Source of the DNA: Alphaproteobacteria bacterium
Lineage (GTDB): Bacteria > Pseudomonadota > Alphaproteobacteria > Micavibrionales > Micavibrionaceae
Assembly (NCBI GenBank): GCA_021776075.1
Contig: JAJFGQ010000040.1
Span: forward strand, 1-64,000
Direction of reading: 5' to 3'
Length of the DNA stretch: 64,000 nt
Below the pieces are notes generated by a model. That model was not told the origin of the DNA. It searched no databases and worked only from the letters and a program-made list of their open reading frames with translations. The translations under genes and the position numbers were made by a program. Positions 1 to 64,000 of the stretch are shown here, piece by piece; the stretch's first letter is position 1; each line of letters opens with the position of its first letter.

Positions 1-2
1 CG

Positions 3-491
3 GCACAGGCTGAGATCACAGAGGCAGACAGGACGGCACTCAGAGAGAAAACCATTCATATAGCACAAAAAACCATAGACTGTGTTTTCCCTCAAGGGGC
101 CGCAAAAGACCCTTTTCTTGCCACAACTTACGAAAAACTACAGGGGTTTTTGGATGAACTCCCCACAGCGTCCTACCAAAGACGTGATGAAATCAGTAAA
201 GAAGCTTATGGCATCCGGGTAAATCTTGAAATAAAATCACCTGAATGGCGAAAAGACCGGATACAGGCCGGAATCTATAGCTCCCGCTATAAATATAACT
301 ACGTCAAAGCAGCGCACACCGTCATGGTGGCCGCACAAGTTGGGACATATGTTGCCAAAAATGGACACCCATCGAGTCACGATATTGTGACGGGGGACAA
401 AGATGAAGTCAGCTACGCTCTGACACAAGATGCATCTGATGGCGCCTTATACTGGCACAAGGATCATTACGGCAGGAAATGCGGTTTGTAA
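3..491 (+). CDS. C-terminal part of an unknown protein (truncated by the window edge)
   Basis: The frame is open from the first full codon at position 3 to a TAA at 489-491, so the gene begins left of the window and about 162 residues are visible. A TTG at 150 is not needed as a start because no stop precedes it. The visible part is hydrophilic and mixed in charge, with no membrane segment, signal peptide or motif I recognise. It is followed by a structured leader and an intrinsic terminator, so it is probably not co-transcribed with pheS. Function unknown. Confidence 0.6.
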   Translation, partial: AQAEITEADRTALREKTIHIAQKTIDCVFPQGAAKDPFLATTYEKLQGFLDELPTASYQRRDEISKEAYGIRVNLEIKSPEWRKDRIQAGIYSSRYKYNYVKAAHTVMVAAQVGTYVAKNGHPSSHDIVTGDKDEVSYALTQDASDGALYWHKDHYGRKCGL

Positions 492-515
492 AAACGCTTA
501 ACAACTTCTGTCGCT

Positions 516-690
516 ATGTATCCTTTTCAGATTTTCTTACGAATGCAGGACCTGAAGTGAAATGTTAGACCATTTCACTCTTCCCTCTCCGTGCTAAGGC
601 ACGACAAAACTATGCCCCCCTTTGCCCTTGTGGCAAAGGGGTTTTTTGTGATAGGCAAGGCCTTGGCTATTCTTTTTGAGACATAAAAAA
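516..690 (+). promoter_or_regulatory. Structured leader upstream of pheS with a possible leader peptide
   Basis: Three hairpins lie in a row before pheS: a 9-bp stem 556-564/571-579, a short stem 591-594/599-602, and a terminator at 617-647. A 14-codon ORF (516-560, product MYPFQIFLRMQDLK) ends inside the first stem and has Phe codons at 525 and 534. E. coli pheST is controlled by a Phe leader peptide and attenuator, so the layout is suggestive. However, two Phe codons are few, the ORF has no clear ribosome site, and the terminator may simply end the upstream transcript. A near-palindrome at 651-670 lies between the terminator and the pheS start. Confidence 0.3.
617..647 (+). terminator. Rho-independent terminator or attenuator before pheS
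   Basis: A perfect 10-bp stem (CCCCTTTGCC at 617-626 with GGCAAAGGGG at 632-641) closes a 5-nt loop and is followed by six T at 642-647. It lies 44 nt before the pheS ATG. It either ends the upstream gene or acts as an attenuator in the pheS leader. Confidence 0.8.
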
Positions 691-1785
691 ATGACGGATA
701 TGACACAGAATATAGTGAAATTAAAAGATGAACTGACCGGCATGGTCACAGCGTCAAATGATTTACCGTCTCTGGAACAAGCCCGCATTACAGCGCTGGG
801 GAAAAAGGGCCGTATCACCGATTTAATGAAAACACTGGGCGGCATGACGCCAGAAGAACGCAAAACAACCGGCGCGGCCCTGAATGAACTCAAAAATGAA
901 ATCGCCGACCTGATCAAAAAACAGGAATTAGCGCTCAAAAAACAGGTCATGGATGAAAAACTGGCAACAGAAACCATAGATGTCACATTGCCCGTTCGCC
1001 CGGAAGCCAAAGGAAGCATCCATCCGATCAGCCAGACCATAGAAGAACTGATTACCATTTTCGCCGCTATGGATTTTACGGTCGCCGAAGGGCCAGACAT
1101 AGAAGATGACTGGCATAATTTCACAGCCCTGAACTTTCCGCCCGGCCACCCGGCCCGTGAAATGCAGGATACTTTTTTCCTGCCGGATAACCCGAATGAA
1201 ACGGGCGAAAAAGCAAAAAAAGTCCTACGCACCCATACGTCTTCTACGCAAATTCGCTACATGACCGAGCATAAACCACCCATACGCACCATCATGATGG
1301 GACGCGTATACCGCTCTGACCATGATATGACCCACACACCCATGTTTCACCAGATGGAAGCTCTGGTCATCGACAAAGAAACCCATATGGGTCACCTGAA
1401 AGGCTGTCTTATGGATTTCGTCCGGGCCTATTTTGAAATTGACGATTTGCCGGTCCGTTTCCGCCCCAGCTTTTTTCCTTTTACCGAGCCAAGTGCAGAA
1501 ATAGATATTGGCTGCACCCGAAAAGATGGCGGCCTGAAAATCGGTGCCGGAGATGATTGGCTGGAAATCGGAGGCAGCGGCATGGTTCATCCGAATGTCC
1601 TGAAAAATTGCGGTATCGACCCGGATGAGTATCAGGGGTTTGCGTTCGGCATGGGTATCGACCGTATTGCCATGCTGAAATACGGCATTCCTGACCTGCG
1701 CACCTTTTTTGAAAGTGATACCCGCTGGCTTAACCACTATAGATTTGACCCGCTTAACCGACCCAACAGGGCAACAAATTCATGA
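691..1785 (+). CDS. pheS: Phenylalanine-tRNA ligase alpha subunit
   Basis: Catalytic alpha subunit of the cytoplasmic alpha2beta2 phenylalanyl-tRNA synthetase, which charges tRNA-Phe using ATP. The 364 residues show the N-terminal coiled-coil arm (about 1-90), class II motif 2 (GRVYRSD, 204-210), the ATP/Phe pocket segment with FFPFTEPSAE, and motif 3 GFAFGMGIDRIAML (316-329). Length is normal for the short bacterial type. I start at ATG 691; an upstream TTG at 676 is in frame but lies in the leader, and ATG 700 is an alternative. The stop overlaps the next gene by ATGA, and pheT lies one gene further down, so this is a pheS-GNAT-pheT operon with an unusual insert. Confidence 0.97.
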   Translation: MTDMTQNIVKLKDELTGMVTASNDLPSLEQARITALGKKGRITDLMKTLGGMTPEERKTTGAALNELKNEIADLIKKQELALKKQVMDEKLATETIDVTLPVRPEAKGSIHPISQTIEELITIFAAMDFTVAEGPDIEDDWHNFTALNFPPGHPAREMQDTFFLPDNPNETGEKAKKVLRTHTSSTQIRYMTEHKPPIRTIMMGRVYRSDHDMTHTPMFHQMEALVIDKETHMGHLKGCLMDFVRAYFEIDDLPVRFRPSFFPFTEPSAEIDIGCTRKDGGLKIGAGDDWLEIGGSGMVHPNVLKNCGIDPDEYQGFAFGMGIDRIAMLKYGIPDLRTFFESDTRWLNHYRFDPLNRPNRATNS

Positions 1786-2222
1786 GTGGCGTGCTCACAA
1801 TCAACGATATAACCGCTCAGGATTTTGGGTCCTGGCTTAAATTGTGGGATGCAAACAATAACGGCCAAAGGGACGAAGACGTCACAGCAGAGACATGGGC
1901 ACGCCTGACCAATAGTATTTTCCCCGTTCATGGCCTTACCGCCCGAAAAGGGGATGAACTGGTAGGATTTTTACATTACATACTGCATCCCGTAACCGGG
2001 CATATCAATCCGGCCTGCTATATGCAGGATCTGTATATTGACCCGTCCTGCCGTAGACAAGGAACCGCCCGAAAACTGGTTGAACATCTCACAACGATCG
2101 GCAAACGGGAAAAATGGTCGCGCTTATACTGGCTGGCGGAGACTAGCAACCAAGAAGCACAGGCACTCTATAAAAATCTGGGCCTGAAACTCGACTTTTC
2201 CTTTTATGTTCAACCCTTATAA
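1782..2222 (+). CDS. GNAT-family N-acetyltransferase between pheS and pheT
   Basis: A single-domain GNAT acetyltransferase of 146 residues that would move an acetyl group from acetyl-CoA to an amine; the substrate cannot be told. The acetyl-CoA pyrophosphate loop motif is visible in LYIDPSCRRQGTARKLVEHL (about 85-104), preceded by the beta-strand CYMQDLYI and followed by the typical C-terminal motif B region with YWLAETSNQEAQALYKNLG. Its ATG at 1782 overlaps the pheS stop (ATGA), implying translational coupling. Sitting between the two PheRS subunit genes is not the usual arrangement, and nothing in the sequence links it to tRNA charging. Confidence 0.9.
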   Translation: MSGVLTINDITAQDFGSWLKLWDANNNGQRDEDVTAETWARLTNSIFPVHGLTARKGDELVGFLHYILHPVTGHINPACYMQDLYIDPSCRRQGTARKLVEHLTTIGKREKWSRLYWLAETSNQEAQALYKNLGLKLDFSFYVQPL

Positions 2223-2262
2223 CTTACCCTTACTGAATAATTGTAACCTTGGCTGAGACATC

Positions 2263-4689
2263 ATGAAATTCACATTAAACTGGCTGAAAGATCATCTGGA
2301 AACGGATGCCACGCTAGATGATATTACAAATAAACTCACAGCACTGGGACTGGAAGTGGAAGCCGTTGAAGACCGGGCGTCACTCTATGCGTCTTTTCGT
2401 GTTGCCTACGTTGAAAAAACAGAAAAACACCCGGACGCCGACCGTTTGCAAGTTTGTACGGTTGATACCGGAAAGGAAAAATTACAGGTTGTCTGTGGCG
2501 CGCCCAACGCCCGTACCGGCATGAAGGGAATTTTTGCCCCGGTAGGCAGTCACATTCCCGGCACAAACATAACCCTGAAGAAAGGCGTGATACGGGGTGT
2601 TGAATCATGCGGCATGCTGGTTTCAGAACGGGAAATGGGCCTTTCTGACGAGCATGAAGGCATTATCGAAGTGGCAGAAGACGCTGAGATTGGAATGGCT
2701 TTTTCCGATATCTGCGGCCTGAACGATCCCGTCATCGAAATAGATTTAACACCTGACCGTGCTGATTGCGCCGGTATACGGGGCATTGCACGCGATCTCG
2801 CTGCTGCCGGACTCGGCACATTAAAACCACTGGACGAAACACCCGTTAAAGGATCGTTTGACTCCCCGATTAAAGTCCATCTGGATTTTGATAAAGACAA
2901 CGAAGACGCCTGCCCCCTGTTCATCGGGCGCTATATAAAAGGCGTAAAAAACGCCCCCTCCCCGGAATGGCTGCAACAACGACTCACAGCCATCGGTCTG
3001 CGCCCCATTTCAGCTCTGGTGGATATAACGAATTACCTGTCCTTTAATTTATGCCGCCCTCTGCATGTTTTTAATGCCGATAAAATCAAGGGTGATTTGC
3101 GCTTGCGCCTCTCGAAAGAAGGAGAAACCTTCACAGGACTGGATGGAAACACTTACACGCTGAAAAACGGAATGACTGCCATTTGTGACGATACTGGCAT
3201 CATCAATATGGCCGGGATTATGGGCGGAGAAGACTCGGGCTGCACTGACGAAACGACCAATATTTATCTGGAAGTGGCTTATTTTGACCCGGCCCGCACC
3301 GCAAAAACAGGTCGAAAGCTTGGTATTACAAGCGATGCCCGTTACCGGTTTGAACGCGGTATCGATCCGGCCTTTACGATCCCCGCCACAGACATAGCGA
3401 CCCGTATGATTCTTGATCTATGCGGCGGTGAAGCCAGCAAAACCGTTCAGACCGGTGCCGTGCCGGCCTGGGAACGCACGATCACATTTAACCCGGAATA
3501 CGTTACAAAACTGACGGGGGTTGCCTGCGATGCAAAAGAGCAAAAGCAAATTCTGACCGCACTGGGCTTTAAAATTGATGATACAAAAAACGAATGGGCC
3601 GTAACCCCTCCATCATGGCGAGCCGACGTCGACGGAAAAGCCGATCTGGTAGAGGAAATCATCCGTATTGTTGGTTACGACCATCTTCATCCGGTTTCAC
3701 TGCCCAGAACACAAACCATTACGCAGTCCTCTGAGACACCTTCTTTAACGCTGGCCCGAAAGTCACGAACAGCACTCGCCGACCGCGGCATGAATGAAAG
3801 CGTCACATGGTCTTTCACCTCCGGTGCATGGGCAGACAAATTCGGAGCACATGACAAACAGGCTGCCGCTGCCCTGAAACTTCTGAATCCGATCAGTAGC
3901 GAACTGGATCAAATGCGCCCCTCTCTTCTGCCAAACCTGATTGAAGCGGCCCAGCGCAACAGAGATAAAGGTTTCCCCGACACCGCTTTATTTGAAGTGG
4001 GACCTTCTTTTTCTACACCAAATCCCGACGGTCAAACCCTTATTGCTGCAGGCATAAGAAGTGGCGCAAAAGGACCACGTCACTGGGCAGGACCGGAGAT
4101 ACACCGTCCTGTGGACACCTATGATGCGAAAGCCGATGCCATGGCCGTTCTGGATTCTTGCGGCGCGCCGTCAGGAAGCCTTCAGGCCACACGTGACGCA
4201 CCGGATTGGTATCATCCGGGCCGTTCCGGCGCCCTGCGTCTGGGCGCGAACGTTTTGGCTTACTTTGGAGAGGTTCACCCTCTTATACGGGAAGAAATGG
4301 ATATAGAAGGCCACCTCACCGCTTTTGAAGTGTTTTTGGATAACATTCCGGGATCCAGAAAAAAAAGTGGCGCGGCCAAAAAATTACTGCGCCTTTCGCC
4401 TCTGCAACCGATCTTTCGTGATTTTGCATTTATTGTCGACCACGATATTGAAACGGAGACACTTATTCGTGCGGCAAAGGGCGCTGATAAAGACCTGATT
4501 GATCAAGTTGATATATTTGATGTCTACGAAGGACAACATATTGAAAGCGGCAAAAAATCTGTTGCTCTCAATGTTACAATCCAACCGACAGACAAAACAC
4601 CGACAGAATCTGATCTGGAAGCGCTGGCCGGAAAAATTATAGACAATGTCAGCAAAAAAACCGGCGGACAATTACGCAGTCAATCATGA
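2263..4689 (+). CDS. pheT: Phenylalanine-tRNA ligase beta subunit
   Basis: Structural and tRNA-binding beta subunit of PheRS, which also carries the editing site that hydrolyses mischarged Tyr-tRNA-Phe. The 808 residues match the bacterial length. Domains in order: EMAP/OB-type tRNA-binding domain (about 40-150, with VVCGAPN), B3/B4 editing domain (about 210-385, with RPISALVDITNYL), B5 domain (about 405-475), catalytic-like core (about 480-700, with RPSLLPNLIEAAQRN), and the C-terminal ferredoxin-like anticodon-binding domain (about 710-808, with PLQPIFRDFAFIVD). It starts 40 nt after the GNAT gene and overlaps the next gene by ATGA. Confidence 0.97.
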   Translation: MKFTLNWLKDHLETDATLDDITNKLTALGLEVEAVEDRASLYASFRVAYVEKTEKHPDADRLQVCTVDTGKEKLQVVCGAPNARTGMKGIFAPVGSHIPGTNITLKKGVIRGVESCGMLVSEREMGLSDEHEGIIEVAEDAEIGMAFSDICGLNDPVIEIDLTPDRADCAGIRGIARDLAAAGLGTLKPLDETPVKGSFDSPIKVHLDFDKDNEDACPLFIGRYIKGVKNAPSPEWLQQRLTAIGLRPISALVDITNYLSFNLCRPLHVFNADKIKGDLRLRLSKEGETFTGLDGNTYTLKNGMTAICDDTGIINMAGIMGGEDSGCTDETTNIYLEVAYFDPARTAKTGRKLGITSDARYRFERGIDPAFTIPATDIATRMILDLCGGEASKTVQTGAVPAWERTITFNPEYVTKLTGVACDAKEQKQILTALGFKIDDTKNEWAVTPPSWRADVDGKADLVEEIIRIVGYDHLHPVSLPRTQTITQSSETPSLTLARKSRTALADRGMNESVTWSFTSGAWADKFGAHDKQAAAALKLLNPISSELDQMRPSLLPNLIEAAQRNRDKGFPDTALFEVGPSFSTPNPDGQTLIAAGIRSGAKGPRHWAGPEIHRPVDTYDAKADAMAVLDSCGAPSGSLQATRDAPDWYHPGRSGALRLGANVLAYFGEVHPLIREEMDIEGHLTAFEVFLDNIPGSRKKSGAAKKLLRLSPLQPIFRDFAFIVDHDIETETLIRAAKGADKDLIDQVDIFDVYEGQHIESGKKSVALNVTIQPTDKTPTESDLEALAGKIIDNVSKKTGGQLRSQS

Positions 4690-5750
4690 CACTCTATTTT
4701 CACATAGATGACGTTCTGGATGCCGTAGAAAAAAATCAAGATCAGGAAAACCGTTTCAAAACGCTCATTTCTGTATCCGACGCTTTCCCCGCATTAGATG
4801 GCCATACAGAAGATGTATTTCTACTATCCAGTTCACCAAAACTTCTGGAGATGGATCATATACAAGCACCACACCAACTAGCCATGCTGCTGGAAGACGT
4901 GCCTCTTTATCAAATCAATATGGAGCTGATACTAGATGAAGCCTTAACCGAACGACATCACAACAAACACATAGAGGCAGCATTAAAGCATGCTTTCACT
5001 GAAGGCCTTCCCCACACCTTACAAACGGAAAAAACAGAAGAATCTAAAAATGATCGAGACGGCCTGCAACACCCTATGCTTTCCCACATGGATACACTCA
5101 AGCTCTGTACAATTTATCTGAATTTTCTCAATGCCCTTGAAGAAGAATGTACGGGATATGGTTTTGAGAAAAATATACTTGGTAAACACACAAAACGCTT
5201 TACCGACTATTTTGATGGTTTTACATCTGCAAACAAAGGGAAAATAAAAGCGGAGATTCTTATAGGATTTGGCTTACGCCAGGATCATGATCCTTCAAAA
5301 CCTCTTGAGACCTACCTGCAGGACGGGCAAAACAAAGCCATGCAAATGCGCATAGAAGAACCGAATGAGATTATATGGGCATGGCTGGAAGCCGATCATT
5401 ATCAAATGCGGCGCTGTCTTAATATTGACAGGCTTCTACATTTGCAAGACCTCCCCCGTACACCGAACTGGATAAGCACTGATATATTCTGCCTGCTGGA
5501 AAGAGAAGCCATGAAACAGTCTTTTGCCACATTGTTGACCGAAACAGCACCCGGTCTTGAAGTCCTGAATGCTGCGCCCCAATTAAAAAAGGCTATCATG
5601 GAAAATGCCGAGGGGCAGGTGAATGACCTTTTACAACAACTGCTCTCGCAAACACTCAATGTCGGCACCAGTTACTCCGGCGCCGCCGAGAGATTTGCAA
5701 AACTGGCCAGTGTCAGAGAAAAAGAAGCTCACACAGCAGGGCTTATCTAG
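4686..5750 (+). CDS. Unknown protein coupled to pheT
   Basis: A 354-residue soluble protein I do not recognise. Its ATG overlaps the pheT stop (ATGA at 4686-4689), so it is translated as part of the pheS-pheT operon. The sequence is mostly predicted helical, acidic and hydrophilic, with no signal peptide, membrane segment or obvious catalytic motif. A middle segment (about 145-190) is rich in aromatic and charged residues, and the last 100 residues look like an amphipathic helical bundle. The reading frame is clean and long, and the gene converges on fadD, 12 nt away. Confidence 0.75.
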   Translation: MTLYFHIDDVLDAVEKNQDQENRFKTLISVSDAFPALDGHTEDVFLLSSSPKLLEMDHIQAPHQLAMLLEDVPLYQINMELILDEALTERHHNKHIEAALKHAFTEGLPHTLQTEKTEESKNDRDGLQHPMLSHMDTLKLCTIYLNFLNALEEECTGYGFEKNILGKHTKRFTDYFDGFTSANKGKIKAEILIGFGLRQDHDPSKPLETYLQDGQNKAMQMRIEEPNEIIWAWLEADHYQMRRCLNIDRLLHLQDLPRTPNWISTDIFCLLEREAMKQSFATLLTETAPGLEVLNAAPQLKKAIMENAEGQVNDLLQQLLSQTLNVGTSYSGAAERFAKLASVREKEAHTAGLI

Positions 5751-5762
5751 GGTTGGGACTCA

Positions 5763-7466
5763 TTAATTTTGCTCTTCCGCCACAATATCCTTACGGGATA
5801 GCTTGCCCACCATCGTTTTAGGCAAAGGCGTCTCACGAACTTCTATCTGACGAGGCATCTCCATCGGTGATAATTTATCCTTCAGAAAACCTTTGAGATC
5901 TTCTGCGCTCAATTCACGTCCATCCTTCGATTTAACCCAGGCTTTCACAATTTCCCCGCGCGCCTGATCAGGAAGCCCCGCCACAATACATTCTTCTACG
6001 CTCGGATGGAGATAAATGGCATCTTCTACATTGCGCGGATAAACATTGTAGCCATTGGTAATAATCAAATCCTTAATCCGGTCAACAATATAGACATACC
6101 CGTCTTCATCCAGTTTTGCGATGTCGCCTGTATGCAGCCTGCCATTGATGATGACCAAATCTGTCTCATCTGACCTTTTCCAGTAGCCTTTCATAACCTG
6201 CGGCCCCCGGACACATAATTCGCCACGCTCTCCTCTTTCCACGATTGTCTTTTGATCTTTCGGGTCTATAATTTCCACAATCGTTTCCGGCAAAGGCATA
6301 CCGATCGAACCCGGTTTATTCTCGCCCTCAATCGGATTCACACAAACAACAGGGGAGGACTCGGTTAAACCATAACCTTCCACAACAACGCAGCCGGTAT
6401 GGTCCTCGAAGGTCTTTTTAACATCTACGGGCAAGGGCGCGCCGCCGGAAATACAATAACGCAAAGATTTTAAATCAAACTGACCCAGCCGGGGATAGTT
6501 GTTAATGGCATTATATATGGCCGGAACAGCAGGAAAATAATGCGGCTTTTTCTTATCGAGAATTTTAAGAGTAGCCTCCAGATCAAAACGCGGTAAGGCG
6601 ATAATTTCAAAAGCGCAACGGACACTCATATTCATCACAGCCGTCATGGCAAAAACATGGAAAAATGGCAAAACGCCGAGCATTTTTTCCTGACCGGGCT
6701 CATTTTTATGAAACCACATAACAGCCTGATCCACATTAGCACTCACATTGGCATGGGTCAGCATCGCCCCTTTGGGAACACCGGTTGTACCGCCCGTATA
6801 TTGCAAAACAGCAATATCCTCATAGGGGTCAATACTAACATCTTCCGGTTTACCGTCATTATCGGTTAGCGCACGAAAACAAATACAGCGCTCGGAATAC
6901 TGTACTTTGGCAAGCTCATTTCTCTTAAATAGCTTAAACAGCATGTTTTTGGGAAAAGGAAGAATATCGGTAAAAGAGCAGACAACAAGCTTATTCAGAC
7001 GCGTATCATGAAGCATCCCTTCTATCTTATCCAAAAGGACCTTCATATCCAGCGTCACCATGATATCAGTTTCACTGTCTTCTATCTGATGCTGTAATTC
7101 ACGCTCCGCATAAAGAGGGTTAAAATTAACAACCGTACCGCCGGCCTGCAAAACAGCATAATAAGTAATGAGAAAATAAGGGGAATTCGGCAAAAAGAGT
7201 CCTACTTTTATTCCCTTTCCAACCCCGATACCCTGCAAACCCTTCGCCATACGGTTAACAAGAAGACCTATTTCAGACCAGTTCCATTTTTTGTCCAAAA
7301 AATCAAACGCAGGACGACTGCCATAATTTTTGCACGTTTCTTCAAGAATTTCATAGACCGGACAAACCGGCATACGCGTATTCCAGACCACATTCTCAGG
7401 ATATTTTGATAACCACGGCCATTCGTGATCCTGATTAACAGCCTTTTCATCAAATATTGATGCCAT
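5763..7466 (-). CDS. fadD: Long-chain fatty acid-CoA ligase
   Basis: ATP-dependent acyl-CoA synthetase that activates fatty acids at the inner membrane and feeds beta-oxidation. The 567 residues have the AMP-binding signature YTGGTTGVPKGAMLTH (about 220-235), the adenylate motif YGLTESSP, the hinge region DGYVYIVDRIKDLI (about 450), and the C-terminal catalytic lysine context PKTMVGKLSRKDI near the end. ATG 7466 has a GGGGAGAG ribosome site 8-10 nt upstream. The beta-oxidation genes 16-26 kb further on (thiolase, FadN-like, acyl-CoA dehydrogenase) would act on its product. Exact chain-length preference cannot be read from the sequence. Confidence 0.92.
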   Translation of the reverse strand: MASIFDEKAVNQDHEWPWLSKYPENVVWNTRMPVCPVYEILEETCKNYGSRPAFDFLDKKWNWSEIGLLVNRMAKGLQGIGVGKGIKVGLFLPNSPYFLITYYAVLQAGGTVVNFNPLYAERELQHQIEDSETDIMVTLDMKVLLDKIEGMLHDTRLNKLVVCSFTDILPFPKNMLFKLFKRNELAKVQYSERCICFRALTDNDGKPEDVSIDPYEDIAVLQYTGGTTGVPKGAMLTHANVSANVDQAVMWFHKNEPGQEKMLGVLPFFHVFAMTAVMNMSVRCAFEIIALPRFDLEATLKILDKKKPHYFPAVPAIYNAINNYPRLGQFDLKSLRYCISGGAPLPVDVKKTFEDHTGCVVVEGYGLTESSPVVCVNPIEGENKPGSIGMPLPETIVEIIDPKDQKTIVERGERGELCVRGPQVMKGYWKRSDETDLVIINGRLHTGDIAKLDEDGYVYIVDRIKDLIITNGYNVYPRNVEDAIYLHPSVEECIVAGLPDQARGEIVKAWVKSKDGRELSAEDLKGFLKDKLSPMEMPRQIEVRETPLPKTMVGKLSRKDIVAEEQN

Positions 7467-7743
7467 AAAAGCGCTCTCCCCTGTTCTATAGACGGCAGTG
7501 TAATCAACCTATCCCGCTTTTTCCATGAAAAAGCATGAAAAAAGATGTTGAACACCGCTTCTACACTAAATACTTAACCATAAAAAAAATACGAAAAAGC
7601 TGGATTCCTTCATATCAATTGTGCATTATCCGCCCTGACAAGTTCCCTTCTTATTATTATGGGCTTGTTCGTATATTTTAAAAAGGATGAATGCCTTGGA
7701 TAAAACAGGCCAGAAATCCATAGAAGAAGAAAGAGGGAATATA

Positions 7744-8253
7744 ATGCCCCCTCCTGTAAAAACGCGTCTTAAATGGTTTAACGGACCAAAGGGCTTCGGC
7801 TTTGTGGTTCCCGAAGACGATGAAAACACCGACGCCTTTCTTCATATCACGACATTGCAAGATGCCGGTATAGATGCTCTAGGCGATGATGCCCACCTTC
7901 TGTGCCATATTGATCAAACACCGAGAGGCGCAACAGTTACGGGTATCGTAGAGCTTCTGGATATAGGAATACTACCCCAAACCATGCCCCCTAAACACCA
8001 GAAAGATGAACAGGACGGCGGCAATAATAATGTAAAAATAAACGGTGCCGTCAAATGGTACAAACCAGACAGGGGATTTGGTTTTGTAACCCCGGACGAC
8101 GGTGAAAAAGATGTGTTCATCCACAAAAGCTGCCTGAATCGTCATGGCATAGAAATGCTGGAAACGGGGCAACGATTATTCATGAAAGTTAAAATCGTGC
8201 CCAAGGGCCGGGAGGTTCTTGATTTTGATTTTCTTACCGAAAATAAAGAGTAG
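7744..8253 (+). CDS. Protein with two cold-shock domains
   Basis: A single-stranded nucleic acid-binding protein of 169 residues with two CSD OB folds. The first has RLKWFNGPKGFGFVVPEDD (RNP1-like KGFGFV) near residues 8-26 followed by DAFLHI; the second has AVKWYKPDRGFGFVTPDDG near 101-119 followed by DVFIHK. They are joined by a hydrophilic linker (about 73-98). Double-CSD proteins are common in Alphaproteobacteria and are usually RNA chaperones or stress proteins. I start at ATG 7744 because AGAGGG lies 6 nt upstream; the in-frame ATG at 7687 has its purine tract directly abutting the start. The long AT-rich 5' region (7467-7743) would fit a cold-responsive leader, but no clear promoter is visible. 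Confidence 0.92.
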   Translation: MPPPVKTRLKWFNGPKGFGFVVPEDDENTDAFLHITTLQDAGIDALGDDAHLLCHIDQTPRGATVTGIVELLDIGILPQTMPPKHQKDEQDGGNNNVKINGAVKWYKPDRGFGFVTPDDGEKDVFIHKSCLNRHGIEMLETGQRLFMKVKIVPKGREVLDFDFLTENKE

Positions 8254-8305
8254 CGTTGGTTCTATAAACAAACCCTTTTCCAAGCCTTAAAAGGCAGCAA
8301 AGACA

Positions 8306-9004
8306 TCATGGCTTTGGTGCCTTCTTGTCGGACGCTATTTGTATACCGACCTTCCGGGCTTCTTTTTCCAATTCATCCGGACAATGCCAGTACTGGTATT
8401 TGTCGGCCAAATGAATAAGTGTGCGCACAAAGCCGGGACCGTGACCGGCCCATTTATTACCATTCACCTTCATATCAATGGCATGAGCTAACTCGTGAAT
8501 AAGGTAATTTAGCTTTTTGTAATTCATTAAAATCTGGTGTTCTTCCGTATCGTAAGTGCCAATTGTCTGCTGATTGGACCGTGGCTTTTTATAACCAAAA
8601 TCCGGGGCCGCAATATTAAAATCCTTCGAAATACGGCGTACCACACGCTCCATTTGTTCCGTTGTCAGATTGGTTCCCCGTTTGTCCAATATAGCTTCTT
8701 CCCACGCATAGACTTTATTTTGCTGCCAATCGCGTTGTAAGGACGGCGTGACGGGCGGCGGATTTTTACGAAGCTTTCTGAAGATTTTTTCAGCTTCCCG
8801 CCTGTCTTTACGAAGGTTATATGTGAAAATCGTTTTCTGCCAGGCGGCAACCCACGCCACGACAAAGCGGGTTTGGTCGCCTTGTGCGCGCGCAATAATC
8901 AGGCGCGCCCCCGAAACGTCATGCCGGAAATCATCCAGAATGTCGAGGTCCTTATCCAGATGAAATGTTTTCCGCTTACGGCGGTTTTGGCTTTTTTGGG
9001 CCAT
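8306..9004 (-). CDS. SprT-like zinc metalloprotein, copy 1
   Basis: A 232-residue protein with HELAHAID (His170, Glu171, His174) and a downstream GHGPGF (His188), the pattern of the SprT-like zincin fold (HExxH plus a third ligand in HGPxF). The N-terminal 110 residues are basic and lack a signal peptide, so the protein is probably cytoplasmic; SprT/Spartan relatives act on DNA-bound proteins, but the substrate here is unknown. Its start overlaps the 3' end of the neighbouring paralogue by 29 nt. Both copies share the order: basic N-terminal region, DWQxxxVYxWE segment, then HExxH. It converges on the cold-shock gene. Confidence 0.75.
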   Translation of the reverse strand: MAQKSQNRRKRKTFHLDKDLDILDDFRHDVSGARLIIARAQGDQTRFVVAWVAAWQKTIFTYNLRKDRREAEKIFRKLRKNPPPVTPSLQRDWQQNKVYAWEEAILDKRGTNLTTEQMERVVRRISKDFNIAAPDFGYKKPRSNQQTIGTYDTEEHQILMNYKKLNYLIHELAHAIDMKVNGNKWAGHGPGFVRTLIHLADKYQYWHCPDELEKEARKVGIQIASDKKAPKP

Positions 9005-9707
9005 TGTTTTTTACATTTTGTTGAAGGGGTCGTTCGGCAAATATAATCTGATGTTCACTCATATCACCCAGAATATTTTGTTGCGCGGCCATGATAATTA
9101 AATAATTCAGGTTAATGCCAGCATAGCGATGGTACAGCTCAATCGCCGTCCAGACAAAACCGGGGGAATGCGTGGTCGGAATATCTGTTTCCGACTCATC
9201 CAGATCATGTTTATAAAGCACATGTGCCATTTCATGGAGCAATGAAATATTATCTCTGTGACCGAAATGAATAACATGATCATCTATATCATAGGATGAA
9301 CCTTCAGCTGGTTTATCCCACACCAGACGGGGAGACTTCATGCCGCATTCACGGCTGACTTTTTGGAGTAAGACGCGGGCCTGTTTTTCGTTTATTTTTC
9401 GACTGTGAGGAATGAGCGTTTTTTGTTCCCAGTCATAAACGGCCTTTTTCTGCCAGTCTTTTTGCAAAAGAGGATGATCCGGCCTGTCTTCATCATAAAC
9501 CACGTCATTAAAATATTGCTCAGCCGAATGGCTGTCCGTGAAATAATGACATACTGCAAATTGATCTCTGTGACGGGACCGCCAAGCCACAACATACCGC
9601 TTCAGGCTCTTTGTTCTGTTTTTACGTTTCCCCAATACAAGGTAGCTATCAGCATGCGAATCGTAATGCTGCGCCAGAACAGTGAGATCTTTCTTTTTCA
9701 GAAGCAT
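8976..9707 (-). CDS. SprT-like zinc metalloprotein, copy 2
   Basis: A 243-residue paralogue of the adjacent downstream gene. It has HEMAHVLY (His158, Glu159, His162) and a third-ligand motif HSPGF (His180), with an acidic insertion between them (about 166-176). The segment KDWQKKAVYDWE (about 84-95) matches RDWQQNKVYAWE in copy 1, showing a shared upstream domain. The C-terminal 60 residues differ from copy 1. It is the first gene of a two-gene operon and lies back to back with truA, with 88 nt between starts. Likely soluble; function inferred only from the zincin motif. Confidence 0.75.
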   Translation of the reverse strand: MLLKKKDLTVLAQHYDSHADSYLVLGKRKNRTKSLKRYVVAWRSRHRDQFAVCHYFTDSHSAEQYFNDVVYDEDRPDHPLLQKDWQKKAVYDWEQKTLIPHSRKINEKQARVLLQKVSRECGMKSPRLVWDKPAEGSSYDIDDHVIHFGHRDNISLLHEMAHVLYKHDLDESETDIPTTHSPGFVWTAIELYHRYAGINLNYLIIMAAQQNILGDMSEHQIIFAERPLQQNVKNNGPKKPKPP

Positions 9708-9795
9708 CCTTCATTTGTAAAATAATTCTGCTGCGGAAGCAATGTGCACTGCAAAAAGGTTGCATCATGCCAGCCCTTGTGTCTTTCATTTTGCA

Positions 9796-10581
9796 ATGAC
9801 ACGCTGGAAACTGACAATAGAATATAAAGGGACAAATTACGCGGGCTGGCAACGACAGCTTGATGTGCCATCCGTGCAACAAGCCATCGAAGAGGCGCTG
9901 CATCGTTTTTGCCAGCAAGAAATCACGCTGCACGTTGCCGGTCGAACAGATGCTGGTGTTCATGCGAAGGGACAAGTCGCCCATTTTGATCTTGATTACG
10001 GTGACAGGCTGTTAACCGGTTTTGATCTGGCCAAAGCCCTCAATGCGCATTTAAGGCCGCAGCCCGTCAGCATCATCCATGCCGAAAAAGTACCGGAAGA
10101 GTTTAATGCCCGTCATGCCGCGATAAACAAGCTTTATACCTATCGTATCCTAAATCGCCGTTCTTTTCCGGCCCTTGAAAAAGAACTGGTCTGGCATGTT
10201 AAGAAGAAACTTGATACGGATGCCATGGCCGAGGCAGGAAAGCTTCTTCTCGGTCATCATGATTTTACAACCTTCCGTGACAGCCAGTGTCAGGCCAAAT
10301 CACCGGAAAAAACACTGGATCGTCTGGATGTGGAAGTACGGGACTATGACAGTTACGGCGGCCGCGAAATTCTTTTTCATACCGAAGCGCGCTCTTTCCT
10401 GCATCATCAGGTCCGTAATATGGTGGGAACATTAGCCCTCGTCGGTGAAGGAAAATGGCAATCGTCAGATATAAAAAAAGCGCTGGAAGCCTGCGACCGG
10501 ACAAAAGGCGGACCAACAGCCCCATCTGACGGCTTGTATTTGATGCGTGTAGACTATAAAGAAACAAATGAAGACGTTTAA
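9796..10581 (+). CDS. truA: tRNA pseudouridine(38-40) synthase
   Basis: Makes pseudouridine at positions 38-40 of the tRNA anticodon stem. The 261 residues contain the nucleophile motif AGRTDAGVHAKGQ with Asp52, the N-terminal YKGTNYAGWQRQ, and the C-terminal ARSFLHHQVRNMVG. I place the start at ATG 9796 because TruA proteins begin about nine residues before YxGxxYxGWQ; an in-frame ATG at 9742 would add 18 atypical residues. No good ribosome site precedes either start. The aminotransferase gene follows at once. Confidence 0.95.
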   Translation: MTRWKLTIEYKGTNYAGWQRQLDVPSVQQAIEEALHRFCQQEITLHVAGRTDAGVHAKGQVAHFDLDYGDRLLTGFDLAKALNAHLRPQPVSIIHAEKVPEEFNARHAAINKLYTYRILNRRSFPALEKELVWHVKKKLDTDAMAEAGKLLLGHHDFTTFRDSQCQAKSPEKTLDRLDVEVRDYDSYGGREILFHTEARSFLHHQVRNMVGTLALVGEGKWQSSDIKKALEACDRTKGGPTAPSDGLYLMRVDYKETNEDV

Positions 10582-10601
10582 CCGTTACGGGAGTCATGAC
10601 C

Positions 10602-11813
10602 ATGCCAAAACCATCATCCAATCTGGAGAAATTACCGCCTTATCTTTTTGCCGAACTGGATAAAAAAATTGATGCCGCAAAAGCAAAGGGCGTTGATATT
10701 ATCAGCCTCGGTATCGGCGATCCCGACCTGCCGACACCGGCCCCTGTTGTGACGGCTTTAAAAGAAGCGGCAGACGATCCGGCCACACATAATTACTCCC
10801 CCTATAACGGGACGAAGGAATTCCTGCAATCCGCAGCGGACTGGATGAAAGCGCGTTTTGATGTCGCAATTGACCCGGCGGCAGGCGAGGCCATGGCATT
10901 AATCGGTTCAAAAGAAGGACTGGCACATATGATTCTAGCCTATACCGAACCGGGAGATATTGTGTTGTGCCCCTCTCCCGCTTATCCGGTTTATAATAAT
11001 TACACCCTTTTATGCGGTGGAGAGCCTTATAATGTACCTTTGCGTTCGGAAAACGATTTTTTACCTGATCTGGCGTCTATTCCGGATGATGTAGCAGCCC
11101 GGGCAAAATTGCTGTTTCTAAATTATCCGAATAACCCGACCGGAGCCATTGCGCCGGAGAGCTTCATCAAAGACTGTGTGGCATGGTGCAAAACGCATGA
11201 TGTCGTACTGTGCCATGATAACGCCTATTCTGAGATGACATTTAACGGTTATAACGCACCAAGTTTCCTGAACGTACCGGGAGCCAAAGACGTCTGCGTT
11301 GAATTTTTCAGCATGAGCAAAATGTACAACATGACAGGATGGCGCATCGGTTTTGCTGTCGGAAACGCTGCCGCGATCAAAGCCATGGGGCTTGTAAAAA
11401 ACAATACAGACAGCAGCGCGTTCAAGGCCATCCAGCGTGCGGGATCTGTAGCTTTATCCCGTTCAACAGAACTAACGGCAGGCTTAAATAATATTTACGG
11501 ACGCCGCCGTGATGTTTTTACCGAAGGGCTGAACCGCATGGGCTGGGACTTTCAACCCAGTGCCGCTACGTTTTACCTCTGGGTTCCTGTCCCGACAGGA
11601 ATGAGCAGCGTGGAATTTGCCGATTTATTGCTGGAAAAATGCGGGATCGTTGTACCGCCGGGCAACGGCTATGGCCCCGAAGGCGAGGGCTTTTTCCGTA
11701 TCGCGCTCACCGTGAAGGAAGACCGTTTGCGGGAAGCGCTCAAACGCATGGAAAAAGCCGGTGTAACGTTCAGTGCGCTGGCGCAGGATCAGCCACAGAC
11801 GGCCTGCTGTTAG
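10602..11813 (+). CDS. dapL: Class I/II aminotransferase, LL-diaminopimelate aminotransferase type
   Basis: A PLP enzyme of 403 residues. Motifs: SLGIGDPDLPTP (about 37-48), the PLP phosphate-binding region GSKEGLAHM, YPNNPTGA (about 178-185), and FSMSKMYNMTGWR with the Schiff-base lysine in SMSK (about 236-240). The closest pattern I know is DapL, which makes LL-diaminopimelate from tetrahydrodipicolinate in one step, for lysine and peptidoglycan. Alanine or aspartate aminotransferase is possible, since these subfamilies share motifs. ATG 10602 is preferred over 10596 because GGGAG lies 8 nt upstream. Co-transcribed with truA (20-nt gap). Confidence 0.7.
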   Translation: MPKPSSNLEKLPPYLFAELDKKIDAAKAKGVDIISLGIGDPDLPTPAPVVTALKEAADDPATHNYSPYNGTKEFLQSAADWMKARFDVAIDPAAGEAMALIGSKEGLAHMILAYTEPGDIVLCPSPAYPVYNNYTLLCGGEPYNVPLRSENDFLPDLASIPDDVAARAKLLFLNYPNNPTGAIAPESFIKDCVAWCKTHDVVLCHDNAYSEMTFNGYNAPSFLNVPGAKDVCVEFFSMSKMYNMTGWRIGFAVGNAAAIKAMGLVKNNTDSSAFKAIQRAGSVALSRSTELTAGLNNIYGRRRDVFTEGLNRMGWDFQPSAATFYLWVPVPTGMSSVEFADLLLEKCGIVVPPGNGYGPEGEGFFRIALTVKEDRLREALKRMEKAGVTFSALAQDQPQTACC

Positions 11814-11817
11814 CTTT

Positions 11818-12264
11818 TCATTTCTGTATCTCGATTTTGCTGGCTTCGCGCTTATAAAGCTGTGACATAATTTCAAAGATAAAGGCCGTACTCCACCCAA
11901 ACAACATGAAGCCGTTGGCGGATTCAATACTGCTTAGAAGCCGCCAGTCGGTGTCCAGAACAAGGTCGCCAAAGCCGACCGTCGTAAAAACGGACGTTGA
12001 AAAATAAAGGGCTGCTTCCAAGCCTGATATGGCGCCCAAAAACATATAGAGCAGCGCCCACAACCATATTTCAACGATATGCGCACAAAATACGGCCATG
12101 ATGACGATACTGAGAATGAGAGCCTTCCAGAAGCGCCCGCTTTTCTGAAGAAGAAAATTTTCCAGCTTCCTTGTCCGGCGAATGATATAATCCAGTGCGA
12201 CAGCATGAATGACAACAGTCATACCGATCAAAAGGCCGCCAATAAAAAGTTGTATAATAAGCAT
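11818..12264 (-). CDS. Small two-pore-helix ion channel (Ion_trans_2 type)
   Basis: A 148-residue inner-membrane protein with the selectivity filter TTVGFGD (about 92-98), as in prokaryotic K+ channels. Hydrophobic segments: about 1-25, 48-70, the pore helix about 80-92, and about 112-132. There is no cytoplasmic RCK/TrkA domain. TVGFGD rather than TVGYGD is found in many bacterial channels of this family. It converges on the aminotransferase gene with 4 nt between stops. Ion specificity is inferred from the filter only. Confidence 0.85.
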   Translation of the reverse strand: MLIIQLFIGGLLIGMTVVIHAVALDYIIRRTRKLENFLLQKSGRFWKALILSIVIMAVFCAHIVEIWLWALLYMFLGAISGLEAALYFSTSVFTTVGFGDLVLDTDWRLLSSIESANGFMLFGWSTAFIFEIMSQLYKREASKIEIQK

Positions 12265-12301
12265 AAGCTCTTTCTAGCAGACTGATGAAAAGAAATGAAC
12301 C

Positions 12302-13249
12302 ATGATTTGTAATATCGAATGGAACATATTGTCACTTGAAGATTGGCAAAACCGTTTTGGAATGCTGGAACGGGGCAATTTATTACAGTCATATGGCTAT
12401 GCCCGTGCTATTTGTCCTTTAAATCGTCAAAAAGCACGCTGGGGACTTATTCAAATAGATGGACAAAATGCCGGCATGGTGCAAATTCTGGAGGCTGGTA
12501 TTCTGGGTAATTTATTTCATGCTGTCATTCTAGACCGGGGACCACTCTGGTTTGAAGGCTTTAGCTCTGCTGTCCACATACAGACCTTTTTTGAATGTTT
12601 TAATAAACAATTTCCCAAACGATGGGGGCGCAAACGCCGTATTATCCCGGAAGTTGAAGACGGCCCGGCGGCCAAAGCCCTGTTTAAAACATTGGGCTTT
12701 GAACGACAAGCCTCTCCCGGCTATCAAACGGTCTGGCTGGACCTAAGGCCTGATGAAGATGTTTTACGGGCCGGGTTAAGGCCGAACTGGCGAAATAAGG
12801 TCAAAAAGGCGGAAAACCGGGGTTTAGAGGTCGAATGGGATGAAACTGGAAAATTTTTTTCAGGTTTGTTAAGGAATTATCAATCAGATAGGGTCAAAAA
12901 GGGATATGATGGTCCGTCAGCCTCTGTTCTCAAAGCTTTAGCCCGGACATTTGGTGAAAGCGAAGAGATATTGATCGGACAGGCATTGCTTGAAAAAGAA
13001 GTGGTTGCTGCTATTTTTATATTATGTCACGGCGCAACGGCAACTTATCAGGTAGGATGGAATTCAGAAACAGGCCGTGAGGTCGCGGCACATAATTTTT
13101 TGCTTTGGCAAGCCTTAGGCATTTTGAAAGAAAAAGGCATAAAGAATTTTGATCTCGGAGGAACCAATGATGACTCGGCACAACATGTTAAACGCTTCAA
13201 AGAGGGACTCGGTGGTAAAACCGTTACGCTTGTGGGGCATTATTTTTAG
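12302..13249 (+). CDS. FemAB-like acyltransferase (GNAT fold)
   Basis: A 315-residue protein resembling FemX/FemAB and the acetyltransferase-6 group, which have tandem GNAT folds and attach amino acids or acyl groups to cell-wall precursors or other substrates. Typical features are an N-terminal half with SYGYAR (about 37), the middle WRNKVKKAENRGLEVEW (about 162-178), and the C-terminal LWQALGILKEKGIKNFDLGG (about 265-285). It overlaps the next gene by 80 nt in another frame. Context (glmU and glmS a few kb on) would suit an envelope role, but that is an inference. Confidence 0.75.
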   Translation: MICNIEWNILSLEDWQNRFGMLERGNLLQSYGYARAICPLNRQKARWGLIQIDGQNAGMVQILEAGILGNLFHAVILDRGPLWFEGFSSAVHIQTFFECFNKQFPKRWGRKRRIIPEVEDGPAAKALFKTLGFERQASPGYQTVWLDLRPDEDVLRAGLRPNWRNKVKKAENRGLEVEWDETGKFFSGLLRNYQSDRVKKGYDGPSASVLKALARTFGESEEILIGQALLEKEVVAAIFILCHGATATYQVGWNSETGREVAAHNFLLWQALGILKEKGIKNFDLGGTNDDSAQHVKRFKEGLGGKTVTLVGHYF

Positions 13250-14075
13250 TGCCTGCTGGATTATTGCCATGGCTTTTAGCGCATCGGCACAAGGTCCGGC
13301 GCAAATTATAAAAGAAAACGTCCAGACCATGACATATGAAGTCTATGCAGGCGGGATTAATGCTGTCACGGCAGAAATGAAGGTTTCCTATGATAAAAAA
13401 GACCGTTACCACATGGATTTTTCAGCCCGGACGCAAGGGTTTTTAGGAAAAATCGTGCCTTGGGAAGGCAGTTTTGAAACAGAAGGATGGCGCTTAAAAA
13501 ATGGCCAGGATATGCCGGAAATGCATAAATCCACGGCGCTGTGGCGCGGTGAAAAAGAAAGTAAAGAATATACATACGGCAAAGACGGCACCTTCAAAGA
13601 CTTGCTTATCATGGAAGAAGGACGGGACAAAAGTCCGAAAGAGCTGCAAAAAGATCTGACACAGGGGACCACAGACGCGTTAACAGCAATGCTGATGGTG
13701 ATGGAGGCTGTTGCCGATCAGGGAACCTGCGAAGGCACGTCGGAAGTATTTGATGGCAAAAGACGTTTTGAAATGTCATTTACCCATGAGTCCGAAGACA
13801 CGCTGTCTGCCAGCCGCTATAATAGCTATGAAGGTCTTGCCGCCCGTTGCAATGTCGAAGTAAAGCCTGTGGCCGGCGCATGGCACAAAAAACCGCGCGG
13901 ATGGTTGTCCATTCAGGAACAGGGCCGTGAACAAGGCAGCATGCCAACGGTCTGGATGGCCGCCATAGATGAAACAGGCGGCCCCGCCGTACCGGTCAAG
14001 GTCCGGGTCAAAACCAGCTACGGCACATTATTTATGCACCTTGTCGGCTATACAAGCACTGAAAAAACCCTGTAA
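13170..14075 (+). CDS. DUF3108 periplasmic protein
   Basis: A 301-residue exported protein. After the start there is a basic region and a hydrophobic signal segment (about 22-42) ending in AFSASA, then a beta-rich domain typical of DUF3108 (MTYEVYAGGINAVTAEM... and ARTQGFLGKIVPWEGSFETEG), a family common in Alphaproteobacteria with no settled function. ATG 13167 or 13170 is chosen because GGAGG at 13157-13161 lies 5-8 nt upstream. That puts the first 80 nt inside the FemAB-like gene, so the ribosome site and signal peptide are encoded within its 3' end. A start at ATG 13185 is possible. Confidence 0.8.
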   Translation: MTRHNMLNASKRDSVVKPLRLWGIIFSACWIIAMAFSASAQGPAQIIKENVQTMTYEVYAGGINAVTAEMKVSYDKKDRYHMDFSARTQGFLGKIVPWEGSFETEGWRLKNGQDMPEMHKSTALWRGEKESKEYTYGKDGTFKDLLIMEEGRDKSPKELQKDLTQGTTDALTAMLMVMEAVADQGTCEGTSEVFDGKRRFEMSFTHESEDTLSASRYNSYEGLAARCNVEVKPVAGAWHKKPRGWLSIQEQGREQGSMPTVWMAAIDETGGPAVPVKVRVKTSYGTLFMHLVGYTSTEKTL

Positions 14076-14162
14076 CGCTCTGAAATATGATTTGAGTTGT
14101 TTTTCCCTGTCTTATGGTCAGAATGGATGAGAAATCATTTGTTATAAGGGCGGAAACAAAAG

Positions 14163-15503
14163 ATGCCAGATCAGTTACCGGAGAAACCATTAGCCTGTAT
14201 CATTCTTGCAGCGGGAACAGGAAGCCGTATGAAATCGGCTCTGCCAAAGCCTCTGCATGAACTTGCCGGACGTCCTATGATCGACTGGCTGCTGGAAACC
14301 GTTGAGTCTTTATCACCTGAAAAAATTATTATCGTCAGCGGCCCGGACAAGACGGCATGGGAAAACGCCCTAAAACAGCATGAAGTCGTTGTACAAGAAA
14401 AACCTCTCGGCACAGGTGATGCGGTAAAGTCTGCTCTGCCTGCCTTAGAAGACTTTACCGGCGATGTATTAATCCTGCTGGGTGATATGCCGCTCATAAA
14501 GCCAGAAACATTAGTGTCTCTGATACAAGGCTGTGCAAAAACATCTATGACTGTTTTGGGCGTTCATTTTGACGAACCACCCGCTTTTGGCCGTTTAGTG
14601 TTGCATGAAAACGGCGCGCTGGCAAAAATCGTGGAAGACAAAGACTGTACCGCAGAGGAGCGCTGCATAAAATTATGCAACACGGGCGCTTTTTGCGTGA
14701 GTGCTGAAAAGCTTGCCGGCTGGGTCAAAAAAATCGGCAATGATAATGCACAAGGTGAGTATTACATTACAGACCTTGTGGCCATTGCCAATACAGACGG
14801 CGCAACAGTTCACACAGAACAAGTCACAAACAACGATGAAGTGCGCGGTGTTAACAGCCGTAAAGATCTGGCAGCGCTTGAACAAATCGTACAGCAGGGC
14901 TTGCGCTCTAAAGCCATGGAAAACGGAGCGACACTGCTTGCCCCCCACAGCGTTTATTTTTCATGGGACACAAAACTGGGGCAAGATGTTCTCATCGAAC
15001 CAAATGTCTTTTTCGGCCCCGGCGTAACAATTGCCGACCATGTTCATATCAAGGCCTTCTCCCACATAGAAGGGGCCACTATAAAAAAAGGCGCGACCAT
15101 CGGCCCGATGGCCCGTTTACGGCCCGGTTCTGATATTGGGGCAGGCTCCAAAATCGGTAATTTTGTTGAGATCAAAAACGCCATATTGGGTCAAGGCGTA
15201 AAGGCCAGCCATCTTGCTTATATCGGGGATGCCGCTGTCGGGGATGATGTTAATTTTTCCTGCGGCGCGATCACGGTCAATTATGATGGCTTTGACAAGC
15301 ACAAAACCATAATCGGCGCAAAGGCCATGATCGGCAGCAATGTGAACCTCGTCGCACCCGTTACAATCGGGACCGGTGCGTTCGTGGCCGCAGGCAGCAC
15401 AATCACAAAAGACGTCCCCGCCGATGCGCTCGCCGTTGCGCGGGAAAAGCCAATGATTAAAGAGGGATGGGCCACCCAACGCCGAAAAAAAAGGACCGGA
15501 TAA
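14163..15503 (+). CDS. glmU: Bifunctional UDP-GlcNAc pyrophosphorylase / GlcN-1-P N-acetyltransferase
   Basis: Makes UDP-N-acetylglucosamine from glucosamine-1-phosphate, acetyl-CoA and UTP, for peptidoglycan and lipopolysaccharide. The 446 residues show the uridyltransferase motif LAAGTGSRMKSALPKPL (about 15-31), LGDMPL, and a C-terminal left-handed beta-helix of hexapeptide repeats (about 250-430) with KIGNFVEIKNAILGQG and SCGAITVNYDG. Slightly shorter than the E. coli enzyme (456). Its stop overlaps the start of the next gene (TAATG), and glmS is the gene after that, so the operon covers both ends of the GlcN-6-P to UDP-GlcNAc route. Confidence 0.96.
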   Translation: MPDQLPEKPLACIILAAGTGSRMKSALPKPLHELAGRPMIDWLLETVESLSPEKIIIVSGPDKTAWENALKQHEVVVQEKPLGTGDAVKSALPALEDFTGDVLILLGDMPLIKPETLVSLIQGCAKTSMTVLGVHFDEPPAFGRLVLHENGALAKIVEDKDCTAEERCIKLCNTGAFCVSAEKLAGWVKKIGNDNAQGEYYITDLVAIANTDGATVHTEQVTNNDEVRGVNSRKDLAALEQIVQQGLRSKAMENGATLLAPHSVYFSWDTKLGQDVLIEPNVFFGPGVTIADHVHIKAFSHIEGATIKKGATIGPMARLRPGSDIGAGSKIGNFVEIKNAILGQGVKASHLAYIGDAAVGDDVNFSCGAITVNYDGFDKHKTIIGAKAMIGSNVNLVAPVTIGTGAFVAAGSTITKDVPADALAVAREKPMIKEGWATQRRKKRTG

Positions 15504-16276
15504 TGTCACGCTTATTCATTGTTTTTTGTATTGCTTTGTTATCAATCCCCGTCATAGCACAGGCCTGTAGCTGTATGAAAACAACAGAAGCATCAAGCCG
15601 TCAAACAATTGAGGATGCCTTTTTCATTGGCAAAGTTCGGGTCAATGTCACAAGGCGCCTCAAAGGAAAAATGTGGGGTTTATATAAAGCTGATCTGGAA
15701 ATCATCAAAACCTACAAAGGAAACTTACAGGGCAACATATCTGCCGTTTATCAATCCGATTCCGCGGCCTGCGGAAGCCCGAAAAAACCGGGAAAAGAAT
15801 ATGAAGTCATTATTTCAGAACATGAAGAATACCAGCTCTACATTAACGGCTGGTGCGGTAACCCTCTACCCGAACACTGGGATGAATTACGTGGCGATAC
15901 AAAACAGAAACAAACCATATTAAAAGAGGGGTTTTTCTCAAAAGAAACCTTTTTCCCCAAAAAATTCTTTAACAAAAAAAGCCTTATAGAATGGGCTCAC
16001 ACCTCATCCTGGCCCGGTGGCAAAATTGAAGAAATAACTTTTGTAAACCATGATATTATCGTGGTCTTTCGGGAACATACATCGGGTGTCGTAAGCTCAG
16101 ATGCCGCTGTCTACGTTCTCAGGGAAAATATATGGTACCTCATCAAGTCTTACCCACAGATATGGGGTAACTCTATTGCCGTAGAAAAAAAGGCCAAAAA
16201 ACTCATTTTTTCAACCACAAAAAACCCGGCAATACTTTTCGAGCTAACACCTGAAGACTTTACAGGAGAACAATAA
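15503..16276 (+). CDS. Secreted TIMP/netrin-like OB-fold protein
   Basis: A 257-residue exported protein. A signal peptide (about 1-21, ending in IAQA) is followed directly by CSC (Cys22, Cys24). Further on come FIGKVRV, IIKTYKG, an AACG (Cys90), GKEYEVI, and NGWCG (Cys118). In animal TIMPs the mature chain also begins CxC and has a CG plus a KEYLI segment at matching places, so the first 110 mature residues look like a TIMP-type OB fold. The last 110 residues are unrelated and unknown. I infer disulfides in the periplasm or outside. There is no evidence that it inhibits a protease. It is locked between glmU (TAATG overlap) and glmS (stop adjacent to start). Confidence 0.65.
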   Translation: MSRLFIVFCIALLSIPVIAQACSCMKTTEASSRQTIEDAFFIGKVRVNVTRRLKGKMWGLYKADLEIIKTYKGNLQGNISAVYQSDSAACGSPKKPGKEYEVIISEHEEYQLYINGWCGNPLPEHWDELRGDTKQKQTILKEGFFSKETFFPKKFFNKKSLIEWAHTSSWPGGKIEEITFVNHDIIVVFREHTSGVVSSDAAVYVLRENIWYLIKSYPQIWGNSIAVEKKAKKLIFSTTKNPAILFELTPEDFTGEQ

Positions 16277-18109
16277 ATGTGCGGGATAATCGGAATACTT
16301 GGTGAAAAAGACGTAGCACCGTTGCTGGTGGAGGGCCTGAAGCGTCTGGAATATCGCGGCTATGACAGCGCCGGAATAGCCACGTTGTCTAACGGCCATA
16401 TCACCCGCTGCCGTGCCGAAGGCAAGCTGGTCAATCTTGAAAACAAGCTTGAAAAAGACTCCCTTAACGGCACAACGGGGATCGGCCATACGCGCTGGGC
16501 AACCCATGGCGGTCCGACGGAGAGCAATGCCCACCCTCATGCTACAGAAAAAGTAGCCGTCGTGCATAATGGTATTATTGAGAATTATGCCGCCCTGAAG
16601 ACCGAACTGGAGCAGCATCAATGCCGCTTTGAAACTGATACGGACACCGAAGTTGTAGCGCATCTGGTAACGCATAATCTGAAACAGGGCATGAACCCGC
16701 AGGATGCCGCTAATGCTGCACTTGATCGGCTGGAGGGCGCTTTTTCCGTGGCCATGATCTTTGCCGGTGAGCATAATTTATTGATCGGCGCACGACAAGG
16801 CACGCCTCTGGCTGTCGGTTATGGCGATGGCGAAATGTATGTCGCCTCTGATTCCTATGCCCTCGCCCCCCTCACTCGCAAAATCTGTTTTCTGGAGGAT
16901 GGCGACCGCGTAGCCGTCACCCGCGAGGGAGCACAAGTTTATACCAACGACAATAAATCGGTAGAGCGCGAAATACGGATCACAGCACAATCCGGTGCGA
17001 CAACCGGCAAAGGTGAGTTCCGACATTTCATGATTAAGGAGATCTACGAACAACCTGCTGTGATCGGCGATACGCTCAATAGCTTCGTTAACCCGACCAC
17101 CAGCCATATCACCATACCGGATAATGTGCTGGCAGCCCTTGAAGCCGCACCTCGCATCACGATTATTGCCTGCGGCACGGCTTTTTATGCGGCGATGACG
17201 TCCAAATACTGGTTTGAACAAATTGCGCGGATGCCGGTGGAAATCGACATTGCGTCCGAATTTCGCTACCGCGAAGCGCCCATGCCGGAAGGCGGTGTAG
17301 CCCTGTTTGTTTCACAGTCCGGAGAAACGCTCGATACGCTGGAGGCACTGCGCTACTGCAAAAAAGAAAAACAACATATTCTATCCATCGTCAATACGAT
17401 TGAAAGCACGATTGAGCGCGAATCGGACATGGTCCTGCATACGCTGGCCGGGCCGGAGATCGGCGTAGCGTCAACAAAGGCCTTCACGACACAGCTGACA
17501 ACACTGGCTTGTATTGCGTTAGCGCTAGCCGTGAAAAAAGGCACGATAGACACCACACAGGAATCAGAAATGTCCGAGGCTTTACGCAGTATCCCGGCGC
17601 AGGTCGCTTCTATTCTCAAGCAGAATGAAAAGCAAATTCAAGATATATCCCGTGATGTTTTTGAAGTGCAGGATATGCTCTATCTGGGGCGCGGTCTGCT
17701 TTACCCGATTGCTATGGAAGGCTCCCTCAAACTGAAAGAAGTCTCCTATATCCATGCCGAAGGCTATGCGGCAGGTGAGTTAAAACACGGCCCCATTGCG
17801 TTACTCGATGATAATATGCCGGTTGTTGTTCTCGCACCCGGTCATGACAGATTATTTGAAAAAACAGCTTCCAATATTCAGGAAACAGTTGCGCGCGGCG
17901 GGGATGTTCTCCTGATCACAGACCAAACAGGCGCTGATAGACTTTCAGATTGTGTGAAATGGAGCGTTGTGATTGACGACGTTCATTCTTTTGTCGCCCC
18001 GATCCTGTATACGATCCCGATACAGCTTCTCGCCTATCATGTCGCCGTCACCAAAGGTACGGATGTCGACCAGCCGCGTAATCTGGCGAAGTCTGTCACG
18101 GTGGAGTAG
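16277..18109 (+). CDS. glmS: Glutamine-fructose-6-phosphate aminotransferase (isomerizing)
   Basis: Makes glucosamine-6-phosphate from fructose-6-phosphate and glutamine, the first step to UDP-GlcNAc. The 610 residues begin MCGIIGILG with the catalytic Cys2 of the N-terminal glutaminase, which continues with GHTRWATHGGPTESNAHPH. Two SIS sugar-phosphate isomerase domains follow (about 290-430 and 460-600, with SQSGETLDTL), ending in the conserved PRNLAKSVTVE. AGGAGA lies 7 nt before ATG 16277. No glmS ribozyme-like leader is present; the upstream gene's stop abuts the start. Confidence 0.97.
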   Translation: MCGIIGILGEKDVAPLLVEGLKRLEYRGYDSAGIATLSNGHITRCRAEGKLVNLENKLEKDSLNGTTGIGHTRWATHGGPTESNAHPHATEKVAVVHNGIIENYAALKTELEQHQCRFETDTDTEVVAHLVTHNLKQGMNPQDAANAALDRLEGAFSVAMIFAGEHNLLIGARQGTPLAVGYGDGEMYVASDSYALAPLTRKICFLEDGDRVAVTREGAQVYTNDNKSVEREIRITAQSGATTGKGEFRHFMIKEIYEQPAVIGDTLNSFVNPTTSHITIPDNVLAALEAAPRITIIACGTAFYAAMTSKYWFEQIARMPVEIDIASEFRYREAPMPEGGVALFVSQSGETLDTLEALRYCKKEKQHILSIVNTIESTIERESDMVLHTLAGPEIGVASTKAFTTQLTTLACIALALAVKKGTIDTTQESEMSEALRSIPAQVASILKQNEKQIQDISRDVFEVQDMLYLGRGLLYPIAMEGSLKLKEVSYIHAEGYAAGELKHGPIALLDDNMPVVVLAPGHDRLFEKTASNIQETVARGGDVLLITDQTGADRLSDCVKWSVVIDDVHSFVAPILYTIPIQLLAYHVAVTKGTDVDQPRNLAKSVTVE

Positions 18110-18268
18110 TGGAGAATATCCCTCTGGGGACAACTTTCAAAAGATCGTAGGGAATCTCTAATGCGGAATCTACACTGTACCCGAAACTAAATAAGAGTCC
18201 AGACTTGTTCTTTTATAAAAATTGGGCCTAGATGACAGCTTACGGGGTTTTACGGTTACGGGACTGAA

Positions 18269-18379
18269 ATGATCAGCAACATAGCAGATCACTTGATTTC
18301 TGACGTTATAAAAGAAGCATTTCCAACCAGCGTGGTCGGAGAAATGCCATATATTAAAAAAAACAGGGGTAGAATATGA
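18269..18379 (+). CDS. Candidate 36-residue small protein overlapping the nuclease-fusion gene
   Basis: An ORF of 37 codons including stop runs from ATG 18269 to TGA 18377-18379. Its stop overlaps the ATG of the 1551-residue gene in the ATGA configuration seen elsewhere in this window. The product begins MISNIADHLISDVIKEAF and is amphipathic in its first half and basic at the end. A GGGA lies 5-6 nt upstream of the start. The ORF may be a translated leader that couples expression of the large gene, or a real small partner. It is short enough to be chance. Confidence 0.35.
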   Translation: MISNIADHLISDVIKEAFPTSVVGEMPYIKKNRGRI

Positions 18380-21300
18380 GCGAGAAAGATCTCAAACGTA
18401 TATTTGAGCGCGCGGCTGTTTACCATCCGAATTTTTTTCCGGCAGAAATCGGGATTGACGCGCAGAAATACCATCAGGGCGAACCGGCGGAGTATGCCGC
18501 CGTGCAGTTCTACGCTGAACAGGGCTGGATTCATGGTGTTCACGCCAATGTTGTGCCTTTGGAAGATGGCGGCGTCCGCGTTGAAATCGACCACTGGGTA
18601 CACCGTCCCGACGGCAAAAATATCCTGACACGTTTTATGGAGCTCGAAGCCCACAACAAGCAGGATGACGAAAAAGGGCAGGTAACGGTTGTCGTCGATA
18701 AGATCACATTGCAAGGCAAGACACTGGATGTTTCCAATCGTAAAACGCTGAACAGTGCCGTTTCTACCTGCCAGCATATTTTAGGAACGTTAAGGCGAGA
18801 GCGCCGGATGCCGCGCCTGAATAAAGCGGCCGAAAAAAATGGATTAAAAACCAAGCCGTTACCGGGAACATATAAAGACGGCAATGCCCGTTTTGCTTAT
18901 GAAGCCGGTAAAAAAGAAACCCGGAAACTGTTAAATGTTCCGGCCCGGTTTGTCATGGCACTCACTGGTTTTAATGAAGAAGGACAAGCAGCAAAACCCG
19001 GTGCCTCCGTTCTTTTTGATGCGACACAACGCGACCCTGACGATGCAGGGAAAGAATATACTTTATATACCCGGCTGACCAAGGGAGCGAAAAAGGGCAA
19101 TAGCACCGTTTCCATGCGTTTGGCCCGAAAAATAAATGACAGGGAAGAGCCCTATACCATTCACCGTGTTGCACAGATGAAATTTTCTCCGGCGACCGGC
19201 AAAACGGATGAAAAAGAGAATTTTGTGGCCTTACGCGATGTCGAAATAGATGGTCGTAAATTACAAGCCAGCGACCACCGCGATATGGTGCGGGCTGTCC
19301 ATTTTGTACGGGATAGTGTGATGCAAACCCATCACGGCGTTATGCCCGATATGTCCGATATTCTCGGCTACACGAATTTACAGGGTGCTATCAGCGGCTT
19401 ACCACCGCTCGATAAAAAAGAAAAACAGCGCTACACATTTCGTGTCCTTGGCGGCAACCCGACGGGGCCCCGTTTGTTTAAGGAAGATGACGGCATTGGC
19501 GCGAATTGTTTCCTTCACCTTTATGAATGGCATGATGACAAGGGCAAATATAATGCCGAATCCGTTATGGTTGATTGCGGCACGACCCCGCTTTCCCGTA
19601 AGAAAACGGGCTTTGACGGGATGATGAGCTTTGCGGGTGAATATTTTGAACACCGCTTTAACACCAAGCATAAACCGAAACATAAAGTCGATACACTCGC
19701 CATTACTCACCCCCATCTTGATCACTTTCTGGGACTGCCGCATCTTTTGCTGGCCGGTTACGTTGTGGATCATGTCGCTTGCAGTCTGGCGACGAAATTA
19801 TACATAGAAAAAGCCTGCACGATGCTTGATGTGCCGCCTGAATATATGCCAAAAAAATGGACGGTTATCAAAAAAGAAGAAGATTTAAAAGTCGGAAAAT
19901 TCGACATATCCTTCGGCTGGGTTCCGCATTCTGCCATTACCAACTGGATTAATGTTAAAACACCAGAAGGCAGCACCTTCCACTTCAGTGATGCCAAAGC
20001 CGACCCTCATGTTATGAGCCATCCACCGGCGAATGAGGAACGGGTTGCCTCCATGAAGCCCACATTGGCTGTCGTCGATTCCACAAGATCCATGAAAGAC
20101 GATGAAACACAGTCTGAAAAAGAACTGGAAGACGAAATCGTTGCCTTCGCCAAGGAACATCCAGACAAAGGGATGATTGGGTTCCACATTGGCAGTAACG
20201 CAGCACGGATGACGACTTTCGTGAATGCCTATGGCCGTACGGGACGGCATACGGTTATTTTTGGCGCGGCCATACAATTTTTGAAAAAGGTACTGGATGC
20301 CGTCGGCTTACGGTCCGGTTTCGGCTTAAAAGCGCACGCACGGGAAAAATTTGGCACAAAGGTTTTGAATTACACGCCCAATGCCAAGGGTGCCAAACAG
20401 ATTCTGGACGGCGCACCTGGAAAACAGGGGATTTTGGGCACAGGTACGCATAACGAAATCATGTCCATCGCCAACAGACTGATTGAAAATAAAGACCGAA
20501 AAAATCTTGGTTTTATCACGCCGGATAAATACGTCATTGTCATGTCCCAGACGGGAATCCCCGGCAACCGGGCAGAGTGGCAGAAAATGATCGACTGGAT
20601 GGAGCGTCGCGGATTCGAATACCGCGTCATTCACGCCTCTGGCCATGAGGGCAAAAAAGGTATCAAGAAAATGATGGGCTGGGCCGGTGCGCCTTTCGGT
20701 GTGGTCACACATGGCAATGTGTTTCAGAGAGGGCACGCAGAAGATATCGTGAAAGAACTGGATATGAAAGCCCTGAATCCGGGGGAACAGGACGTCATTC
20801 AGGTCTCGGATAAAAATGGCTGCAAGATTGTCGCGCAGGAACCTTCCACGATGGTTTATTTTTCTATTAAAAGACCGGATGGGCAGCATTGGGGCGGCGG
20901 TGAAGATGTTGAGTATTATGCTCATATGGTCAACCCTGAAATCCGCACACCTGTCGGCGATATGTTAAAAGACATCAGAGGCATGAAACGTAACAGCGGG
21001 GGGATGCCCAACCATTACGAACGCAGCCTTAATGATCTGCTGGACAAAGACCCCGTTCTGAATATGGAGGGCTCCTCTTTGCAATCCACGCAAAAGCGCG
21101 TCAAAATATCATTGCCGGACTATCTGGTGCAAAACGGCATTTTACGCCGCATCGTTTATGATTGTGAAACAACGCAATTGGGCCGCCACGCCTGGATTAC
21201 GCAGTTTGCCGCCAAGCAATCGGACTGGATGGGTAAAGGTCGTGTAAAGCGGATGAATATCCGTCAGACATTACCGACATATGTATTACCTGATCTTGAC

Positions 21301-23031
21301 GCCTTGCTCGTTACGGGTGTGCTGCCTTCTTCTCTGTATAAAACCGGTAAAAACTATCATCCGCCCCGGCGTTTTTATCACGAGATCGTCAAATTTCTGC
21401 AGAACTCAAAATCCTTTGGGCTGAAAGGGCAGAAAAGGATATGGATAGACCGGGCCGAAAAACATCAGGACCCTTCAAAATTGAAATCAAAAGCTAAAAG
21501 TAAAGACGATCCCTATATGAAACAGAGTCAGGGCTATTCCTTTAAGGTGGAGAAGAAATTTAAAGATGCAAAATCCATTACAACCAAAACACTGATCGGT
21601 GGCTTTAATAATACACGGTCTGATGATGTCTGGTTGCAACATGCCGGGTTTCGGGCGGGTGCTCTGCGTTATTCTCCGACAAATACAGGCGGTATGCGCC
21701 GTTTTGATCTGCGGAATATGGCCCGAATGTTTGCTTATTTGCGGCCTGATAAGTTCAAAGTACGTAAAAAACCGGAAAACCCTGAGTTTCTTGATTTTAC
21801 AGTGAAAGGCATTATGAAGGCTAACCGCCTGAATTACGGTGGTTACAAGGCCCATGATGCCGGCGCTGATGTGGAAATGGAAGATAGCGCCATTTTGGGT
21901 CATATGCTTAAAATTGACCCGGAGCTTTTTACCCAGAACGTCCTGAACGCCACGCCCAAAGAGGTCAAAAAGCTTCTGGCAGGCACTCATAACGGCATGC
22001 TCTATCCCCGCCATCTGGTCACCTATATTAATACACTGGCCAAAGATGCCAAAGCAAATGTGGGCGTATATGTCGGACGGTCTACGGATTCAAAACACAG
22101 AAACAAGGCGCTCCTGTTCAATGTTTCTGATTTTGATCCCAAAGACTTTAAGGACATGTCAGCACAGCAATTATCTGAAATTATGAGTAGTCCTAAACAT
22201 CGCCTGAATAAGGCTTTTGAAGTTGTGCAAATCAATAAACATCCTTTGTTGTCGTCTGCCGACCGGGGTTTTGCTGTGGGTGCAAACCGGGAAACATCGA
22301 TTGAAGCCATGAAAGGGTATAAGCATTTTATTGAACGTCATCCGCAAATGGCGGCAAAAATGATTCAGGCCATGGAAAGGGCACGCTTTATACCGGATCA
22401 TGATCCGGGAACACCGATGGAGCAACGTATTTATTCGGCGCCCTTTATGGAGATGAGTTCACATGACAGGGAACTGGCAAAATTGTTTGATCCCAGTGAT
22501 GAACAGGAATTCGCAGATCCGAAATTTGCTGATAATTTGAACCGGGAACGGGCGCATGCCATTGATAAATTCCATGGTTTGCAAGTTCGTGAGCGTTATG
22601 TTGCGGTGATGTATCAGATTGAACGAGAGTATGAACAATTATTTGGCCAGAAAAAGAAATATCTCCACGATCAGGATCGTGCGCGGGAGCGCGCCAAGGA
22701 AAAGGCGCGAGTTCACGGCCTTATTGATACGGAAGCTGTATCGCTGGGACGTTTGGATGCGCAGATCAAACGGGCGCACCAAAACTGGGATGAGCGCATG
22801 AAAGATAAAACGCCAGCGGAACGTAAATTGAGCACGCGTATTTTGCATGAAACTGAAGCGCTTGTGCAGGATATAAAAACAAAAATTGCGAATAATGATC
22901 CGGAATGGGCCCTAACGAAAGAAGATTACGCCCGTCTCGGTCTTGATGACAACGTACCATACGGACGTTACCGTCCTCCCGCATCAAAAACGGCTGCACC
23001 GCGCCCAAAGAAAAGAGCCCCCGGCCAATAA
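18376..23031 (+). CDS. RNase J-like MBL/beta-CASP nuclease fused to an exonuclease I-like DEDDh domain
   Basis: A 1551-residue cytoplasmic protein. Residues about 1-150 and 185-335 look like two copies of one unknown domain (both end in a GK/RxLxxS... MP stretch). Residues about 360-800 carry metallo-beta-lactamase motifs: THPHLDH (His445, His447, Asp449, His450), VPHS (His518), FSDAK (Asp539), a beta-CASP SQTGIPGN (724-731), then HASGHEG (753-759) and VVTHG (776-780), the RNase J pattern. Residues about 916-1390 match E. coli exonuclease I (SbcB): YDCETT (Asp929, Glu931), FNNTRSDD (1077-1084), AHDAGAD (His1160, Asp1165) and VQINKHPLL (1284-1292), so all DEDDh residues seem present. The last 150 residues are charged and helical. 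Role unknown; nucleic acid degradation or repair is inferred. Confidence 0.75.
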   Translation: MSEKDLKRIFERAAVYHPNFFPAEIGIDAQKYHQGEPAEYAAVQFYAEQGWIHGVHANVVPLEDGGVRVEIDHWVHRPDGKNILTRFMELEAHNKQDDEKGQVTVVVDKITLQGKTLDVSNRKTLNSAVSTCQHILGTLRRERRMPRLNKAAEKNGLKTKPLPGTYKDGNARFAYEAGKKETRKLLNVPARFVMALTGFNEEGQAAKPGASVLFDATQRDPDDAGKEYTLYTRLTKGAKKGNSTVSMRLARKINDREEPYTIHRVAQMKFSPATGKTDEKENFVALRDVEIDGRKLQASDHRDMVRAVHFVRDSVMQTHHGVMPDMSDILGYTNLQGAISGLPPLDKKEKQRYTFRVLGGNPTGPRLFKEDDGIGANCFLHLYEWHDDKGKYNAESVMVDCGTTPLSRKKTGFDGMMSFAGEYFEHRFNTKHKPKHKVDTLAITHPHLDHFLGLPHLLLAGYVVDHVACSLATKLYIEKACTMLDVPPEYMPKKWTVIKKEEDLKVGKFDISFGWVPHSAITNWINVKTPEGSTFHFSDAKADPHVMSHPPANEERVASMKPTLAVVDSTRSMKDDETQSEKELEDEIVAFAKEHPDKGMIGFHIGSNAARMTTFVNAYGRTGRHTVIFGAAIQFLKKVLDAVGLRSGFGLKAHAREKFGTKVLNYTPNAKGAKQILDGAPGKQGILGTGTHNEIMSIANRLIENKDRKNLGFITPDKYVIVMSQTGIPGNRAEWQKMIDWMERRGFEYRVIHASGHEGKKGIKKMMGWAGAPFGVVTHGNVFQRGHAEDIVKELDMKALNPGEQDVIQVSDKNGCKIVAQEPSTMVYFSIKRPDGQHWGGGEDVEYYAHMVNPEIRTPVGDMLKDIRGMKRNSGGMPNHYERSLNDLLDKDPVLNMEGSSLQSTQKRVKISLPDYLVQNGILRRIVYDCETTQLGRHAWITQFAAKQSDWMGKGRVKRMNIRQTLPTYVLPDLDALLVTGVLPSSLYKTGKNYHPPRRFYHEIVKFLQNSKSFGLKGQKRIWIDRAEKHQDPSKLKSKAKSKDDPYMKQSQGYSFKVEKKFKDAKSITTKTLIGGFNNTRSDDVWLQHAGFRAGALRYSPTNTGGMRRFDLRNMARMFAYLRPDKFKVRKKPENPEFLDFTVKGIMKANRLNYGGYKAHDAGADVEMEDSAILGHMLKIDPELFTQNVLNATPKEVKKLLAGTHNGMLYPRHLVTYINTLAKDAKANVGVYVGRSTDSKHRNKALLFNVSDFDPKDFKDMSAQQLSEIMSSPKHRLNKAFEVVQINKHPLLSSADRGFAVGANRETSIEAMKGYKHFIERHPQMAAKMIQAMERARFIPDHDPGTPMEQRIYSAPFMEMSSHDRELAKLFDPSDEQEFADPKFADNLNRERAHAIDKFHGLQVRERYVAVMYQIEREYEQLFGQKKKYLHDQDRARERAKEKARVHGLIDTEAVSLGRLDAQIKRAHQNWDERMKDKTPAERKLSTRILHETEALVQDIKTKIANNDPEWALTKEDYARLGLDDNVPYGRYRPPASKTAAPRPKKRAPGQ

Positions 23032-23087
23032 TGGCAGGGGACATGATCTTTTTATAAATGGTTATAAATAGTTAGGGTTTTCAGACC

Positions 23088-23549
<462 letters not shown>

Positions 23550-23711
23550 GATTTTTCTCCATAATTTATATGTTCCAGATCACTTCCACTAGGTGGCCTA
23601 TTTTTACACCTCTTGTCAAAGATAATTTGCAGGGAAAGACGTAGATTCTTACCCAAGATGATTATAGAGTGATAGACGAATTTAATTTATTTCCAAATGG
23701 GAGGCTCTTTC

Positions 23712-24839
23712 ATGGAAAAGCAGGTTGTTATATGTGGCTACAAACGTTCCCCTTTTCATTTCGCTAATAAGGGGGCGCTCATAAAAACACGCCCTGACAA
23801 TCTGGTGGCAGACACTGTAAAAGCGCTTGTAAGCGCTACGAATGTTAACCCGGACGACATTGAAGACCTTTTAATGGGCTGCGCCTTTCCGGAGGCAGAA
23901 CAGGGTTTTAATCTGGGCCGCATTGTTGTGCAGCTTGCCGGTTTTCCGGTTTCTATGGGCGGCGTAACGGTCAACCGTTTTTGCGGTTCGTCTATGACGA
24001 CGATACAAATGGCGGCAGGCTACATTCAAATGGGTGCGGGGGACGTCTTTATCTGCGCCGGTGTTGAGTCTATGACACGCATTCCTATGGGCGGGTTCAA
24101 CCCCATGCCAAACCCCGGACTGGTGGAAACCTATCCGCAAGCTTACATGGCGATGGGCGAAACAGCGGAAAACCTGGCAGAAAAATATCAAATTACACGG
24201 GAAGAACAGGACGAATTTGCACTTCTTTCTCATCAAAAAGCAGCTAAAGCGCAAGATAACGGATTTTTCAAAGATGAAATTGTTCCCTGCGGTGATATTA
24301 CAGATGACGGGTGCATTCGCGCCGGGACCACACGGGAAGCATTGGGAGGATTAAATCCTGCTTTTGATAAAAACGGTACGGTTACAGCCGGTACAGCTTC
24401 GCCGTTAACCGATGGCGCCGCCGCCGTTCTTATCGCTTCAGAAGACTACGCTAAAGCCCACCAATTGCCGATTATGGCGCGGATCAGATCCGTTGGCGTA
24501 TCGGGGTGCAAGGCAGAAATTATGGGGATTGGGCCTGTACCCGCGTCAAACAAAGCACTGGAACGGGCTGGGCTGGATATAGATACCATCGATATTGTTG
24601 AGCTTAATGAGGCTTTTGCTGCCCAGTCGCTTTCTGTTGTAAAAGAACTGGGGATTCATCAGGATAAAATTAATCTGGACGGCGGTGCGATCGCTCTGGG
24701 GCATCCTCTTGGTGCCTCTGGCGCGCGGATTACAGGTAAGTTGGCCAGTCTTTTACAAAGAGAGAAAAAAGAAATTGGTCTGGCAACCATGTGTATTGGC
24801 GGCGGTCAGGGAACCGCTATTATTCTGGAAGCAGCATAA
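23712..24839 (+). CDS. fadA: Acetyl-CoA C-acyltransferase (3-ketoacyl-CoA thiolase)
   Basis: Catalyses the last step of beta-oxidation, splitting 3-ketoacyl-CoA with CoA. The 375 residues have the nucleophile Cys in NRFCGSSMTTIQMAAGYI (about 86-103), the active-site His in GHPLGASGARI (about 331-341), and the second Cys in CIGGGQGTA near the end. I start at ATG 23712, which has GGGAGG 7 nt upstream; an in-frame ATG at 23697 lacks a ribosome site. The stop overlaps the next start (TAATG). Together with the FadN-like gene two positions down it resembles the Bacillus fadNAE set. Confidence 0.93.
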   Translation: MEKQVVICGYKRSPFHFANKGALIKTRPDNLVADTVKALVSATNVNPDDIEDLLMGCAFPEAEQGFNLGRIVVQLAGFPVSMGGVTVNRFCGSSMTTIQMAAGYIQMGAGDVFICAGVESMTRIPMGGFNPMPNPGLVETYPQAYMAMGETAENLAEKYQITREEQDEFALLSHQKAAKAQDNGFFKDEIVPCGDITDDGCIRAGTTREALGGLNPAFDKNGTVTAGTASPLTDGAAAVLIASEDYAKAHQLPIMARIRSVGVSGCKAEIMGIGPVPASNKALERAGLDIDTIDIVELNEAFAAQSLSVVKELGIHQDKINLDGGAIALGHPLGASGARITGKLASLLQREKKEIGLATMCIGGGQGTAIILEAA

Positions 24840-26062
24840 TGACTGACGAAACCTTTTTGGAAACACTCGGTTTTAAGACAAATGAACCGGACATAGACCA
24901 TGTCGAACGACAATTTGTTGATCGCGTTAAAGAACGGATTCAAACCTTTCAGGATTCTTATGATGAAGAGGAAGTCAAAAAGACCGAAGAATGGCTAACA
25001 ACATTTTATCAGGGCTTTTTCCAATACAGCATGCAATGGGCACATCGGGAAATGCAAAAGAAGAAAGATGTTGTCAACCATCCCGATGCACCGGACCTGA
25101 AAAAAGCAGCACGCGCCATTTTAGAAGATTTACAAAAACATATTATCGAAGTCTCTTTCGCCTACATGCACATCAACCGCTTTATGACATTGCTTCGTGA
25201 TGAAATAAAAAGGGAAGAAATCCGCATGGGCGCTGCGGTACCCACCGATTTTAAATGGACCTCAGATACAGGTGATGTGCTGACCCGCTATAAAAAACAG
25301 AAAAAAAACCTGATCCAAAGCAACGAACGCATAAAAGAAGCCCGCCACATTTTGGAAAGCATTGAGGATGACTTCATTCTTATTAAGAAAAGCATCTCTT
25401 CTTTGCTTGGTAAGGATAAATCAGAAACTTATGTGCGGCGCTTAATGTCCGCCTTTCGGATGGCTGATTTTAAAAAAGCACGCAACACATTGAAGGACAT
25501 TGGCGGCACTAAAAAACGATTTGGCCTGGATCAAAAGACACACACACAGCTTCAGACCAATTTGCAAAAAGCGGGAGGCCATATTTTACAGGTGCTGGAA
25601 GACAAACAGGACATATTGGAAGGTGCAGATAACAAGCTCTATTTAAGAGTTTTGGAAACGAGTATGATTTATAATGCGCAAATCAGGGAACTCAAAAAAA
25701 TCAGAGGATTTCTGGCCAAATATCACCTGCCCTACATGCAATATAAACTGAACCTGTTGCAGCATCTGAAAGAAAAATTACTGGTCATCGGGTCTCTGGA
25801 GAATCTGATGACTCTATATAAGCGGCTAATTAGCGGGGTTGCCCAACCTCTGGCGAGCATTAAAGACGTGAGATTATATGAGAGCAAAGTTTTGGGCCAT
25901 GTGACTTATCTGCTGGATGGCCATTTTCAGGAAACAACAACAATCGTCACGCGGGCAAACGAAACGGTACAGGAATTTCGTGACAACCGTGAAGATTTTG
26001 AAGAATTCAGCGAAATGGAACTTGAAGAAATTACTGTTGATAATGAGCAAGATGCCGGTTAA
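24839..26062 (+). CDS. Unknown coiled-coil protein inside the fatty-acid oxidation operon
   Basis: A 407-residue hydrophilic, strongly helical protein with no signal peptide or membrane segment. Heptad-like stretches run through about 90-200 and 250-340. I do not recognise a family. Its ATG overlaps the thiolase stop (TAATG) and it is followed 21 nt later by the HAD/enoyl-CoA hydratase gene, so it is translated together with two beta-oxidation enzymes. A scaffold, regulator or unrelated passenger are all possible; the sequence does not decide. Confidence 0.75.
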   Translation: MTDETFLETLGFKTNEPDIDHVERQFVDRVKERIQTFQDSYDEEEVKKTEEWLTTFYQGFFQYSMQWAHREMQKKKDVVNHPDAPDLKKAARAILEDLQKHIIEVSFAYMHINRFMTLLRDEIKREEIRMGAAVPTDFKWTSDTGDVLTRYKKQKKNLIQSNERIKEARHILESIEDDFILIKKSISSLLGKDKSETYVRRLMSAFRMADFKKARNTLKDIGGTKKRFGLDQKTHTQLQTNLQKAGGHILQVLEDKQDILEGADNKLYLRVLETSMIYNAQIRELKKIRGFLAKYHLPYMQYKLNLLQHLKEKLLVIGSLENLMTLYKRLISGVAQPLASIKDVRLYESKVLGHVTYLLDGHFQETTTIVTRANETVQEFRDNREDFEEFSEMELEEITVDNEQDAG

Positions 26063-26083
26063 CGCATAGAGGAGTATTCTTTC

Positions 26084-28483
26084 ATGGCGATAGAAAAAGT
26101 TGCGGTCATTGGATCGGGTGTGATGGGTGGCGGTATTGCGGCGCAAATAGCCAATGCCGGCGTGCCGGTCGTTTTGCTCGATATTGTACCGGATAAGGCG
26201 GAAGACCGGAGCCTGTTAGCAAAAGGCGCCATTGCAAAGATGTTAAAATCAGATCCGGCACCCTTCATGAGCAAAAAAAATGCAAAACTGGTCACGCCGG
26301 GTAATCTGGAAGATGATCTGGAATTACTGGCCGACTGTGACTGGATTATCGAAGTGGTGCTGGAAGATTTAAAGATCAAACATGCCACATACGATAAAAT
26401 TAATAAGCACCGCAAAAAGGGTGCGATTATATCCTCCAATACCTCAACAATTCCGCTTCATCATCTCATTGAGGGGCAAGACAATGATTTTGCTGAAAAT
26501 TTTCTGATCACTCACTTTTTTAACCCACCGCGCTATATGCGCCTTCTGGAGTTGGTAACGGGAGACAAAACCCGCAAAGATACCATTAAAACTGTAACTG
26601 ATTTTTGTGATGTCCAACTGGGCAAGGGTGTCGTGCATTGCCATGATACGCCGGGCTTTATTGCCAACAGGCTCGGTGTTTTCTGGCTGCAATGCGGGGT
26701 CAATGAAGCCCTCAACCAAAATATATCTGTAGAAGTCGCCGATGCCGTAATGTCCCGGCCTGTGGGTATTCCCAAGACCGGTGTTTTCGCCCTGATCGAT
26801 CTGGTGGGCATTGATCTTATGCCCCATCTATCGGAAAGCCTGCTCAGCACGCTTCCTGAAAATGATACATACCGTTCTATTTTTAAGGACTACCCCTTTA
26901 TTCATCAGATGATTGACTCCGGCTATACCGGACGCAAGGGCAAGGGCGGCTTTTACCGACTCGACCCTGAAGCCAAGGGAAAAAGAACAAAACAGGCTTT
27001 ATCCTTAAACCCGGACAGCTTTAAAGAAGAAGACTATAAAAAAGCAGACAAGCCAAAGCTTGACTCCGTAGCTGCCGGAAAGAACGGCTTGCGCGCCGTC
27101 ATGGAAACCGATGATGAAGGCGGTCGTTATGCATGGGCTGTTTTATCAAAGACACTGCTCTACGCTGCGTCTTTAGTACCGGAAATTGCCGGTGATATTG
27201 CCGCCGTCGATGAAGCGATGCGACTGGGTTATAACTGGAAATTCGGACCGTTTGAGATGATTGATGCCCTTGGTCCTGTTTGGTTTGCCGAAAAGCTGGC
27301 TGCAGAAGGATTGGACATTCCGCCTTTACTCAAAGCCGTGGGTGACGGGTCGTTCTATAAAATTGAGGACGGCAAAACATACTATTTTGGTACGGATAGT
27401 AAATATCACGAAATTACCCGCCCTGACGGTGTGTTACTTCTCCGCGATATAAAACTATCCAGTCAGCCTGTATTCAAAACAGCTTCGGCGGCGTTGTGGG
27501 ATATTGGTGACGGTGTTTTATGTGTCGAATTCACAGGCAAAATGAATACGCTGGATGAACAGGTCTTTGAAGTTTACCACAAAGCCATCAAATTGATCGG
27601 CGAGGGAACGGGCGATTACAAAGCGCTTGTTATATATAATGAGGCCTCCGTCTTTTCTGCCGGGGCTAATCTGGGACTAGCGATGTTTGCTATGAATCTG
27701 GCCCTCTGGCCTCAGATTGAAAGCCTTATTTCCGGCGGTCAAAAAGCTTATATGGCCTTGAAATATTCCCCCTTCCCCGTTGTGGCCGCCCCCAGCGGTC
27801 TGGCACTTGGCGGCGGGTGCGAGATTTTACTCCATGCCGATCACGTGCAGGCCCATGCCGAAACTTACACCGGGCTTGTTGAAGTCGGTGTTGGTCTTGT
27901 TCCCGCATGGGGTGGGTGTAAAGAAATGATTCTGCGCTACAGAGCAGAAGAGCAGGACAATTATTACAAGGCGACGGACGGTAAAAAAATGTGGCTCAGC
28001 CCGGTGAATGGTCCGATGAACGCCATACGAAAAGCCTTTGAAACAATTGGCACGGCCAAAATTGCAAAATCGGCGCAGGAAGCAAAAGAAATCCTCTATT
28101 TCCGTGAGACAGATGGTATCACAATGAATCGTGACCGCTTGCTTTTCGATGCCAAACAAAAGGCGCTGGCGCTGGTGAAAAATTACAAAGCCCCTGAAAA
28201 AGTCGAAGACATGCGTTTGCCCGGCGCAGGCGGCAAAGCAGCGCTCAATCTGGCAGTCGGTGATCTACAAAAATCCGGCAAGGCCACAGAGTATGACGTT
28301 GTCGTGTCCGAACATCTGGCTACCGTGTTATCCGGTGGTGAAGATGCCGACTGGACAAATGTTTTGTCCGAAGATGATCTCCTAAAACTTGAAGTTCAGG
28401 AGTTTATAAAACTAATCCATAAGGAAGGGACGATGGATCGTATTGAGCATATGCTCTCCACCGGCAAACCCCTAAGAAACTAG
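26084..28483 (+). CDS. fadN: 3-hydroxyacyl-CoA dehydrogenase / enoyl-CoA hydratase fusion, FadN type
   Basis: Carries out the hydration and NAD-dependent oxidation steps of beta-oxidation. The 799 residues begin with a Rossmann domain, VAVIGSGVMGGGIAAQIANAG (about 6-26), then HADH motifs SSNTSTIPL and ITHFFNPPRYM (about 118-150), a second HADH C-terminal domain, and a C-terminal crotonase domain (about 470-690) with FSAGANLGLAM and ALGGGCEILLHAD. Dehydrogenase first and hydratase last is the FadN order, opposite to E. coli FadB. AGGAG lies upstream of ATG 26084. It is followed by a gap holding a promoter for an unknown gene. Confidence 0.9.
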   Translation: MAIEKVAVIGSGVMGGGIAAQIANAGVPVVLLDIVPDKAEDRSLLAKGAIAKMLKSDPAPFMSKKNAKLVTPGNLEDDLELLADCDWIIEVVLEDLKIKHATYDKINKHRKKGAIISSNTSTIPLHHLIEGQDNDFAENFLITHFFNPPRYMRLLELVTGDKTRKDTIKTVTDFCDVQLGKGVVHCHDTPGFIANRLGVFWLQCGVNEALNQNISVEVADAVMSRPVGIPKTGVFALIDLVGIDLMPHLSESLLSTLPENDTYRSIFKDYPFIHQMIDSGYTGRKGKGGFYRLDPEAKGKRTKQALSLNPDSFKEEDYKKADKPKLDSVAAGKNGLRAVMETDDEGGRYAWAVLSKTLLYAASLVPEIAGDIAAVDEAMRLGYNWKFGPFEMIDALGPVWFAEKLAAEGLDIPPLLKAVGDGSFYKIEDGKTYYFGTDSKYHEITRPDGVLLLRDIKLSSQPVFKTASAALWDIGDGVLCVEFTGKMNTLDEQVFEVYHKAIKLIGEGTGDYKALVIYNEASVFSAGANLGLAMFAMNLALWPQIESLISGGQKAYMALKYSPFPVVAAPSGLALGGGCEILLHADHVQAHAETYTGLVEVGVGLVPAWGGCKEMILRYRAEEQDNYYKATDGKKMWLSPVNGPMNAIRKAFETIGTAKIAKSAQEAKEILYFRETDGITMNRDRLLFDAKQKALALVKNYKAPEKVEDMRLPGAGGKAALNLAVGDLQKSGKATEYDVVVSEHLATVLSGGEDADWTNVLSEDDLLKLEVQEFIKLIHKEGTMDRIEHMLSTGKPLRN

Positions 28484-28492
28484 TCTTTTTTC

Positions 28493-28522
28493 TTGACATA
28501 ATGTATTTATTGTTGCTATTGT
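28493..28522 (+). promoter_or_regulatory. Sigma70-type promoter with TTGACATAA, upstream of the 514-residue unknown gene
   Basis: A perfect -35 TTGACA (28493-28498) and a -10 TATTGT (28517-28522) are separated by 18 nt. The string TTGACATAATG recurs as TTGGACATAATG at about 28535. The same TTGACATAA occurs before three other unknown genes in the window. Confidence 0.6.
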
Positions 28523-28565
28523 CCGGGGTAATAATTGGACATAATGATTTTTATGCGTGGTATTT

Positions 28566-30101
28566 ATGGGCGACCCAAACACTGTGCCTCCCGACACTAA
28601 ACCGGCAAAGGGCACAATAGGCAATGCAGAGCTAAAAGAAGCGCTAAAGCTTGCGCGGCAGGGCGATACGAATTTTGTATCCCTGATTGCCGGTTTAGCT
28701 CCCCCTGACTCCGGGAACAATGATGATTTTGAAGCAGAGCGGGTCAATGCTTTTTCAGCAGGTATTGACGCTTTGGCTGAAAATAACCGCGAAGATGCCA
28801 TTGAAGCGGCTTATCAGTTATCAGGGCTTGTAGAGCGCGGTTCTCTTTTGCACCGGGCAGCGATGGAAAAAATTGTTCTCCATACAGATGAACGGGTGAT
28901 TGATCATTTTGACTCAGCATTAGCAGCTTTGCGGTTTGTCATCGCAGAAGGACGGCCTTACGGCGCTCCACAGGAACAGGCCCTGTATCAATCATTCGCC
29001 CTACTTGATCGTTTAGCGAGCAAGGACACAGAACAAACCCTTCTGGAAGCCGGACGCCTTGTCTTTACCGCAGAAAAAGCAAGTTGGAAACGGCAGGACC
29101 ATTTATACGGTTTTTTAGAAATCAGAAAACATCTGGAAGACCCGGACTTCAGAGAGACACATGAAGCCGCTAAAGACTATAGCGCTCACATTCAGGATCC
29201 CGCTATACGCAAAAAATTTGGAAATCTGGTCGCAGCACTCAGTGATGACAGCCTGTCTACCATGCTGGATGACGTGGAAAGTAATATTGAATCTGTGAAC
29301 GGCATCGCGCCTCTTACACAAAAAGCACTATACACATTTTACGAACTCTCTGAACACTGGGAACAGAAAAACCCGCAAGACGCTCTGACCTCTCTTGTCG
29401 ATTTTGCCTTTATGGCTGTTGACCATAAAGAGTACGGGCTACTGGAAAATAAATTTCATTCTCTGCATCGTGACGCCACAGACAAATATTTCGCCCGCAT
29501 TGAGCATTTTGCAGCTACGGATTTAAAAACGGCCATCGCCTCCCTGTTCAATACAATGACCAAATGTTATGAACGTAATGACAGCCACAGTGTTCTGGCT
29601 GTTGAATCCGAGAAAAAGCTTGCACATCATTTAAAGGCACTCATCCGGCAAGACCGGGATGCAGCCAGAGAATATGTTAAACACAGAATACCGGCCTCGA
29701 CTTTCAGTCACGAAAAAATATTTAGCCCCCTATCTGGAAAACTGGCTTATGCGGACACACTGCATAAAACGGCAAAACTTATGGAACTGGATGAGGCTAC
29801 CCTTAAGAAATCAGCCATAGGAAAAACACGTTTAAAATTGCTGTTTAATAAATATTCCCTTTACGACTGGGCCAAAGAAAACAAATCAAAACTTGATTTG
29901 TCGACCACCTCCGCGGGCGCTGTTGCCGGCGTTCTTACCTACGCCAATCTCGCGCCACCTTCTTTATGGGGCATATTTATAACGGGACTGACTTTTGCCG
30001 CAGGAAGCCGCATGATCGGTGCTATGACAAGAAATGGCATGATTTCCGGCAAACGTCATTTCAAAAGAGAACTGGAAAGCAAAGTTATACAGCCTAGCTA
30101 A
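28566..30101 (+). CDS. Unknown helical protein with a C-terminal hydrophobic hairpin
   Basis: About 511 residues, almost all predicted helical, with short repeated helix-turn-helix patterns that could be an alpha-solenoid (for example residues 20-330). Near the C-terminus two hydrophobic stretches (AGAVAGVLTYANLAPPSLWG and IFITGLTFAAGSRMIGA) may insert in the membrane, followed by a basic tail. No enzyme motif is visible. The start is uncertain: ATG 28566 has no clear ribosome site and GTG 28557 is in frame. It converges with the next gene, 5 nt between stops. Its promoter shares TTGACATAA with three other unknown genes. Confidence 0.7.
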   Translation: MGDPNTVPPDTKPAKGTIGNAELKEALKLARQGDTNFVSLIAGLAPPDSGNNDDFEAERVNAFSAGIDALAENNREDAIEAAYQLSGLVERGSLLHRAAMEKIVLHTDERVIDHFDSALAALRFVIAEGRPYGAPQEQALYQSFALLDRLASKDTEQTLLEAGRLVFTAEKASWKRQDHLYGFLEIRKHLEDPDFRETHEAAKDYSAHIQDPAIRKKFGNLVAALSDDSLSTMLDDVESNIESVNGIAPLTQKALYTFYELSEHWEQKNPQDALTSLVDFAFMAVDHKEYGLLENKFHSLHRDATDKYFARIEHFAATDLKTAIASLFNTMTKCYERNDSHSVLAVESEKKLAHHLKALIRQDRDAAREYVKHRIPASTFSHEKIFSPLSGKLAYADTLHKTAKLMELDEATLKKSAIGKTRLKLLFNKYSLYDWAKENKSKLDLSTTSAGAVAGVLTYANLAPPSLWGIFITGLTFAAGSRMIGAMTRNGMISGKRHFKRELESKVIQPS

Positions 30102-30106
30102 AAATA

Positions 30107-31315
30107 TTACCCGGAAAAATTCAATTTTCTATGGGAAAGCCCATCATCTGCAGAATCAGCTGTACGGTTTTTATCGCAGCAATCAGCAATGCGCTCTTCT
30201 ATCTTCGACCAGATTTCTTTACCTTCCGGTGTATGGGGCTGCCACAGGCTCCGGTCATTCATAATATCTGCGGCCATTGTTTCCGTTATATAGCCCTGTG
30301 TTTCATTAAACAGCGGGGCCGTCATGGCTGACAGATTCTGCGGATTAGTATCCAACGCATTACGGGTACGATCCGGCGGTTCGGTTGTATAACCGGTGCA
30401 AAGAGACGGATTGCCATCAAAGTCCATACAGGGATAAGTATAAGAGACATCAACATCGTCCAGTTCCCTGAGATACCACCCCAGAAGACCTTCTTCGATG
30501 TCATCGACAACCGGCGACTTAATAACGGCCTTAAAGACAGACAAGCGCGCTTCTTTTGGGGTTTGATTCGTTTTTCCCAAGGCCTCTTCATAAATTTCAG
30601 CAGAGAGACCATATTTCGGATCTTTTAAAAACTCCTGCCATGCCAGCGAACTGCCCACAGAAGCCGATGCGGCTTTGTGCATGTTCTCAACATGAGCGGC
30701 ATAATGGTTTGCGACCCGTGCCCGTGCCCAGAATAAAGCATCAGCCGGCCTCAAATCAGCAGACCAGTGCGCAACCTTACGACCTGTCTTATAGGTAAAA
30801 TTATCCATCAAATGGTTTGTTACATTAATCTCGGGTGTTTTTTCAGCCACCAGATACACATCATGAAAACGCCAATGTTCTATGTCTTGTTTCAATCCGG
30901 TTTTGGGCCCAAAGCAGAAAATTGTTTTATCATCGTTGAATTGATTCACCAGATTTTGCCCCAGCCAGCTTTTATTCATCTGGGAAAAAATCGTACGCGT
31001 TATCGGTTCTGCAATATTATATTTTTCGGCATAGTTATCATATTGATTATCTAAATCGTTTTCCGCACTAAAATTGTCTTCCTCTGCTGTCGCCCGTGGA
31101 TTGTAACAAAGACTTTCGTAATTCTCGTTCCAATCCTTAAGCTGCGCATCAAGGGAAAAAAGACTATTATAGACCATAGTACCGCCACCGGCGACAAGGA
31201 CAGAAGCCAGAACGGCCGTCGCAACCTTCTGCTTGTCTGTCAGCGCAAACCACGTATTTTGCACGCTACCCATGAAGCCCTGTATTTTATTTTGCATATC
31301 TTCGTATGAAGTCAT
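30107..31315 (-). CDS. Unknown single-pass membrane protein
   Basis: A 402-residue protein with a short N-terminal cytoplasmic part (about 1-30), one membrane segment (about 32-50, TAVLASVLVAGGGTMVYNS), and a large hydrophilic domain that would be periplasmic. The domain has paired cysteines (for example near 70, 127, 290-310 and 385) that could form disulfides. I do not recognise a family. It has a near-consensus promoter of the TTGACATAA type and is divergent from the 100-residue gene before the acyl-CoA dehydrogenase. Confidence 0.7.
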   Translation of the reverse strand: MTSYEDMQNKIQGFMGSVQNTWFALTDKQKVATAVLASVLVAGGGTMVYNSLFSLDAQLKDWNENYESLCYNPRATAEEDNFSAENDLDNQYDNYAEKYNIAEPITRTIFSQMNKSWLGQNLVNQFNDDKTIFCFGPKTGLKQDIEHWRFHDVYLVAEKTPEINVTNHLMDNFTYKTGRKVAHWSADLRPADALFWARARVANHYAAHVENMHKAASASVGSSLAWQEFLKDPKYGLSAEIYEEALGKTNQTPKEARLSVFKAVIKSPVVDDIEEGLLGWYLRELDDVDVSYTYPCMDFDGNPSLCTGYTTEPPDRTRNALDTNPQNLSAMTAPLFNETQGYITETMAADIMNDRSLWQPHTPEGKEIWSKIEERIADCCDKNRTADSADDGLSHRKLNFSG

Positions 31316-31359
31316 AACGACGCCCTACTCTGTCCTGTTTCCTGTGTTTCCGTGCAGAA

Positions 31360-31388
31360 AATATACAACAAATCACATGTTATGTCAA
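31360..31388 (-). promoter_or_regulatory. Strong sigma70-type promoter with TTGACATAA for the single-pass membrane protein
   Basis: On the minus strand, TTGACA (31388-31383) and TATATT (31365-31360) are separated by exactly 17 nt, close to the full consensus. The extended -35 TTGACATAA is shared with the promoters at 28493, 36278 (minus) and 36350. Confidence 0.7.
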
Positions 31389-31469
31389 ATAAAAAGGAGA
31401 GGATTCACCACAGAGAGATATCATGTATACTGATCATCGGATTACACTACACAATAAGGGAGAAAACTT

Positions 31470-31772
31470 ATGGGTTGGTTCGGAAAAAAGAAGAAAAAAG
31501 GCACTGAAAAAACAGGAGACAGCCGTTCACGGGCAGAAATCATGGAAGAAGCCATGCAGAACATGAAACAGGCACGCGAAGAGATCGGTGACGATAATCT
31601 ACAAAAAATGGCGCAACAGCTCATGAAGGACGGCTTTCAACCACCGCCCGGTTCTTCTGAAATCATGAAAATGCCAAAAAAATCAAAAGGCCTTCTTGCC
31701 AAGGAAAAAATAAAAACCATGGATGAAGGCAAAGTGGCTGATAATCTAAAAATCCTGCTGGAAGAAAAGTAA
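31470..31772 (+). CDS. Small unknown protein upstream of acyl-CoA dehydrogenase
   Basis: A 100-residue, highly charged protein. It starts MGWFGKKKKK, a hydrophobic-basic head that could touch membranes, followed by a predicted helical pair rich in Met, Gln and Glu (about 20-55) and a Pro-rich turn. GGGAGA lies 7 nt before ATG 31470. It is probably co-transcribed with the acyl-CoA dehydrogenase gene, 22 nt downstream. No known family recognised. Confidence 0.75.
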   Translation: MGWFGKKKKKGTEKTGDSRSRAEIMEEAMQNMKQAREEIGDDNLQKMAQQLMKDGFQPPPGSSEIMKMPKKSKGLLAKEKIKTMDEGKVADNLKILLEEK

Positions 31773-31794
31773 AGTAACGATTAGGAGACTGTTC

Positions 31795-33576
31795 ATGCCC
31801 GTTTATACCGCGCCCCTTGAAAACATCCGTTTTGTCCTGCACGAGGTTCTGGACGCCAACGCCCTCACCGCCTTACCGGGCTATGAGGATTCCACAAGCG
31901 ATCTTGTCGATCAGGTTTTAGAGGAAGGCGCAAAAATTTGTTCTGAAGTCCTATTCCCTCTCAACCAAAGCGGCGATGAAGAAGGCTGCGTGCTTGAAAA
32001 TGGTGTGGTGCGAACCCCAAAGGGCTTCAAAGAGGCCTATCAGACCTTTATCGAAGGCGGCTGGACGGCTATTTCTTCCGACCCTGAATATGGGGGCATG
32101 GGTATGCCGCAACTCGTAAATACAGTGATGCAGGAAATGATCTCTTCTGCAAACATGTCATTTGGCATGTATCCTGGTCTTTCGCAGGGTGCCTATGAAG
32201 CTCTGCACGCCTTTGGAACGGATGAGTTAAAAGCCCTCTATCTGCCCAAACTGGTTGAGGGCATATGGTCGGGTACGATGTGCCTGACAGAACCGCATTG
32301 CGGTACGGATTTGGGACTGATCAAGACAAAAGCCATCCCTGATAAAGAGGGAGCTTACGACATAACAGGAACGAAAATCTTTATTTCTGCCGGTGATCAT
32401 GATTTAACAGAAAATATCATCCATCTTGTTCTGGCCCGCTTACCCGATGCACCGGAAGGTGTGCAGGGTATTTCTCTGTTCATAGTGCCCAAATTTTTAC
32501 CGGACGGCTTAAAACCTAACGCCATCACCTGCGGCTCCCTTGAGCATAAAATGGGCATTAAAGCCTCAAGCACAGCCGTTATAAATTTCGATGACTCCAA
32601 AGGCTGGCTGGTTGGAAAGCCCCACAAAGGCCTGAAAGCCATGTTTTCTATGATGAATGCGGCGCGACTTGGTGTTGCCATGCAGGGTCTGGGGATTGCC
32701 GAAGTGGCCTATCAAAACGCGCTGGTCTACGCCAAAGAACGCTTGCAAATGCGGGCACTGACAGGCCCGGCAGAGCCGAACAAACCCGCAGACCCGATTA
32801 TCGTGCATCCGGACGTACGGCGTATGCTTTTAACCTCCAAAGCCATATGTGAAGGAACGCGGGCCTTGTCCTACTGGGTCGGTATGAATCTGGATATCTC
32901 CCTGAAACACCCGGATCAAAAAACACGGGAAGAAGCAGACGATTTGGTGGCCTTGCTCACACCGGTTATCAAGGCCTATCAAACCGATATGGGTTTTGAA
33001 GTGGCCAATCTGGCCATTCAGATTTATGGCGGTCATGGCTATATTGCTGAACACGGCATTGAACAATATGCGCGCGACGCCCGTATTGCGATGATCTATG
33101 AAGGCACGAACGGTATTCAGGCCCTCGACCTGGTGGGCCGGAAGATGCCTCAGAATTTTGGCCGCTTGTTACGCCGGTTTTTTCATCCCGTTAGTGAATT
33201 CATTGAACAGCATCAGACCGATGAATCGATGCAGGCGTTTATTTTTCCGCTCGCCAAGGCTTTTTCAAAGCTGCAACAAGCCACAGCCATGATTGCGCAG
33301 AAAGGATTAAAAGACCCCAATGAAGCAGGAGCGGCCTCTGTTGATTATTTGCGGATGTTTGCGTTAGTCGCAACAGGCTATATGTGGGCACGAATGGTCA
33401 AAGCAGCGCAGGATAAACTGGAAACAGACGCAGACGGACGGGAAGAGTTTTACGAAAGCAAAATTGAAACGGCCCGTTTTTTCTTTGCCAAAATGTTGCC
33501 GGAATCAGACGGCCGCTTTAAAGCCATTATGGCCGGCGCAGACCCTGTGATGTCCCTGAAAGCCTCCGGTTTTTAA
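31795..33576 (+). CDS. fadE: Acyl-CoA dehydrogenase, long FadE type with N- and C-terminal extensions
   Basis: FAD enzyme that makes trans-2-enoyl-CoA in the first oxidation step. The 593 residues fit the long bacterial type: an N-terminal extension YTAPLENIRFVLHEVLDA (about 4-21), the core with MCLTEPHCGTDL (about 162-173), KIFISAGDHD, the flavin/substrate region RLGVAMQGLGIAEVAYQNAL, and the catalytic-base region YEGTNGIQALDLVGRK (about 437-452). A C-terminal domain follows. AGGAGA precedes the ATG. The Bacillus FadE of the fadNAE operon has about the same length. aat starts 2 nt after its stop. Confidence 0.93.
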   Translation: MPVYTAPLENIRFVLHEVLDANALTALPGYEDSTSDLVDQVLEEGAKICSEVLFPLNQSGDEEGCVLENGVVRTPKGFKEAYQTFIEGGWTAISSDPEYGGMGMPQLVNTVMQEMISSANMSFGMYPGLSQGAYEALHAFGTDELKALYLPKLVEGIWSGTMCLTEPHCGTDLGLIKTKAIPDKEGAYDITGTKIFISAGDHDLTENIIHLVLARLPDAPEGVQGISLFIVPKFLPDGLKPNAITCGSLEHKMGIKASSTAVINFDDSKGWLVGKPHKGLKAMFSMMNAARLGVAMQGLGIAEVAYQNALVYAKERLQMRALTGPAEPNKPADPIIVHPDVRRMLLTSKAICEGTRALSYWVGMNLDISLKHPDQKTREEADDLVALLTPVIKAYQTDMGFEVANLAIQIYGGHGYIAEHGIEQYARDARIAMIYEGTNGIQALDLVGRKMPQNFGRLLRRFFHPVSEFIEQHQTDESMQAFIFPLAKAFSKLQQATAMIAQKGLKDPNEAGAASVDYLRMFALVATGYMWARMVKAAQDKLETDADGREEFYESKIETARFFFAKMLPESDGRFKAIMAGADPVMSLKASGF

Positions 33577-33577
33577 T

Positions 33578-34231
33578 GTGACTACCGTAAGCATAGATGA
33601 TGTTCTAAACGCCTATAGATGCGGCCTGTTTCCCATGGCCGACGATTCCGGTTCAGAAGGGTTTTATTGGTACGATCCGCCCCAACGCGGGCAATTATCC
33701 ATTGAAAAGCTACATATCCCGGCCCGGCTTCAACGGCGTGTTTTACAGGAACCCTATGAAATCCGTGTTGATACAGCTTTTGCCGATGTTATAAAAGCCT
33801 GTGCCGCTGCCGTCGATAACCGTCCGCAAACATGGATTAATGACGGCATTCGCGACCTATTTACAGAGCTTCATAAAGCCGGACACGCCCATAGCATTGA
33901 ATGCTGGCAAGACAATAAGCTTGTAGGGGGCCTCTATGGACTAGCCATCGGGGGCTTTTTTTCAGGGGAAAGCATGTTCTCCCGCAAGAAAGACGCCAGC
34001 AAAATTGCACTTGTCCATCTTTGCGCCCGGCTATGGAAGGGTGGTTTTTCTCTTTTAGATACACAATTTATAAATGATCATTTGTTGCAATTCGGTGCCT
34101 ATGAAGTCCCACGGGAAGACTATCTGAGCAAATTGCAAGACGCCGTTGCGCGCCCGGCCCGCTTTCAAATACCCCAACTAACGGAACAAGAGCTTGTTTC
34201 TCTCTACTGTAAGGAAAAGACGAAAGACTAA
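33578..34231 (+). CDS. aat: Leucyl/phenylalanyl-tRNA-protein transferase
   Basis: Adds Leu or Phe from aminoacyl-tRNA to proteins beginning with Lys or Arg, creating N-degrons read by ClpS. The 217 residues have AYRCGLFPMAD (about 11-21), FYWYDPPQRGQL, HIPARLQR, HSIECW, GLYGLAIGGFFSGESMF (about 119-135) and LLDTQFINDHLLQFGA, all typical. The only start that preserves the N-terminus is GTG 33578, 2 nt after the previous stop and without its own ribosome site, so translation is probably coupled. clpS and clpA, which act on its products, are in the same window at 58.6-61.3 kb. Confidence 0.93.
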   Translation: MTTVSIDDVLNAYRCGLFPMADDSGSEGFYWYDPPQRGQLSIEKLHIPARLQRRVLQEPYEIRVDTAFADVIKACAAAVDNRPQTWINDGIRDLFTELHKAGHAHSIECWQDNKLVGGLYGLAIGGFFSGESMFSRKKDASKIALVHLCARLWKGGFSLLDTQFINDHLLQFGAYEVPREDYLSKLQDAVARPARFQIPQLTEQELVSLYCKEKTKD

Positions 34232-36201
34232 ACCAGCCGCATACCCTGCGTACCGTTTTTAGGCTGCAAGCGTTCTTTCATTTTGGCGACCGGCTCCTGC
34301 ACGCGCCATAACGCATTCACACCCTGCAAATTACCAACGAGAAAATCATTCAGATACATTTCTGCCTGTTCCTGATTCTGTGTTGCAGCCATGAAATTTG
34401 CATATTGAGCAGGTGTCATTTTGTCCTGCTCTCCTTTTTCTTTTTCCTGAGCATATCCTGCGTCCAGACTGTCCCGGGCAATGGTATATTGCTCCTCCAT
34501 ATCTTTCAAAGCGTCATCATTGCCGGCAAGCCTCTCTTGTTCGCCTTTACGATACTGGTCCTGTTGTTCCTTAAACGTAGCATAGCGCGTATCCAGCCCT
34601 TGCTGATGAGCCACATATTGTGCTTCCAACTGTTTGTGATCTATCACATGCAAGGGGCCGACATTCATTTTTTGCCAGCCCTCCAGCATTTTCTGATTAA
34701 CACGGCAAGCCGCAAAGTTTTTATAGTAAGCAATAGCCTGCTCTTTATCAGTCTCCTTATTCGCTGTATTCGCAGCAATAAGCGTTTCGTAGGGAACAAC
34801 GGCATAAAGCGCCTCTTCTTCTTTAATCCCGGCCACAGGAACATAAGAAGGCTTCTCCAGGGATAAAGGCAAAGGCTCAAACTGCAAGTCGGACTCAGGC
34901 GCGTCCGGCGCCGTCGGTTCCACGCCTCTTAAAAACAACAACTTTTGAATCAAATCCGAAAATAAAGGCGTGGGAAGTCCGTATTCCTTACAACGATCTG
35001 CCATCAGGGCCGTTGTGGTCCGTATGGAGGGATCTACAGAGATTGTTTTTTCCAGAGAAGGCGGCACTGAAGGCTCAATTGTCATGCGATGCTCTCTCAG
35101 CAAATGAACCATTTCCTGATTAACCTCGCTAACCGGTTCTAGCCCTGACAACATCGGCGCGATTATCGGCAAAATTGTCCGTCTGCCATATTCAGCCAAT
35201 AACCCCTGCACAAAGCCGGGACCGCCAGTCTTATGAGCTTCATCCATCAAAAGACCGACAACGGCCGGATCATGCGCGGAACTGCCGGGAAAATGGGAGC
35301 ACGCCGCATGAAAAGCTTCGCATTGCTGATGATACGGCGAATTGCTCCATGCCAGCATTTCATGCGTCAGCGGATTGCCGCCGGCTTCACGGGCCGTTTC
35401 AAGAAGTAACTTCACCATATCCGTACGGCCAATATTACAGGCCAGAATAAAAGAATGGTGTCTTTGTTCTTTGTTTTTATAAGTAATCGACTCAGGGTCG
35501 CCTGAACTACGCATCATTTCAACAAGCGCTGTCTGGCCGCCAACTTTACGAACGGTATCAATGAATAACTGTACCAATTCCTGCTGACCCAGAGTAACAG
35601 CTGTATGAAAAGCGTCGTAATCCCGGCTTTGCAGCATTTTATAAACGGCATCCTCGCCGCCTGCTTTTTCCATCATGGCCATCATTTCCGGGATCAGCAC
35701 TTCCGGCCTGCGCACCCGGGCTTTAGTTTGATCTTCCTCATCCGGATTCACGACAAGATGATTAAAAGCATCATGGAAAAAATCATAATCATTGCTCGCC
35801 AGTATCGTTCCGGAATCAATCCCGGCTTCTTCTGCGGTCTTGAAAAGTATTTCGAGCGTCTTCTGATCAAGCATTTTTTGATCGGACGTTTTGTAAACGG
35901 GTTTTTTCGAGTCGGACAATTCACGGTAGAGCTCAAGGCGGAGCGCCGCGTCGTGCATTTTTTGCTCTTCATGGCCGTTCACCACATGAAATATTCTAAA
36001 ATCTTCCTCTTCGAGAAGGTTTCTCAGGAAATCCTTGCCGCCTTCGTGAGTTGAGGCTTTATCAAATATGGCCTTCAGCAGCTTGATGTCGCCTTCATCA
36101 ATAGCGCCTAATATTTTCGGCTCCAGCTTTTTCAGCTTTTTTTGTGCTTTTGCCAGCTTCTTTTGTGCTTCTTTCAGCTTTTTTTCTTCGCTGCTCGCCA
36201 T
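34228..36201 (-). CDS. Large protein with degenerate ankyrin-like repeats
   Basis: A 657-residue protein with no signal peptide. It opens with a Lys/Glu/Gln coiled coil (about 1-30), then shows repeats of roughly 55-70 residues in the region 30-330, with units such as DYDAFHTAVTLGQQELVQLF and HHSFILACNIGRTDMVKLLL, which look like degenerate ankyrin helices separated by long inserts. The second half (about 450-620) is rich in Gln, Glu and Tyr and likely coiled coil. Ankyrin-type repeats suggest protein binding; the partner is unknown. It converges with aat with a 4-nt overlap of stops. AGGG lies upstream of ATG 36201, and the promoter is of the TTGACATAA type. Confidence 0.75.
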   Translation of the reverse strand: MASSEEKKLKEAQKKLAKAQKKLKKLEPKILGAIDEGDIKLLKAIFDKASTHEGGKDFLRNLLEEEDFRIFHVVNGHEEQKMHDAALRLELYRELSDSKKPVYKTSDQKMLDQKTLEILFKTAEEAGIDSGTILASNDYDFFHDAFNHLVVNPDEEDQTKARVRRPEVLIPEMMAMMEKAGGEDAVYKMLQSRDYDAFHTAVTLGQQELVQLFIDTVRKVGGQTALVEMMRSSGDPESITYKNKEQRHHSFILACNIGRTDMVKLLLETAREAGGNPLTHEMLAWSNSPYHQQCEAFHAACSHFPGSSAHDPAVVGLLMDEAHKTGGPGFVQGLLAEYGRRTILPIIAPMLSGLEPVSEVNQEMVHLLREHRMTIEPSVPPSLEKTISVDPSIRTTTALMADRCKEYGLPTPLFSDLIQKLLFLRGVEPTAPDAPESDLQFEPLPLSLEKPSYVPVAGIKEEEALYAVVPYETLIAANTANKETDKEQAIAYYKNFAACRVNQKMLEGWQKMNVGPLHVIDHKQLEAQYVAHQQGLDTRYATFKEQQDQYRKGEQERLAGNDDALKDMEEQYTIARDSLDAGYAQEKEKGEQDKMTPAQYANFMAATQNQEQAEMYLNDFLVGNLQGVNALWRVQEPVAKMKERLQPKNGTQGMRLV

Positions 36202-36250
36202 AACTTAACCCTCATAAAATTTTTGACTCATAAAAAACAAGTGAAGCCAG

Positions 36251-36278
36251 TCTATATCATATACAAAAGTTATGTCAA
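36251..36278 (-). promoter_or_regulatory. Sigma70-type promoter with TTGACATAA for the ankyrin-like gene
   Basis: On the minus strand, TTGACA (36278-36273) and TATAGA (36256-36251) are separated by 16 nt, about 50 nt before the start codon. The bases after the -35 are TAA as in the other promoters of this group. Confidence 0.6.
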
Positions 36279-36349
36279 TAAAAATTCCCATAGAGCACGA
36301 AAGAATATTACAGAATCTTATTGATTTTTATAATTATCACAAAAATATG

Positions 36350-36378
36350 TTGACATAAAATTAATTATCATTTAATTT
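36350..36378 (+). promoter_or_regulatory. Promoter with TTGACATAA upstream of a 157-residue unknown gene
   Basis: A perfect -35 TTGACA (36350-36355) is followed 17 nt later by TAATTT (36373-36378), in a very AT-rich stretch. The -10 match is weak (3 of 6), so the group membership rests mainly on the TTGACATAA string. Confidence 0.45.
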
Positions 36379-36418
36379 AGTGTTAATTCCGATTACAAAA
36401 AAAGGCGTGTTGAACAGG

Positions 36419-36892
36419 ATGGCTATTGTTTTATCTCAGAGTTGGTTTGAAGAAAATAACACCGAAGCCCTGAAGGGCGTGCGCCCCGGATCTGATGAGT
36501 TTCATTCACCTTTTTACCGCTTATACCAGCAAGGGCAACTCCCTGTGGGCTTTGCCGTCGCACCCGTTTCAGAATTAACGGGCCGGGACAGGCAGGGCGA
36601 AACGCAGACATCCCGCACTATTTACGGCGTATGCGCCATTCATGCCTCTACGCTTGCAGCATGGGAAGAGAAAAACCTCCTCCATCTTGAGATGTTTACG
36701 GCGAAGAGCGATGCCATAAACAAAGCCGATGCGCTGAATTTCAAACAACAATCTATCTGTGAGCAGGATTACCGGGACGGCTGCCTGAAAGGCGTCAGAA
36801 GCTGGAATCATGAACAAAAAGCACATATAGCAGAGCCCTACAGCAACATGGACAGACAGCAAAAGATACAATCTGTTTCATGGAATCCTTAG
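36419..36892 (+). CDS. Unknown small soluble protein upstream of panC
   Basis: A 157-residue hydrophilic protein with no signal peptide or membrane segment. It has several Trp and Cys residues and no motif I recognise. ATG 36419 is favoured because the region before it is AT-rich promoter DNA; an in-frame start further up at 36380 would place the N-terminus almost on the -10. The ribosome site is weak (AAAAGG about 14 nt upstream). It precedes panC by 18 nt and could be co-transcribed with it. Confidence 0.6.
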   Translation: MAIVLSQSWFEENNTEALKGVRPGSDEFHSPFYRLYQQGQLPVGFAVAPVSELTGRDRQGETQTSRTIYGVCAIHASTLAAWEEKNLLHLEMFTAKSDAINKADALNFKQQSICEQDYRDGCLKGVRSWNHEQKAHIAEPYSNMDRQQKIQSVSWNP

Positions 36893-36910
36893 AATCTGCC
36901 ATCATCAGTT

Positions 36911-37783
36911 ATGAGTCAAACCGTACAAAGCACAGAGTCCCAGCCCGTAATTTTACGTTCAGCCCATGAAGTCCGGCATTGGGTTGATCGGGAACGGCAA
37001 CAAGGACACAGAATCGCTCTTGTGCCTACAATGGGCGCACTGCATAACGGCCATATGGCGCTCGTACAGCAGGGATTACAACAAGCCGATTCTGTCATTG
37101 TCAGTATTTTTGTGAACCCCACACAGTTTGGTGCAAATGAAGATTTTTCGACCTATCCCCGCACGGAAAAAGAAGACCTGCAAAAATTATATGATGCGGG
37201 CGCAAATGCCGTCTTTCTTCCTGCAACACAAGAAATGTACCCTGATAATTTTGTAACAGCCATATCAATCGGAGGGATAAGCGAACGCCTTGAGGGCGCC
37301 CATCGGCCCGGTCATTTTGATGGCGTGGCGACGATCGTGTGCAAGCTTCTATTGCAGGTCACACCTGATGTCGCCTTGTTCGGAGAGAAAGACTATCAAC
37401 AACTACAAATTATAAAACGGCTCGTTTCGGATTTGAATATAAACACTGATATTACAGGCGTTCCCATTGTAAGAGATGAGCAAGGATTGGCTTTATCCTC
37501 CCGTAATGCCTATTTGAACGACGCGCAATATAACATCGCCATCGCGCTTAATAAAACCCTGTTTGCCATGGCGGAAAAGATTAATGCAGGCGAAGACATC
37601 CAAACTGTCAAAGACCGGAGCACTGCCCTGTTGGAAAAAGCGGGCTTTGACTCTCTTGATTATCTTGAAATTTGTGATGCTGAAACATTATGTTCTGTGA
37701 TAAAAAAGACAGGTCAATCTTTGCGTATTCTAGCTGCCGTCCATTTGGGTAAAACGCGCCTGATTGATAATGTTTCTATATAA
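36911..37783 (+). CDS. panC: Pantothenate synthetase
   Basis: Joins pantoate and beta-alanine with ATP to give pantothenate, the precursor of coenzyme A. The 290 residues have the nucleotide-binding PTMGALHNGHMALV (39-52, HNGH at 45-48), FVNPTQFG, GRPGHFDGVATIV-type segment (here HRPGHFDGVATIVCKLL), GEKDYQQLQIIKRLV, and ALSSRNAYL. Length is normal. There is no panB next to it. It is followed 17 nt later by an SCP2-domain gene. Confidence 0.95.
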   Translation: MSQTVQSTESQPVILRSAHEVRHWVDRERQQGHRIALVPTMGALHNGHMALVQQGLQQADSVIVSIFVNPTQFGANEDFSTYPRTEKEDLQKLYDAGANAVFLPATQEMYPDNFVTAISIGGISERLEGAHRPGHFDGVATIVCKLLLQVTPDVALFGEKDYQQLQIIKRLVSDLNINTDITGVPIVRDEQGLALSSRNAYLNDAQYNIAIALNKTLFAMAEKINAGEDIQTVKDRSTALLEKAGFDSLDYLEICDAETLCSVIKKTGQSLRILAAVHLGKTRLIDNVSI

Positions 37784-37800
37784 CCTCAGAGTAAAGCGCC

Positions 37801-38103
37801 ATGACCCTTGAAAAACTAACCGAGCAGATAAAACAAAAATTTGCCTACGCACCGTCCATCGACGCAAAACTAAAATTCGATTTGGGCGATGAAGGCATTC
37901 TGTTCATTGATGCAACAAAAACACCGCCCGAAATCAGTCATGAGGATGCGGAAGCCGATACGACATTCTCCTGCACACCGGACGTTTTCGAAGGTATTTT
38001 AAACGGAACACAAGACCCCAACATCGCTTTTATGATGGGAAAATTAAAGATTCAAGGCTCCATGGGACTCGCCATGAAACTGAACTCTATTCTGGAAGAT
38101 TAA
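37801..38103 (+). CDS. SCP2 sterol-carrier-domain protein
   Basis: A stand-alone SCP2 domain of 100 residues, a fold that binds lipids or fatty acyl-CoA in a hydrophobic tunnel. Visible features are AKLKFDLGDEGILFIDATK (about 22-40), the DTTFSCTPDVFEGILNGTQDP segment in the centre, and the C-terminal KLKIQGSMGLAMKLNSIL. Such single-domain proteins are common in bacteria that degrade lipids, and this genome segment carries several beta-oxidation genes. The ligand is unknown. Its stop overlaps that of the convergent SCO1-like gene by 4 nt. Confidence 0.88.
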   Translation: MTLEKLTEQIKQKFAYAPSIDAKLKFDLGDEGILFIDATKTPPEISHEDAEADTTFSCTPDVFEGILNGTQDPNIAFMMGKLKIQGSMGLAMKLNSILED

Positions 38104-38750
38104 CTTTGCTGGAGAACCCGCTTGATCTCTACCGCCATTGTCTGCGGCGTATCTTCATCGCTAAACAGGGTCAGAGGCTCATCATTCGGCCCCATCAGAT
38201 AAATATAGGATGAATGGTTCATCATATATTCGCTAAAATCAGGATTATCTGTTTTGGCGGCATAGACTCTATACGTTTCCTGCATGGCCATAATCTGCTC
38301 CGGCGTTCCTGTCAGACCGACCATACGCGGATTGAAAAGCTCAACATAATCCCTCATAACCTCCGGTGTATCGCGTTCCGGGTCAGTCGTCACGAAAACA
38401 GGAGTAACATTTTTTCCCATAACACCGAGAATTTTCATGGTCACATCAATTTCCTGAAGGGCCGTAGGGCAAATTTCCGGACAAAACGTAAAACCAAAAT
38501 AAATCAGCTTATATTGCCCGGCAAAATCCAGCTCCGTAACAGCATTGCCGTTATGATCAGTCAGCGTAAAGGGCCCGCCGATATCGGCACCCGCAAGGGC
38601 AGACCCTGCCGCAGGCTCCATACTGGCCATAACAGAGGCGCTCCCGTTATCGCTCGTAACCTGATTCCAAGCCGAAACAGTGCCCAGAAAAACACCTAAA
38701 AGGCACAAAGCAGCGATACGTGTTACGCGCTTTTTCTTATCCTGTTTCAT
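38100..38750 (-). CDS. SCO1/SenC-like copper chaperone
   Basis: A membrane-anchored thioredoxin-fold protein of 216 residues that delivers copper to the CuA site of cytochrome c oxidase. A basic N-terminus and one hydrophobic segment (about 10-28) anchor it. The copper site is complete: CPEIC (Cys90, Cys94) and His179 in MMNHSS. I start at ATG 38750, which has AGGAG 6-7 nt upstream, not at the upstream in-frame ATG. No oxidase genes are in the window. It is divergent from the cytidine deaminase gene. Confidence 0.92.
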   Translation of the reverse strand: MKQDKKKRVTRIAALCLLGVFLGTVSAWNQVTSDNGSASVMASMEPAAGSALAGADIGGPFTLTDHNGNAVTELDFAGQYKLIYFGFTFCPEICPTALQEIDVTMKILGVMGKNVTPVFVTTDPERDTPEVMRDYVELFNPRMVGLTGTPEQIMAMQETYRVYAAKTDNPDFSEYMMNHSSYIYLMGPNDEPLTLFSDEDTPQTMAVEIKRVLQQS

Positions 38751-38851
38751 TTTCTTCTCCTCTACGCTATAAAGACAGAACATTAGCTATAATGCTAAAA
38801 AATAACTTTGCCAAGATAAATTATAAAACAGGATATGTCAGGAGCTCTATT

Positions 38852-39772
38852 GTGAACAATGACAGCAACATGATGGCACAAGCCCTGCTCTCTATGCACA
38901 ACGCCTATGCCCCTTATTCGGATTACAAAGTCGGCGCTATCCTGCGCACAAAAAGCGGGGGCCTTTTTTCCGGCTGCAATGTCGAAAACGCTGCTTATCT
39001 GGGCTATGAAGCTGTTGAAACCGCAATAGGCGCCATGATTTCAGACTCCGACTGGATAGAACAGGGCAAGCTCCCCGCAATAGACTCTGTACTCTTTTGT
39101 GTGTCCAACCGTGATGATGCGCAAAAGCATTTTCCAAGCGGCGCTTCCCTCAATCATTTACGGGCTTTTGGAACGGACAATACACAGCTTCATTTCGCAA
39201 CGGAAAAGGACGGTGTTTTTGAAACCCGGTCTCTGGAAGACTTGCTACCCCATTCCCCCAAGCTGGAATATGACCGGAAAGAACAGGACAGACGCAGCCG
39301 CCATTTTATTGAAGAACAACAAAAAAAAGACTCTGTTCATCCTGCTTTTGATACGCCGGAGATGAGCGCCCTTTATCAGGTGCGCCTGCAAGCATTTTCC
39401 CCCTATTGTCATTATGCCGTCGGCGCTATTGTGCGCTCACAGTGCGGCCGGCTTTTTTCCGGCTGTAATTATGAAACCATGCCCCATACATCCCTTCATG
39501 CCGAAGGTGTCGCCATCGCAAAGATGGTAAATGCCTTGGGACCCCAAGCCCGCATTCAAAGCATCGCGCTCATAACAGAGGGACAGGCCGGTTTCCCCTG
39601 CGGCGACTGCCGCCAAAAAATAAATGAGTTCTGCCTGCCCGATACAAAAGTAACCGCCATAAACACAGACGGCGAACAATTGACAGCGCTTCATAAAGAA
39701 CTATTGCCGCATTCTTTCGGGGCTTCCTGCATTCACTCCGCTTATAAAGAGCAAAAAAAGAGTAACGGGTAG
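38852..39772 (+). CDS. cdd: Two-domain cytidine deaminase with the catalytic half at the C-terminus
   Basis: Deaminates cytidine/deoxycytidine for pyrimidine salvage. The 306 residues hold two CDA folds. The C-terminal one is intact: CNYETMPHTSLHAEG (HAE at 216-218) and PCGDCRQ (Cys250, Cys253). The N-terminal one has CNVENAAYLGYEAVE, where HAE is replaced by YEA, and PSGAS in place of PCGxC, so it cannot bind zinc. E. coli Cdd also has one live and one dead domain but in the reverse order. I start at GTG 38852 because AGGAG is 7 nt upstream. A TATAAT at 38788-38793 would place the transcript start just before it. Confidence 0.85.
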   Translation: MNNDSNMMAQALLSMHNAYAPYSDYKVGAILRTKSGGLFSGCNVENAAYLGYEAVETAIGAMISDSDWIEQGKLPAIDSVLFCVSNRDDAQKHFPSGASLNHLRAFGTDNTQLHFATEKDGVFETRSLEDLLPHSPKLEYDRKEQDRRSRHFIEEQQKKDSVHPAFDTPEMSALYQVRLQAFSPYCHYAVGAIVRSQCGRLFSGCNYETMPHTSLHAEGVAIAKMVNALGPQARIQSIALITEGQAGFPCGDCRQKINEFCLPDTKVTAINTDGEQLTALHKELLPHSFGASCIHSAYKEQKKSNG

Positions 39773-39784
39773 CAGGGGGATAAG

Positions 39785-40321
39785 ATGAATATGGATATTC
39801 GTATTGTTCCGCCGCCAAAAGATCGAAAGCCGGAGGCTTTTGTTATGGTCGGATTGCCGGGCAGCGGTAAAACCACATGGATACAGGATAATCTGGGGCA
39901 ATATGACATCGCCTGTAGTGACGATTTCGTCAAGGAACGCGCACAAAAAGAGGGCATCACCTACGCCGAAGCCTTAAAAAAACACCATAAAACCACCAGC
40001 GCCATGATGAAAGAAAGGGTAGCCGCACTGATTGCCGCGCGGAAACCGTTCATCTGGGATCAGGTTAATTTATTCAGGAAAGAGCGGCAGGCTATATACA
40101 AGCTGCTATCGCCAACACACAAAGTCGTGTTTGTCTGCTTTCTCGTGCCGTTTGATATTTGCATGAAACGCAATCTGGAACGGGGCAACAAAACGGGACA
40201 GCTCATCAGCGAAAACCGCATGAAATTACTGGCCCGCAAGGCAACCTTTCCGAACAAAGAGGAACCTTGCGACCGGATTATCCACGTCACGCACCCGGAC
40301 TGGAAAGTCAGGCCGCAGTAA
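39785..40321 (+). CDS. P-loop kinase of the polynucleotide kinase / AAA_33 type
   Basis: A 178-residue protein with the Walker A motif GLPGSGKTTW (about 23-32), an SDD motif (about 45-47) that often follows it in small-molecule and polynucleotide kinases, KPFIWDQVNLFRKERQ as the Walker B-like strand, and a lid region with RNLERGNKTGQLI. This is the ATP-dependent kinase fold used on nucleotides, RNA ends or small molecules; the substrate is unknown. AGGGGGAT precedes the ATG. It may be co-transcribed with the deaminase gene (12-nt gap). A palindromic repeat element follows. Confidence 0.8.
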   Translation: MNMDIRIVPPPKDRKPEAFVMVGLPGSGKTTWIQDNLGQYDIACSDDFVKERAQKEGITYAEALKKHHKTTSAMMKERVAALIAARKPFIWDQVNLFRKERQAIYKLLSPTHKVVFVCFLVPFDICMKRNLERGNKTGQLISENRMKLLARKATFPNKEEPCDRIIHVTHPDWKVRPQ

Positions 40322-40336
40322 AACCTGCCCCGATCC

Positions 40337-40484
40337 CACACCAACAACGTCACCCCCGCGGCCCGCCACAGGAGGGCTTAAACAGCGGGTATCCAGAATA
40401 AAGACAGCAGTAAAACTGCTGACATATGGACCCCCTACGACTAGTTTCGCTACGCGAAACCTCGGGGGTGACGTTGTTGGTGTG
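40337..40484. repeat. 148-bp palindromic repeat element with 22-bp inverted ends
   Basis: The ends 40337-40358 and 40463-40484 are perfect inverted repeats of 22 bp. Inside are further hairpins: CAGCAGT-AAA-ACTGCTG at about 40408-40424 and GTTTCG-CTACG-CGAAAC at about 40444-40460. There is no ORF. The outer sequence with CACCCCCG/CGGGGGTG and a TATCCAGAATAAAGAC core resembles the mobile palindromic elements (MITE- or REP-like) scattered in many proteobacterial genomes. It lies between two convergent genes. Confidence 0.85.
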
Positions 40485-40503
40485 AAAACCCCTCCCTACA
40501 AAC

Positions 40504-42477
40504 CTATTGCGGCGTGGGCGGAGACAATTTTACAAAAGGTTTTACCACAAAAGGGTTTGGAACAGACTTGCCGGATAATTTCAGCTCTTTCGGCGTATTC
40601 GGCGTGGTCAGGGCTATTTTCTCTTCCATCAGGTAAACAAGGTCCGGTAAATCGGGACCGCGCCCCATAGCATTCAGACGCCGGTATTCTTCAGCATTGA
40701 TATAATGCTCGACCCGCAAAGTGTCTTCCGACCCCAGATGTTCATCCATATCTTTATCAAGCACGCTGTTGTCGCCATGGATACCGCCATACACAACCAC
40801 ACAGCTTTTGCCGGCCTTGTTCAGGTCATGAATTTTCCCGGCAACCTTTTTGTCCGCACGGATGCGAATCCTTGGATTCAGAGGTTGTTTTCCTTCTTCA
40901 CCATCGACGAAATAAACCCGAATTCCATTTTTAGTCGCTTGAGAAATAAGGTGAGCTGCGTGTTTCACCTCCTCCATTGCTTTGGGATCATTAGTGCGCA
41001 AATAATTCATAAAAGTATTTATGAAGCGGTTTTCGCTCATCTTCCCACTTTGAAATTGTTCAACAGCAAATTGGAGGTTTTCAGGCGCTTCAATAGCATA
41101 GCAATCGCGGCCCTTATTGCTCACGGTGGCCATAAACTCGTCATCAGCCGTAAAGTTTCGTAGCCGTAAATCAAAATGATTCATATCCGTAAAGAAAAGA
41201 TATGTCTTGGCATTGGCAATCTGGAACAGAAAATCAGCGTGACTCTCAAAACCAGTCGCTTCCAGAACCGTTTCATCTATAAAAATATCTTTGACCGTAC
41301 GGTCCGGGTAAAAAAGTTTCATAGCCTGAAACGGGTTAGGCACAACTTCCCCTTCCAGTTTTATATCTGTGGGCGTGTTGGGTGTACTCAGGACAATACG
41401 TTCCCGCGCCAGATACACAAGATCCGGCAAGTCCGGCGCAATCCCGTATTTCAAACGGCTCATCTCATAGTCGTCCGCATCAACGTAAAATTCAACACGC
41501 AATGTCTGATCTTTACCCAAATGCTCATTCAGGTCTTTATCCATGTAACGATTACTGCCATGGGATTTCCCGAACCAAACAGCACACGATTTTTGACCGT
41601 CCTCCGCTTCATGGGCTGCGGCTTTAATTCTTTCAGCCAGATCCTTATCATGCGTTGCGCGCAGTTTGGCGTATTCAATATCGTGAGCCATATCACGCAG
41701 GATATAAAATTCCCGCCTTTCATCTTCGCTCAGAGCAGGCCACAAGATCCCCAAATACTCTCCGATATCATTGGGATTCTGAAGGTTAAACCGCGTGCTC
41801 GGTTCAACGCCCTCAGCACGCCATAACGAATCCGCTTTTTCAGTAAATTTACCTCTTTCCTTCTGAACCCATGCCATGAGCTCTTTTTCACGTGCCATAA
41901 AAGCAGGATCATGGAATTCATTATTTTGCTCTTTGGCATCGACATAGTGAAAATCAATACCGCTTTCTATCGCCGCCGCCACAAGATTGGCCTGAATTTG
42001 GGCATATTCGCGGGGGTTTCCTAACGTAAAATAATCTTTAATTCTGTTATAAAAACCGTCTTCAAATTGCCGTTTCGTAATCTCTTTATTCTTGAACTGT
42101 TCAACAAGATCCTGCCAATCGATATGCTGCTCAACAGCCAGACACGCCGCACCGCCTTCGGCCAAAGGCCCGATAAAGCGTTTATCGGCCACAAAGTTTT
42201 GCAGCGTAAAATTGCCGTGATTTGTATCGCTGAAAAGAAGATAAGGGCGCAACCCGCCGAGCTGCCGTAAAAATTCACCATGGTCTTTGAATTTCAGGGC
42301 ATTCCTGTTTGTAATTTCAGACAGGTTTTGAATATCCAGATAACGGAAGTTGGATTTTAAATCGTAATCTGCTGCTTCTGTGTCCGGACCGGGTAGAAAA
42401 ACAGAGGCCGCCGCCATAAAAACGGAGGCCGCCGTCAGTCCCCATTTACTTTTATTCTTTTTATTATTATACGCCAT
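40504..42477 (-). CDS. Secreted protein made of two repeats of an unknown ~300-residue domain
   Basis: A 657-residue exported protein: signal peptide about 1-35 (ending near TEAAD), then two copies of one domain (about 45-350 and 365-645). Each copy has a TxLFFxDTNHxxxxLxNFxAD-like strand, a CxAxE segment, a FxxxxxxYLRT/KDYFTL helix, YFVDxxE/HYVDAKE, a small residue-His motif (GKSHGSNRYMDKDLNEHLG versus GGIHGDNSVLDKDMDEHLG), and ends with DLPDLVYLxxExIxLxTPNTP. The DTNHG and G-x-x-HG elements recall the ChaN/EreA/TIKI-type fold, but that link is weak. Location is periplasmic or outside. The start is preceded by a GGGGAAGGGGAG ribosome site. Confidence 0.7.
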   Translation of the reverse strand: MAYNNKKNKSKWGLTAASVFMAAASVFLPGPDTEAADYDLKSNFRYLDIQNLSEITNRNALKFKDHGEFLRQLGGLRPYLLFSDTNHGNFTLQNFVADKRFIGPLAEGGAACLAVEQHIDWQDLVEQFKNKEITKRQFEDGFYNRIKDYFTLGNPREYAQIQANLVAAAIESGIDFHYVDAKEQNNEFHDPAFMAREKELMAWVQKERGKFTEKADSLWRAEGVEPSTRFNLQNPNDIGEYLGILWPALSEDERREFYILRDMAHDIEYAKLRATHDKDLAERIKAAAHEAEDGQKSCAVWFGKSHGSNRYMDKDLNEHLGKDQTLRVEFYVDADDYEMSRLKYGIAPDLPDLVYLARERIVLSTPNTPTDIKLEGEVVPNPFQAMKLFYPDRTVKDIFIDETVLEATGFESHADFLFQIANAKTYLFFTDMNHFDLRLRNFTADDEFMATVSNKGRDCYAIEAPENLQFAVEQFQSGKMSENRFINTFMNYLRTNDPKAMEEVKHAAHLISQATKNGIRVYFVDGEEGKQPLNPRIRIRADKKVAGKIHDLNKAGKSCVVVYGGIHGDNSVLDKDMDEHLGSEDTLRVEHYINAEEYRRLNAMGRGPDLPDLVYLMEEKIALTTPNTPKELKLSGKSVPNPFVVKPFVKLSPPTPQ

Positions 42478-42570
42478 GATGCGCGTCTCCCCTTCCCCAA
42501 ATCATCCAGAAGGAAAGACGCTAGCATATAACTTTTTGTTTTGTAAAATCCTTTTTCTATAAAACGGCGT

Positions 42571-43338
42571 CTATAAGACACCAAGAATTTCAGCAACCAG
42601 CGGATGACGTACGATATCCCCGGACTCAAGCTGAACAACAGCAACATTGCTCAGTTTTTCCAGCCTTGCGGCAATATCGCCCAGCCCTGACATACCATCC
42701 AGCAAATCGCTTTGTCCCGGATCACCCGTGACAACCATCGTGGAATGCCAGCCCAGACGGGAAAGCAGCATTTTAAGCTGAACATAGGTGCAATTCTGCG
42801 CCTCATCAATCACGACAAAGGCATTATTCAGCGTCCGCCCCCGCATAAAGCCCACCGGCGCAATTTCAATCGTGCCGTCATCCATGTAATGCTTCACTCT
42901 TTTACCGCCCAGACGATCGCCAAGCGCATCATAAAGCGGGCGCAGATAAGGGGCCATTTTTTCATTCATATCGCCCGGCAGGTAACCAAGGGATTCCCCA
43001 GCTTCCATAGCAGGACGGGAAAGAATGATACGCTCAACCCTCTCTTCTTCCAAAGCCTCTACAGCCGCGGCAATGGCCAGATAGGTCTTCCCGGTTCCTG
43101 CCGGGCCAACAGCCATGGTCAGATTATGAGTCTTGATCGAGTCTATCAGAATCTTTTGTCCCTCCGAGCGCGGCTTGATGTTCTTCACGTACCGTTGGTC
43201 ACGGCGGCCATCAATGCGTTCCTCCAGCGGATGCCAATCCTCGTTTTTATGTTTAGAAGAGGGGAAAGAGCCTTTATGAGTACCGTCTACGGCCTGAAGA
43301 TGAGAAACACGTTTTTTACTGCGGGTTTTTTTAGCCAT
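42571..43338 (-). CDS. phoH: PhoH-family ATPase
   Basis: A 255-residue cytoplasmic ATPase of the PhoH family, related to superfamily I helicases. Motifs: Walker A GPAGTGKTYLA (about 98-108), LSRPAMEAGESLGYLPGD (about 124-141), GFMRGRTL, the DEAQNCT Walker B (about 179-185), and TGDPGQSD (about 205). The first 60 residues are basic. In many bacteria phoH lies next to ybeY; here it does not. A likely transcription terminator sits about 75 nt upstream of its start, so its leader may be attenuated (see 43414-43573). Confidence 0.9.
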   Translation of the reverse strand: MAKKTRSKKRVSHLQAVDGTHKGSFPSSKHKNEDWHPLEERIDGRRDQRYVKNIKPRSEGQKILIDSIKTHNLTMAVGPAGTGKTYLAIAAAVEALEEERVERIILSRPAMEAGESLGYLPGDMNEKMAPYLRPLYDALGDRLGGKRVKHYMDDGTIEIAPVGFMRGRTLNNAFVVIDEAQNCTYVQLKMLLSRLGWHSTMVVTGDPGQSDLLDGMSGLGDIAARLEKLSNVAVVQLESGDIVRHPLVAEILGVL

Positions 43339-43413
43339 GGGAAACTCCTTTTATAGAGGTGAGGGGTGAGAGGAAGAAAAAAGACGTAAGGAAGACAAGG
43401 GTGGGCAAAGCAT

Positions 43414-43440
43414 AAAAAAACCGCGCTCAAAAGGCGCGGT
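43414..43440 (-). terminator. Intrinsic terminator upstream of phoH
   Basis: Read on the minus strand, ACCGCGC and GCGCGGT form a 7-bp stem with a 7-nt loop, directly followed by seven T (43420-43414). It faces toward phoH, not away from it. Confidence 0.75.
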
Positions 43441-43573
43441 CAGAAGCATTCGTATATAAACTGACGCTTTTATGAGCAGCGCCGGGAGGGGGCCGGGAGA
43501 GGGACCAAAAAGGGGGTATGTCTGGCAATAAATCCGATAGGGGCAAGAAAACTCCTTTGTTGAGGATGTTTCT
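43414..43573 (-). ncRNA. Candidate ~160-nt small RNA or phoH leader ending in an intrinsic terminator
   Basis: On the minus strand a promoter-like TAGGCA (43608-43603), 17-nt spacer and extended -10 TGCTAAAAT (43588-43580) would start a transcript near 43573. It would end at a 7-bp GC-rich stem (43440-43434/43426-43420) followed by a run of seven U. The interval is GC-rich with C/G tracts and no convincing ORF. It could be a free small RNA or a leader with a terminator before phoH (start 43338). I cannot match it to a known RNA family. Confidence 0.4.
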
Positions 43574-43701
43574 GCCTCTATTTTAGCAGAAAACAGACCC
43601 ATTGCCTATGCCCATCGCACATCTTCAATTTTTCGTAATGTTTTTCGTGAATAATGTCTGTAGATAGCGTTTAAACGGTTTTATAAAAAAAGGTGTGCAA
43701 T

Positions 43702-43986
43702 ATGGATGAATCAGGGATATCCGGTGATTTTCAGGAGGAGGCCGAAGATAAAGGCGTTTTGGAAAAAGGGCTTGAAGGTGCGGCCAATCAGATAGAAAGC
43801 GGTGCCGAGGCTCTCAGAGACAAAATTCCGGAGATCGTAGAAGGCGCTGAAAATCTGAAAAAAACACTAACAGAGGCCTTTAAACAAGCCGTCGAGAACA
43901 TGGGAAAAGCACTGGAAAACCCTCAGCCTGCACCAAGACGCCCCGAAGTCCCCACTCTTAAGCTGCCGGATCGCTACGATATTTAA
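43702..43986 (+). CDS. Small acidic helical protein, unknown
   Basis: A 94-residue protein that is acidic in its first 45 residues and predicted as two long amphipathic helices (about 15-70), followed by a Pro-rich tail. No signal peptide. ATG 43702 has AAAGG 8 nt upstream. No family recognised; the Ala/Glu-rich helix pattern resembles small apolipoprotein- or phasin-like helical proteins only in a general way. It is isolated between phoH, transcribed away on the other strand, and the convergent nrdB. Confidence 0.65.
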   Translation: MDESGISGDFQEEAEDKGVLEKGLEGAANQIESGAEALRDKIPEIVEGAENLKKTLTEAFKQAVENMGKALENPQPAPRRPEVPTLKLPDRYDI

Positions 43987-44014
43987 AACGAGATAGAACT
44001 AGGGCCGGAACTCG

Positions 44015-45061
44015 TTATTCTGCCGCTATGCTACCGGGATCATCGCCAAAAATGACGTCTTCGAATACATCTTCCCACGTGCCTTCTGTGGAGGCTTTGG
44101 AATATTCCGTAGACCGGTTTTCAAAGAAATTGGCATGTTCCGCACCGTTCATCATTTCATCCATCCAGGGCAGCGGGTTTTTATCCATACCAAAAACAGG
44201 CTCCAAGTGAATTTGCTGCAAACGGCGATCACCAATATAGCGGATATAATTTTTAACCTCTTCAGGCTCCAGCCCTTCAACGCCTCCCATTTCAAAAGCA
44301 AGGTCGATAAAGGCGTCCTCATAACCGACAATCGTGCGGCAACTCTCTGTAATTTCCTCTTTCAACTCTGCGGTCCAGATATCCTGATTCTCATCAATGA
44401 AAGTATTAAACAGCCGGATCATGGACAGGCAATGCAATGTTTCATCACGCACGGACCACGTTATAATCTGGCTCATACCCTTCATTTTATTGAAACGCTG
44501 AAAATTCATCAAAATGGCAAAAGACGCAAATAGCTGCAACCCTTCGGTAAAAGCGCTGAACAGGGCCATAGTTTTAGCAATATCCCGCCGTGAACTCATC
44601 GAAGCGGTTTGCATGTAATCATATTTATCCTTCATTTCCTTGTATTTCATGAAGGCCTGATATTCGACTTCCGGAATCCCCAGCGTATCCAGCAAATGAG
44701 CATAAGCGGCGATATGAATGGTTTCGATATTGGAGAAAGCCGAAAGCATCATCTGCACTTCAACGGGGCCAAAAACCTGCGCATAATGCTTCATATAGCA
44801 ATTATTGACTTCCACATCGGCCTGCGTGAAAAAACGAAAAATCTGGGTCAGCAGATTTATTTCCCCCGGCGTCAGCTTGTTTTTCCAATCGCGCACATCT
44901 TCGGCCATCGGCACTTCTTCAGGCAACCAGTGCACGCGCTGTTGTGTCAGCCATGCTTCGTAACACCATGGATACAAAAAAGGTTTATAAACATGACGCT
45001 CCTGCAACAAAGGCGAATTGCTGTTTGTGACATCATCAAGTTTTGCTTTTGTATCAGCCAT
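44015..45061 (-). CDS. nrdB: Class Ia ribonucleotide reductase, beta (R2) subunit
   Basis: Holds the diiron-tyrosyl radical that starts ribonucleotide reduction. The 348 residues show the iron ligands and radical Tyr in order: Asp82 (FFTQADVEVNN), Glu113 and His116 with Tyr120 in ETIHIAAY, then SVRDETLHCLSM with the second Glu/His pair. The Tyr four residues after His, as in E. coli NrdB, supports a tyrosyl-radical enzyme. No N-terminal ATP-cone. It follows nrdA with an 80-nt gap containing a degenerate CCACAAAGTACACAGAG repeat. Confidence 0.95.
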   Translation of the reverse strand: MADTKAKLDDVTNSNSPLLQERHVYKPFLYPWCYEAWLTQQRVHWLPEEVPMAEDVRDWKNKLTPGEINLLTQIFRFFTQADVEVNNCYMKHYAQVFGPVEVQMMLSAFSNIETIHIAAYAHLLDTLGIPEVEYQAFMKYKEMKDKYDYMQTASMSSRRDIAKTMALFSAFTEGLQLFASFAILMNFQRFNKMKGMSQIITWSVRDETLHCLSMIRLFNTFIDENQDIWTAELKEEITESCRTIVGYEDAFIDLAFEMGGVEGLEPEEVKNYIRYIGDRRLQQIHLEPVFGMDKNPLPWMDEMMNGAEHANFFENRSTEYSKASTEGTWEDVFEDVIFGDDPGSIAAE

Positions 45062-45141
45062 AGTTTTATTCCTTTTTTATGATTCTTTTCATTTAACCAC
45101 AAAGTACACAGAGCATACGAAGAGTCCATGGGCTATTTGTC

Positions 45142-46977
45142 TCACTGACAGGCCAGACATTCTTCGTATTTGTTCTCTTCACCCAGTTCCGGCTCTTTAT
45201 CACGATCCGGAATCGGCGCTTCGCCTTTGCTGCGTTCCCAGCTGGCATTGCTCTCGGCACGCTGGATCGACTTAGAACGACAGTAATACAAGCTTTTAAG
45301 GCCTTTTTTCCAAGCTTCAAAATGCAATTTATGTAGTTCTTTTTTATGCACATTGCCGGAGAGGAAAAGATTGAGAGACTGTGCCTGACAAACAAACGGC
45401 GTGCGGTCGCTCGCATGTTCGATCAACCACATCTGATCAATCTCAAAGGCCGTTTTAAAGACATCTTTTTCTTCCTGCGTCAGAAAATCAAGATGTTGAA
45501 CAGACCCTTCGGCCGTAAAAATAGACGACCATATGTCATCGGTGTTATAGCCATTGGCTTCCAGAAGAACTTCCAGATATTTATTCCTGACAGCAAAGGA
45601 GCCGGATAACGTCTTGTGATTATAAGCATTCGCCGCAGCAGGTTCAATGCCCGGCGAAGCGCCACCACAAATAATCGACGTTGAGGCATTCGGCGCAACC
45701 GCCATTTTGTTGGAAAAACGCTCCATAACACCGTAATCAGCCGCATCAGGACAAGCACCGCGCTCATGAGCCAGCTTCACACTCGCTTCATCGGCCTGCC
45801 CCCGAATATGTTGGAACATACGGCGATTCCAAACCTTGGCCATAACCGATTCCATTGGAATCATTTTTGATTGCAAGAAGGAATGAAAGCCCATAGCCCC
45901 CAACCCGACGGACCGTTCACGCATAGCCGCATATTTCGCTTTTTTCATCGAGTCCGGCGCTCTGTTAATAAAGTCAGTCAGGACATTATCCAAAAAGCGC
46001 ATAATATCCTCGATAAAAGTCGGATGATCATGCCACTCATCAAATTTATCCAGATTAAGGGACGATAAGCAACACACGGCCGTGCGGTCATTACCAAGAT
46101 GATCAATCCCCGTAGGAAGCGTAATTTCCGAACATAAATTGGACATTTTGACGTTTAAACCGGCCATTTTATGGTGATCCGGAATCTGGTCATTGACGTG
46201 ATCAATAAAAACAATATAAGGCTCGCCCGTTTCGATACGCGCCGTTAAGATACGAATCCATAAATCCCGCGCCTGTATTCTGTCGACAACATGGCCGTCT
46301 TTCGGGCTCTTCAAGGCCCATTCCTCATCCTGTTCAACCGCCTGCATGAAAGCGTTATTAATCAATATACCGTTATGGAGATTCTGAGCTTTCCGGTTCG
46401 GATCGCCACCGGTCGGGCGCCGAATCTCCAGAAATTCTTCAATTTCCGGATGCCACACCGGTAGATAAATCGCCGCCGATCCCCGCCGCAAAGACCCCTG
46501 TGAAATAGCCAAAGTCAATGAATCCATAACCCGGATAAACGGAACAATGCCGGACGTCTTGCCGTTTATACCAACCTTTTCACCGATAGAGCGAACATTA
46601 CCCCAATATGAGCCAATGCCGCCGCCGTTGCTGGCCAGCCAGACATTCTCGTTCCATAAATCAACAATACCGTCCAGCGTATCGCCACATTCATTCAAAA
46701 AGCAGGAAATCGGCAGACCACGGCTGGTCCCGCCATTGGATAAAATAGGCGTTGCCGGCATAAACCACAAATTAGAAATATAACTATAGATGCGCTGGGC
46801 ATGGTCGCTATCATCCCCGTAATGCATTGCAACACGGGCAAACAAATCCTGATACGATTCCTCAGGAAGCAAATAACGGTCCGTCAGAGTCGCTTTACCG
46901 AACTCTGTTAAATTTGAATCACGGGACCGGTCAATTTTAACACGGTTTCCCCTTTCCATTTGCGCAACGTCAAACAT
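45142..46977 (-). CDS. nrdA: Class Ia ribonucleotide reductase, alpha (R1) subunit, short form
   Basis: Catalytic subunit that reduces ribonucleoside diphosphates to deoxyribonucleotides. The 611 residues contain Cys92 (LPISCFLNECGD) and Cys302 or Cys303 (AVCCLSSLNL) as the redox pair, and the active-site NLCSE (Asn280, Cys282, Glu284). The C-terminal ECLACQ carries the CxxC that is re-reduced by thioredoxin or glutaredoxin. It lacks the ~90-residue N-terminal ATP-cone of E. coli NrdA, so allosteric activity control through that cone is absent. I start at ATG 46977, with AAGGAG 7-9 nt upstream; a start at 47013 would absorb the ribosome site. Confidence 0.95.
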   Translation of the reverse strand: MFDVAQMERGNRVKIDRSRDSNLTEFGKATLTDRYLLPEESYQDLFARVAMHYGDDSDHAQRIYSYISNLWFMPATPILSNGGTSRGLPISCFLNECGDTLDGIVDLWNENVWLASNGGGIGSYWGNVRSIGEKVGINGKTSGIVPFIRVMDSLTLAISQGSLRRGSAAIYLPVWHPEIEEFLEIRRPTGGDPNRKAQNLHNGILINNAFMQAVEQDEEWALKSPKDGHVVDRIQARDLWIRILTARIETGEPYIVFIDHVNDQIPDHHKMAGLNVKMSNLCSEITLPTGIDHLGNDRTAVCCLSSLNLDKFDEWHDHPTFIEDIMRFLDNVLTDFINRAPDSMKKAKYAAMRERSVGLGAMGFHSFLQSKMIPMESVMAKVWNRRMFQHIRGQADEASVKLAHERGACPDAADYGVMERFSNKMAVAPNASTSIICGGASPGIEPAAANAYNHKTLSGSFAVRNKYLEVLLEANGYNTDDIWSSIFTAEGSVQHLDFLTQEEKDVFKTAFEIDQMWLIEHASDRTPFVCQAQSLNLFLSGNVHKKELHKLHFEAWKKGLKSLYYCRSKSIQRAESNASWERSKGEAPIPDRDKEPELGEENKYEECLACQ

Positions 46978-47253
46978 TCCCCAACTCCTTTTAAAGCAAG
47001 CGTGGCTAGGCACAGATTATCAACTAGGTATTCTGGAAAGATGTGGATAAACCACAATCCTTTGCGGTATGTGCATTATCAACCTACTACATATCGTAGG
47101 TGCAGTCGATATGACCATATTCCTATCAACCCTGATTTTGCCGGGGAAATTGTTTCTAACTGCCTGAAAAAATTTAAATCAGGGGGCATATCCACGAATT
47201 CACACACACATAAAAAAGCAATCATATTTCAAGATTATAACAACAAAGGGGGT
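46978..47253 (-). promoter_or_regulatory. nrdA upstream region with DnaA-box cluster and palindrome
   Basis: Contains a perfect DnaA box (TTATCCACA on the minus strand, 47050-47042), two partial boxes on the plus strand (TTATCAACT at 47017-47025 and TTATCAACC at 47076-47084), and a perfect inverted repeat ACCTAC-N8-GTAGGT at 47082-47101. Three direct copies of GTTGATA (minus strand) lie at 47130, 47083 and 47024. In E. coli the nrdAB promoter is bound by DnaA, so a cell-cycle link is plausible. I see no clear NrdR-box pair. Confidence 0.45.
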
Positions 47254-47830
47254 TGATTTTACTTGCGGCCTCTTCCGGACGAGGAACTGCAAAAAAGAAA
47301 AACCCCTTATATTCTAGGCGTTTCAGAAGAAAAGAATCGGTTTCTGCGTGTCAAAAAATAAATCATACCGAAAACACCCGCCCCGGTCGACTATGCTTGT
47401 CTTATTCTCTCCTTTTTTCACCGCAGAGACGCAGAGGACATAGCGTTTTTCTCTCTATTGTTATTCCCTCTCTCCCGTCATCCCGAATGAATATGAGGGA
47501 TCTGATCCTGTATCAACGAAGAAAGATCTCTCCACTCCTTTCAGTCGGTCGAGATAACGGTGCGAGGTTTGTCGGTCGAGATGACGGGTAAGGGACTCGA
47601 GTGACGGGAGAGAGACACGGGGTGCTCTTTTGGCCCCTCGCTCACAATATAGGAATTAATTCCTTGGCTTTGAGCGTGAAATGTTATAGAAATAGAGTGT
47701 AAGTCCCTTGTTTGGGCGGATCGGAACAGTGTTTTTAAAAGCCTGTTTGGTAAGACTGTTGGAATAAAGGCACAAAAACAGCAACTTACGAAATAAAAGA
47801 TAAAAACAGAATAAGACTATAGGAGATAAA
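47254..47830. other. Long non-coding interval between nrdA and pyk
   Basis: No convincing gene is visible apart from the small ORF that ends the interval. It holds a CACCGCAGAGACGCAGAG-type repeat remnant (about 47420-47437), the palindromic element 47468-47614, and a perfect 14-bp palindrome AGGAATTAATTCCT at 47651-47664 upstream of pyk. ORFs of 60-110 codons here run through repeats and look like chance. Confidence 0.5.
47468..47614. repeat. 147-bp palindromic repeat element with 13-bp inverted ends
   Basis: The ends 47468-47480 (CTCTCTCCCGTCA) and 47602-47614 are perfect inverted repeats. Inside, GTCGGTCGAGATAACGG (47544-47560) and GTCGGTCGAGATGACGG (47571-47587) are near-identical direct repeats, and CCCGTCATCCCG at 47474 pairs imperfectly with the second of them. 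This GTCATCCCG...CGAGATGACGG pattern is that of widespread intergenic palindromic elements. Its length is almost the same as that of the element at 40337-40484. Confidence 0.75.
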
Positions 47831-47929
47831 ATGGCAAATACGGCCTTCGTAATCTTAAGAGTAGAGTATACAATGCGCAGAACCGTAAAATTAATCAACC
47901 ACATCAGGAAACATAAGAATCATGCGTAG
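47831..47929 (+). CDS. Candidate 32-residue small protein overlapping the pyk start
   Basis: ATG 47831 has a strong ribosome site (AGGAG at 47821-47825, 5-nt spacing) and opens a 33-codon frame ending at TAG 47927-47929, 8 nt inside pyk. The product starts MANTAFVILRVEYTMRR and is basic with a His-rich end. The good ribosome site and the overlap suggest translation coupled to pyk, either as a leader peptide or a true small protein. Confidence 0.45.
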   Translation: MANTAFVILRVEYTMRRTVKLINHIRKHKNHA

Positions 47930-49337
47930 AAACCGGCAGACCAAAATCGTGGCGACTCTGGGGCCGGCTTCATCCGACCATAAAATGATTCGCAAACTAT
48001 TTATGGCCGGTGTGGATGTCTTCCGCCTGAATTTCAGCCATGGCGCGCATCAGGACCACCGGGAAAAGGTTAAAATCATTCGCGCCATTGAAAAAGAGTT
48101 TTCAACGCCCATCGGGATTATTGCCGATATGCAGGGTCCGAAACTACGCGTGGGGAAATTTAAAGACGGTTCAATTGCGCTCAAAAAAGGCATGACTCTC
48201 CGGCTCGATCTGGATAAAGCCCCGGGTGATGAAACCCGCGTCAACCTGCCTCATCCTGAAATTATCAAGGCCCTGAAAAAGGACTCCCTGATTTTACTGG
48301 ATGACGGCAAAATACGGATGCGGATTAAAACGAAGGGTAAAGATTATCTAGTCGCCGAAGTCATTGCCGGCACAAAACTCTCCAATAACAAGGGCCTAAA
48401 CGTACCGGGTGTCGTATTGCCGATTGCCGCCCTGACAAGCAAAGACCGTAAAGATTTAAGCGCCGCGCTGGATATGGGTGTTGACTGGATTGCACAAAGT
48501 TTTGTGCAACAGCCTGAAGATGTTGCCGAAGCCAAAAAGCTCATTGCCGGCAAAGCGGGTTTAATTGCGAAAATTGAAAAACCGGCGGCGCTGGAACGGT
48601 TTGACGAAATACTCGATCTGGTGGATGGCATTATGCTGGCACGTGGCGATCTGGGTGTTGAAATCCCGCCTGAAGATGTTCCTGCGGTACAAAAACGAAT
48701 CTTGCACAAGGTTCGTCATGCCGGAAAACCTGTTATTGTTGCCACCCAAATGCTGGAATCGATGATTGAAAACCCGGCACCAACACGCGCGGAAGCTTCT
48801 GATGTTGCCACAGCCGTTTATGACGGTACGGACGCTGTCATGCTCTCGGCAGAAACAGCCGCCGGACAATATCCGATTGAAGCCGTTTCAATCATGGACC
48901 GGATTTGTGAAAGAACAGAAGATGATCAGCTATACCGCCGCATCATTGAAGCCGAAAAACCGGAGATTGATGACGATGCCTCCGATGCGATTACGGCCGC
49001 CGCCTATCACGTGGCAAAGAATATAGACGCGGCTTGTATCACGACTTACACAACATCAGGTTCGACAACCCTGCGCATCGTAAGGCAGCGGCCCCCACGG
49101 CCCATTATGTGCCTGACACAAAATAATGCCGTGGCACACCGCTTAACATTATCTTACGGCGTCCATGCCGTGCATGTGACAGGGGTTAAAGATACAGGAG
49201 CTGCCGTTAAGAAGGCGGCCGCAATGGCGATAGAACGCAAATTGGCGAAAAAGGGCGACCGTCTGGTTTTAACGGCGGGCGTTCCGTTTGGCACCCCCGG
49301 CTCAACGAACATTCTCCGTGTTGCATGGGTGGAATAA
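47922..49337 (+). CDS. pyk: Pyruvate kinase
   Basis: Converts phosphoenolpyruvate and ADP to pyruvate and ATP, the last step of glycolysis. The 471 residues contain TKIVATLGPAS (about 7-17), the substrate-binding RLNFSHG, IADMQGPKLRVG, the signature IAKIEKPAALERFDEI (about 211-226) with the catalytic Lys in the middle, MLARGDLGVEIP, and ATQMLESMIENPAPTRAE. The C-terminal domain (about 345-471) is complete. AGGAA is 10 nt upstream; the small ORF before it overlaps the start. Confidence 0.97.
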   Translation: MRRNRQTKIVATLGPASSDHKMIRKLFMAGVDVFRLNFSHGAHQDHREKVKIIRAIEKEFSTPIGIIADMQGPKLRVGKFKDGSIALKKGMTLRLDLDKAPGDETRVNLPHPEIIKALKKDSLILLDDGKIRMRIKTKGKDYLVAEVIAGTKLSNNKGLNVPGVVLPIAALTSKDRKDLSAALDMGVDWIAQSFVQQPEDVAEAKKLIAGKAGLIAKIEKPAALERFDEILDLVDGIMLARGDLGVEIPPEDVPAVQKRILHKVRHAGKPVIVATQMLESMIENPAPTRAEASDVATAVYDGTDAVMLSAETAAGQYPIEAVSIMDRICERTEDDQLYRRIIEAEKPEIDDDASDAITAAAYHVAKNIDAACITTYTTSGSTTLRIVRQRPPRPIMCLTQNNAVAHRLTLSYGVHAVHVTGVKDTGAAVKKAAAMAIERKLAKKGDRLVLTAGVPFGTPGSTNILRVAWVE

Positions 49338-49339
49338 CA

Positions 49340-50233
49340 ATGGTTTTTCCGCATATGGAATGGGTACTTCTTATACTGCTCGCCAGTTTTCTGGCCGCTA
49401 TCCTTTCAGAAACAAACAGGGTGGCTCAGCTTAACGCCACATCTCTTAATTTGTGGCAAAAGATTTTCAGCGCTCTGATCTTACTCCCCGTCCTGTTTTT
49501 AACATGGCCCTCATCATCCGCTTTTTATCTGGTGGCTATATTCAATGGGCTTATTATTACGCTATCCGGTATCATCACTTTCAGTCTGGCAGCAAAGCAT
49601 AACGGCCGGGTCGCCGTCATGTTTATGCCCGTTAAAATATTCGTAGCCTTCGCCTTTTGGCTTATGATCAACCCGGCTTTAATAGAAGCCTACACCCAAC
49701 ACGCAGGACACGCTCTCGCCGTTCTTGCCAGTATCATTCTGGGGCTGTGCGCCTTGTTTTTTATGCGCCGAAACGACATAGGCTGGGCTACATTTTGCAT
49801 CGTCCTGCCTATCGGTTTTTTGTATGGCATAGCCGATGTCCTCGTAAAACTGGAATTAGGTCATAACGCTTACATAAGCCTGTTGCAGGAATCTGTCATT
49901 TTTGCCTTTGTCGCCATCGCAACCAGCGTTGTTTTTTCCCTGCTATGGAGCTGGAAAGAAAAGAAGCTGTTTATAAAACCGGATAAAAAACTGCTCAAAA
50001 CGGCCTTTACGCTGGCTGTGATCGCCAACCTTGCCTTTACCGCCATATTGGCCGGACTTTCCCTATCGCCCAATCCGGCCTATGTCAGTGCTTTGATGCT
50101 TATGACACCCGTATGGCTTATGGGATACCACAAGATATCCCGGATTCCTGACAATAGCGCGCCTCTGGCCGGATTTCTCCTGGTCGTGAGTGTCATAGGA
50201 ATTGTGATTGCTGCAGCGGGTATACGGGGATAA
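49340..50233 (+). CDS. DMT/EamA-type membrane permease
   Basis: A 297-residue inner-membrane protein with about ten hydrophobic segments spread evenly over its length, in two halves of five, the layout of the drug/metabolite transporter superfamily. The substrate is unknown. ATG 49340 begins 2 nt after the pyk stop, so it is probably co-transcribed with pyk; an in-frame ATG at 49325 would overlap pyk. One basic cytoplasmic loop (about 203-215, WKEKKLFIKPDKKLLK) separates the halves. The sequence is not close to a specific EamA subfamily that I know. Confidence 0.75.
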   Translation: MVFPHMEWVLLILLASFLAAILSETNRVAQLNATSLNLWQKIFSALILLPVLFLTWPSSSAFYLVAIFNGLIITLSGIITFSLAAKHNGRVAVMFMPVKIFVAFAFWLMINPALIEAYTQHAGHALAVLASIILGLCALFFMRRNDIGWATFCIVLPIGFLYGIADVLVKLELGHNAYISLLQESVIFAFVAIATSVVFSLLWSWKEKKLFIKPDKKLLKTAFTLAVIANLAFTAILAGLSLSPNPAYVSALMLMTPVWLMGYHKISRIPDNSAPLAGFLLVVSVIGIVIAAAGIRG

Positions 50234-50246
50234 AAGCGCTCAATGG

Positions 50247-51209
50247 CTAATCCACCAAAGAGGCCAGAATAGTTGATTTTGGTTTTGTATGGAGCCACCA
50301 AGCCTGACGATTAATCGAAAAAATAGGGCGGTAGCGACTGATTTGACTACTCGCCCGGACATGATCCACCTGATTGTCCAGAATGAGAGCCTCACCTTTT
50401 TCTGTGTAAACAATTAACACAGCATGCGGGATATTCTTCTGCTTATCATGGACGATAGCAACCCGCAGACGCTCTTCCGGAACACCTAATGCCCGTAAAG
50501 AAATATATTTGGCAATGGCAAAATCCTCACAATCACCGCCACGGGTAAAGAACTCCACAGGCGTTTCCCAATAATCACTTTTGCCCCAATTACGGCTATC
50601 AACAACATATTTCTGGGCATTGGCCAGTTCATTCACACCCTTTGCCATGACTTTCAGGGATTTCCCCTCCAAACCCCGCAAATCCTTTTGCCACTGACGA
50701 ATAACTTCCTGTCCCTGCGGCTGAGTCATAGCCTGCTCAAAACGCTCGAACATGCCGCTCCATTTGGTAAAAGGTTCTAAATTGACTGAACGGCGCTCTT
50801 CCGAACCAAAAAGGGCCGGATAGGTATGAACCGGAGAAAAAGCATTATTGGCCGCCGAAACAAGACTCATTTGCGCCGGAACATCCTTAATCGGATCCGC
50901 CCGAGTACTTTTTGCGCCAAAACCGGAAAAGGCAATCGTCAGAGTCATACAAGCGGCAAGACCGCGCAAAGACCATTGCTGTGCCAATGTATTATAGAGA
51001 GTCCGGCGCGTGATCATTTCTTCCTGTAAAAGTACGCGCCCGAGGCAAAGCCCTTCTTTCTTTTGACGCGCCAGAGCATAACGTAATTCGTAAGGAGTTA
51101 GGCAACCGTTCATAACCATCATTTCACCAAGACGGTTACGCCTGAGCAGTATTTTCAGCTTTCTAAAAATACCCTGATTTTTTTCCTTGTTTTCAATTCT
51201 GCCCGTCAC
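50247..51209 (-). CDS. Periplasmic transglutaminase-like cysteine peptidase with a cytoplasmic GspE-N/MshEN-like domain
   Basis: A 320-residue one-pass membrane protein. Residues about 24-80 carry two tandem motifs, RLGEMMVMNG...YALARQ (26-49) and CLGRVLLQEE...TLAQQ (55-78), as in the N-terminal domain of GspE/MshE ATPases, which in MshE binds cyclic di-GMP. A hydrophobic segment (about 83-100) follows. The remaining 220 residues are a bacterial transglutaminase-like cysteine peptidase (LapG family) with Cys227 in GGDCEDFAIAKY, His262 in IPHAVL and Asp278 in LDNQ. LapG cleaves surface adhesins under cyclic di-GMP control in other bacteria, so sensing and peptidase may be joined here. No LapD or adhesin gene is nearby. 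Confidence 0.78.
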   Translation of the reverse strand: MTGRIENKEKNQGIFRKLKILLRRNRLGEMMVMNGCLTPYELRYALARQKKEGLCLGRVLLQEEMITRRTLYNTLAQQWSLRGLAACMTLTIAFSGFGAKSTRADPIKDVPAQMSLVSAANNAFSPVHTYPALFGSEERRSVNLEPFTKWSGMFERFEQAMTQPQGQEVIRQWQKDLRGLEGKSLKVMAKGVNELANAQKYVVDSRNWGKSDYWETPVEFFTRGGDCEDFAIAKYISLRALGVPEERLRVAIVHDKQKNIPHAVLIVYTEKGEALILDNQVDHVRASSQISRYRPIFSINRQAWWLHTKPKSTILASLVD

Positions 51210-51360
51210 TATGGAACCCTCTGAATATCCTGTTATTATCCCGTATCTTTATCCCAACACCCCACCATTAGACCTGAGAAAGATTGACGAAACCTAAACA
51301 AACGGGCAAAAAGACAGTAAATGACTGGAAATAATTGAAAATAACCAAAAAACGGGAAAA

Positions 51361-52905
51361 ATGAACGATATGGTTACAGAGAATAAAGATTTGAGCCACT
51401 ATATTGGTGCCATGCAAAAATGCTCTATTCTGGTCGTTGGCGACATCATGCTGGATCGTTTTGTGTATGGTGACGTTAACCGTATTTCCCCGGAAAGCCC
51501 CGTACCTATTTTATCCATCAAGCGTGAAAACAGCATGCTGGGCGGGGCCGGTAACGTCCTCTCCAACCTCGCTGGGCTAGGCGTAAAAAGCTATATTTTG
51601 TCTGTCATTGGAGAAGACGAAGCGGGACATGCCGTACAGTCTCTGGTCAAAGAAAGGGGTATAGACCCCGATCAGCTGGTCACAGTCTCTCAACGGCCCA
51701 CAACAATAAAAACCCGTTATCTTGCAACCCATCAACAATTACTTCGCACCGATTTTGAAGAAAAAGGTTCTATTGATACAAAAATCGAAGAAGAAATTCT
51801 CAAAAGAGCAGAAAAGCTCATAGCACAGGTTCAGGCTGTTGTCCTTTCTGACTACGGCAAAGGAGCTCTGACTGAAAAAATCATCGGTCAAATTGTTGCT
51901 TTAGCGCAGAAAAAAAATATCCCCGTGCTGGTTGATCCCAAAGGGTCAGATTATAGCATCTACAAGGGTGCCGATATCGTAACACCAAATCGCAAGGAAC
52001 TCTCGGAAGCAACAGGTAACATGGCCGTCGATACGGATGAAAATATTGTATCTGCCGCCCGCAAAATCATGAATGACTCCGGTATTCATGCCGTTGTCGC
52101 CACACGTTCACAAGATGGCATGAGTATCATACAGGCCGATACAGCCCCCATCCACCTGCGCACCGAAGCGCTGGAGGTCTTTGATGTATCGGGTGCCGGC
52201 GATACGGTCATTGCCACGATTGCGGCCGGTCTTGCCGCCGGCGCAAATCTTATAGAATCTGTGGCTTTGGCCAACAAAGCCGGCAGTATTGTCGTGGCAA
52301 AAAGCGGGACAGCCTCTGTGCACCGTGAAGAGCTTCTAGCAGCCCTCAATAAACAGGACCTTGATATAAAAACGGAAGAAGATGGCAACGCCGCCATTAT
52401 CGACCGCGTTCGTGAAGCCCGAATCTGCAACGAAGAAGAAATGCTGGAATGTGCCAAACGATGGAAAATGCGCGGTTTAAAAATTGGTTTTACGAATGGT
52501 TGTTTTGATATTCTTCACACCGGCCATATCACATATCTGAATCAAGCGCGAAATAAGTGCGACCGTCTGATTATTGGCTTAAATGCCGACGAATCAGTCA
52601 AACGCCTGAAAGGCGCGACACGACCACTCAACGATGAAATAGCACGAGCTACCGTTCTGGGAGCATTGGGTGCAGTAGATATCGTTATCATTTTTGGCAA
52701 AAAGGCAGAAGAAACCGATAAACCCTGCAAATTAATTGAGAAACTGCAACCGGATATTTTTTTCAAAGGCGGCGATTATACACTTGAGCAACTTCCCGAA
52801 GCCTCTGTTGTACAATCCTATGGTGGAGAAGTCTTCATTATGCCTCATTGCGAAGGCCACAGCACGACAGCAACTATCGATAAAATGAAAACGCAAGTGG
52901 CCTGA
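51361..52905 (+). CDS. hldE: Bifunctional heptose-7-phosphate kinase / heptose-1-phosphate adenylyltransferase
   Basis: Makes ADP-glycero-manno-heptose for the lipopolysaccharide inner core. The 514 residues have an N-terminal PfkB-type kinase (about 20-340) with GGAGNVLSN and the ATP-site VSGAGDTVIATIAAGLAAGA, joined to a C-terminal nucleotidyltransferase (about 375-510) with TNGCFDILHTGHITYL (HTGH at 386-389) and the late IFFKGGDYT. Length and order match E. coli HldE. It implies heptose-containing LPS. The ATG at 51361 has GGGAAAA immediately upstream; 51370 is an alternative. Confidence 0.95.
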   Translation: MNDMVTENKDLSHYIGAMQKCSILVVGDIMLDRFVYGDVNRISPESPVPILSIKRENSMLGGAGNVLSNLAGLGVKSYILSVIGEDEAGHAVQSLVKERGIDPDQLVTVSQRPTTIKTRYLATHQQLLRTDFEEKGSIDTKIEEEILKRAEKLIAQVQAVVLSDYGKGALTEKIIGQIVALAQKKNIPVLVDPKGSDYSIYKGADIVTPNRKELSEATGNMAVDTDENIVSAARKIMNDSGIHAVVATRSQDGMSIIQADTAPIHLRTEALEVFDVSGAGDTVIATIAAGLAAGANLIESVALANKAGSIVVAKSGTASVHREELLAALNKQDLDIKTEEDGNAAIIDRVREARICNEEEMLECAKRWKMRGLKIGFTNGCFDILHTGHITYLNQARNKCDRLIIGLNADESVKRLKGATRPLNDEIARATVLGALGAVDIVIIFGKKAEETDKPCKLIEKLQPDIFFKGGDYTLEQLPEASVVQSYGGEVFIMPHCEGHSTTATIDKMKTQVA

Positions 52906-53025
52906 TGCCGCCTAATAACCGCCGGTAAACACCGGTAAATTCGGGGCTATATTTTTTGCCAAAGAATTGCTAGGATTCAAGGGCCTTTGTTAGGATGCTA
53001 CGTGAATTCCCATGGAGATAGACTC

Positions 53026-53760
53026 ATGAATTATATTCGTCTGGCCTTTTTGGCTGTACCTTTTTTGCTGATTGGATGTTCTGCTGAAGAATGGGAATCC
53101 TACAAAACCAACTACCCCATGCCCACAGGATACGCCTACAACAGTGCAAATGCTGACAAAACAGAGACGCCCCCCTCTGATACGCAAAGTCAGGATGTCT
53201 CTATTATTGAAGACTCTGCTCACGAACAATATTCACCTCCTACATTACCGCCTCAAACCCACGGGTTTGTCAGTCATGACATGGCATGGCAAAAGGCTGC
53301 CGATGACCTTATCGGACGGATGATTATGAATTTTGGGCAGCCTATGGAACCCGTACATATCCATACGGCAGGAAGATCACCTAATGCATCCTTTGAAACA
53401 GCACTGAGAACGGCCATGGAAGACCGGGGCATGACTGTAGCATCCATGCCCGGCATGGGCCCGTTTACATTACAATATAGCGGCACTGCTGTGGACCCCC
53501 ATCAGGGTGGACGCACTCTTTTAACCGTAACATTGATGACCGGAGATAAAATGCTAATTGAGGAAAGCGGCATTTATTCCGTTAAGATAGCAGAAAATGC
53601 TCCCTCTCCGAAAACGTCGTCTTACCCTCAGGCAAGGCAACCGGATTATTCAAGACCGGCACCAGCCCTGCCCACGCCACAAAGACAACAGGGAAGCATT
53701 TCCAGACCAATTCCGCTTACACCGCCGGGCGTTAGCGCTCCCACAGGGGAATATAACTGA
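53026..53760 (+). CDS. Lipoprotein of unknown function, upstream of a FlgO-like gene
   Basis: A 244-residue lipoprotein: signal peptide with lipobox LLIGC (Cys18), a Pro/Ser/Thr-rich linker (about 25-75), a compact central domain (about 80-195) with the core DDLIGRMIMNFGQPMEPVHI and a PFTLQYSGTAVD segment, and a Pro-rich C-terminal tail. ATG 53026 has GGAG 8 nt upstream. It overlaps the next gene by one base (TGATG), so the two lipoproteins are translated together. Function is not recognisable; envelope location follows from the lipobox. Confidence 0.82.
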   Translation: MNYIRLAFLAVPFLLIGCSAEEWESYKTNYPMPTGYAYNSANADKTETPPSDTQSQDVSIIEDSAHEQYSPPTLPPQTHGFVSHDMAWQKAADDLIGRMIMNFGQPMEPVHIHTAGRSPNASFETALRTAMEDRGMTVASMPGMGPFTLQYSGTAVDPHQGGRTLLTVTLMTGDKMLIEESGIYSVKIAENAPSPKTSSYPQARQPDYSRPAPALPTPQRQQGSISRPIPLTPPGVSAPTGEYN

Positions 53761-54386
53761 TGACGCTATCAAAAAAAGGCTTTGATAAAAACGTCACATT
53801 ATGGACAAAAATCTCTCTCTTGCCTTTGTTCATTTGCTTCCTTCTGTTGTCAGGATGTACAGCAACATTTCTTGATAATAGTCCGTTTGAATCCGACCCG
53901 GTCAACCTTACAGAATCAAGTTATGCAGCGACCGATATGCTGGTACAGCAGTCAAAATCTGTTGTGATGGCTGAAACGCCTTTACGGGTTGGCGTTCTCA
54001 TGGATATGAATAATCCTGACAGACTCACTTCATTCGGACGGGTTGTGGCCAGTCAAATTGGCGCCCGCTTTGTCCAGTTAGGCTACAATGTCAGGGCCTC
54101 CAGTTTTGATGAGGTCATGATGATGCGAGATGACGCGGCGAATGCGGCCGGCAAAGCTCAGGATTCCGCAATACCCTCCTACGGCGGTGATCAGGGTGCC
54201 GCCGGAACAGCGCTTCTTATGGGTCAATACGCGCTGGCCCGGAAAGAGGTTCTCATCAATCTGAGAATCATTGAAATTGATACGGGCCGCGTCATGGCGG
54301 CCTATGATTATGCCCTGCCCCTGAACAGCGATATCAAGGCACTAGTCAAAACAGACGAGGACAAAGAGACACTTTTCGGTCTTTAG
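53760..54386 (+). CDS. FlgO-like outer-membrane lipoprotein
   Basis: A 208-residue lipoprotein with lipobox LLSGC (Cys33). The folded part (about 50-200) has LRVGVLMDMNNPDRLTSFGR, VASQIGARFVQLGYNVRAS and LMGQYALARKEVLINLRIIE, which match the FlgO domain seen in Vibrio FlgO, a protein of the flagellar outer-membrane ring. No flagellar genes are near it here, and FlgO-domain proteins also occur outside flagellar loci. It pairs with the lipoprotein just upstream (1-nt overlap) and converges on the pilin-like gene. Confidence 0.75.
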   Translation: MTLSKKGFDKNVTLWTKISLLPLFICFLLLSGCTATFLDNSPFESDPVNLTESSYAATDMLVQQSKSVVMAETPLRVGVLMDMNNPDRLTSFGRVVASQIGARFVQLGYNVRASSFDEVMMMRDDAANAAGKAQDSAIPSYGGDQGAAGTALLMGQYALARKEVLINLRIIEIDTGRVMAAYDYALPLNSDIKALVKTDEDKETLFGL

Positions 54387-54405
54387 ATCCTGGTCTTTCG
54401 GTTTT

Positions 54406-55119
54406 TTAGCGCGAAATCAGCACATGATAAAAATGTCTCACACCGCCGCACGTCACGCAGGCTTGCGGCGCCGGTGTAGTACTGAACGACGCCACTGTTT
54501 CATCCAGTAAATTCACTGTTACAGTATCATCAAAAGGCGGCGTAGCCGTACCAAACCGTTTACCTGTGTCGTGAAGACAGCCGCCACCATTATCATCGGG
54601 CGCACCAGTCTGATTATTAATTTCATTAATTTTGGCACAAAATTGCAATGTGACATCAGGCAACACGGCAATCAACTCTGCGCGCCTGAATCCGGCTCTA
54701 CTGCTCCCCGCACCCGGTATGTGCGTATGACTATAGAACTCCCAGTCTGCCGCGGCTATTTGCACATCAGCCGGCGGCAATCTGTATTCCGCCCCGCCGC
54801 CCTGTGTACTAAACACCTGAAATTGGGGTGTTGTAGCAATAACACCGTAATCACTATGCGCATCAGGGTGAGCAAAACGGATGTCGGTTTCACTCGCGCC
54901 ATTCTGCATTATAAAAGTAATGGCCCGCTCCAGCTCAGAGGCGTGTTGCCTGGCCTGCGTAACCTTCAAAAACAGGCTTTCCTTGTCAATATTGGCATCG
55001 CCACCGCCAGAACGGAGGGCAGCCGTAACCAAACCGATCAGGACAATCGCCATCAGGATGAAAAAAATGACGTTCCCTGACTCGCCCCCCAACTCTCCCT
55101 GTGACCGTTTTGTTTCCAT
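54406..55119 (-). CDS. Pilin-like membrane protein with a C-terminal HFYxVLIxR motif
   Basis: A 237-residue protein with a short basic N-terminus, one hydrophobic helix (about 17-35, VIFFILMAIVLIGLVTAAL) and an extracytoplasmic domain, a layout like type IV pilins or pseudopilins but without a clear prepilin cleavage site. The C-terminal third has a CxxINxxxGAP segment, more cysteines, and ends HFYHVLISR. The partial gene at the right edge of the window ends HFYQVLIVR after the same CxxIN segment, so these are paralogues. ATG 55119 is 14 nt after the stop of the carboxypeptidase gene; an in-frame start at 55164 would overlap that gene. Confidence 0.65.
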   Translation of the reverse strand: METKRSQGELGGESGNVIFFILMAIVLIGLVTAALRSGGGDANIDKESLFLKVTQARQHASELERAITFIMQNGASETDIRFAHPDAHSDYGVIATTPQFQVFSTQGGGAEYRLPPADVQIAAADWEFYSHTHIPGAGSSRAGFRRAELIAVLPDVTLQFCAKINEINNQTGAPDDNGGGCLHDTGKRFGTATPPFDDTVTVNLLDETVASFSTTPAPQACVTCGGVRHFYHVLISR

Positions 55120-55133
55120 GAGTAACACGCTTT

Positions 55134-56507
55134 CTAATAGGCCTGTGGCGATACAGGCAGACAATCGTCAATCAAGCGACAGGCGTTTAGAGCCTCTGTC
55201 TTATTGTAGCCCTTCAATCTTCCCCTGAACAACCATCCCTTATTCGTTCTCAACGGTGCTATAATAGCCGTCACCGTCGATAAATCAGCCGGCAGACTAT
55301 TCCGCGCCAAAGTAATAGCCCGATCCGTTTTTACCCGGCTTTTAAAAGCACCAACCTGAATAGCCCAGTTTTTCACCTCTTCCTTTTTCTCATCTTTCTC
55401 AACAAGAAGCATTCCATTCTCCTTAAGGGCAGCAATACCCAAAAGCCCCGTCTCCAGCCGTTTGGAAACCGCCGGATCATAATCACCTTCACCAATCATC
55501 GTGCTAAAGGTTTTGTTCTGCAGTATCGGATTCAAAACAGCCCATCTGGCAGGTTGCCCCGCTGCCGGTACAATATTGTTCAAAGAAGCCATCCTAACGG
55601 AAGAATCAGGCTTTCGTGACGGTACAGGAACAGAGGCTACAGTCATCTGCGGCAATTTAGCGAACGCCTTATCAAGAAGACGGGCCATATGGGCATTGCG
55701 GCTTTTTGCCGTCCGCCCACCAAAAACAATCCCTATAACACGGTGATTATCACGCCGGGCCGACGCAGCCAGATTAAATCCGGAAGCCTGTATATAGCCC
55801 GTTTTTAAGCCATCCATTCCTCTATAGCTATCCATCAGACGATTATGATTACGATATGTTTTACCGCGATAAGTAAACTTTCGCGTGGAAAAATAATGGT
55901 AATATTGGGGATATACGGTCATCAAGTAACGGCCAAGCTTGGCCATATCACGGGCCGTTGTCACCTGTTTTGAATGATGCAAACCGGACGCATTGCGAAA
56001 TCGCGTACGCGTCATACCCATTTCCCGCGCTTTATTATTCATCATAACAGCAAACTGACTTTCCGTTCCGGCTATTTTCTCACCCAGCGCCACAGCAACA
56101 TCATTCGCCGATTTGGTTACGAGAACATAAATGGCGTCCTCCACCCGTATTGTAGACCCCACCGGCAAATTAAGTTTGCTGGGAACCATTTTAGCAGCGT
56201 GCCGGGACATAGTCACCCGATCGCGCAGCCGCAACCGCTTTTCTTCCAAGGCTTCGAACGTCATAAGAAGAGTCATCATTTTTACCAGAGAGGCCGGATA
56301 CAAGACTTTATCCGCACGGCTCTGGTGAAGAATAACACCGGTATCAGCATCCATAACAATAGAGGCATAACGGGGATTCGATTTTGCCCATGACGCGTGA
56401 GAAGACGCGCAAACAATCAACCCGGTCAACCCGATAAGAAACGCCACAGCAAACAAGCTGCGAAAACAGAAAAAAGAGGAGCTATACTTTTTGTAAAACC
56501 CGTTCAT
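55134..56507 (-). CDS. D-alanyl-D-alanine carboxypeptidase with SPOR domain
   Basis: A 457-residue PBP5/6-type (peptidase S11) D,D-carboxypeptidase that trims peptidoglycan stem peptides in the periplasm. A hydrophobic signal segment (about 15-38) precedes the catalytic domain with SLVK (Ser73, Lys76), SAN (133-135) and KTG (235-237). A linker leads to a C-terminal SPOR domain (about 370-450, beginning NWAIQVGAF), which binds denuded glycan strands at the division site. The pilin-like gene follows by 14 nt. A second, SPOR-less paralogue is next upstream. Confidence 0.93.
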   Translation of the reverse strand: MNGFYKKYSSSFFCFRSLFAVAFLIGLTGLIVCASSHASWAKSNPRYASIVMDADTGVILHQSRADKVLYPASLVKMMTLLMTFEALEEKRLRLRDRVTMSRHAAKMVPSKLNLPVGSTIRVEDAIYVLVTKSANDVAVALGEKIAGTESQFAVMMNNKAREMGMTRTRFRNASGLHHSKQVTTARDMAKLGRYLMTVYPQYYHYFSTRKFTYRGKTYRNHNRLMDSYRGMDGLKTGYIQASGFNLAASARRDNHRVIGIVFGGRTAKSRNAHMARLLDKAFAKLPQMTVASVPVPSRKPDSSVRMASLNNIVPAAGQPARWAVLNPILQNKTFSTMIGEGDYDPAVSKRLETGLLGIAALKENGMLLVEKDEKKEEVKNWAIQVGAFKSRVKTDRAITLARNSLPADLSTVTAIIAPLRTNKGWLFRGRLKGYNKTEALNACRLIDDCLPVSPQAY

Positions 56508-56610
56508 GAAGATCCTAAATGCGCTCTAATTTTACGTTGCCCGGGTAAAAAAACAGGCCCGACGAAGTTAAACATATAACCTCCATGATATAAACATTTA
56601 GTATTTTTGT

Positions 56611-57528
56611 CTATTGCGGAACAATTCGATTATATATTTTTTCCTCTTCTTTTTCTGCTTTCAATTTATCAAAAGCATCTTCCAAAATATTTTTCATGAG
56701 CCGGTTTCTTTCCCACTTACTGGCAGCACCAAAAACAACAGCAACGACTCTCTTTCCTTTTTTGACAACCGAAGTCGCAAGATTATGCCCCGATGAGCTT
56801 ATATAGCCGGTTTTAATGCCATCCATTCCTTCATAGTAGGACATTAAATTATTATGATTTGTGTAGGTCGTGCTATTAAATCTGAATTCAGGTCTGGAAA
56901 AAAATTGTTCATATTTTAAGGGGTAGTTCTTGATAAGATGACGGCACAACAAAGCCATATCATGAGCGGTTGTAACATGCCTTCTATGGTTTTTTTTGTG
57001 ATTCAAGCCCGAAGCATTCACAAAATACGTATGCATCATGCCTATGGCTTTTGCTTTTTTATTCATTGCTTTTACAAAGTCTTTTTCAGTTCCGGCAACA
57101 GCTTCCGCCAACGCTACAGCCAGATTATTGGATGATATGATAGAGGTCGCTTCAATCGCTCTGTTTACTGTAATTAAATCACCGGGTTTCATCCTCGTCC
57201 GCCGACTAAAAGGGATTTTAGCCGCATACTCTGAAATTTTTATTTTTTGATCCAGAGCAAGATGGCTCCCCTCTAAAGCATCAAACACCAAAACCAATGT
57301 CATGATTTTTGTCAGAGAAGCCGGATGAACAGATTTTTCCGCACTGTGTTGAACGAGGGTGCCCCCTGTTTGAAAATCAATCGCCATATCAGACCGTTTT
57401 GAAACACCGGTTGATGTATGATGAGCTTGCGCTTCAGTCACGAAATAAGGCATTACCGCCAGTGAAAAGGCCAAAGCAAGAGTGCCCGCCGCTTTCTTTA
57501 TTGTTTTTAAATTCCCCATTCGTCCCAT
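56611..57528 (-). CDS. D-alanyl-D-alanine carboxypeptidase, short paralogue
   Basis: A 305-residue peptidase S11 enzyme with a signal peptide (about 1-35, ending EAQA), SLTK (Ser71, Lys74), SNN (133-135) and KTG (239-241). It lacks the SPOR and the C-terminal PBP5 domain, stopping soon after the catalytic fold with a charged helix. A second ATG at 57519 is also possible. About 100 nt separate it from the SPOR-containing copy, with no obvious terminator, so they could form one transcript. Confidence 0.9.
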   Translation of the reverse strand: MGRMGNLKTIKKAAGTLALAFSLAVMPYFVTEAQAHHTSTGVSKRSDMAIDFQTGGTLVQHSAEKSVHPASLTKIMTLVLVFDALEGSHLALDQKIKISEYAAKIPFSRRTRMKPGDLITVNRAIEATSIISSNNLAVALAEAVAGTEKDFVKAMNKKAKAIGMMHTYFVNASGLNHKKNHRRHVTTAHDMALLCRHLIKNYPLKYEQFFSRPEFRFNSTTYTNHNNLMSYYEGMDGIKTGYISSSGHNLATSVVKKGKRVVAVVFGAASKWERNRLMKNILEDAFDKLKAEKEEEKIYNRIVPQ

Positions 57529-57639
57529 TTATTTTTATTATTGAGCAGGATCTTCCGCATGCTTACGAATAATAAGAACGCTGTCAAGTAAAGGATCGAA
57601 CAGAAAGTCTACGCAAACAGGAAATACCGCCCAGAAATG

Positions 57640-57720
57640 TTGCGGTGCAAAATTATTATTGACCCGCTTTTATTTTGGTGTTAATTTACTATTGTGCATT
57701 GCAATAAAATATTGCATAAT
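57640..57720 (+). promoter_or_regulatory. Phasin promoter with PhaR-type operator palindromes
   Basis: A promoter TTGTGC (57692-57697), 17-nt spacer, CATAAT (57715-57720) lies 40 nt before the phasin start. Overlapping the spacer and -10 is the perfect 17-bp palindrome TGCAATA-AAA-TATTGCA (57699-57715), and further up is TTGC-GGT-GCAA (57640-57650). TGC/GCA-type palindromes are the binding sites of PhaR, the repressor of phasin genes in Alphaproteobacteria such as Paracoccus. Confidence 0.6.
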
Positions 57721-57759
57721 CCGTTTTGGTTTAGTCTTTGAATATTCAGGAGGAAATAA

Positions 57760-58362
57760 ATGGCCAACAAAGCACAGAAGAAAAAAACACCCGCGAAAAG
57801 CCCAGCAAAAAGAAACGCTAAAAAGGTTTCTGCAAAAAAACGCCTCGTGAACAAAGTTGCGGCCGCGGGAAAGAAAGTGACGCAGAAAAAAGCAACAATC
57901 AGGAAACCCGCTCCCAAGAGCGCGAAAAAAAGCTCTGCTAGAAATTCTGGCGCAACACAAAACACTGAAACAATGGAGACGATCATGACACAAGGTAAAT
58001 CACAATTTGATAAATTTTCTCAGGAAACCGCCAATGGTGGTAAAGACCAAATGGATGCTTTCATGCAATCCGGCACTTTGCTCATGAAGGGCTTCGAGGG
58101 GATGCTGAAAACCTATATGGGTATGGCCCAAAAATCGACAGAACAAAACACACAGGCTTTCAAATCCCTGATGGGTTGCAAAACGTTGCATGAATTTACA
58201 GAGGCTCAAAATCAGGTAACCCAAAAAAATATGGACGACATGATGTCATGTGCCGCCGAACTGTCAGAACTGGGGATTAAGATCACCACTGAAGCCATGG
58301 AACCCGTGAACGGACAACTTGGAAAGTCCATCAAGAACGCCACAAAATCAATGGCTGCATAA
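57760..58362 (+). CDS. Phasin with a Lys/Ala-rich N-terminal tail
   Basis: A 200-residue protein. The first ~65 residues are a Lys/Ala/Pro-rich tail with AKS, KKP and PAK units, like histone H1 or the DNA-binding tail of Pseudomonas PhaF. Residues about 75-200 form a helical phasin domain with QFDKFSQETANGG, FMQSGTLLMKGFEGMLKTY and FTEAQNQVTQKNMDDMM. Phasins coat polyhydroxyalkanoate granules; the basic tail may tie granules to the nucleoid. A strong AGGAGG site precedes ATG 57760. The operator-like palindromes upstream support control by PhaR. An intrinsic terminator follows. Confidence 0.85.
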   Translation: MANKAQKKKTPAKSPAKRNAKKVSAKKRLVNKVAAAGKKVTQKKATIRKPAPKSAKKSSARNSGATQNTETMETIMTQGKSQFDKFSQETANGGKDQMDAFMQSGTLLMKGFEGMLKTYMGMAQKSTEQNTQAFKSLMGCKTLHEFTEAQNQVTQKNMDDMMSCAAELSELGIKITTEAMEPVNGQLGKSIKNATKSMAA

Positions 58363-58408
58363 AAATAAAAAACCGGTTTGTCGGGATTTTTTCCTGACAT
58401 GACAACCG

Positions 58409-58458
58409 ACCCCGGCCTCCCCACACTTTTTAATGTGTTGTAGAGACCGGGGTTTTTT
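58409..58458 (+). terminator. Rho-independent terminator after the phasin gene
   Basis: ACCCCGG (58409-58415) pairs with CCGGGGT (58447-58453), with an inner CACAC/GTGTG-type helix, and is followed by a T run ending at 58458. Confidence 0.85.
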
Positions 58459-58525
58459 ATTGATTTATTTGACAAAAACCCACAGCGTAATATCTGTCTT
58501 TTTAAGAATTCAGTGATATAGTGGC

Positions 58526-58534
58526 TGCTATAAT
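58526..58534 (+). promoter_or_regulatory. Extended -10 promoter of clpS
   Basis: TGCTATAAT, a perfect -10 hexamer (58529-58534) with the TG extension, lies 47 nt before the chosen clpS start; the -35 region is weak. An in-frame ATG at 58533 overlaps this -10 and so cannot be the start if the promoter is used. Confidence 0.55.
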
Positions 58535-58580
58535 GAGTTATGGCCCCGCGCCCCTTGTAAAGACAAGCAGGAATACTCAT

Positions 58581-58991
58581 ATGAAAGATCAAATAATGGT
58601 TCAGCCCTGCCGGCCCTCTATGAATGACGACAATCCGGATTTTCCGGGTTTTGACGACTCGGAACCGGGACGGCATGATCACGACACAAATGAAGACAAA
58701 CAAACCGGTTTGCTTCTAAAACCCCGGCCTAAAACAAAAAAGCCGGCCATGTACAAAGTTCTGATCCTGAATGACGATTACACACCCATGGAGTTTGTTG
58801 TTCATATTTTAGAAAGGTTTTTCAACAAGAATAGACAAGAGGCCACGGACGTCATGCTTCATGTTCACCGGCGCGGCGTTGGCCTTTGCGGCATCTATAC
58901 TTACGAAGTAGCAGAAACGAAAGTTGCACAAGTCATGGATTTCGCCCGCACGAATGAACAACCGCTACAATGCACGCTGGAAAAGGAATAA
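58581..58991 (+). CDS. clpS: ATP-dependent Clp protease adaptor ClpS
   Basis: Recognises proteins with Leu, Phe, Trp or Tyr at the N-terminus and passes them to ClpAP. The 136 residues have an acidic N-terminal extension (about 1-45), then the ClpS core: [16 protein letters not shown] (the NDDYT and M line the N-degron pocket), a [14 protein letters not shown] segment, [10 protein letters not shown], and the final [12 protein letters not shown] 58581 is favoured by AGGA 8 nt upstream and by the promoter at 58526. The extension is longer than in E. coli ClpS (106 residues). clpA starts 6 nt after the stop. Confidence 0.95.
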
Positions 58992-58997
58992 TCTCTT

Positions 58998-61292
58998 ATG
59001 CTCTCACGTAATTTAGAACAAACATTACACAATGCCCTTTCCATGGCCGGTGATCGTCACCATGAATATGCCACGCTGGAACATCTTCTGATGGCCCTGA
59101 CAGAAGATCAGGATGCCATGGCTGTTTTACGGTCCTGCGGCATTGTTTTATCTGATTTACAGGAGCAGTTGGCGCATTATCTTGATAACGAACTGGCCTA
59201 TTTAATTGACATCCATATAGAAGAATCAAAGCCTACAACGGCATTCCAGCGTGTATTGCAACGCGCAGCTATCCATGTTCAGTCATCGGGGCGGGAAGAA
59301 GTAACGGGTGCCAATGTCCTGGTCGCACTATTTTCAGAACGGGAGAGTCATGCCGTTTATTTTCTGCAGGAACAGGATATGACGCGCTTTGATGCGGTTA
59401 ATTATATTTCCCACGGTATTGCAAAAGTACCGGGACAAAGTGAAACACACATACCAGAGGGTACGGAATCCGGTGAAGAAGAAAAAACCGTTAAAACCGG
59501 GCGAGATGCACTGGATGCTTATTGCGTTGACCTGAACGAGAAAGCACGGGAGGGAAAAATAGATCCCCTTATTGGCCGGGAGCAGGAGGTTGACCGCACG
59601 ATACAGATATTATGCCGCCGGGCAAAAAATAACCCGCTTTATGTTGGTGATCCGGGTGTTGGTAAAACAGCTATCGCTGAGGGGCTGGCGAAAAGAATTG
59701 TTGAAGGCGAAGTGCCTGATGTCTTAAAAGATGCCACCATTTTTTGTCTAGATATGGGCTGTTTACTCGCAGGCACCCGCTATCGGGGTGATTTTGAAGA
59801 ACGCATGAAAGCGGTTATTAACGAAATCGAAAAAGTTGACGGCTCTGTCCTGTTCATTGATGAGATTCATACAATTATTGGGGCAGGCGCAACAAGCGGC
59901 GGTGCTATGGACGCCTCAAATCTGTTGAAACCCGCTTTGTCCAACGGCTCTATTCGCTGCGTTGGCTCTACGACTTATAAGGAATACAGAAATTATTTTG
60001 AAAAAGACCGGGCGCTGGTGCGCCGATTCCAGAAAATTGACATCAAGGAACCAAGTGTCGAAGATACGATTAAAATTCTTCAAGGACTCAAATCCCACTA
60101 TGAGGACCATCACAAAATAAAATACACAAATGACGCCATAAAGGCGGCAGTGGAACTGTCGGATAAATATATTGGCGACCGTAAATTACCGGATAAAGCC
60201 ATTGATATTATTGACGAAGTCGGCGCGGCGCAAATGCTGGTCCCCGCCTCAAAACGTAAAAAGAAAATCACAGTAAAAGACATTGAAGCTGTCGTCGCCG
60301 CTATTGCGCGCATACCGGCAAAAAGTGTCAGCAAAAATGATAAGGAAGCTTTGAAAAGTCTGGAGCGCGACCTGAAAACACTCGTATTTGATCAGGATCA
60401 AGCTATTAGTATTCTGGCCGATTCCATTAAAATGGCGCGCGCCGGATTACGTGAACCGGAAAAGCCGATCGGTAGTTACCTGTTTTCCGGTCCGACCGGT
60501 GTCGGGAAAACGGAAGTCGCCCGGCAATTGGCTAATACGTTGGGAATAGAACTGCAACGCTTTGATATGTCCGAATATATGGAGCGTCACGCCATTTCCC
60601 GTCTGATCGGTACACCACCGGGTTATGTCGGGTTTGAACAAGGCGGATTGTTAACGGATGCCGTTGACCAAAACCCGCACCTTGTTCTGCTGCTGGATGA
60701 AATTGAAAAAGCCCACCCCGATATCTTTAACATTCTGTTGCAAGTGATGGACTACGGAAAGCTAACGGACAATAACGGAAAAACAGTCGATTTTAGAAAT
60801 GTTATACTCATCATGACAACAAACGCTGGCGCACAAGAACTCGCCAAGGCCCCCATGGGGTTTGAACGCGATATACGAATGGACGACGACCAGGAAGAAA
60901 TCAAACGTCTGTTTACGCCGGAATTTCGTAACAGGCTGGATTCCATTGTGCCCTTCAAAGCCTTGCAACCAAAAACGATCATTAAAGTCGTTGATAAATT
61001 TATTATGCAGCTCGAAGGACAACTGGCAGACCGACAGGTTGTTATTGAACTCTCTGACGAAGCCCGAAACTATCTTGCCAAAGTCGGCTATGACCCCTCT
61101 ATGGGTGCCCGCCCACTCGCCCGTGTTATTCAGGAAAAAATCAAACGGCCACTGGCTGAAGAACTCTTATTCGGGGAACTTTCCGATGGGGGTGTTGTCC
61201 TCATTGATCTGGATGACGAGGCTCTTACTTTCTCGTACGAAAATCAAAAGCCCCGCAAAAAGAAACATTCTATAGATTCAGAAATTGCGTAA
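58998..61292 (+). CDS. clpA: ATP-dependent Clp protease ATP-binding subunit ClpA
   Basis: AAA+ unfoldase that feeds substrates to ClpP. The 764 residues have an N-domain (about 1-145), D1 with Walker A GDPGVGKT (217-224) and Walker [15 protein letters not shown], and D2 with Walker A GPTGVGKT (498-505), [19 protein letters not shown] and the C-terminal [14 protein letters not shown]. The ClpP-docking loop appears as MGFERD, in the position of IGL in E. coli. There is no middle domain as in ClpB. It is in an operon with clpS and is followed by a paralogue 110 nt later. Confidence 0.95.
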
Positions 61293-61402
61293 AAACAAAA
61301 AGGCTTTTCTTTTCCCGAATAATTGTCCATACTCCTCCTAATTCCAAAGAATAAACGCGCCTGATTAAGGGCGGAGTCTATAAAAACAGGGAGAGTACAT
61401 CT

Positions 61403-63751
61403 ATGTCTAATCTTAAAGAACTTCTGAAAAAAGCACATGAATACGCTGAAATATATAACCATAAAGTAGTCACATTCGAACATCTCCTCCTCGCTCTGAT
61501 GGAAGATGAGTCCGTGCGCACGGTCATGAAAAGAGCCAACCCCCATATGATCGAACTTTTGGAGGCTGAGCTTGATACTTATCTGACACAGGCAGCGCCT
61601 TTACGAAATCACGGAACAGACACCCCTTCTTTTTCCACAGATGTGAAAAACCTGCTTCAATATGTTCGTGACGATCTTTCTCTGAACCGGTTCAGAAAAA
61701 TGGGCCTTAAATTGCTTGTTGCCCTTACGCAAGCTCAGGCAAATCCGACTCTTATATTTCTGTATAAAGGCGGCATAGATAAGTTTAATATTGAAACTTA
61801 CATAGAAAATAGTGGGGCACACCGCAATAAAAAAGACCGGCCCATTATATTTCCCAATGAAAACGGAAACAAACCTGATACGGGAATGGTAACAATCCGG
61901 AAAAAGAAACCGGGAAAAGCTTTACAGGCATTCTGTGAAAATTTGAATGAGAAGGCCGAAAAGGGCAATATTGACCCGGTTATAGGGCGTTCCCGTGAAA
62001 TCAAGCAGATCGTGGAAACTTTATGCCGCAGAAAGAAAAATAATCCTGTCCTTGTTGGTGATGAGGGCGTTGGAAAAACAGCCGTTGTTGAAGGTCTGGC
62101 CAAGGATATTGTCGAAGGCAACGTACCGGATGCCATGAAAACAGCAACGATTTATTCCCTTGATATGGGAGCTTTGCTGGCCGGAACAAAATTCCGGGGT
62201 GAGTTTGAGGCGCGCCTGAAACAGATTCTGGATGAACTGGCAGAACGGGAAGATGAAAAACCCATCCTGTTTATTGATGAGCTTCACTCGATCATCGGTG
62301 CGGGCTCCGCAGAAGGTTCTACAGATGCCTCCAACCTCCTGAAGCCGGCTTTAGCAAGCGGTTCTTTGCGCTGTATCGGTGCCACAACACGGGATGAACA
62401 CAGAAAACATATCCAGAAACAAAAGGCGCTGGCACGGCGTTTTGACCCGGTTCAGATCACAGAGCCGGATATGGAGTCCACGGTAGAAATTCTCAGAGGA
62501 TTACAGCCAAAATACGAAAAATATCATGGCGTCAAATATACAGATGAGGCCATTAAAGCCGCCGTAGATTTGGCTATACGCAATATCCATGACCGTAAAC
62601 TGCCTGATAAGGCTGTCGATGTCATGGATATGGCGGGATCTACCCAGAAACTGAAAGGCAAGAAAAAGATCGACGTTACCGTTATTGAAGAAATCGTGTC
62701 GCGCATGACCGGTATCCCTCAGGCTAATTTGAGCCATGACGATAAAAAAGCCATGAAAGATCTGGATCTGCAGTTAAAAGCCGTTATCTTTGAACAGGAT
62801 GAAGCCGTTCAAAAAGTCGCATCGTCCCTTAAAAGATCACGGGCCGGATTGGGCGATGAGAATAAACCTATCGGTTCCTTCCTGTTTGTCGGCCCCACAG
62901 GGGTCGGAAAAACAGAACTTGCGCGCCAATTGGCCCGCATACTGGATATTAAATTTCTACGCTATGATATGTCGGAATATATGGAGAAACATTCGGTTGC
63001 CCGACTCGTTGGTGCACCTCCCGGTTATGTCGGGTATGATGAAGGCGGACAACTGGTAGAAGACGTCCACAGAAATCCTTACTCTCTCATTCTCATAGAT
63101 GAGATAGAAAAAGCTCATCCCGATGTTAAAAAAGCGTTTCTACAGGTTCTAGATGACGCCCGGTTAACAGACGGTCAGGGTCGAGTCGCGAATTTCAAAA
63201 ACACGATTATTATAATGACCAGTAACGCAGGAACAGCTAACCTGCAGAAAAAAGGCCTTGGTTTTGGTGCCGGAAACCGGGAAAACGAGGCAAAAACAGT
63301 CATCAATGATACTTTTGAACCGGAATTTCGGAACCGGCTTGACGCTATGGTTACTTTTAATTCTCTGGGCCCTAAAACAATGTCAAAAATTATAGACAAG
63401 TTTCTGGGCGAGCTTGATGCCAAGCTGACACATAAAGGCATGTCTTTATCCGTATCGGATCAGGCCCGTGAATATCTTGCAGAAAAGGGCCACGACCCGC
63501 TTTTTGGCGCGCGCCCTGCAAAGCGGCTTATTCAACGGGAGATTTCGGACCCCCTGTCTGATAGCATTCTCGCCGATATACTGGAAAAGGGCGATCAGGC
63601 CGTTATCAACTGGGAAGACGCAAAAGAAGATAGCCCCGCAGGTCTGAGGCTAACCTTTAACAAAGGCGCGGCCGGGAAAGAAGCTTCCAACGATAATGAA
63701 GCTGAAAAACCGTTGAAAAAGAAAACAAGGTCAGGGCCAACGCCGGGCTGA
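61403..63751 (+). CDS. Second ClpA-type AAA+ unfoldase, tandem paralogue
   Basis: A 782-residue paralogue of the clpA just upstream, with the same domain order: N-domain (about 1-145), D1 Walker A GDEGVGKT (219-226), [15 protein letters not shown]2 Walker A GPTGVGKT (497-504), [19 protein letters not shown]. The N-domain differs clearly from that of ClpA, so substrate or adaptor choice probably differs. The ClpP loop position holds LGFGAG, a hydrophobic-Gly-Phe tripeptide that could still dock ClpP. The tail has a Lys-rich end. The 110-nt gap has its own possible control; GGGAGA lies upstream of the ATG. ClpP itself is not in the window. Confidence 0.9.
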
Positions 63752-63765
63752 TCACTTTATAAGCG

Positions 63766-64000
63766 CTATCGTACGATCAGAACCTGATAAAAGTGATAGG
63801 TTCCTGTTGTCGGCGTTACCTGACTTTTGAAACAGGCCTTGAGCTTTCCCTGTTCCGCGACAGGAAGCTCAAGATCGGTGCCGCCCCCGGCATAGGTACC
63901 CTGAAACTGTGTCAGACCGATAGCTCCAGCGGCTTGCGGTGCATCACCGCCGGGATTGGGAACGCCCAGCTTGTCATTAATAGCCATGCATAACCCCTGC
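63766..64000 (-). CDS. C-terminal end of a pilin-like protein paralogue (truncated by the window edge)
   Basis: The frame is open across the right edge; an ATG at 63987 is internal, because in-frame codons before it (GlnGlyLeuCys) continue the CxxIN segment seen in the 54406-55119 protein. The visible ~78 residues end HFYQVLIVR, like HFYHVLISR there. It lies 14 nt from the convergent ClpA paralogue stop. The product is probably another single-pass extracytoplasmic pilin-like protein, but its N-terminus is outside the window. Confidence 0.6.
   Translation of the reverse strand, partial: QGLCMAINDKLGVPNPGGDAPQAAGAIGLTQFQGTYAGGGTDLELPVAEQGKLKACFKSQVTPTTGTYHFYQVLIVR

Follow-up and report, generated by a model that had tools for sequence, protein, structure and literature searches.

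A giant Micavibrionales protein joining RNase J-type and exonuclease I-type nuclease modules, with a possible role in nucleic-acid breakdown

Degradation of a single strand from both ends is normally the work of separate 5′ and 3′ enzymes, and the locus described here raises the question of whether one protein might do both, and for what. The window, a 64,000-nucleotide stretch of DNA from a Micavibrio-group genome (2.29 Mb, 93% complete), carries on its forward strand, at 18376–23031, a gene that the original prediction read as a single 1551-residue chain joining an RNase J-type nuclease to an exonuclease I (ExoI)-type nuclease, a combination for which it knew of no described protein. The frame is indeed open for 1551 codons, is preceded by a Shine–Dalgarno-like CAGGGGT (18364–18370, forward strand) and has full-length homologues, the nearest named one being that of Micavibrio sp. 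UBA6139 (64% identity over the full length). In the literature searched, no description was found of an MBL/β-CASP–ExoI fusion, or of the fusion gene in Micavibrio. An assembly artefact or chance could be ruled out as the origin of the fusion, because it is intact in two single-contig genomes (G021, 2,458,610 bp, and G077, 2,481,983 bp) and lies at a conserved chromosomal address. The close orthologues of these two genomes showed a dN of approximately 0.01–0.02 and a dS of approximately 0.5–0.7 in all four modules of the protein.

The MBL/β-CASP nuclease module (residues 350–835; 19423–20880, as all parts of the gene on the forward strand) was matched by Pfam, PDB, NCBIfam and profile searches. 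Pfam Lactamase_B_2 scored above its cut-off, a single-sequence PDB search returned Bacillus subtilis RNase J1 (3zq4; E 9e-14, residues 433–782), the NCBIfam search gave an RNase J1 match at 3e-24, and a profile built from homologues of the module matched RNase J1 at 5.9e-64, with metal ligands and motifs all aligned. The HxHxDH signature expected of RNase J is present as THPHLDH (metal-binding motif 2, residues 444–450; 19705–19725), the motif 3 histidine as His518 (19927–19929) and the motif 4 aspartate as Asp539 (19990–19992), all of them kept in 20 homologues, while the β-CASP motifs B (HxSGH) and C (HG) are represented by HASGH at residues 753–757 (20632–20646), in which S755 and H757 do not vary across 20 fusions, and by THG at 778–780 (20707–20715), with its His779 equally invariant. 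The proposed catalytic set thus lies where it had been placed. The fold and the catalytic residues of the first half were borne out, but the family name RNase J was not. The RNase J C-terminal domain was not matched, the profile alignment ending at RNase J1 residue 442 of 555, and the module scores 66.9 bits against TIGR00649, far under the curated RNase J cut-off of 400. Moreover, the window genome also has an ordinary RNase J, and in an unrooted tree the canonical RNase J proteins of the same genomes formed a clade of their own (support 100), with which the modules of the fused and split forms (see below) did not group. The fusion further differs from RNase J1 in an added N-terminal domain of approximately 350 residues and in its join to ExoI.

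The second half, residues ~920–1360 (21133–22455), comprises a DEDDh exonuclease followed by an SH3-like region. Here the single-sequence PDB search gave ExoI structures (4rg8, E 2e-5; 1fxx, E 5e-4), NCBIfam NF008746 (ExoI) matched at 1.6e-15, and the homologue profile reached 2.1e-45 and 1.5e-37 for ExoI. The set that had been likened to SbcB consists of Asp929-Cys-Glu931 (motif I; 21160–21168), NNTRSDD at 1078–1084 (motif II; 21607–21627), of which the first aspartate, D1083, is the metal ligand, and His1160 with Asp1165 (motif III; 21853–21870); D929, E931, D1083, H1160 and D1165 align exactly with D15, E17, D108, H181 and D186 of Escherichia coli ExoI. The VQINKHPLL block, also predicted to be SbcB-like, was found at residue 1284. 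The profile aligns over E. coli ExoI residues 12–356, including the SH3-like region; towards the helical C-terminal domain of ExoI, the match fades past approximately residue 1383 of the fusion. The C-terminal tail of the fusion (residues 1361–1551; 22456–23028), longer and divergent and mostly past the ExoI match, may substitute for that domain. As with the first half, the curated threshold was not reached (56.7 bits against a cut-off of 260), and unlike ExoI/SbcB the module is one half of a fusion. Profile searches, one of the two tests that the original prediction had named as able to refute it, placed neither half in an unrelated family. By fold and catalytic residues both modules read as distant members of these families, and one giant protein joins two unrelated nucleic-acid-cutting enzymes whose active sites are predicted to be intact.

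With an RNase J-like half in the protein, a role in specialised RNA turnover or processing has to be weighed, with the fusion as a second RNase J to which a 3′ exonuclease has been attached. The closest similarity of the MBL module is to RNase J, and RNase T is among the DEDDh relatives of the other half. Such a role appears improbable, the least probable of the alternatives considered here, given the ordinary RNase J in the same genome, the closeness of the Exo half to the DNA-specific ExoI (SH3-like region included) and the deoxyribose implied by the DeoC partner described below.

The N-terminal domain (residues 1–349; 18376–19422) is conserved and gave no Pfam or PDB match, although its residues ~35–160 share homology with a small stand-alone gene of 188–310 aa (hhalign 93%, 3.6e-7). 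In 7 related loci, this small gene immediately precedes the fusion; it is often found just 5′ of the fusion in the window's clade, and has been lost in the window itself. Structure prediction of the fusion, with the halves folded separately from two-row alignments (the window protein and L003), resulted in pLDDT values of 34 and 37, too low for use.

The survey of homologues that had been suggested yielded 20 full-length fusions, in which both catalytic sets are kept at identities down to approximately 20%. H447, H450, H518, D539, H757, H779, D929, E931, D1083, H1160 and D1165 are invariant, H445 is replaced by glutamate in two proteins, and D449 is aspartate in 19, the remaining one having an unread base. 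The fusion occurs in 20 of 114 genomes, from three Micavibrionales families (f1, f2 and f7), although the absences in this and the following presence/absence counts are weakened by incomplete genomes. Its presence is patchy even within genera. Outside the order, no fusion was found among 385 genomes sampled from the class and 398 from the phylum (E 1e-45), nor was any found in viral contigs, and the homologues in the phage and plasmid collections were RNase J-like only. The gene order glmU-glmS-[small genes]-fusion-prmA-FYDLN-fadA-fadB is found repeatedly in f1 and f7 (in the window, glmS lies upstream at 16277–18109 and the thiolase gene fadA downstream at 23697–24839, both forward), and the fusion is therefore old and often lost. 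The fusion tree mostly tracks that of the ordinary RNase J. The exception, a fully supported join of G034 (f1) with G055 (f7), suggests some horizontal transfer. Trees of the MBL and Exo modules recovered the same two fusion clades.

The original prediction had missed a two-gene operonic counterpart of the fusion, as well as the conserved N-terminal domain and the 5′-nucleotidase and DeoC partners. The first split case was seen in G013, where the N-domain/β-CASP part and the ExoI part are adjoining genes. Altogether, the split form is an operon a-b-c in 22 of the 114 genomes (f1, f2 and f7; at least 13 genera), in which gene a (~770–900 aa) is without known domain, gene b (~1010–1260 aa) encodes the N-domain with MBL/β-CASP, and gene c (~1070–1350 aa) encodes an ExoI-like nuclease, the three mostly overlapping or sitting within a few tens of bases. 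Among 20 b proteins, H439, H441, D443, H444, H520, D547, H932 and H954 are invariant and little else is; the same holds for D26, E28, D213, H325 and D331 among 20 c proteins. The two forms never coincide in any of the 114 genomes (20 with the fusion, 22 with the operon; hypergeometric P = 0.009, relatedness ignored), and four genera include some species with the fused and others with the split form. Relatives of both nucleases from the same order, in families f3, f5 and f6, are free genes of ~530 aa each, which differ from both layouts in being separate, non-adjacent in the loci examined and without the N-domain. That the two halves are kept together in two layouts is the strongest argument for joint action: one chain with both nucleases and a sister operon, with catalytic residues intact, amounts to strong evolutionary evidence, on which the pairing, fused or operonic, reads as permanent. 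Gene a itself (for example L114 3392–5797, L117 3610–5922 and L119 2262–4625; ~790 aa, no Pfam match) occurs in the 22 genomes, almost without exception immediately ahead of the β-CASP gene. Transfer RNA genes, possibly insertion points, lie beside fusion or split loci at L028 4642–4731, L057 6281–6355, L060 13285–13361 and L041 6167–6243.

Nucleotide-recycling genes often accompany either form. A PF06189 5′-nucleotidase (E 2e-55) lies directly 3′ of the fusion in six loci of one fusion clade (L028, L030, L031, L055, L056 and L057), overlapping it or within approximately 37 bases. By genome, PF06189 is present in 16 of the 20 with the fusion and in 2 of 94 others (P = 5e-14, relatedness ignored); all 18 PF06189 genomes carry the fusion or the split form, the two without the fusion being split. 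The association persisted when adjacent pairs were left out (Fisher 4e-8 by genome and 0.006 by genus, relatedness again ignored), and around the non-adjacent nucleotidases no further partner was consistent. In four split loci (L114, L115, L116 and L127), the gene after c belongs to the DeoC/LacD aldolase family. A deoxyribose-phosphate aldolase was confirmed in L114 and L116, the two genes compared with NCBIfam (TIGR00126 above cut-off), the L115 gene is 92% identical and the L127 gene matches PF01791 with 78 bits. Proteins of ~390 aa that clustered with DeoC by blast (cluster C3) had no DeoC match in Pfam and were set apart, and L128 has a HAD-type hydrolase after c.

RNase J, as an exonuclease, and ExoI both release 5′-mononucleotides, the substrate of a 5′-nucleotidase. 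A cytosolic bifunctional exonuclease feeding nucleotide breakdown or salvage is our leading reading, to which we assign a probability of roughly 0.48. Single-stranded nucleic acid, namely RNA and perhaps ssDNA, would be cut by the RNase J-type module either internally or starting at the 5′ end, the ExoI-type module would take nucleotides off the 3′ ends of ssDNA (perhaps RNA), and one molecule could thereby reduce single-stranded nucleic acid to 5′-mononucleotides, with the N-terminal domain probably handling substrate or partners. The 5′-nucleotidase accompanying the fused form would then turn NMP or dNMP into nucleosides, while in some split operons the aldolase would convert deoxyribose-5-phosphate to acetaldehyde and glyceraldehyde-3-phosphate. 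Activities, polarity, substrate, channelling, the concerted work of both modules on a single molecule and the breakdown role are all inferred. The two-ended degrader of the original prediction is plausible, and the protein probably represents an as yet undescribed machine for complete nucleic-acid breakdown. The parts belong to known families; for their combination, the searches gave no described counterpart.

Several observations count against breakdown and salvage. PF06189 is absent from the genome of the window itself, which is 93% complete, DeoC adjoins only four of approximately 20 split operons, and the patchy presence within genera is unlike that of a housekeeping pathway. Furthermore, Micavibrio aeruginosavorus reportedly makes its own nucleotides and is without known nucleotide transporters (PMC3189940), and the need for salvage is therefore not obvious. 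Bdellovibrio, for its part, digests prey DNA and reuses the nucleotides (PMC7925074). No signal peptide of the fusion is evident by eye, which makes a direct extracellular digestion of prey contents unlikely; the substrate would be intracellular nucleic acid, whether derived from prey, from foreign DNA or from turnover within the cell itself. A wider formulation, in which an as yet undescribed Micavibrionales nucleic-acid-destroying system with two mutually exclusive architectures (the giant chain with its 5′-nucleotidase partner, or the a-b-c operon, sometimes with DeoC) digests single strands from both ends into nucleotide catabolism, as a predatory or epibiotic adaptation or in defence, is offered tentatively, with somewhat less confidence than the leading reading.

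The same patchiness, together with the mutual exclusion of the alternative versions, would suit anti-phage or anti-plasmid defence, in which the nucleases would destroy the nucleic acid of the invader while nucleotides are depleted by the nucleotidase. The supported cross-family join of G034 and G055 and the tRNA genes beside some copies are in keeping with this, the Exo half matches the PADLOC model of reverse transcriptase (RT)-associated SbcB (3.6e-18), and the interaction of ExoI with DRT9 immunity (PMC12483538) was likewise counted for defence. On the other hand, the copies sit amid housekeeping genes (gltB, typA, amtB, an RNB-domain nuclease) and not among other defence genes, clade A has a single, ancient chromosomal address shared by f1 and f7 and a tree that largely tracks RNase J, and the phage, plasmid and viral collections yielded no homologue beyond RNase J-like matches. 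Known defence partners, RTs included, are likewise lacking: beside the fusion and split genes, the scanned neighbours were housekeeping genes, the nucleotidase, DeoC or genes without a Pfam family. RT-associated SbcB of DRT systems (PADLOC RTasSbcB; here locus L040 in G022) shares the SbcB-like nuclease with the fusion, but at that locus is encoded by a stand-alone gene next to an RT, without a β-CASP partner. Overall, defence seems unlikely, if less so than the other alternatives. One DRT-like defence pair was observed in G022 (L040 8656–11644), where an SbcB-like nuclease of 457 aa adjoins an RT (RVT_1, 9e-24).

The nearest functional precedent is found in archaea and leads to DNA repair or ssDNA processing. 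In the RecJ3/4–aRNase J complex of Haloferax volcanii (PMC10470531), an RNase J homologue works with a DNA/RNA exonuclease; the partner there is a RecJ of the DHH family, the proteins are separate, and the passages considered describe no link to a 5′-nucleotidase or DeoC. A comparable role would fit the SbcB-like Exo half, and the fusion genomes yielded no SbcB-like gene apart from the fusion itself. However, the absence of the fusion from most f1 genomes argues against a core role in repair, adjacent repair genes were not seen, and neither the nucleotidase nor DeoC suggests repair, which leaves this role improbable. For nucleotide breakdown or salvage, in turn, the forms found in nature (fused or split, accompanied by the nucleotidase or by DeoC) provide a test set for how nucleic-acid breakdown is coupled to nucleotide recycling; the bacteria concerned are related to a predator whose digestion of nucleic acid is poorly understood.

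Further features were noted in the window. Two long forward-strand ORFs around fadB (24791–26062 and 28557–30101) have no significant Pfam family, the former being kept between fadA and fadB in four related loci. Two tandem D-alanyl-D-alanine carboxypeptidase genes lie on the reverse strand (55137–56507 and 56614–57528), and two tandem genes for ClpA-type AAA+ chaperones on the forward strand (58998–61289 and 61403–63748).

Follow-up and report, generated by a model that had tools for sequence, protein, structure and literature searches.

In the LapD-LapG system, the receptor LapD retains the peptidase LapG while cyclic di-GMP is high. To our knowledge, such inside-out cyclic di-GMP control of periplasmic proteolysis is known only with separate receptors, namely LapD and DvhD. 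That another receptor can take the place of LapD in such a circuit is seen in Desulfovibrio vulgaris, in which the LapG-type peptidase DvhG is governed by the non-LapD cyclic di-GMP receptor DvhD (PMC13090378). A further member of the BTLCP family, HvyA of the alphaproteobacterium Caulobacter crescentus, carries a Sec signal peptide and acts in the periplasm, and indicates that alphaproteobacterial C93 proteins can affect quite different surface traits (PMC4241560). Here we analyze a gene of the order Micavibrionales that encodes an MshEN-type domain and a LapG-like peptidase in a single open reading frame, with a hydrophobic segment of signal type between them.

The Fusion Gene, Its Neighborhood and Its Distribution

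The gene lies in a stretch of 64,000 nucleotides (contig JAJFGQ010000040.1 of GCA_021776075.1), hereafter called the window, from a 2.29-Mb assembly of the order Micavibrionales. Its features are the following.

50247..51209, minus strand: whole open reading frame, 320 amino acids, combining MshEN domain, signal-type hydrophobic segment and LapG-like peptidase
51217..51222, minus strand: ribosome-binding site AGAGGG, 8 nt upstream of the GTG start (from the sequence)
50976..51134, minus strand: MshEN-type cyclic di-GMP-binding motif pair, residues 26-78 (from NF053729, fold matches and conservation of contact residues)
50913..50963, minus strand: hydrophobic segment, residues 83-99, following the conserved R82 (weak hydropathy, high variability)
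50898..50906, minus strand: predicted signal peptidase I box T-R-A, residues 102-104, with the cut expected after A104 (from conservation)
50250..50897, minus strand: predicted mature LapG-like peptidase, residues 105-320 (from PF06035 and LapG structures)
50529..50531, minus strand: predicted catalytic Cys227, between the calcium-site residues D226 and E228 (from the 4fgo/4u65 alignment and invariance)
50424..50426, minus strand: predicted catalytic His262 (from the LapG alignment and invariance)
50376..50378, minus strand: predicted catalytic Asp278 (from the LapG alignment and invariance)

Judged by its ribosome-binding site and by full-length orthologues in dozens of genera, the open reading frame, which starts with the GTG at 51209, is a real gene. 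An internal start yielding a peptidase devoid of the sensor was considered and rejected, since the orthologues share no internal Met. Comparison of 80 related loci revealed no operon partner, the fusion gene standing alone; hldE is divergent from it in 64 of these loci and pyruvate kinase lies nearby in 42. Beyond hldE, the window contains a tandem pair of lipoprotein-like genes (52987-54386, plus strand), the second of which belongs to the FlgO family (54.4 bits) and is kept in 30/80 loci. Next to it lies a gene for a conserved protein without Pfam match (54406-55164, minus strand; present in 33/80 loci), the hydrophobic N-terminus of which, E-S/R-G-N-x-L/I-F-x-I-L-x-A, slightly resembles a pilin or prepilin anchor.

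Among the 58 genomes sampled from this family and order, 54 contain a full-length or near-full-length relative of the fusion, as do 46 of the 47 good ones. No fusion was found outside Micavibrionales among the 385 genomes of Alphaproteobacteria and 398 of Pseudomonadota sampled; these genomes contain many C93 peptidases, the matches of which begin only at about profile position 67-100 and leave the MshEN part uncovered. From this distribution the fusion looks old within Micavibrionales and apparently confined to them within the Alphaproteobacteria and Pseudomonadota sampled. A genome bearing it usually encodes a single further MshEN protein, which is a PilB-type ATPase of 600-800 amino acids. 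Two kinds of related proteins were noted along the way: a C93 peptidase that lacks MshEN and has an ordinary hydrophobic signal at its N-terminus in Micavibrio sp. UBA6147 (L112, ORF at 9911), and open frames of 966-986 amino acids with a weak MshEN-like match in one genus of Micavibrionales (G044:C8, G053:C52 and G056:C23).

The MshEN Domain

The N-terminal part had been predicted to carry tandem RLGxx motifs of the MshE type. In a profile search, NF053729 (MshE-related cyclic di-GMP motif) matches residues 26-78 over its full length (1-53/53) with 51.3 bits, the cut-off being 38 bits, and a second search placed the motif pair identically. Two motifs of 24 residues with a spacer of 5 residues account for the 53 residues that characterize MshEN domains, and the predicted pair is thus borne out except for the second motif, which starts with CLG and not RLG (C55 in the window protein). 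Searches with phmmer against solved structures also matched the N-domains of PilF and MshE, more weakly than LapG. The same assignment emerges from an AlphaFold2 model built from 79 natural sequences (mean pLDDT 88), residues 25-82 of which fit the structure of MshE with cyclic di-GMP (5htl, matched as 5htl_B) at 0.7 A over 55 columns with 38% identity in Foldseek and with Z 10.8 in VIA-align. PilF GSPII-B is another Foldseek match for this receptor part, and the N-domain of PilB with PilZ (7lko) fits it with Z 9.2. The fold is thus that of the GspE/MshE N-domain, as originally predicted, and not a different one.

Conservation was evaluated in alignment A2, comprising 79 orthologues with 37-63% identity to the window protein. 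Among residues 1-146 only five columns are invariant, G28, L42, G57, Q78 and A104, the first four of which are cyclic di-GMP contacts in MshE: the glycine amides, one leucine from the hydrophobic triangle and the glutamine at the end (PMC5013675). Other contact residues are kept in most sequences (L75 in 78/79, L46 in 76/79 and Q49 in 62/79), so that the 12 contact positions have a mean entropy of 0.62 bits versus 2.34 bits for the 41 remaining domain positions (Mann-Whitney p = 6e-6; 79 orthologues).

The Arg position of the first motif is R or K in all 79 orthologues. Its counterpart in the second motif, the only contact that has been lost, is variable and is occupied by Pro in 38 of the 79. 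The motif definition has since been widened to R/K/L at this position, which means that Arg is not strictly required; indeed, the GSPII-C domain of PilF, with Pro in its place, binds cyclic di-GMP with a KD of ~460 nM, and GSPII-B, with Leu, does so with a KD of 6 nM (PMC11731258). Since these domains bind without that Arg, its loss is no argument against binding here. The non-binder XpsE has lost glycines, leucines and a glutamine among the contacts (PMC5013675). Taken together, sequence and model make it very probable that the MshEN part of the fusion protein binds cyclic di-GMP. A chance or weak motif was rejected as an explanation, given that profile, fold and conservation in 79 sequences are concordant.

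The LapG-like Peptidase

The C-terminal part matches PF06035 (Peptidase_C93) at residues 183-291 with 73.3 bits (cut-off, 27 bits), and phmmer against solved structures retrieved LapG of Legionella and Pseudomonas with E ~1e-23. Residues ~109-308 of the AlphaFold2 model fit LapG 4fgq with Z 17.7 in VIA-align, LapG being among the Foldseek matches as well. C227, H262 and D278, predicted from the outset to be the catalytic residues, align with the triad of LapG (4fgo/4u65) and are invariant in the 79 orthologues, as are the calcium residues D226 and E228 flanking the Cys. The NCBIfam equivalog CystProtLapG scores 110.5 bits against a cut-off of 320, so that the fusion peptidase should be regarded as a BTLCP relative and not as a LapG equivalog. 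The fusion protein belongs both to the wider C93/BTLCP family and to the MshEN domain family, and the original prediction of a receptor-type domain joined to a LapG-type peptidase in a single product holds across profiles and the 79 orthologues. The same genome encodes a second, diverged transglutaminase-like protein of ~340 amino acids (G000:C27:13150-14184, equivalent to L125:8151-9185, minus strand), which has an ordinary signal peptide and shows GDCDDYA where the fusion has GDCEDFA.

A Probable Cleavable Signal between the Two Parts

A membrane helix had been predicted to follow the receptor domain. A hydrophobic segment is indeed found at residues 83-99, but it is weakly hydrophobic and ends in a signal peptidase box. 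Position 104 is Ala in 79/79 orthologues, position 102 (-3) is A, S, V, T or G in 78/79 and Pro never occurs at +1; the small-residue rule of signal peptidase I at -3 and -1 is thus satisfied in 78 of the 79 sequences. R82, directly ahead of the hydrophobic stretch, is R or K in every orthologue. The stretch itself is 16-18 residues long in most orthologues and is shorter or interrupted by Gln or Pro in some. Measured as the best 19-residue Kyte-Doolittle mean, its hydropathy amounts to 1.33 for the window protein and to a median of 1.55 over the orthologues, 61% of which, the window protein included, fall under the common anchor threshold of 1.6; the signal peptides of the neighboring DacA/DacB reach 2.18 and a neighboring membrane-anchored protein 2.96. 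Column entropy is 2.6 bits for the fusion segment, compared with 2.95 bits for the DacA/DacB signal peptides and 1.33 bits for the anchor. The DacA/DacB controls also exhibit an A-x-A pattern, in less strict form, and the membrane-anchored control has none. Moreover, non-fused alphaproteobacterial relatives (L135, L137, L139 and L140) possess an ordinary signal peptide immediately before the start of the shared peptidase. No twin-arginine motif for Tat export was seen by eye beside the hydrophobic segment.

In its sequence features the segment looks like a signal peptide and not like a membrane anchor, and cleavage by signal peptidase I after A104 is probable. Given the invariant A104, the strict -3 position, the sub-threshold hydropathy and the signal peptides of non-fused relatives, a permanent membrane-spanning sensor-peptidase is less likely than a sensor placed before a cleavable signal. 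The original idea of a single chain across the membrane consequently needs qualification: both parts do belong to one gene product, but the box conserved in 78/79 orthologues and the weak segment suggest that spanning is probably transient. LtaS is a precedent for a membrane protein cut by signal peptidase, for which our search of the open-access literature did not retrieve a report. The simplest history would be that an MshEN domain was added ahead of a pre-existing signal peptide, the cleavage site having been under selection since. Residue 100 (window 50910-50912), at -5 of the cleavage box, is Lys or Arg in 60/79 orthologues, which is unusual for the c-region of a signal peptide and absent from the non-fused relatives; it might slow or condition cleavage.

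Signaling Context and Possible Substrates

A search for a separate LapD, which the original prediction had called for, returned none in the order: the LapD domain PF16448 was found in none of the 56 relatives searched, the source genome among them, by a profile search that in the positive control detected it in 83 of 299 Pseudomonadota. GGDEF proteins are present in 38/38 genomes of relatives, with nine in the source genome. With GGDEF proteins present and LapD absent, a circuit would need another receptor, which the fusion supplies.

A surface protein is a somewhat favored guess for the substrate of the peptidase. Of 56 genomes, 39 have matches to the LapA retention module, all of which are below the cut-off, span only about positions 3-68 of 145 and sit in proteins of ~800-1200 amino acids with FecR-like and FG-GAP-like repeats (domain names assigned by eye). 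In four of the loci that were read, the corresponding genes adjoin a T1SS transporter, an HlyD-like protein, a CHASE2-cyclase and a cyclic-nucleotide-binding EAL protein. No conserved di-alanine site of the form [T/A/P]AAG was found in these candidate proteins, and their co-occurrence with the fusion is uninformative because almost every genome of the order has the fusion. We consider the FecR-like/FG-GAP T1SS proteins as first substrate candidates, no more. In their own right, the members of this family of ~1080-1210 amino acids (large ORFs of L123, L124, L128 and L129, and G000:C15:1-1421 in L122, the source-genome copy, interrupted by the contig end) are possible Micavibrionales surface proteins linking cAMP and cyclic di-GMP.

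Proposed Mechanism and Its Alternatives

The best model for these data, to which we assign a probability of about 0.45, is that the ligand state of the MshEN leader gates the export or release of the LapG-like peptidase. The MshEN receptor would fold in the cytoplasm and the weakly hydrophobic segment would engage the Sec translocon in an N-in orientation, so that the peptidase would cross the membrane; signal peptidase I would then cut after A104 to leave a free peptidase in the periplasm, where it would cut a surface protein. Gating could act when the segment enters the Sec translocon or when signal peptidase reaches A104, and in both cases the amount of free periplasmic peptidase would depend on the ligand state. 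If LapD is taken as a guide, the peptidase would be retained while cyclic di-GMP is bound and freed once the ligand is lost, a direction which, once gating is granted, we regard as slightly favored over its reverse. In the AlphaFold2 model, the last MshEN helix bears the ligand contacts L71, L75 and Q78 and passes directly, with no linker, into the hydrophobic segment; helix 68-95 is unbroken, and model confidence is low at residues 91-110. The absence of a linker would place the ligand site at the membrane surface or signal entrance, in a position able to gate export or cleavage, and the weakness of the signal suggests slow targeting, which may allow time for sensing. We propose more tentatively that the second messenger gates export directly, cyclic di-GMP on a receptor upstream of a marginally hydrophobic cleavable signal deciding translocation or release of the peptidase with no separate receptor. 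Against the gating model stand the unusual Lys/Arg at -5 (60/79), the lost Arg of the second motif and the weakness of the structural model at residues 91-110; moreover, if cleavage were fast, the sensor could act on newly made protein only.

Were the segment a permanent anchor instead, the chain would remain in one piece and binding of cyclic di-GMP in the cytoplasm would allosterically alter the activity or reach of the periplasmic peptidase. This arrangement fits the domain order and topology, the frequent K/R at position 100 could mark the end of an anchor, and a membrane-anchored LapG-type peptidase exists in DvhG of D. vulgaris (PMC13090378). We nevertheless consider it rather unlikely, because an anchor accounts poorly for the invariance of A104, the strictness of the -3 position and the sub-threshold hydropathy in 61% of the orthologues, several of which have Pro and Gln inside the segment, and because the ~40 mostly variable residues separating segment and peptidase would make direct transmission hard.

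The sequence evidence for the gating model would equally fit a precursor of two products, in which residues 1-104 remain at the inner membrane as a leader with a cyclic di-GMP task of its own and the freed peptidase is constitutive, the two parts being mutually dispensable after cleavage. Such a leader would be devoid of an effector domain, however, and the order-wide retention of a fusion to this peptidase alone suggests that the functions are coupled, which renders the two-product precursor improbable. Still less credible is a role of the MshEN-like part as a docking or localization module, for instance for a PilZ protein or a polar inner-membrane site, in place of a cyclic di-GMP sensor. 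The fit to the PilB N-domain in its PilZ complex (7lko) and the loss of the second-motif Arg would be consistent with docking, but the invariant residues are exactly the ligand contacts, several of which the non-binder XpsE has lost (PMC5013675). Ligand gating of peptidase export or release thus remains our preferred reading.

Significance and Comparison with Known Systems

Receptor and protease are combined in one gene that is kept order-wide in Micavibrionales, an order including predators. Prey attachment and departure are central to predatory bacteria, and the fusion offers a concrete lead to the control of surface attachment in Micavibrio-type bacteria. Should the signal peptide indeed be gated by the ligand, a second messenger would control protein export directly, which would be a new type of regulation. 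Our searches of the open-access literature found neither an MshEN-peptidase fusion nor a cyclic di-GMP-gated signal peptide.

The fusion shares its 53-residue motif pair and fold with MshE, PilB/PilF and NfrB (PMC5013675, PMC11731258, PMC8669469). The known outputs of MshEN domains are ATPases, glycosyltransferases and cytoplasmic signaling domains, whereas that of the fusion is a peptidase; among MshEN partners, the main text of PMC5013675 lists neither a downstream peptidase nor a signal peptide. HvyA lacks an MshEN domain, is governed by cell-cycle transcription and acts on capsulation (PMC4241560). In the LapD-LapG systems of Pseudomonas fluorescens and Legionella (CdgS9-LapG), intracellular cyclic di-GMP is tied to a C93 (BTLCP) peptidase beyond the inner membrane, with the same triad, calcium motif and fold as in the fusion peptidase. 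The fusion differs from them in that its receptor is an MshEN domain, not a degenerate GGDEF-EAL protein, and sits on the N-terminus of the peptidase itself; the LapD domain is absent from the order and the candidate substrates have no conserved LapA-type site. The D. vulgaris pair departs from it in another way, DvhD being a separate HD-GYP/dCache protein and DvhG having no cytoplasmic receptor domain. In outline, then, the fusion would work like LapD-LapG and DvhD-DvhG, of which it is not a member.
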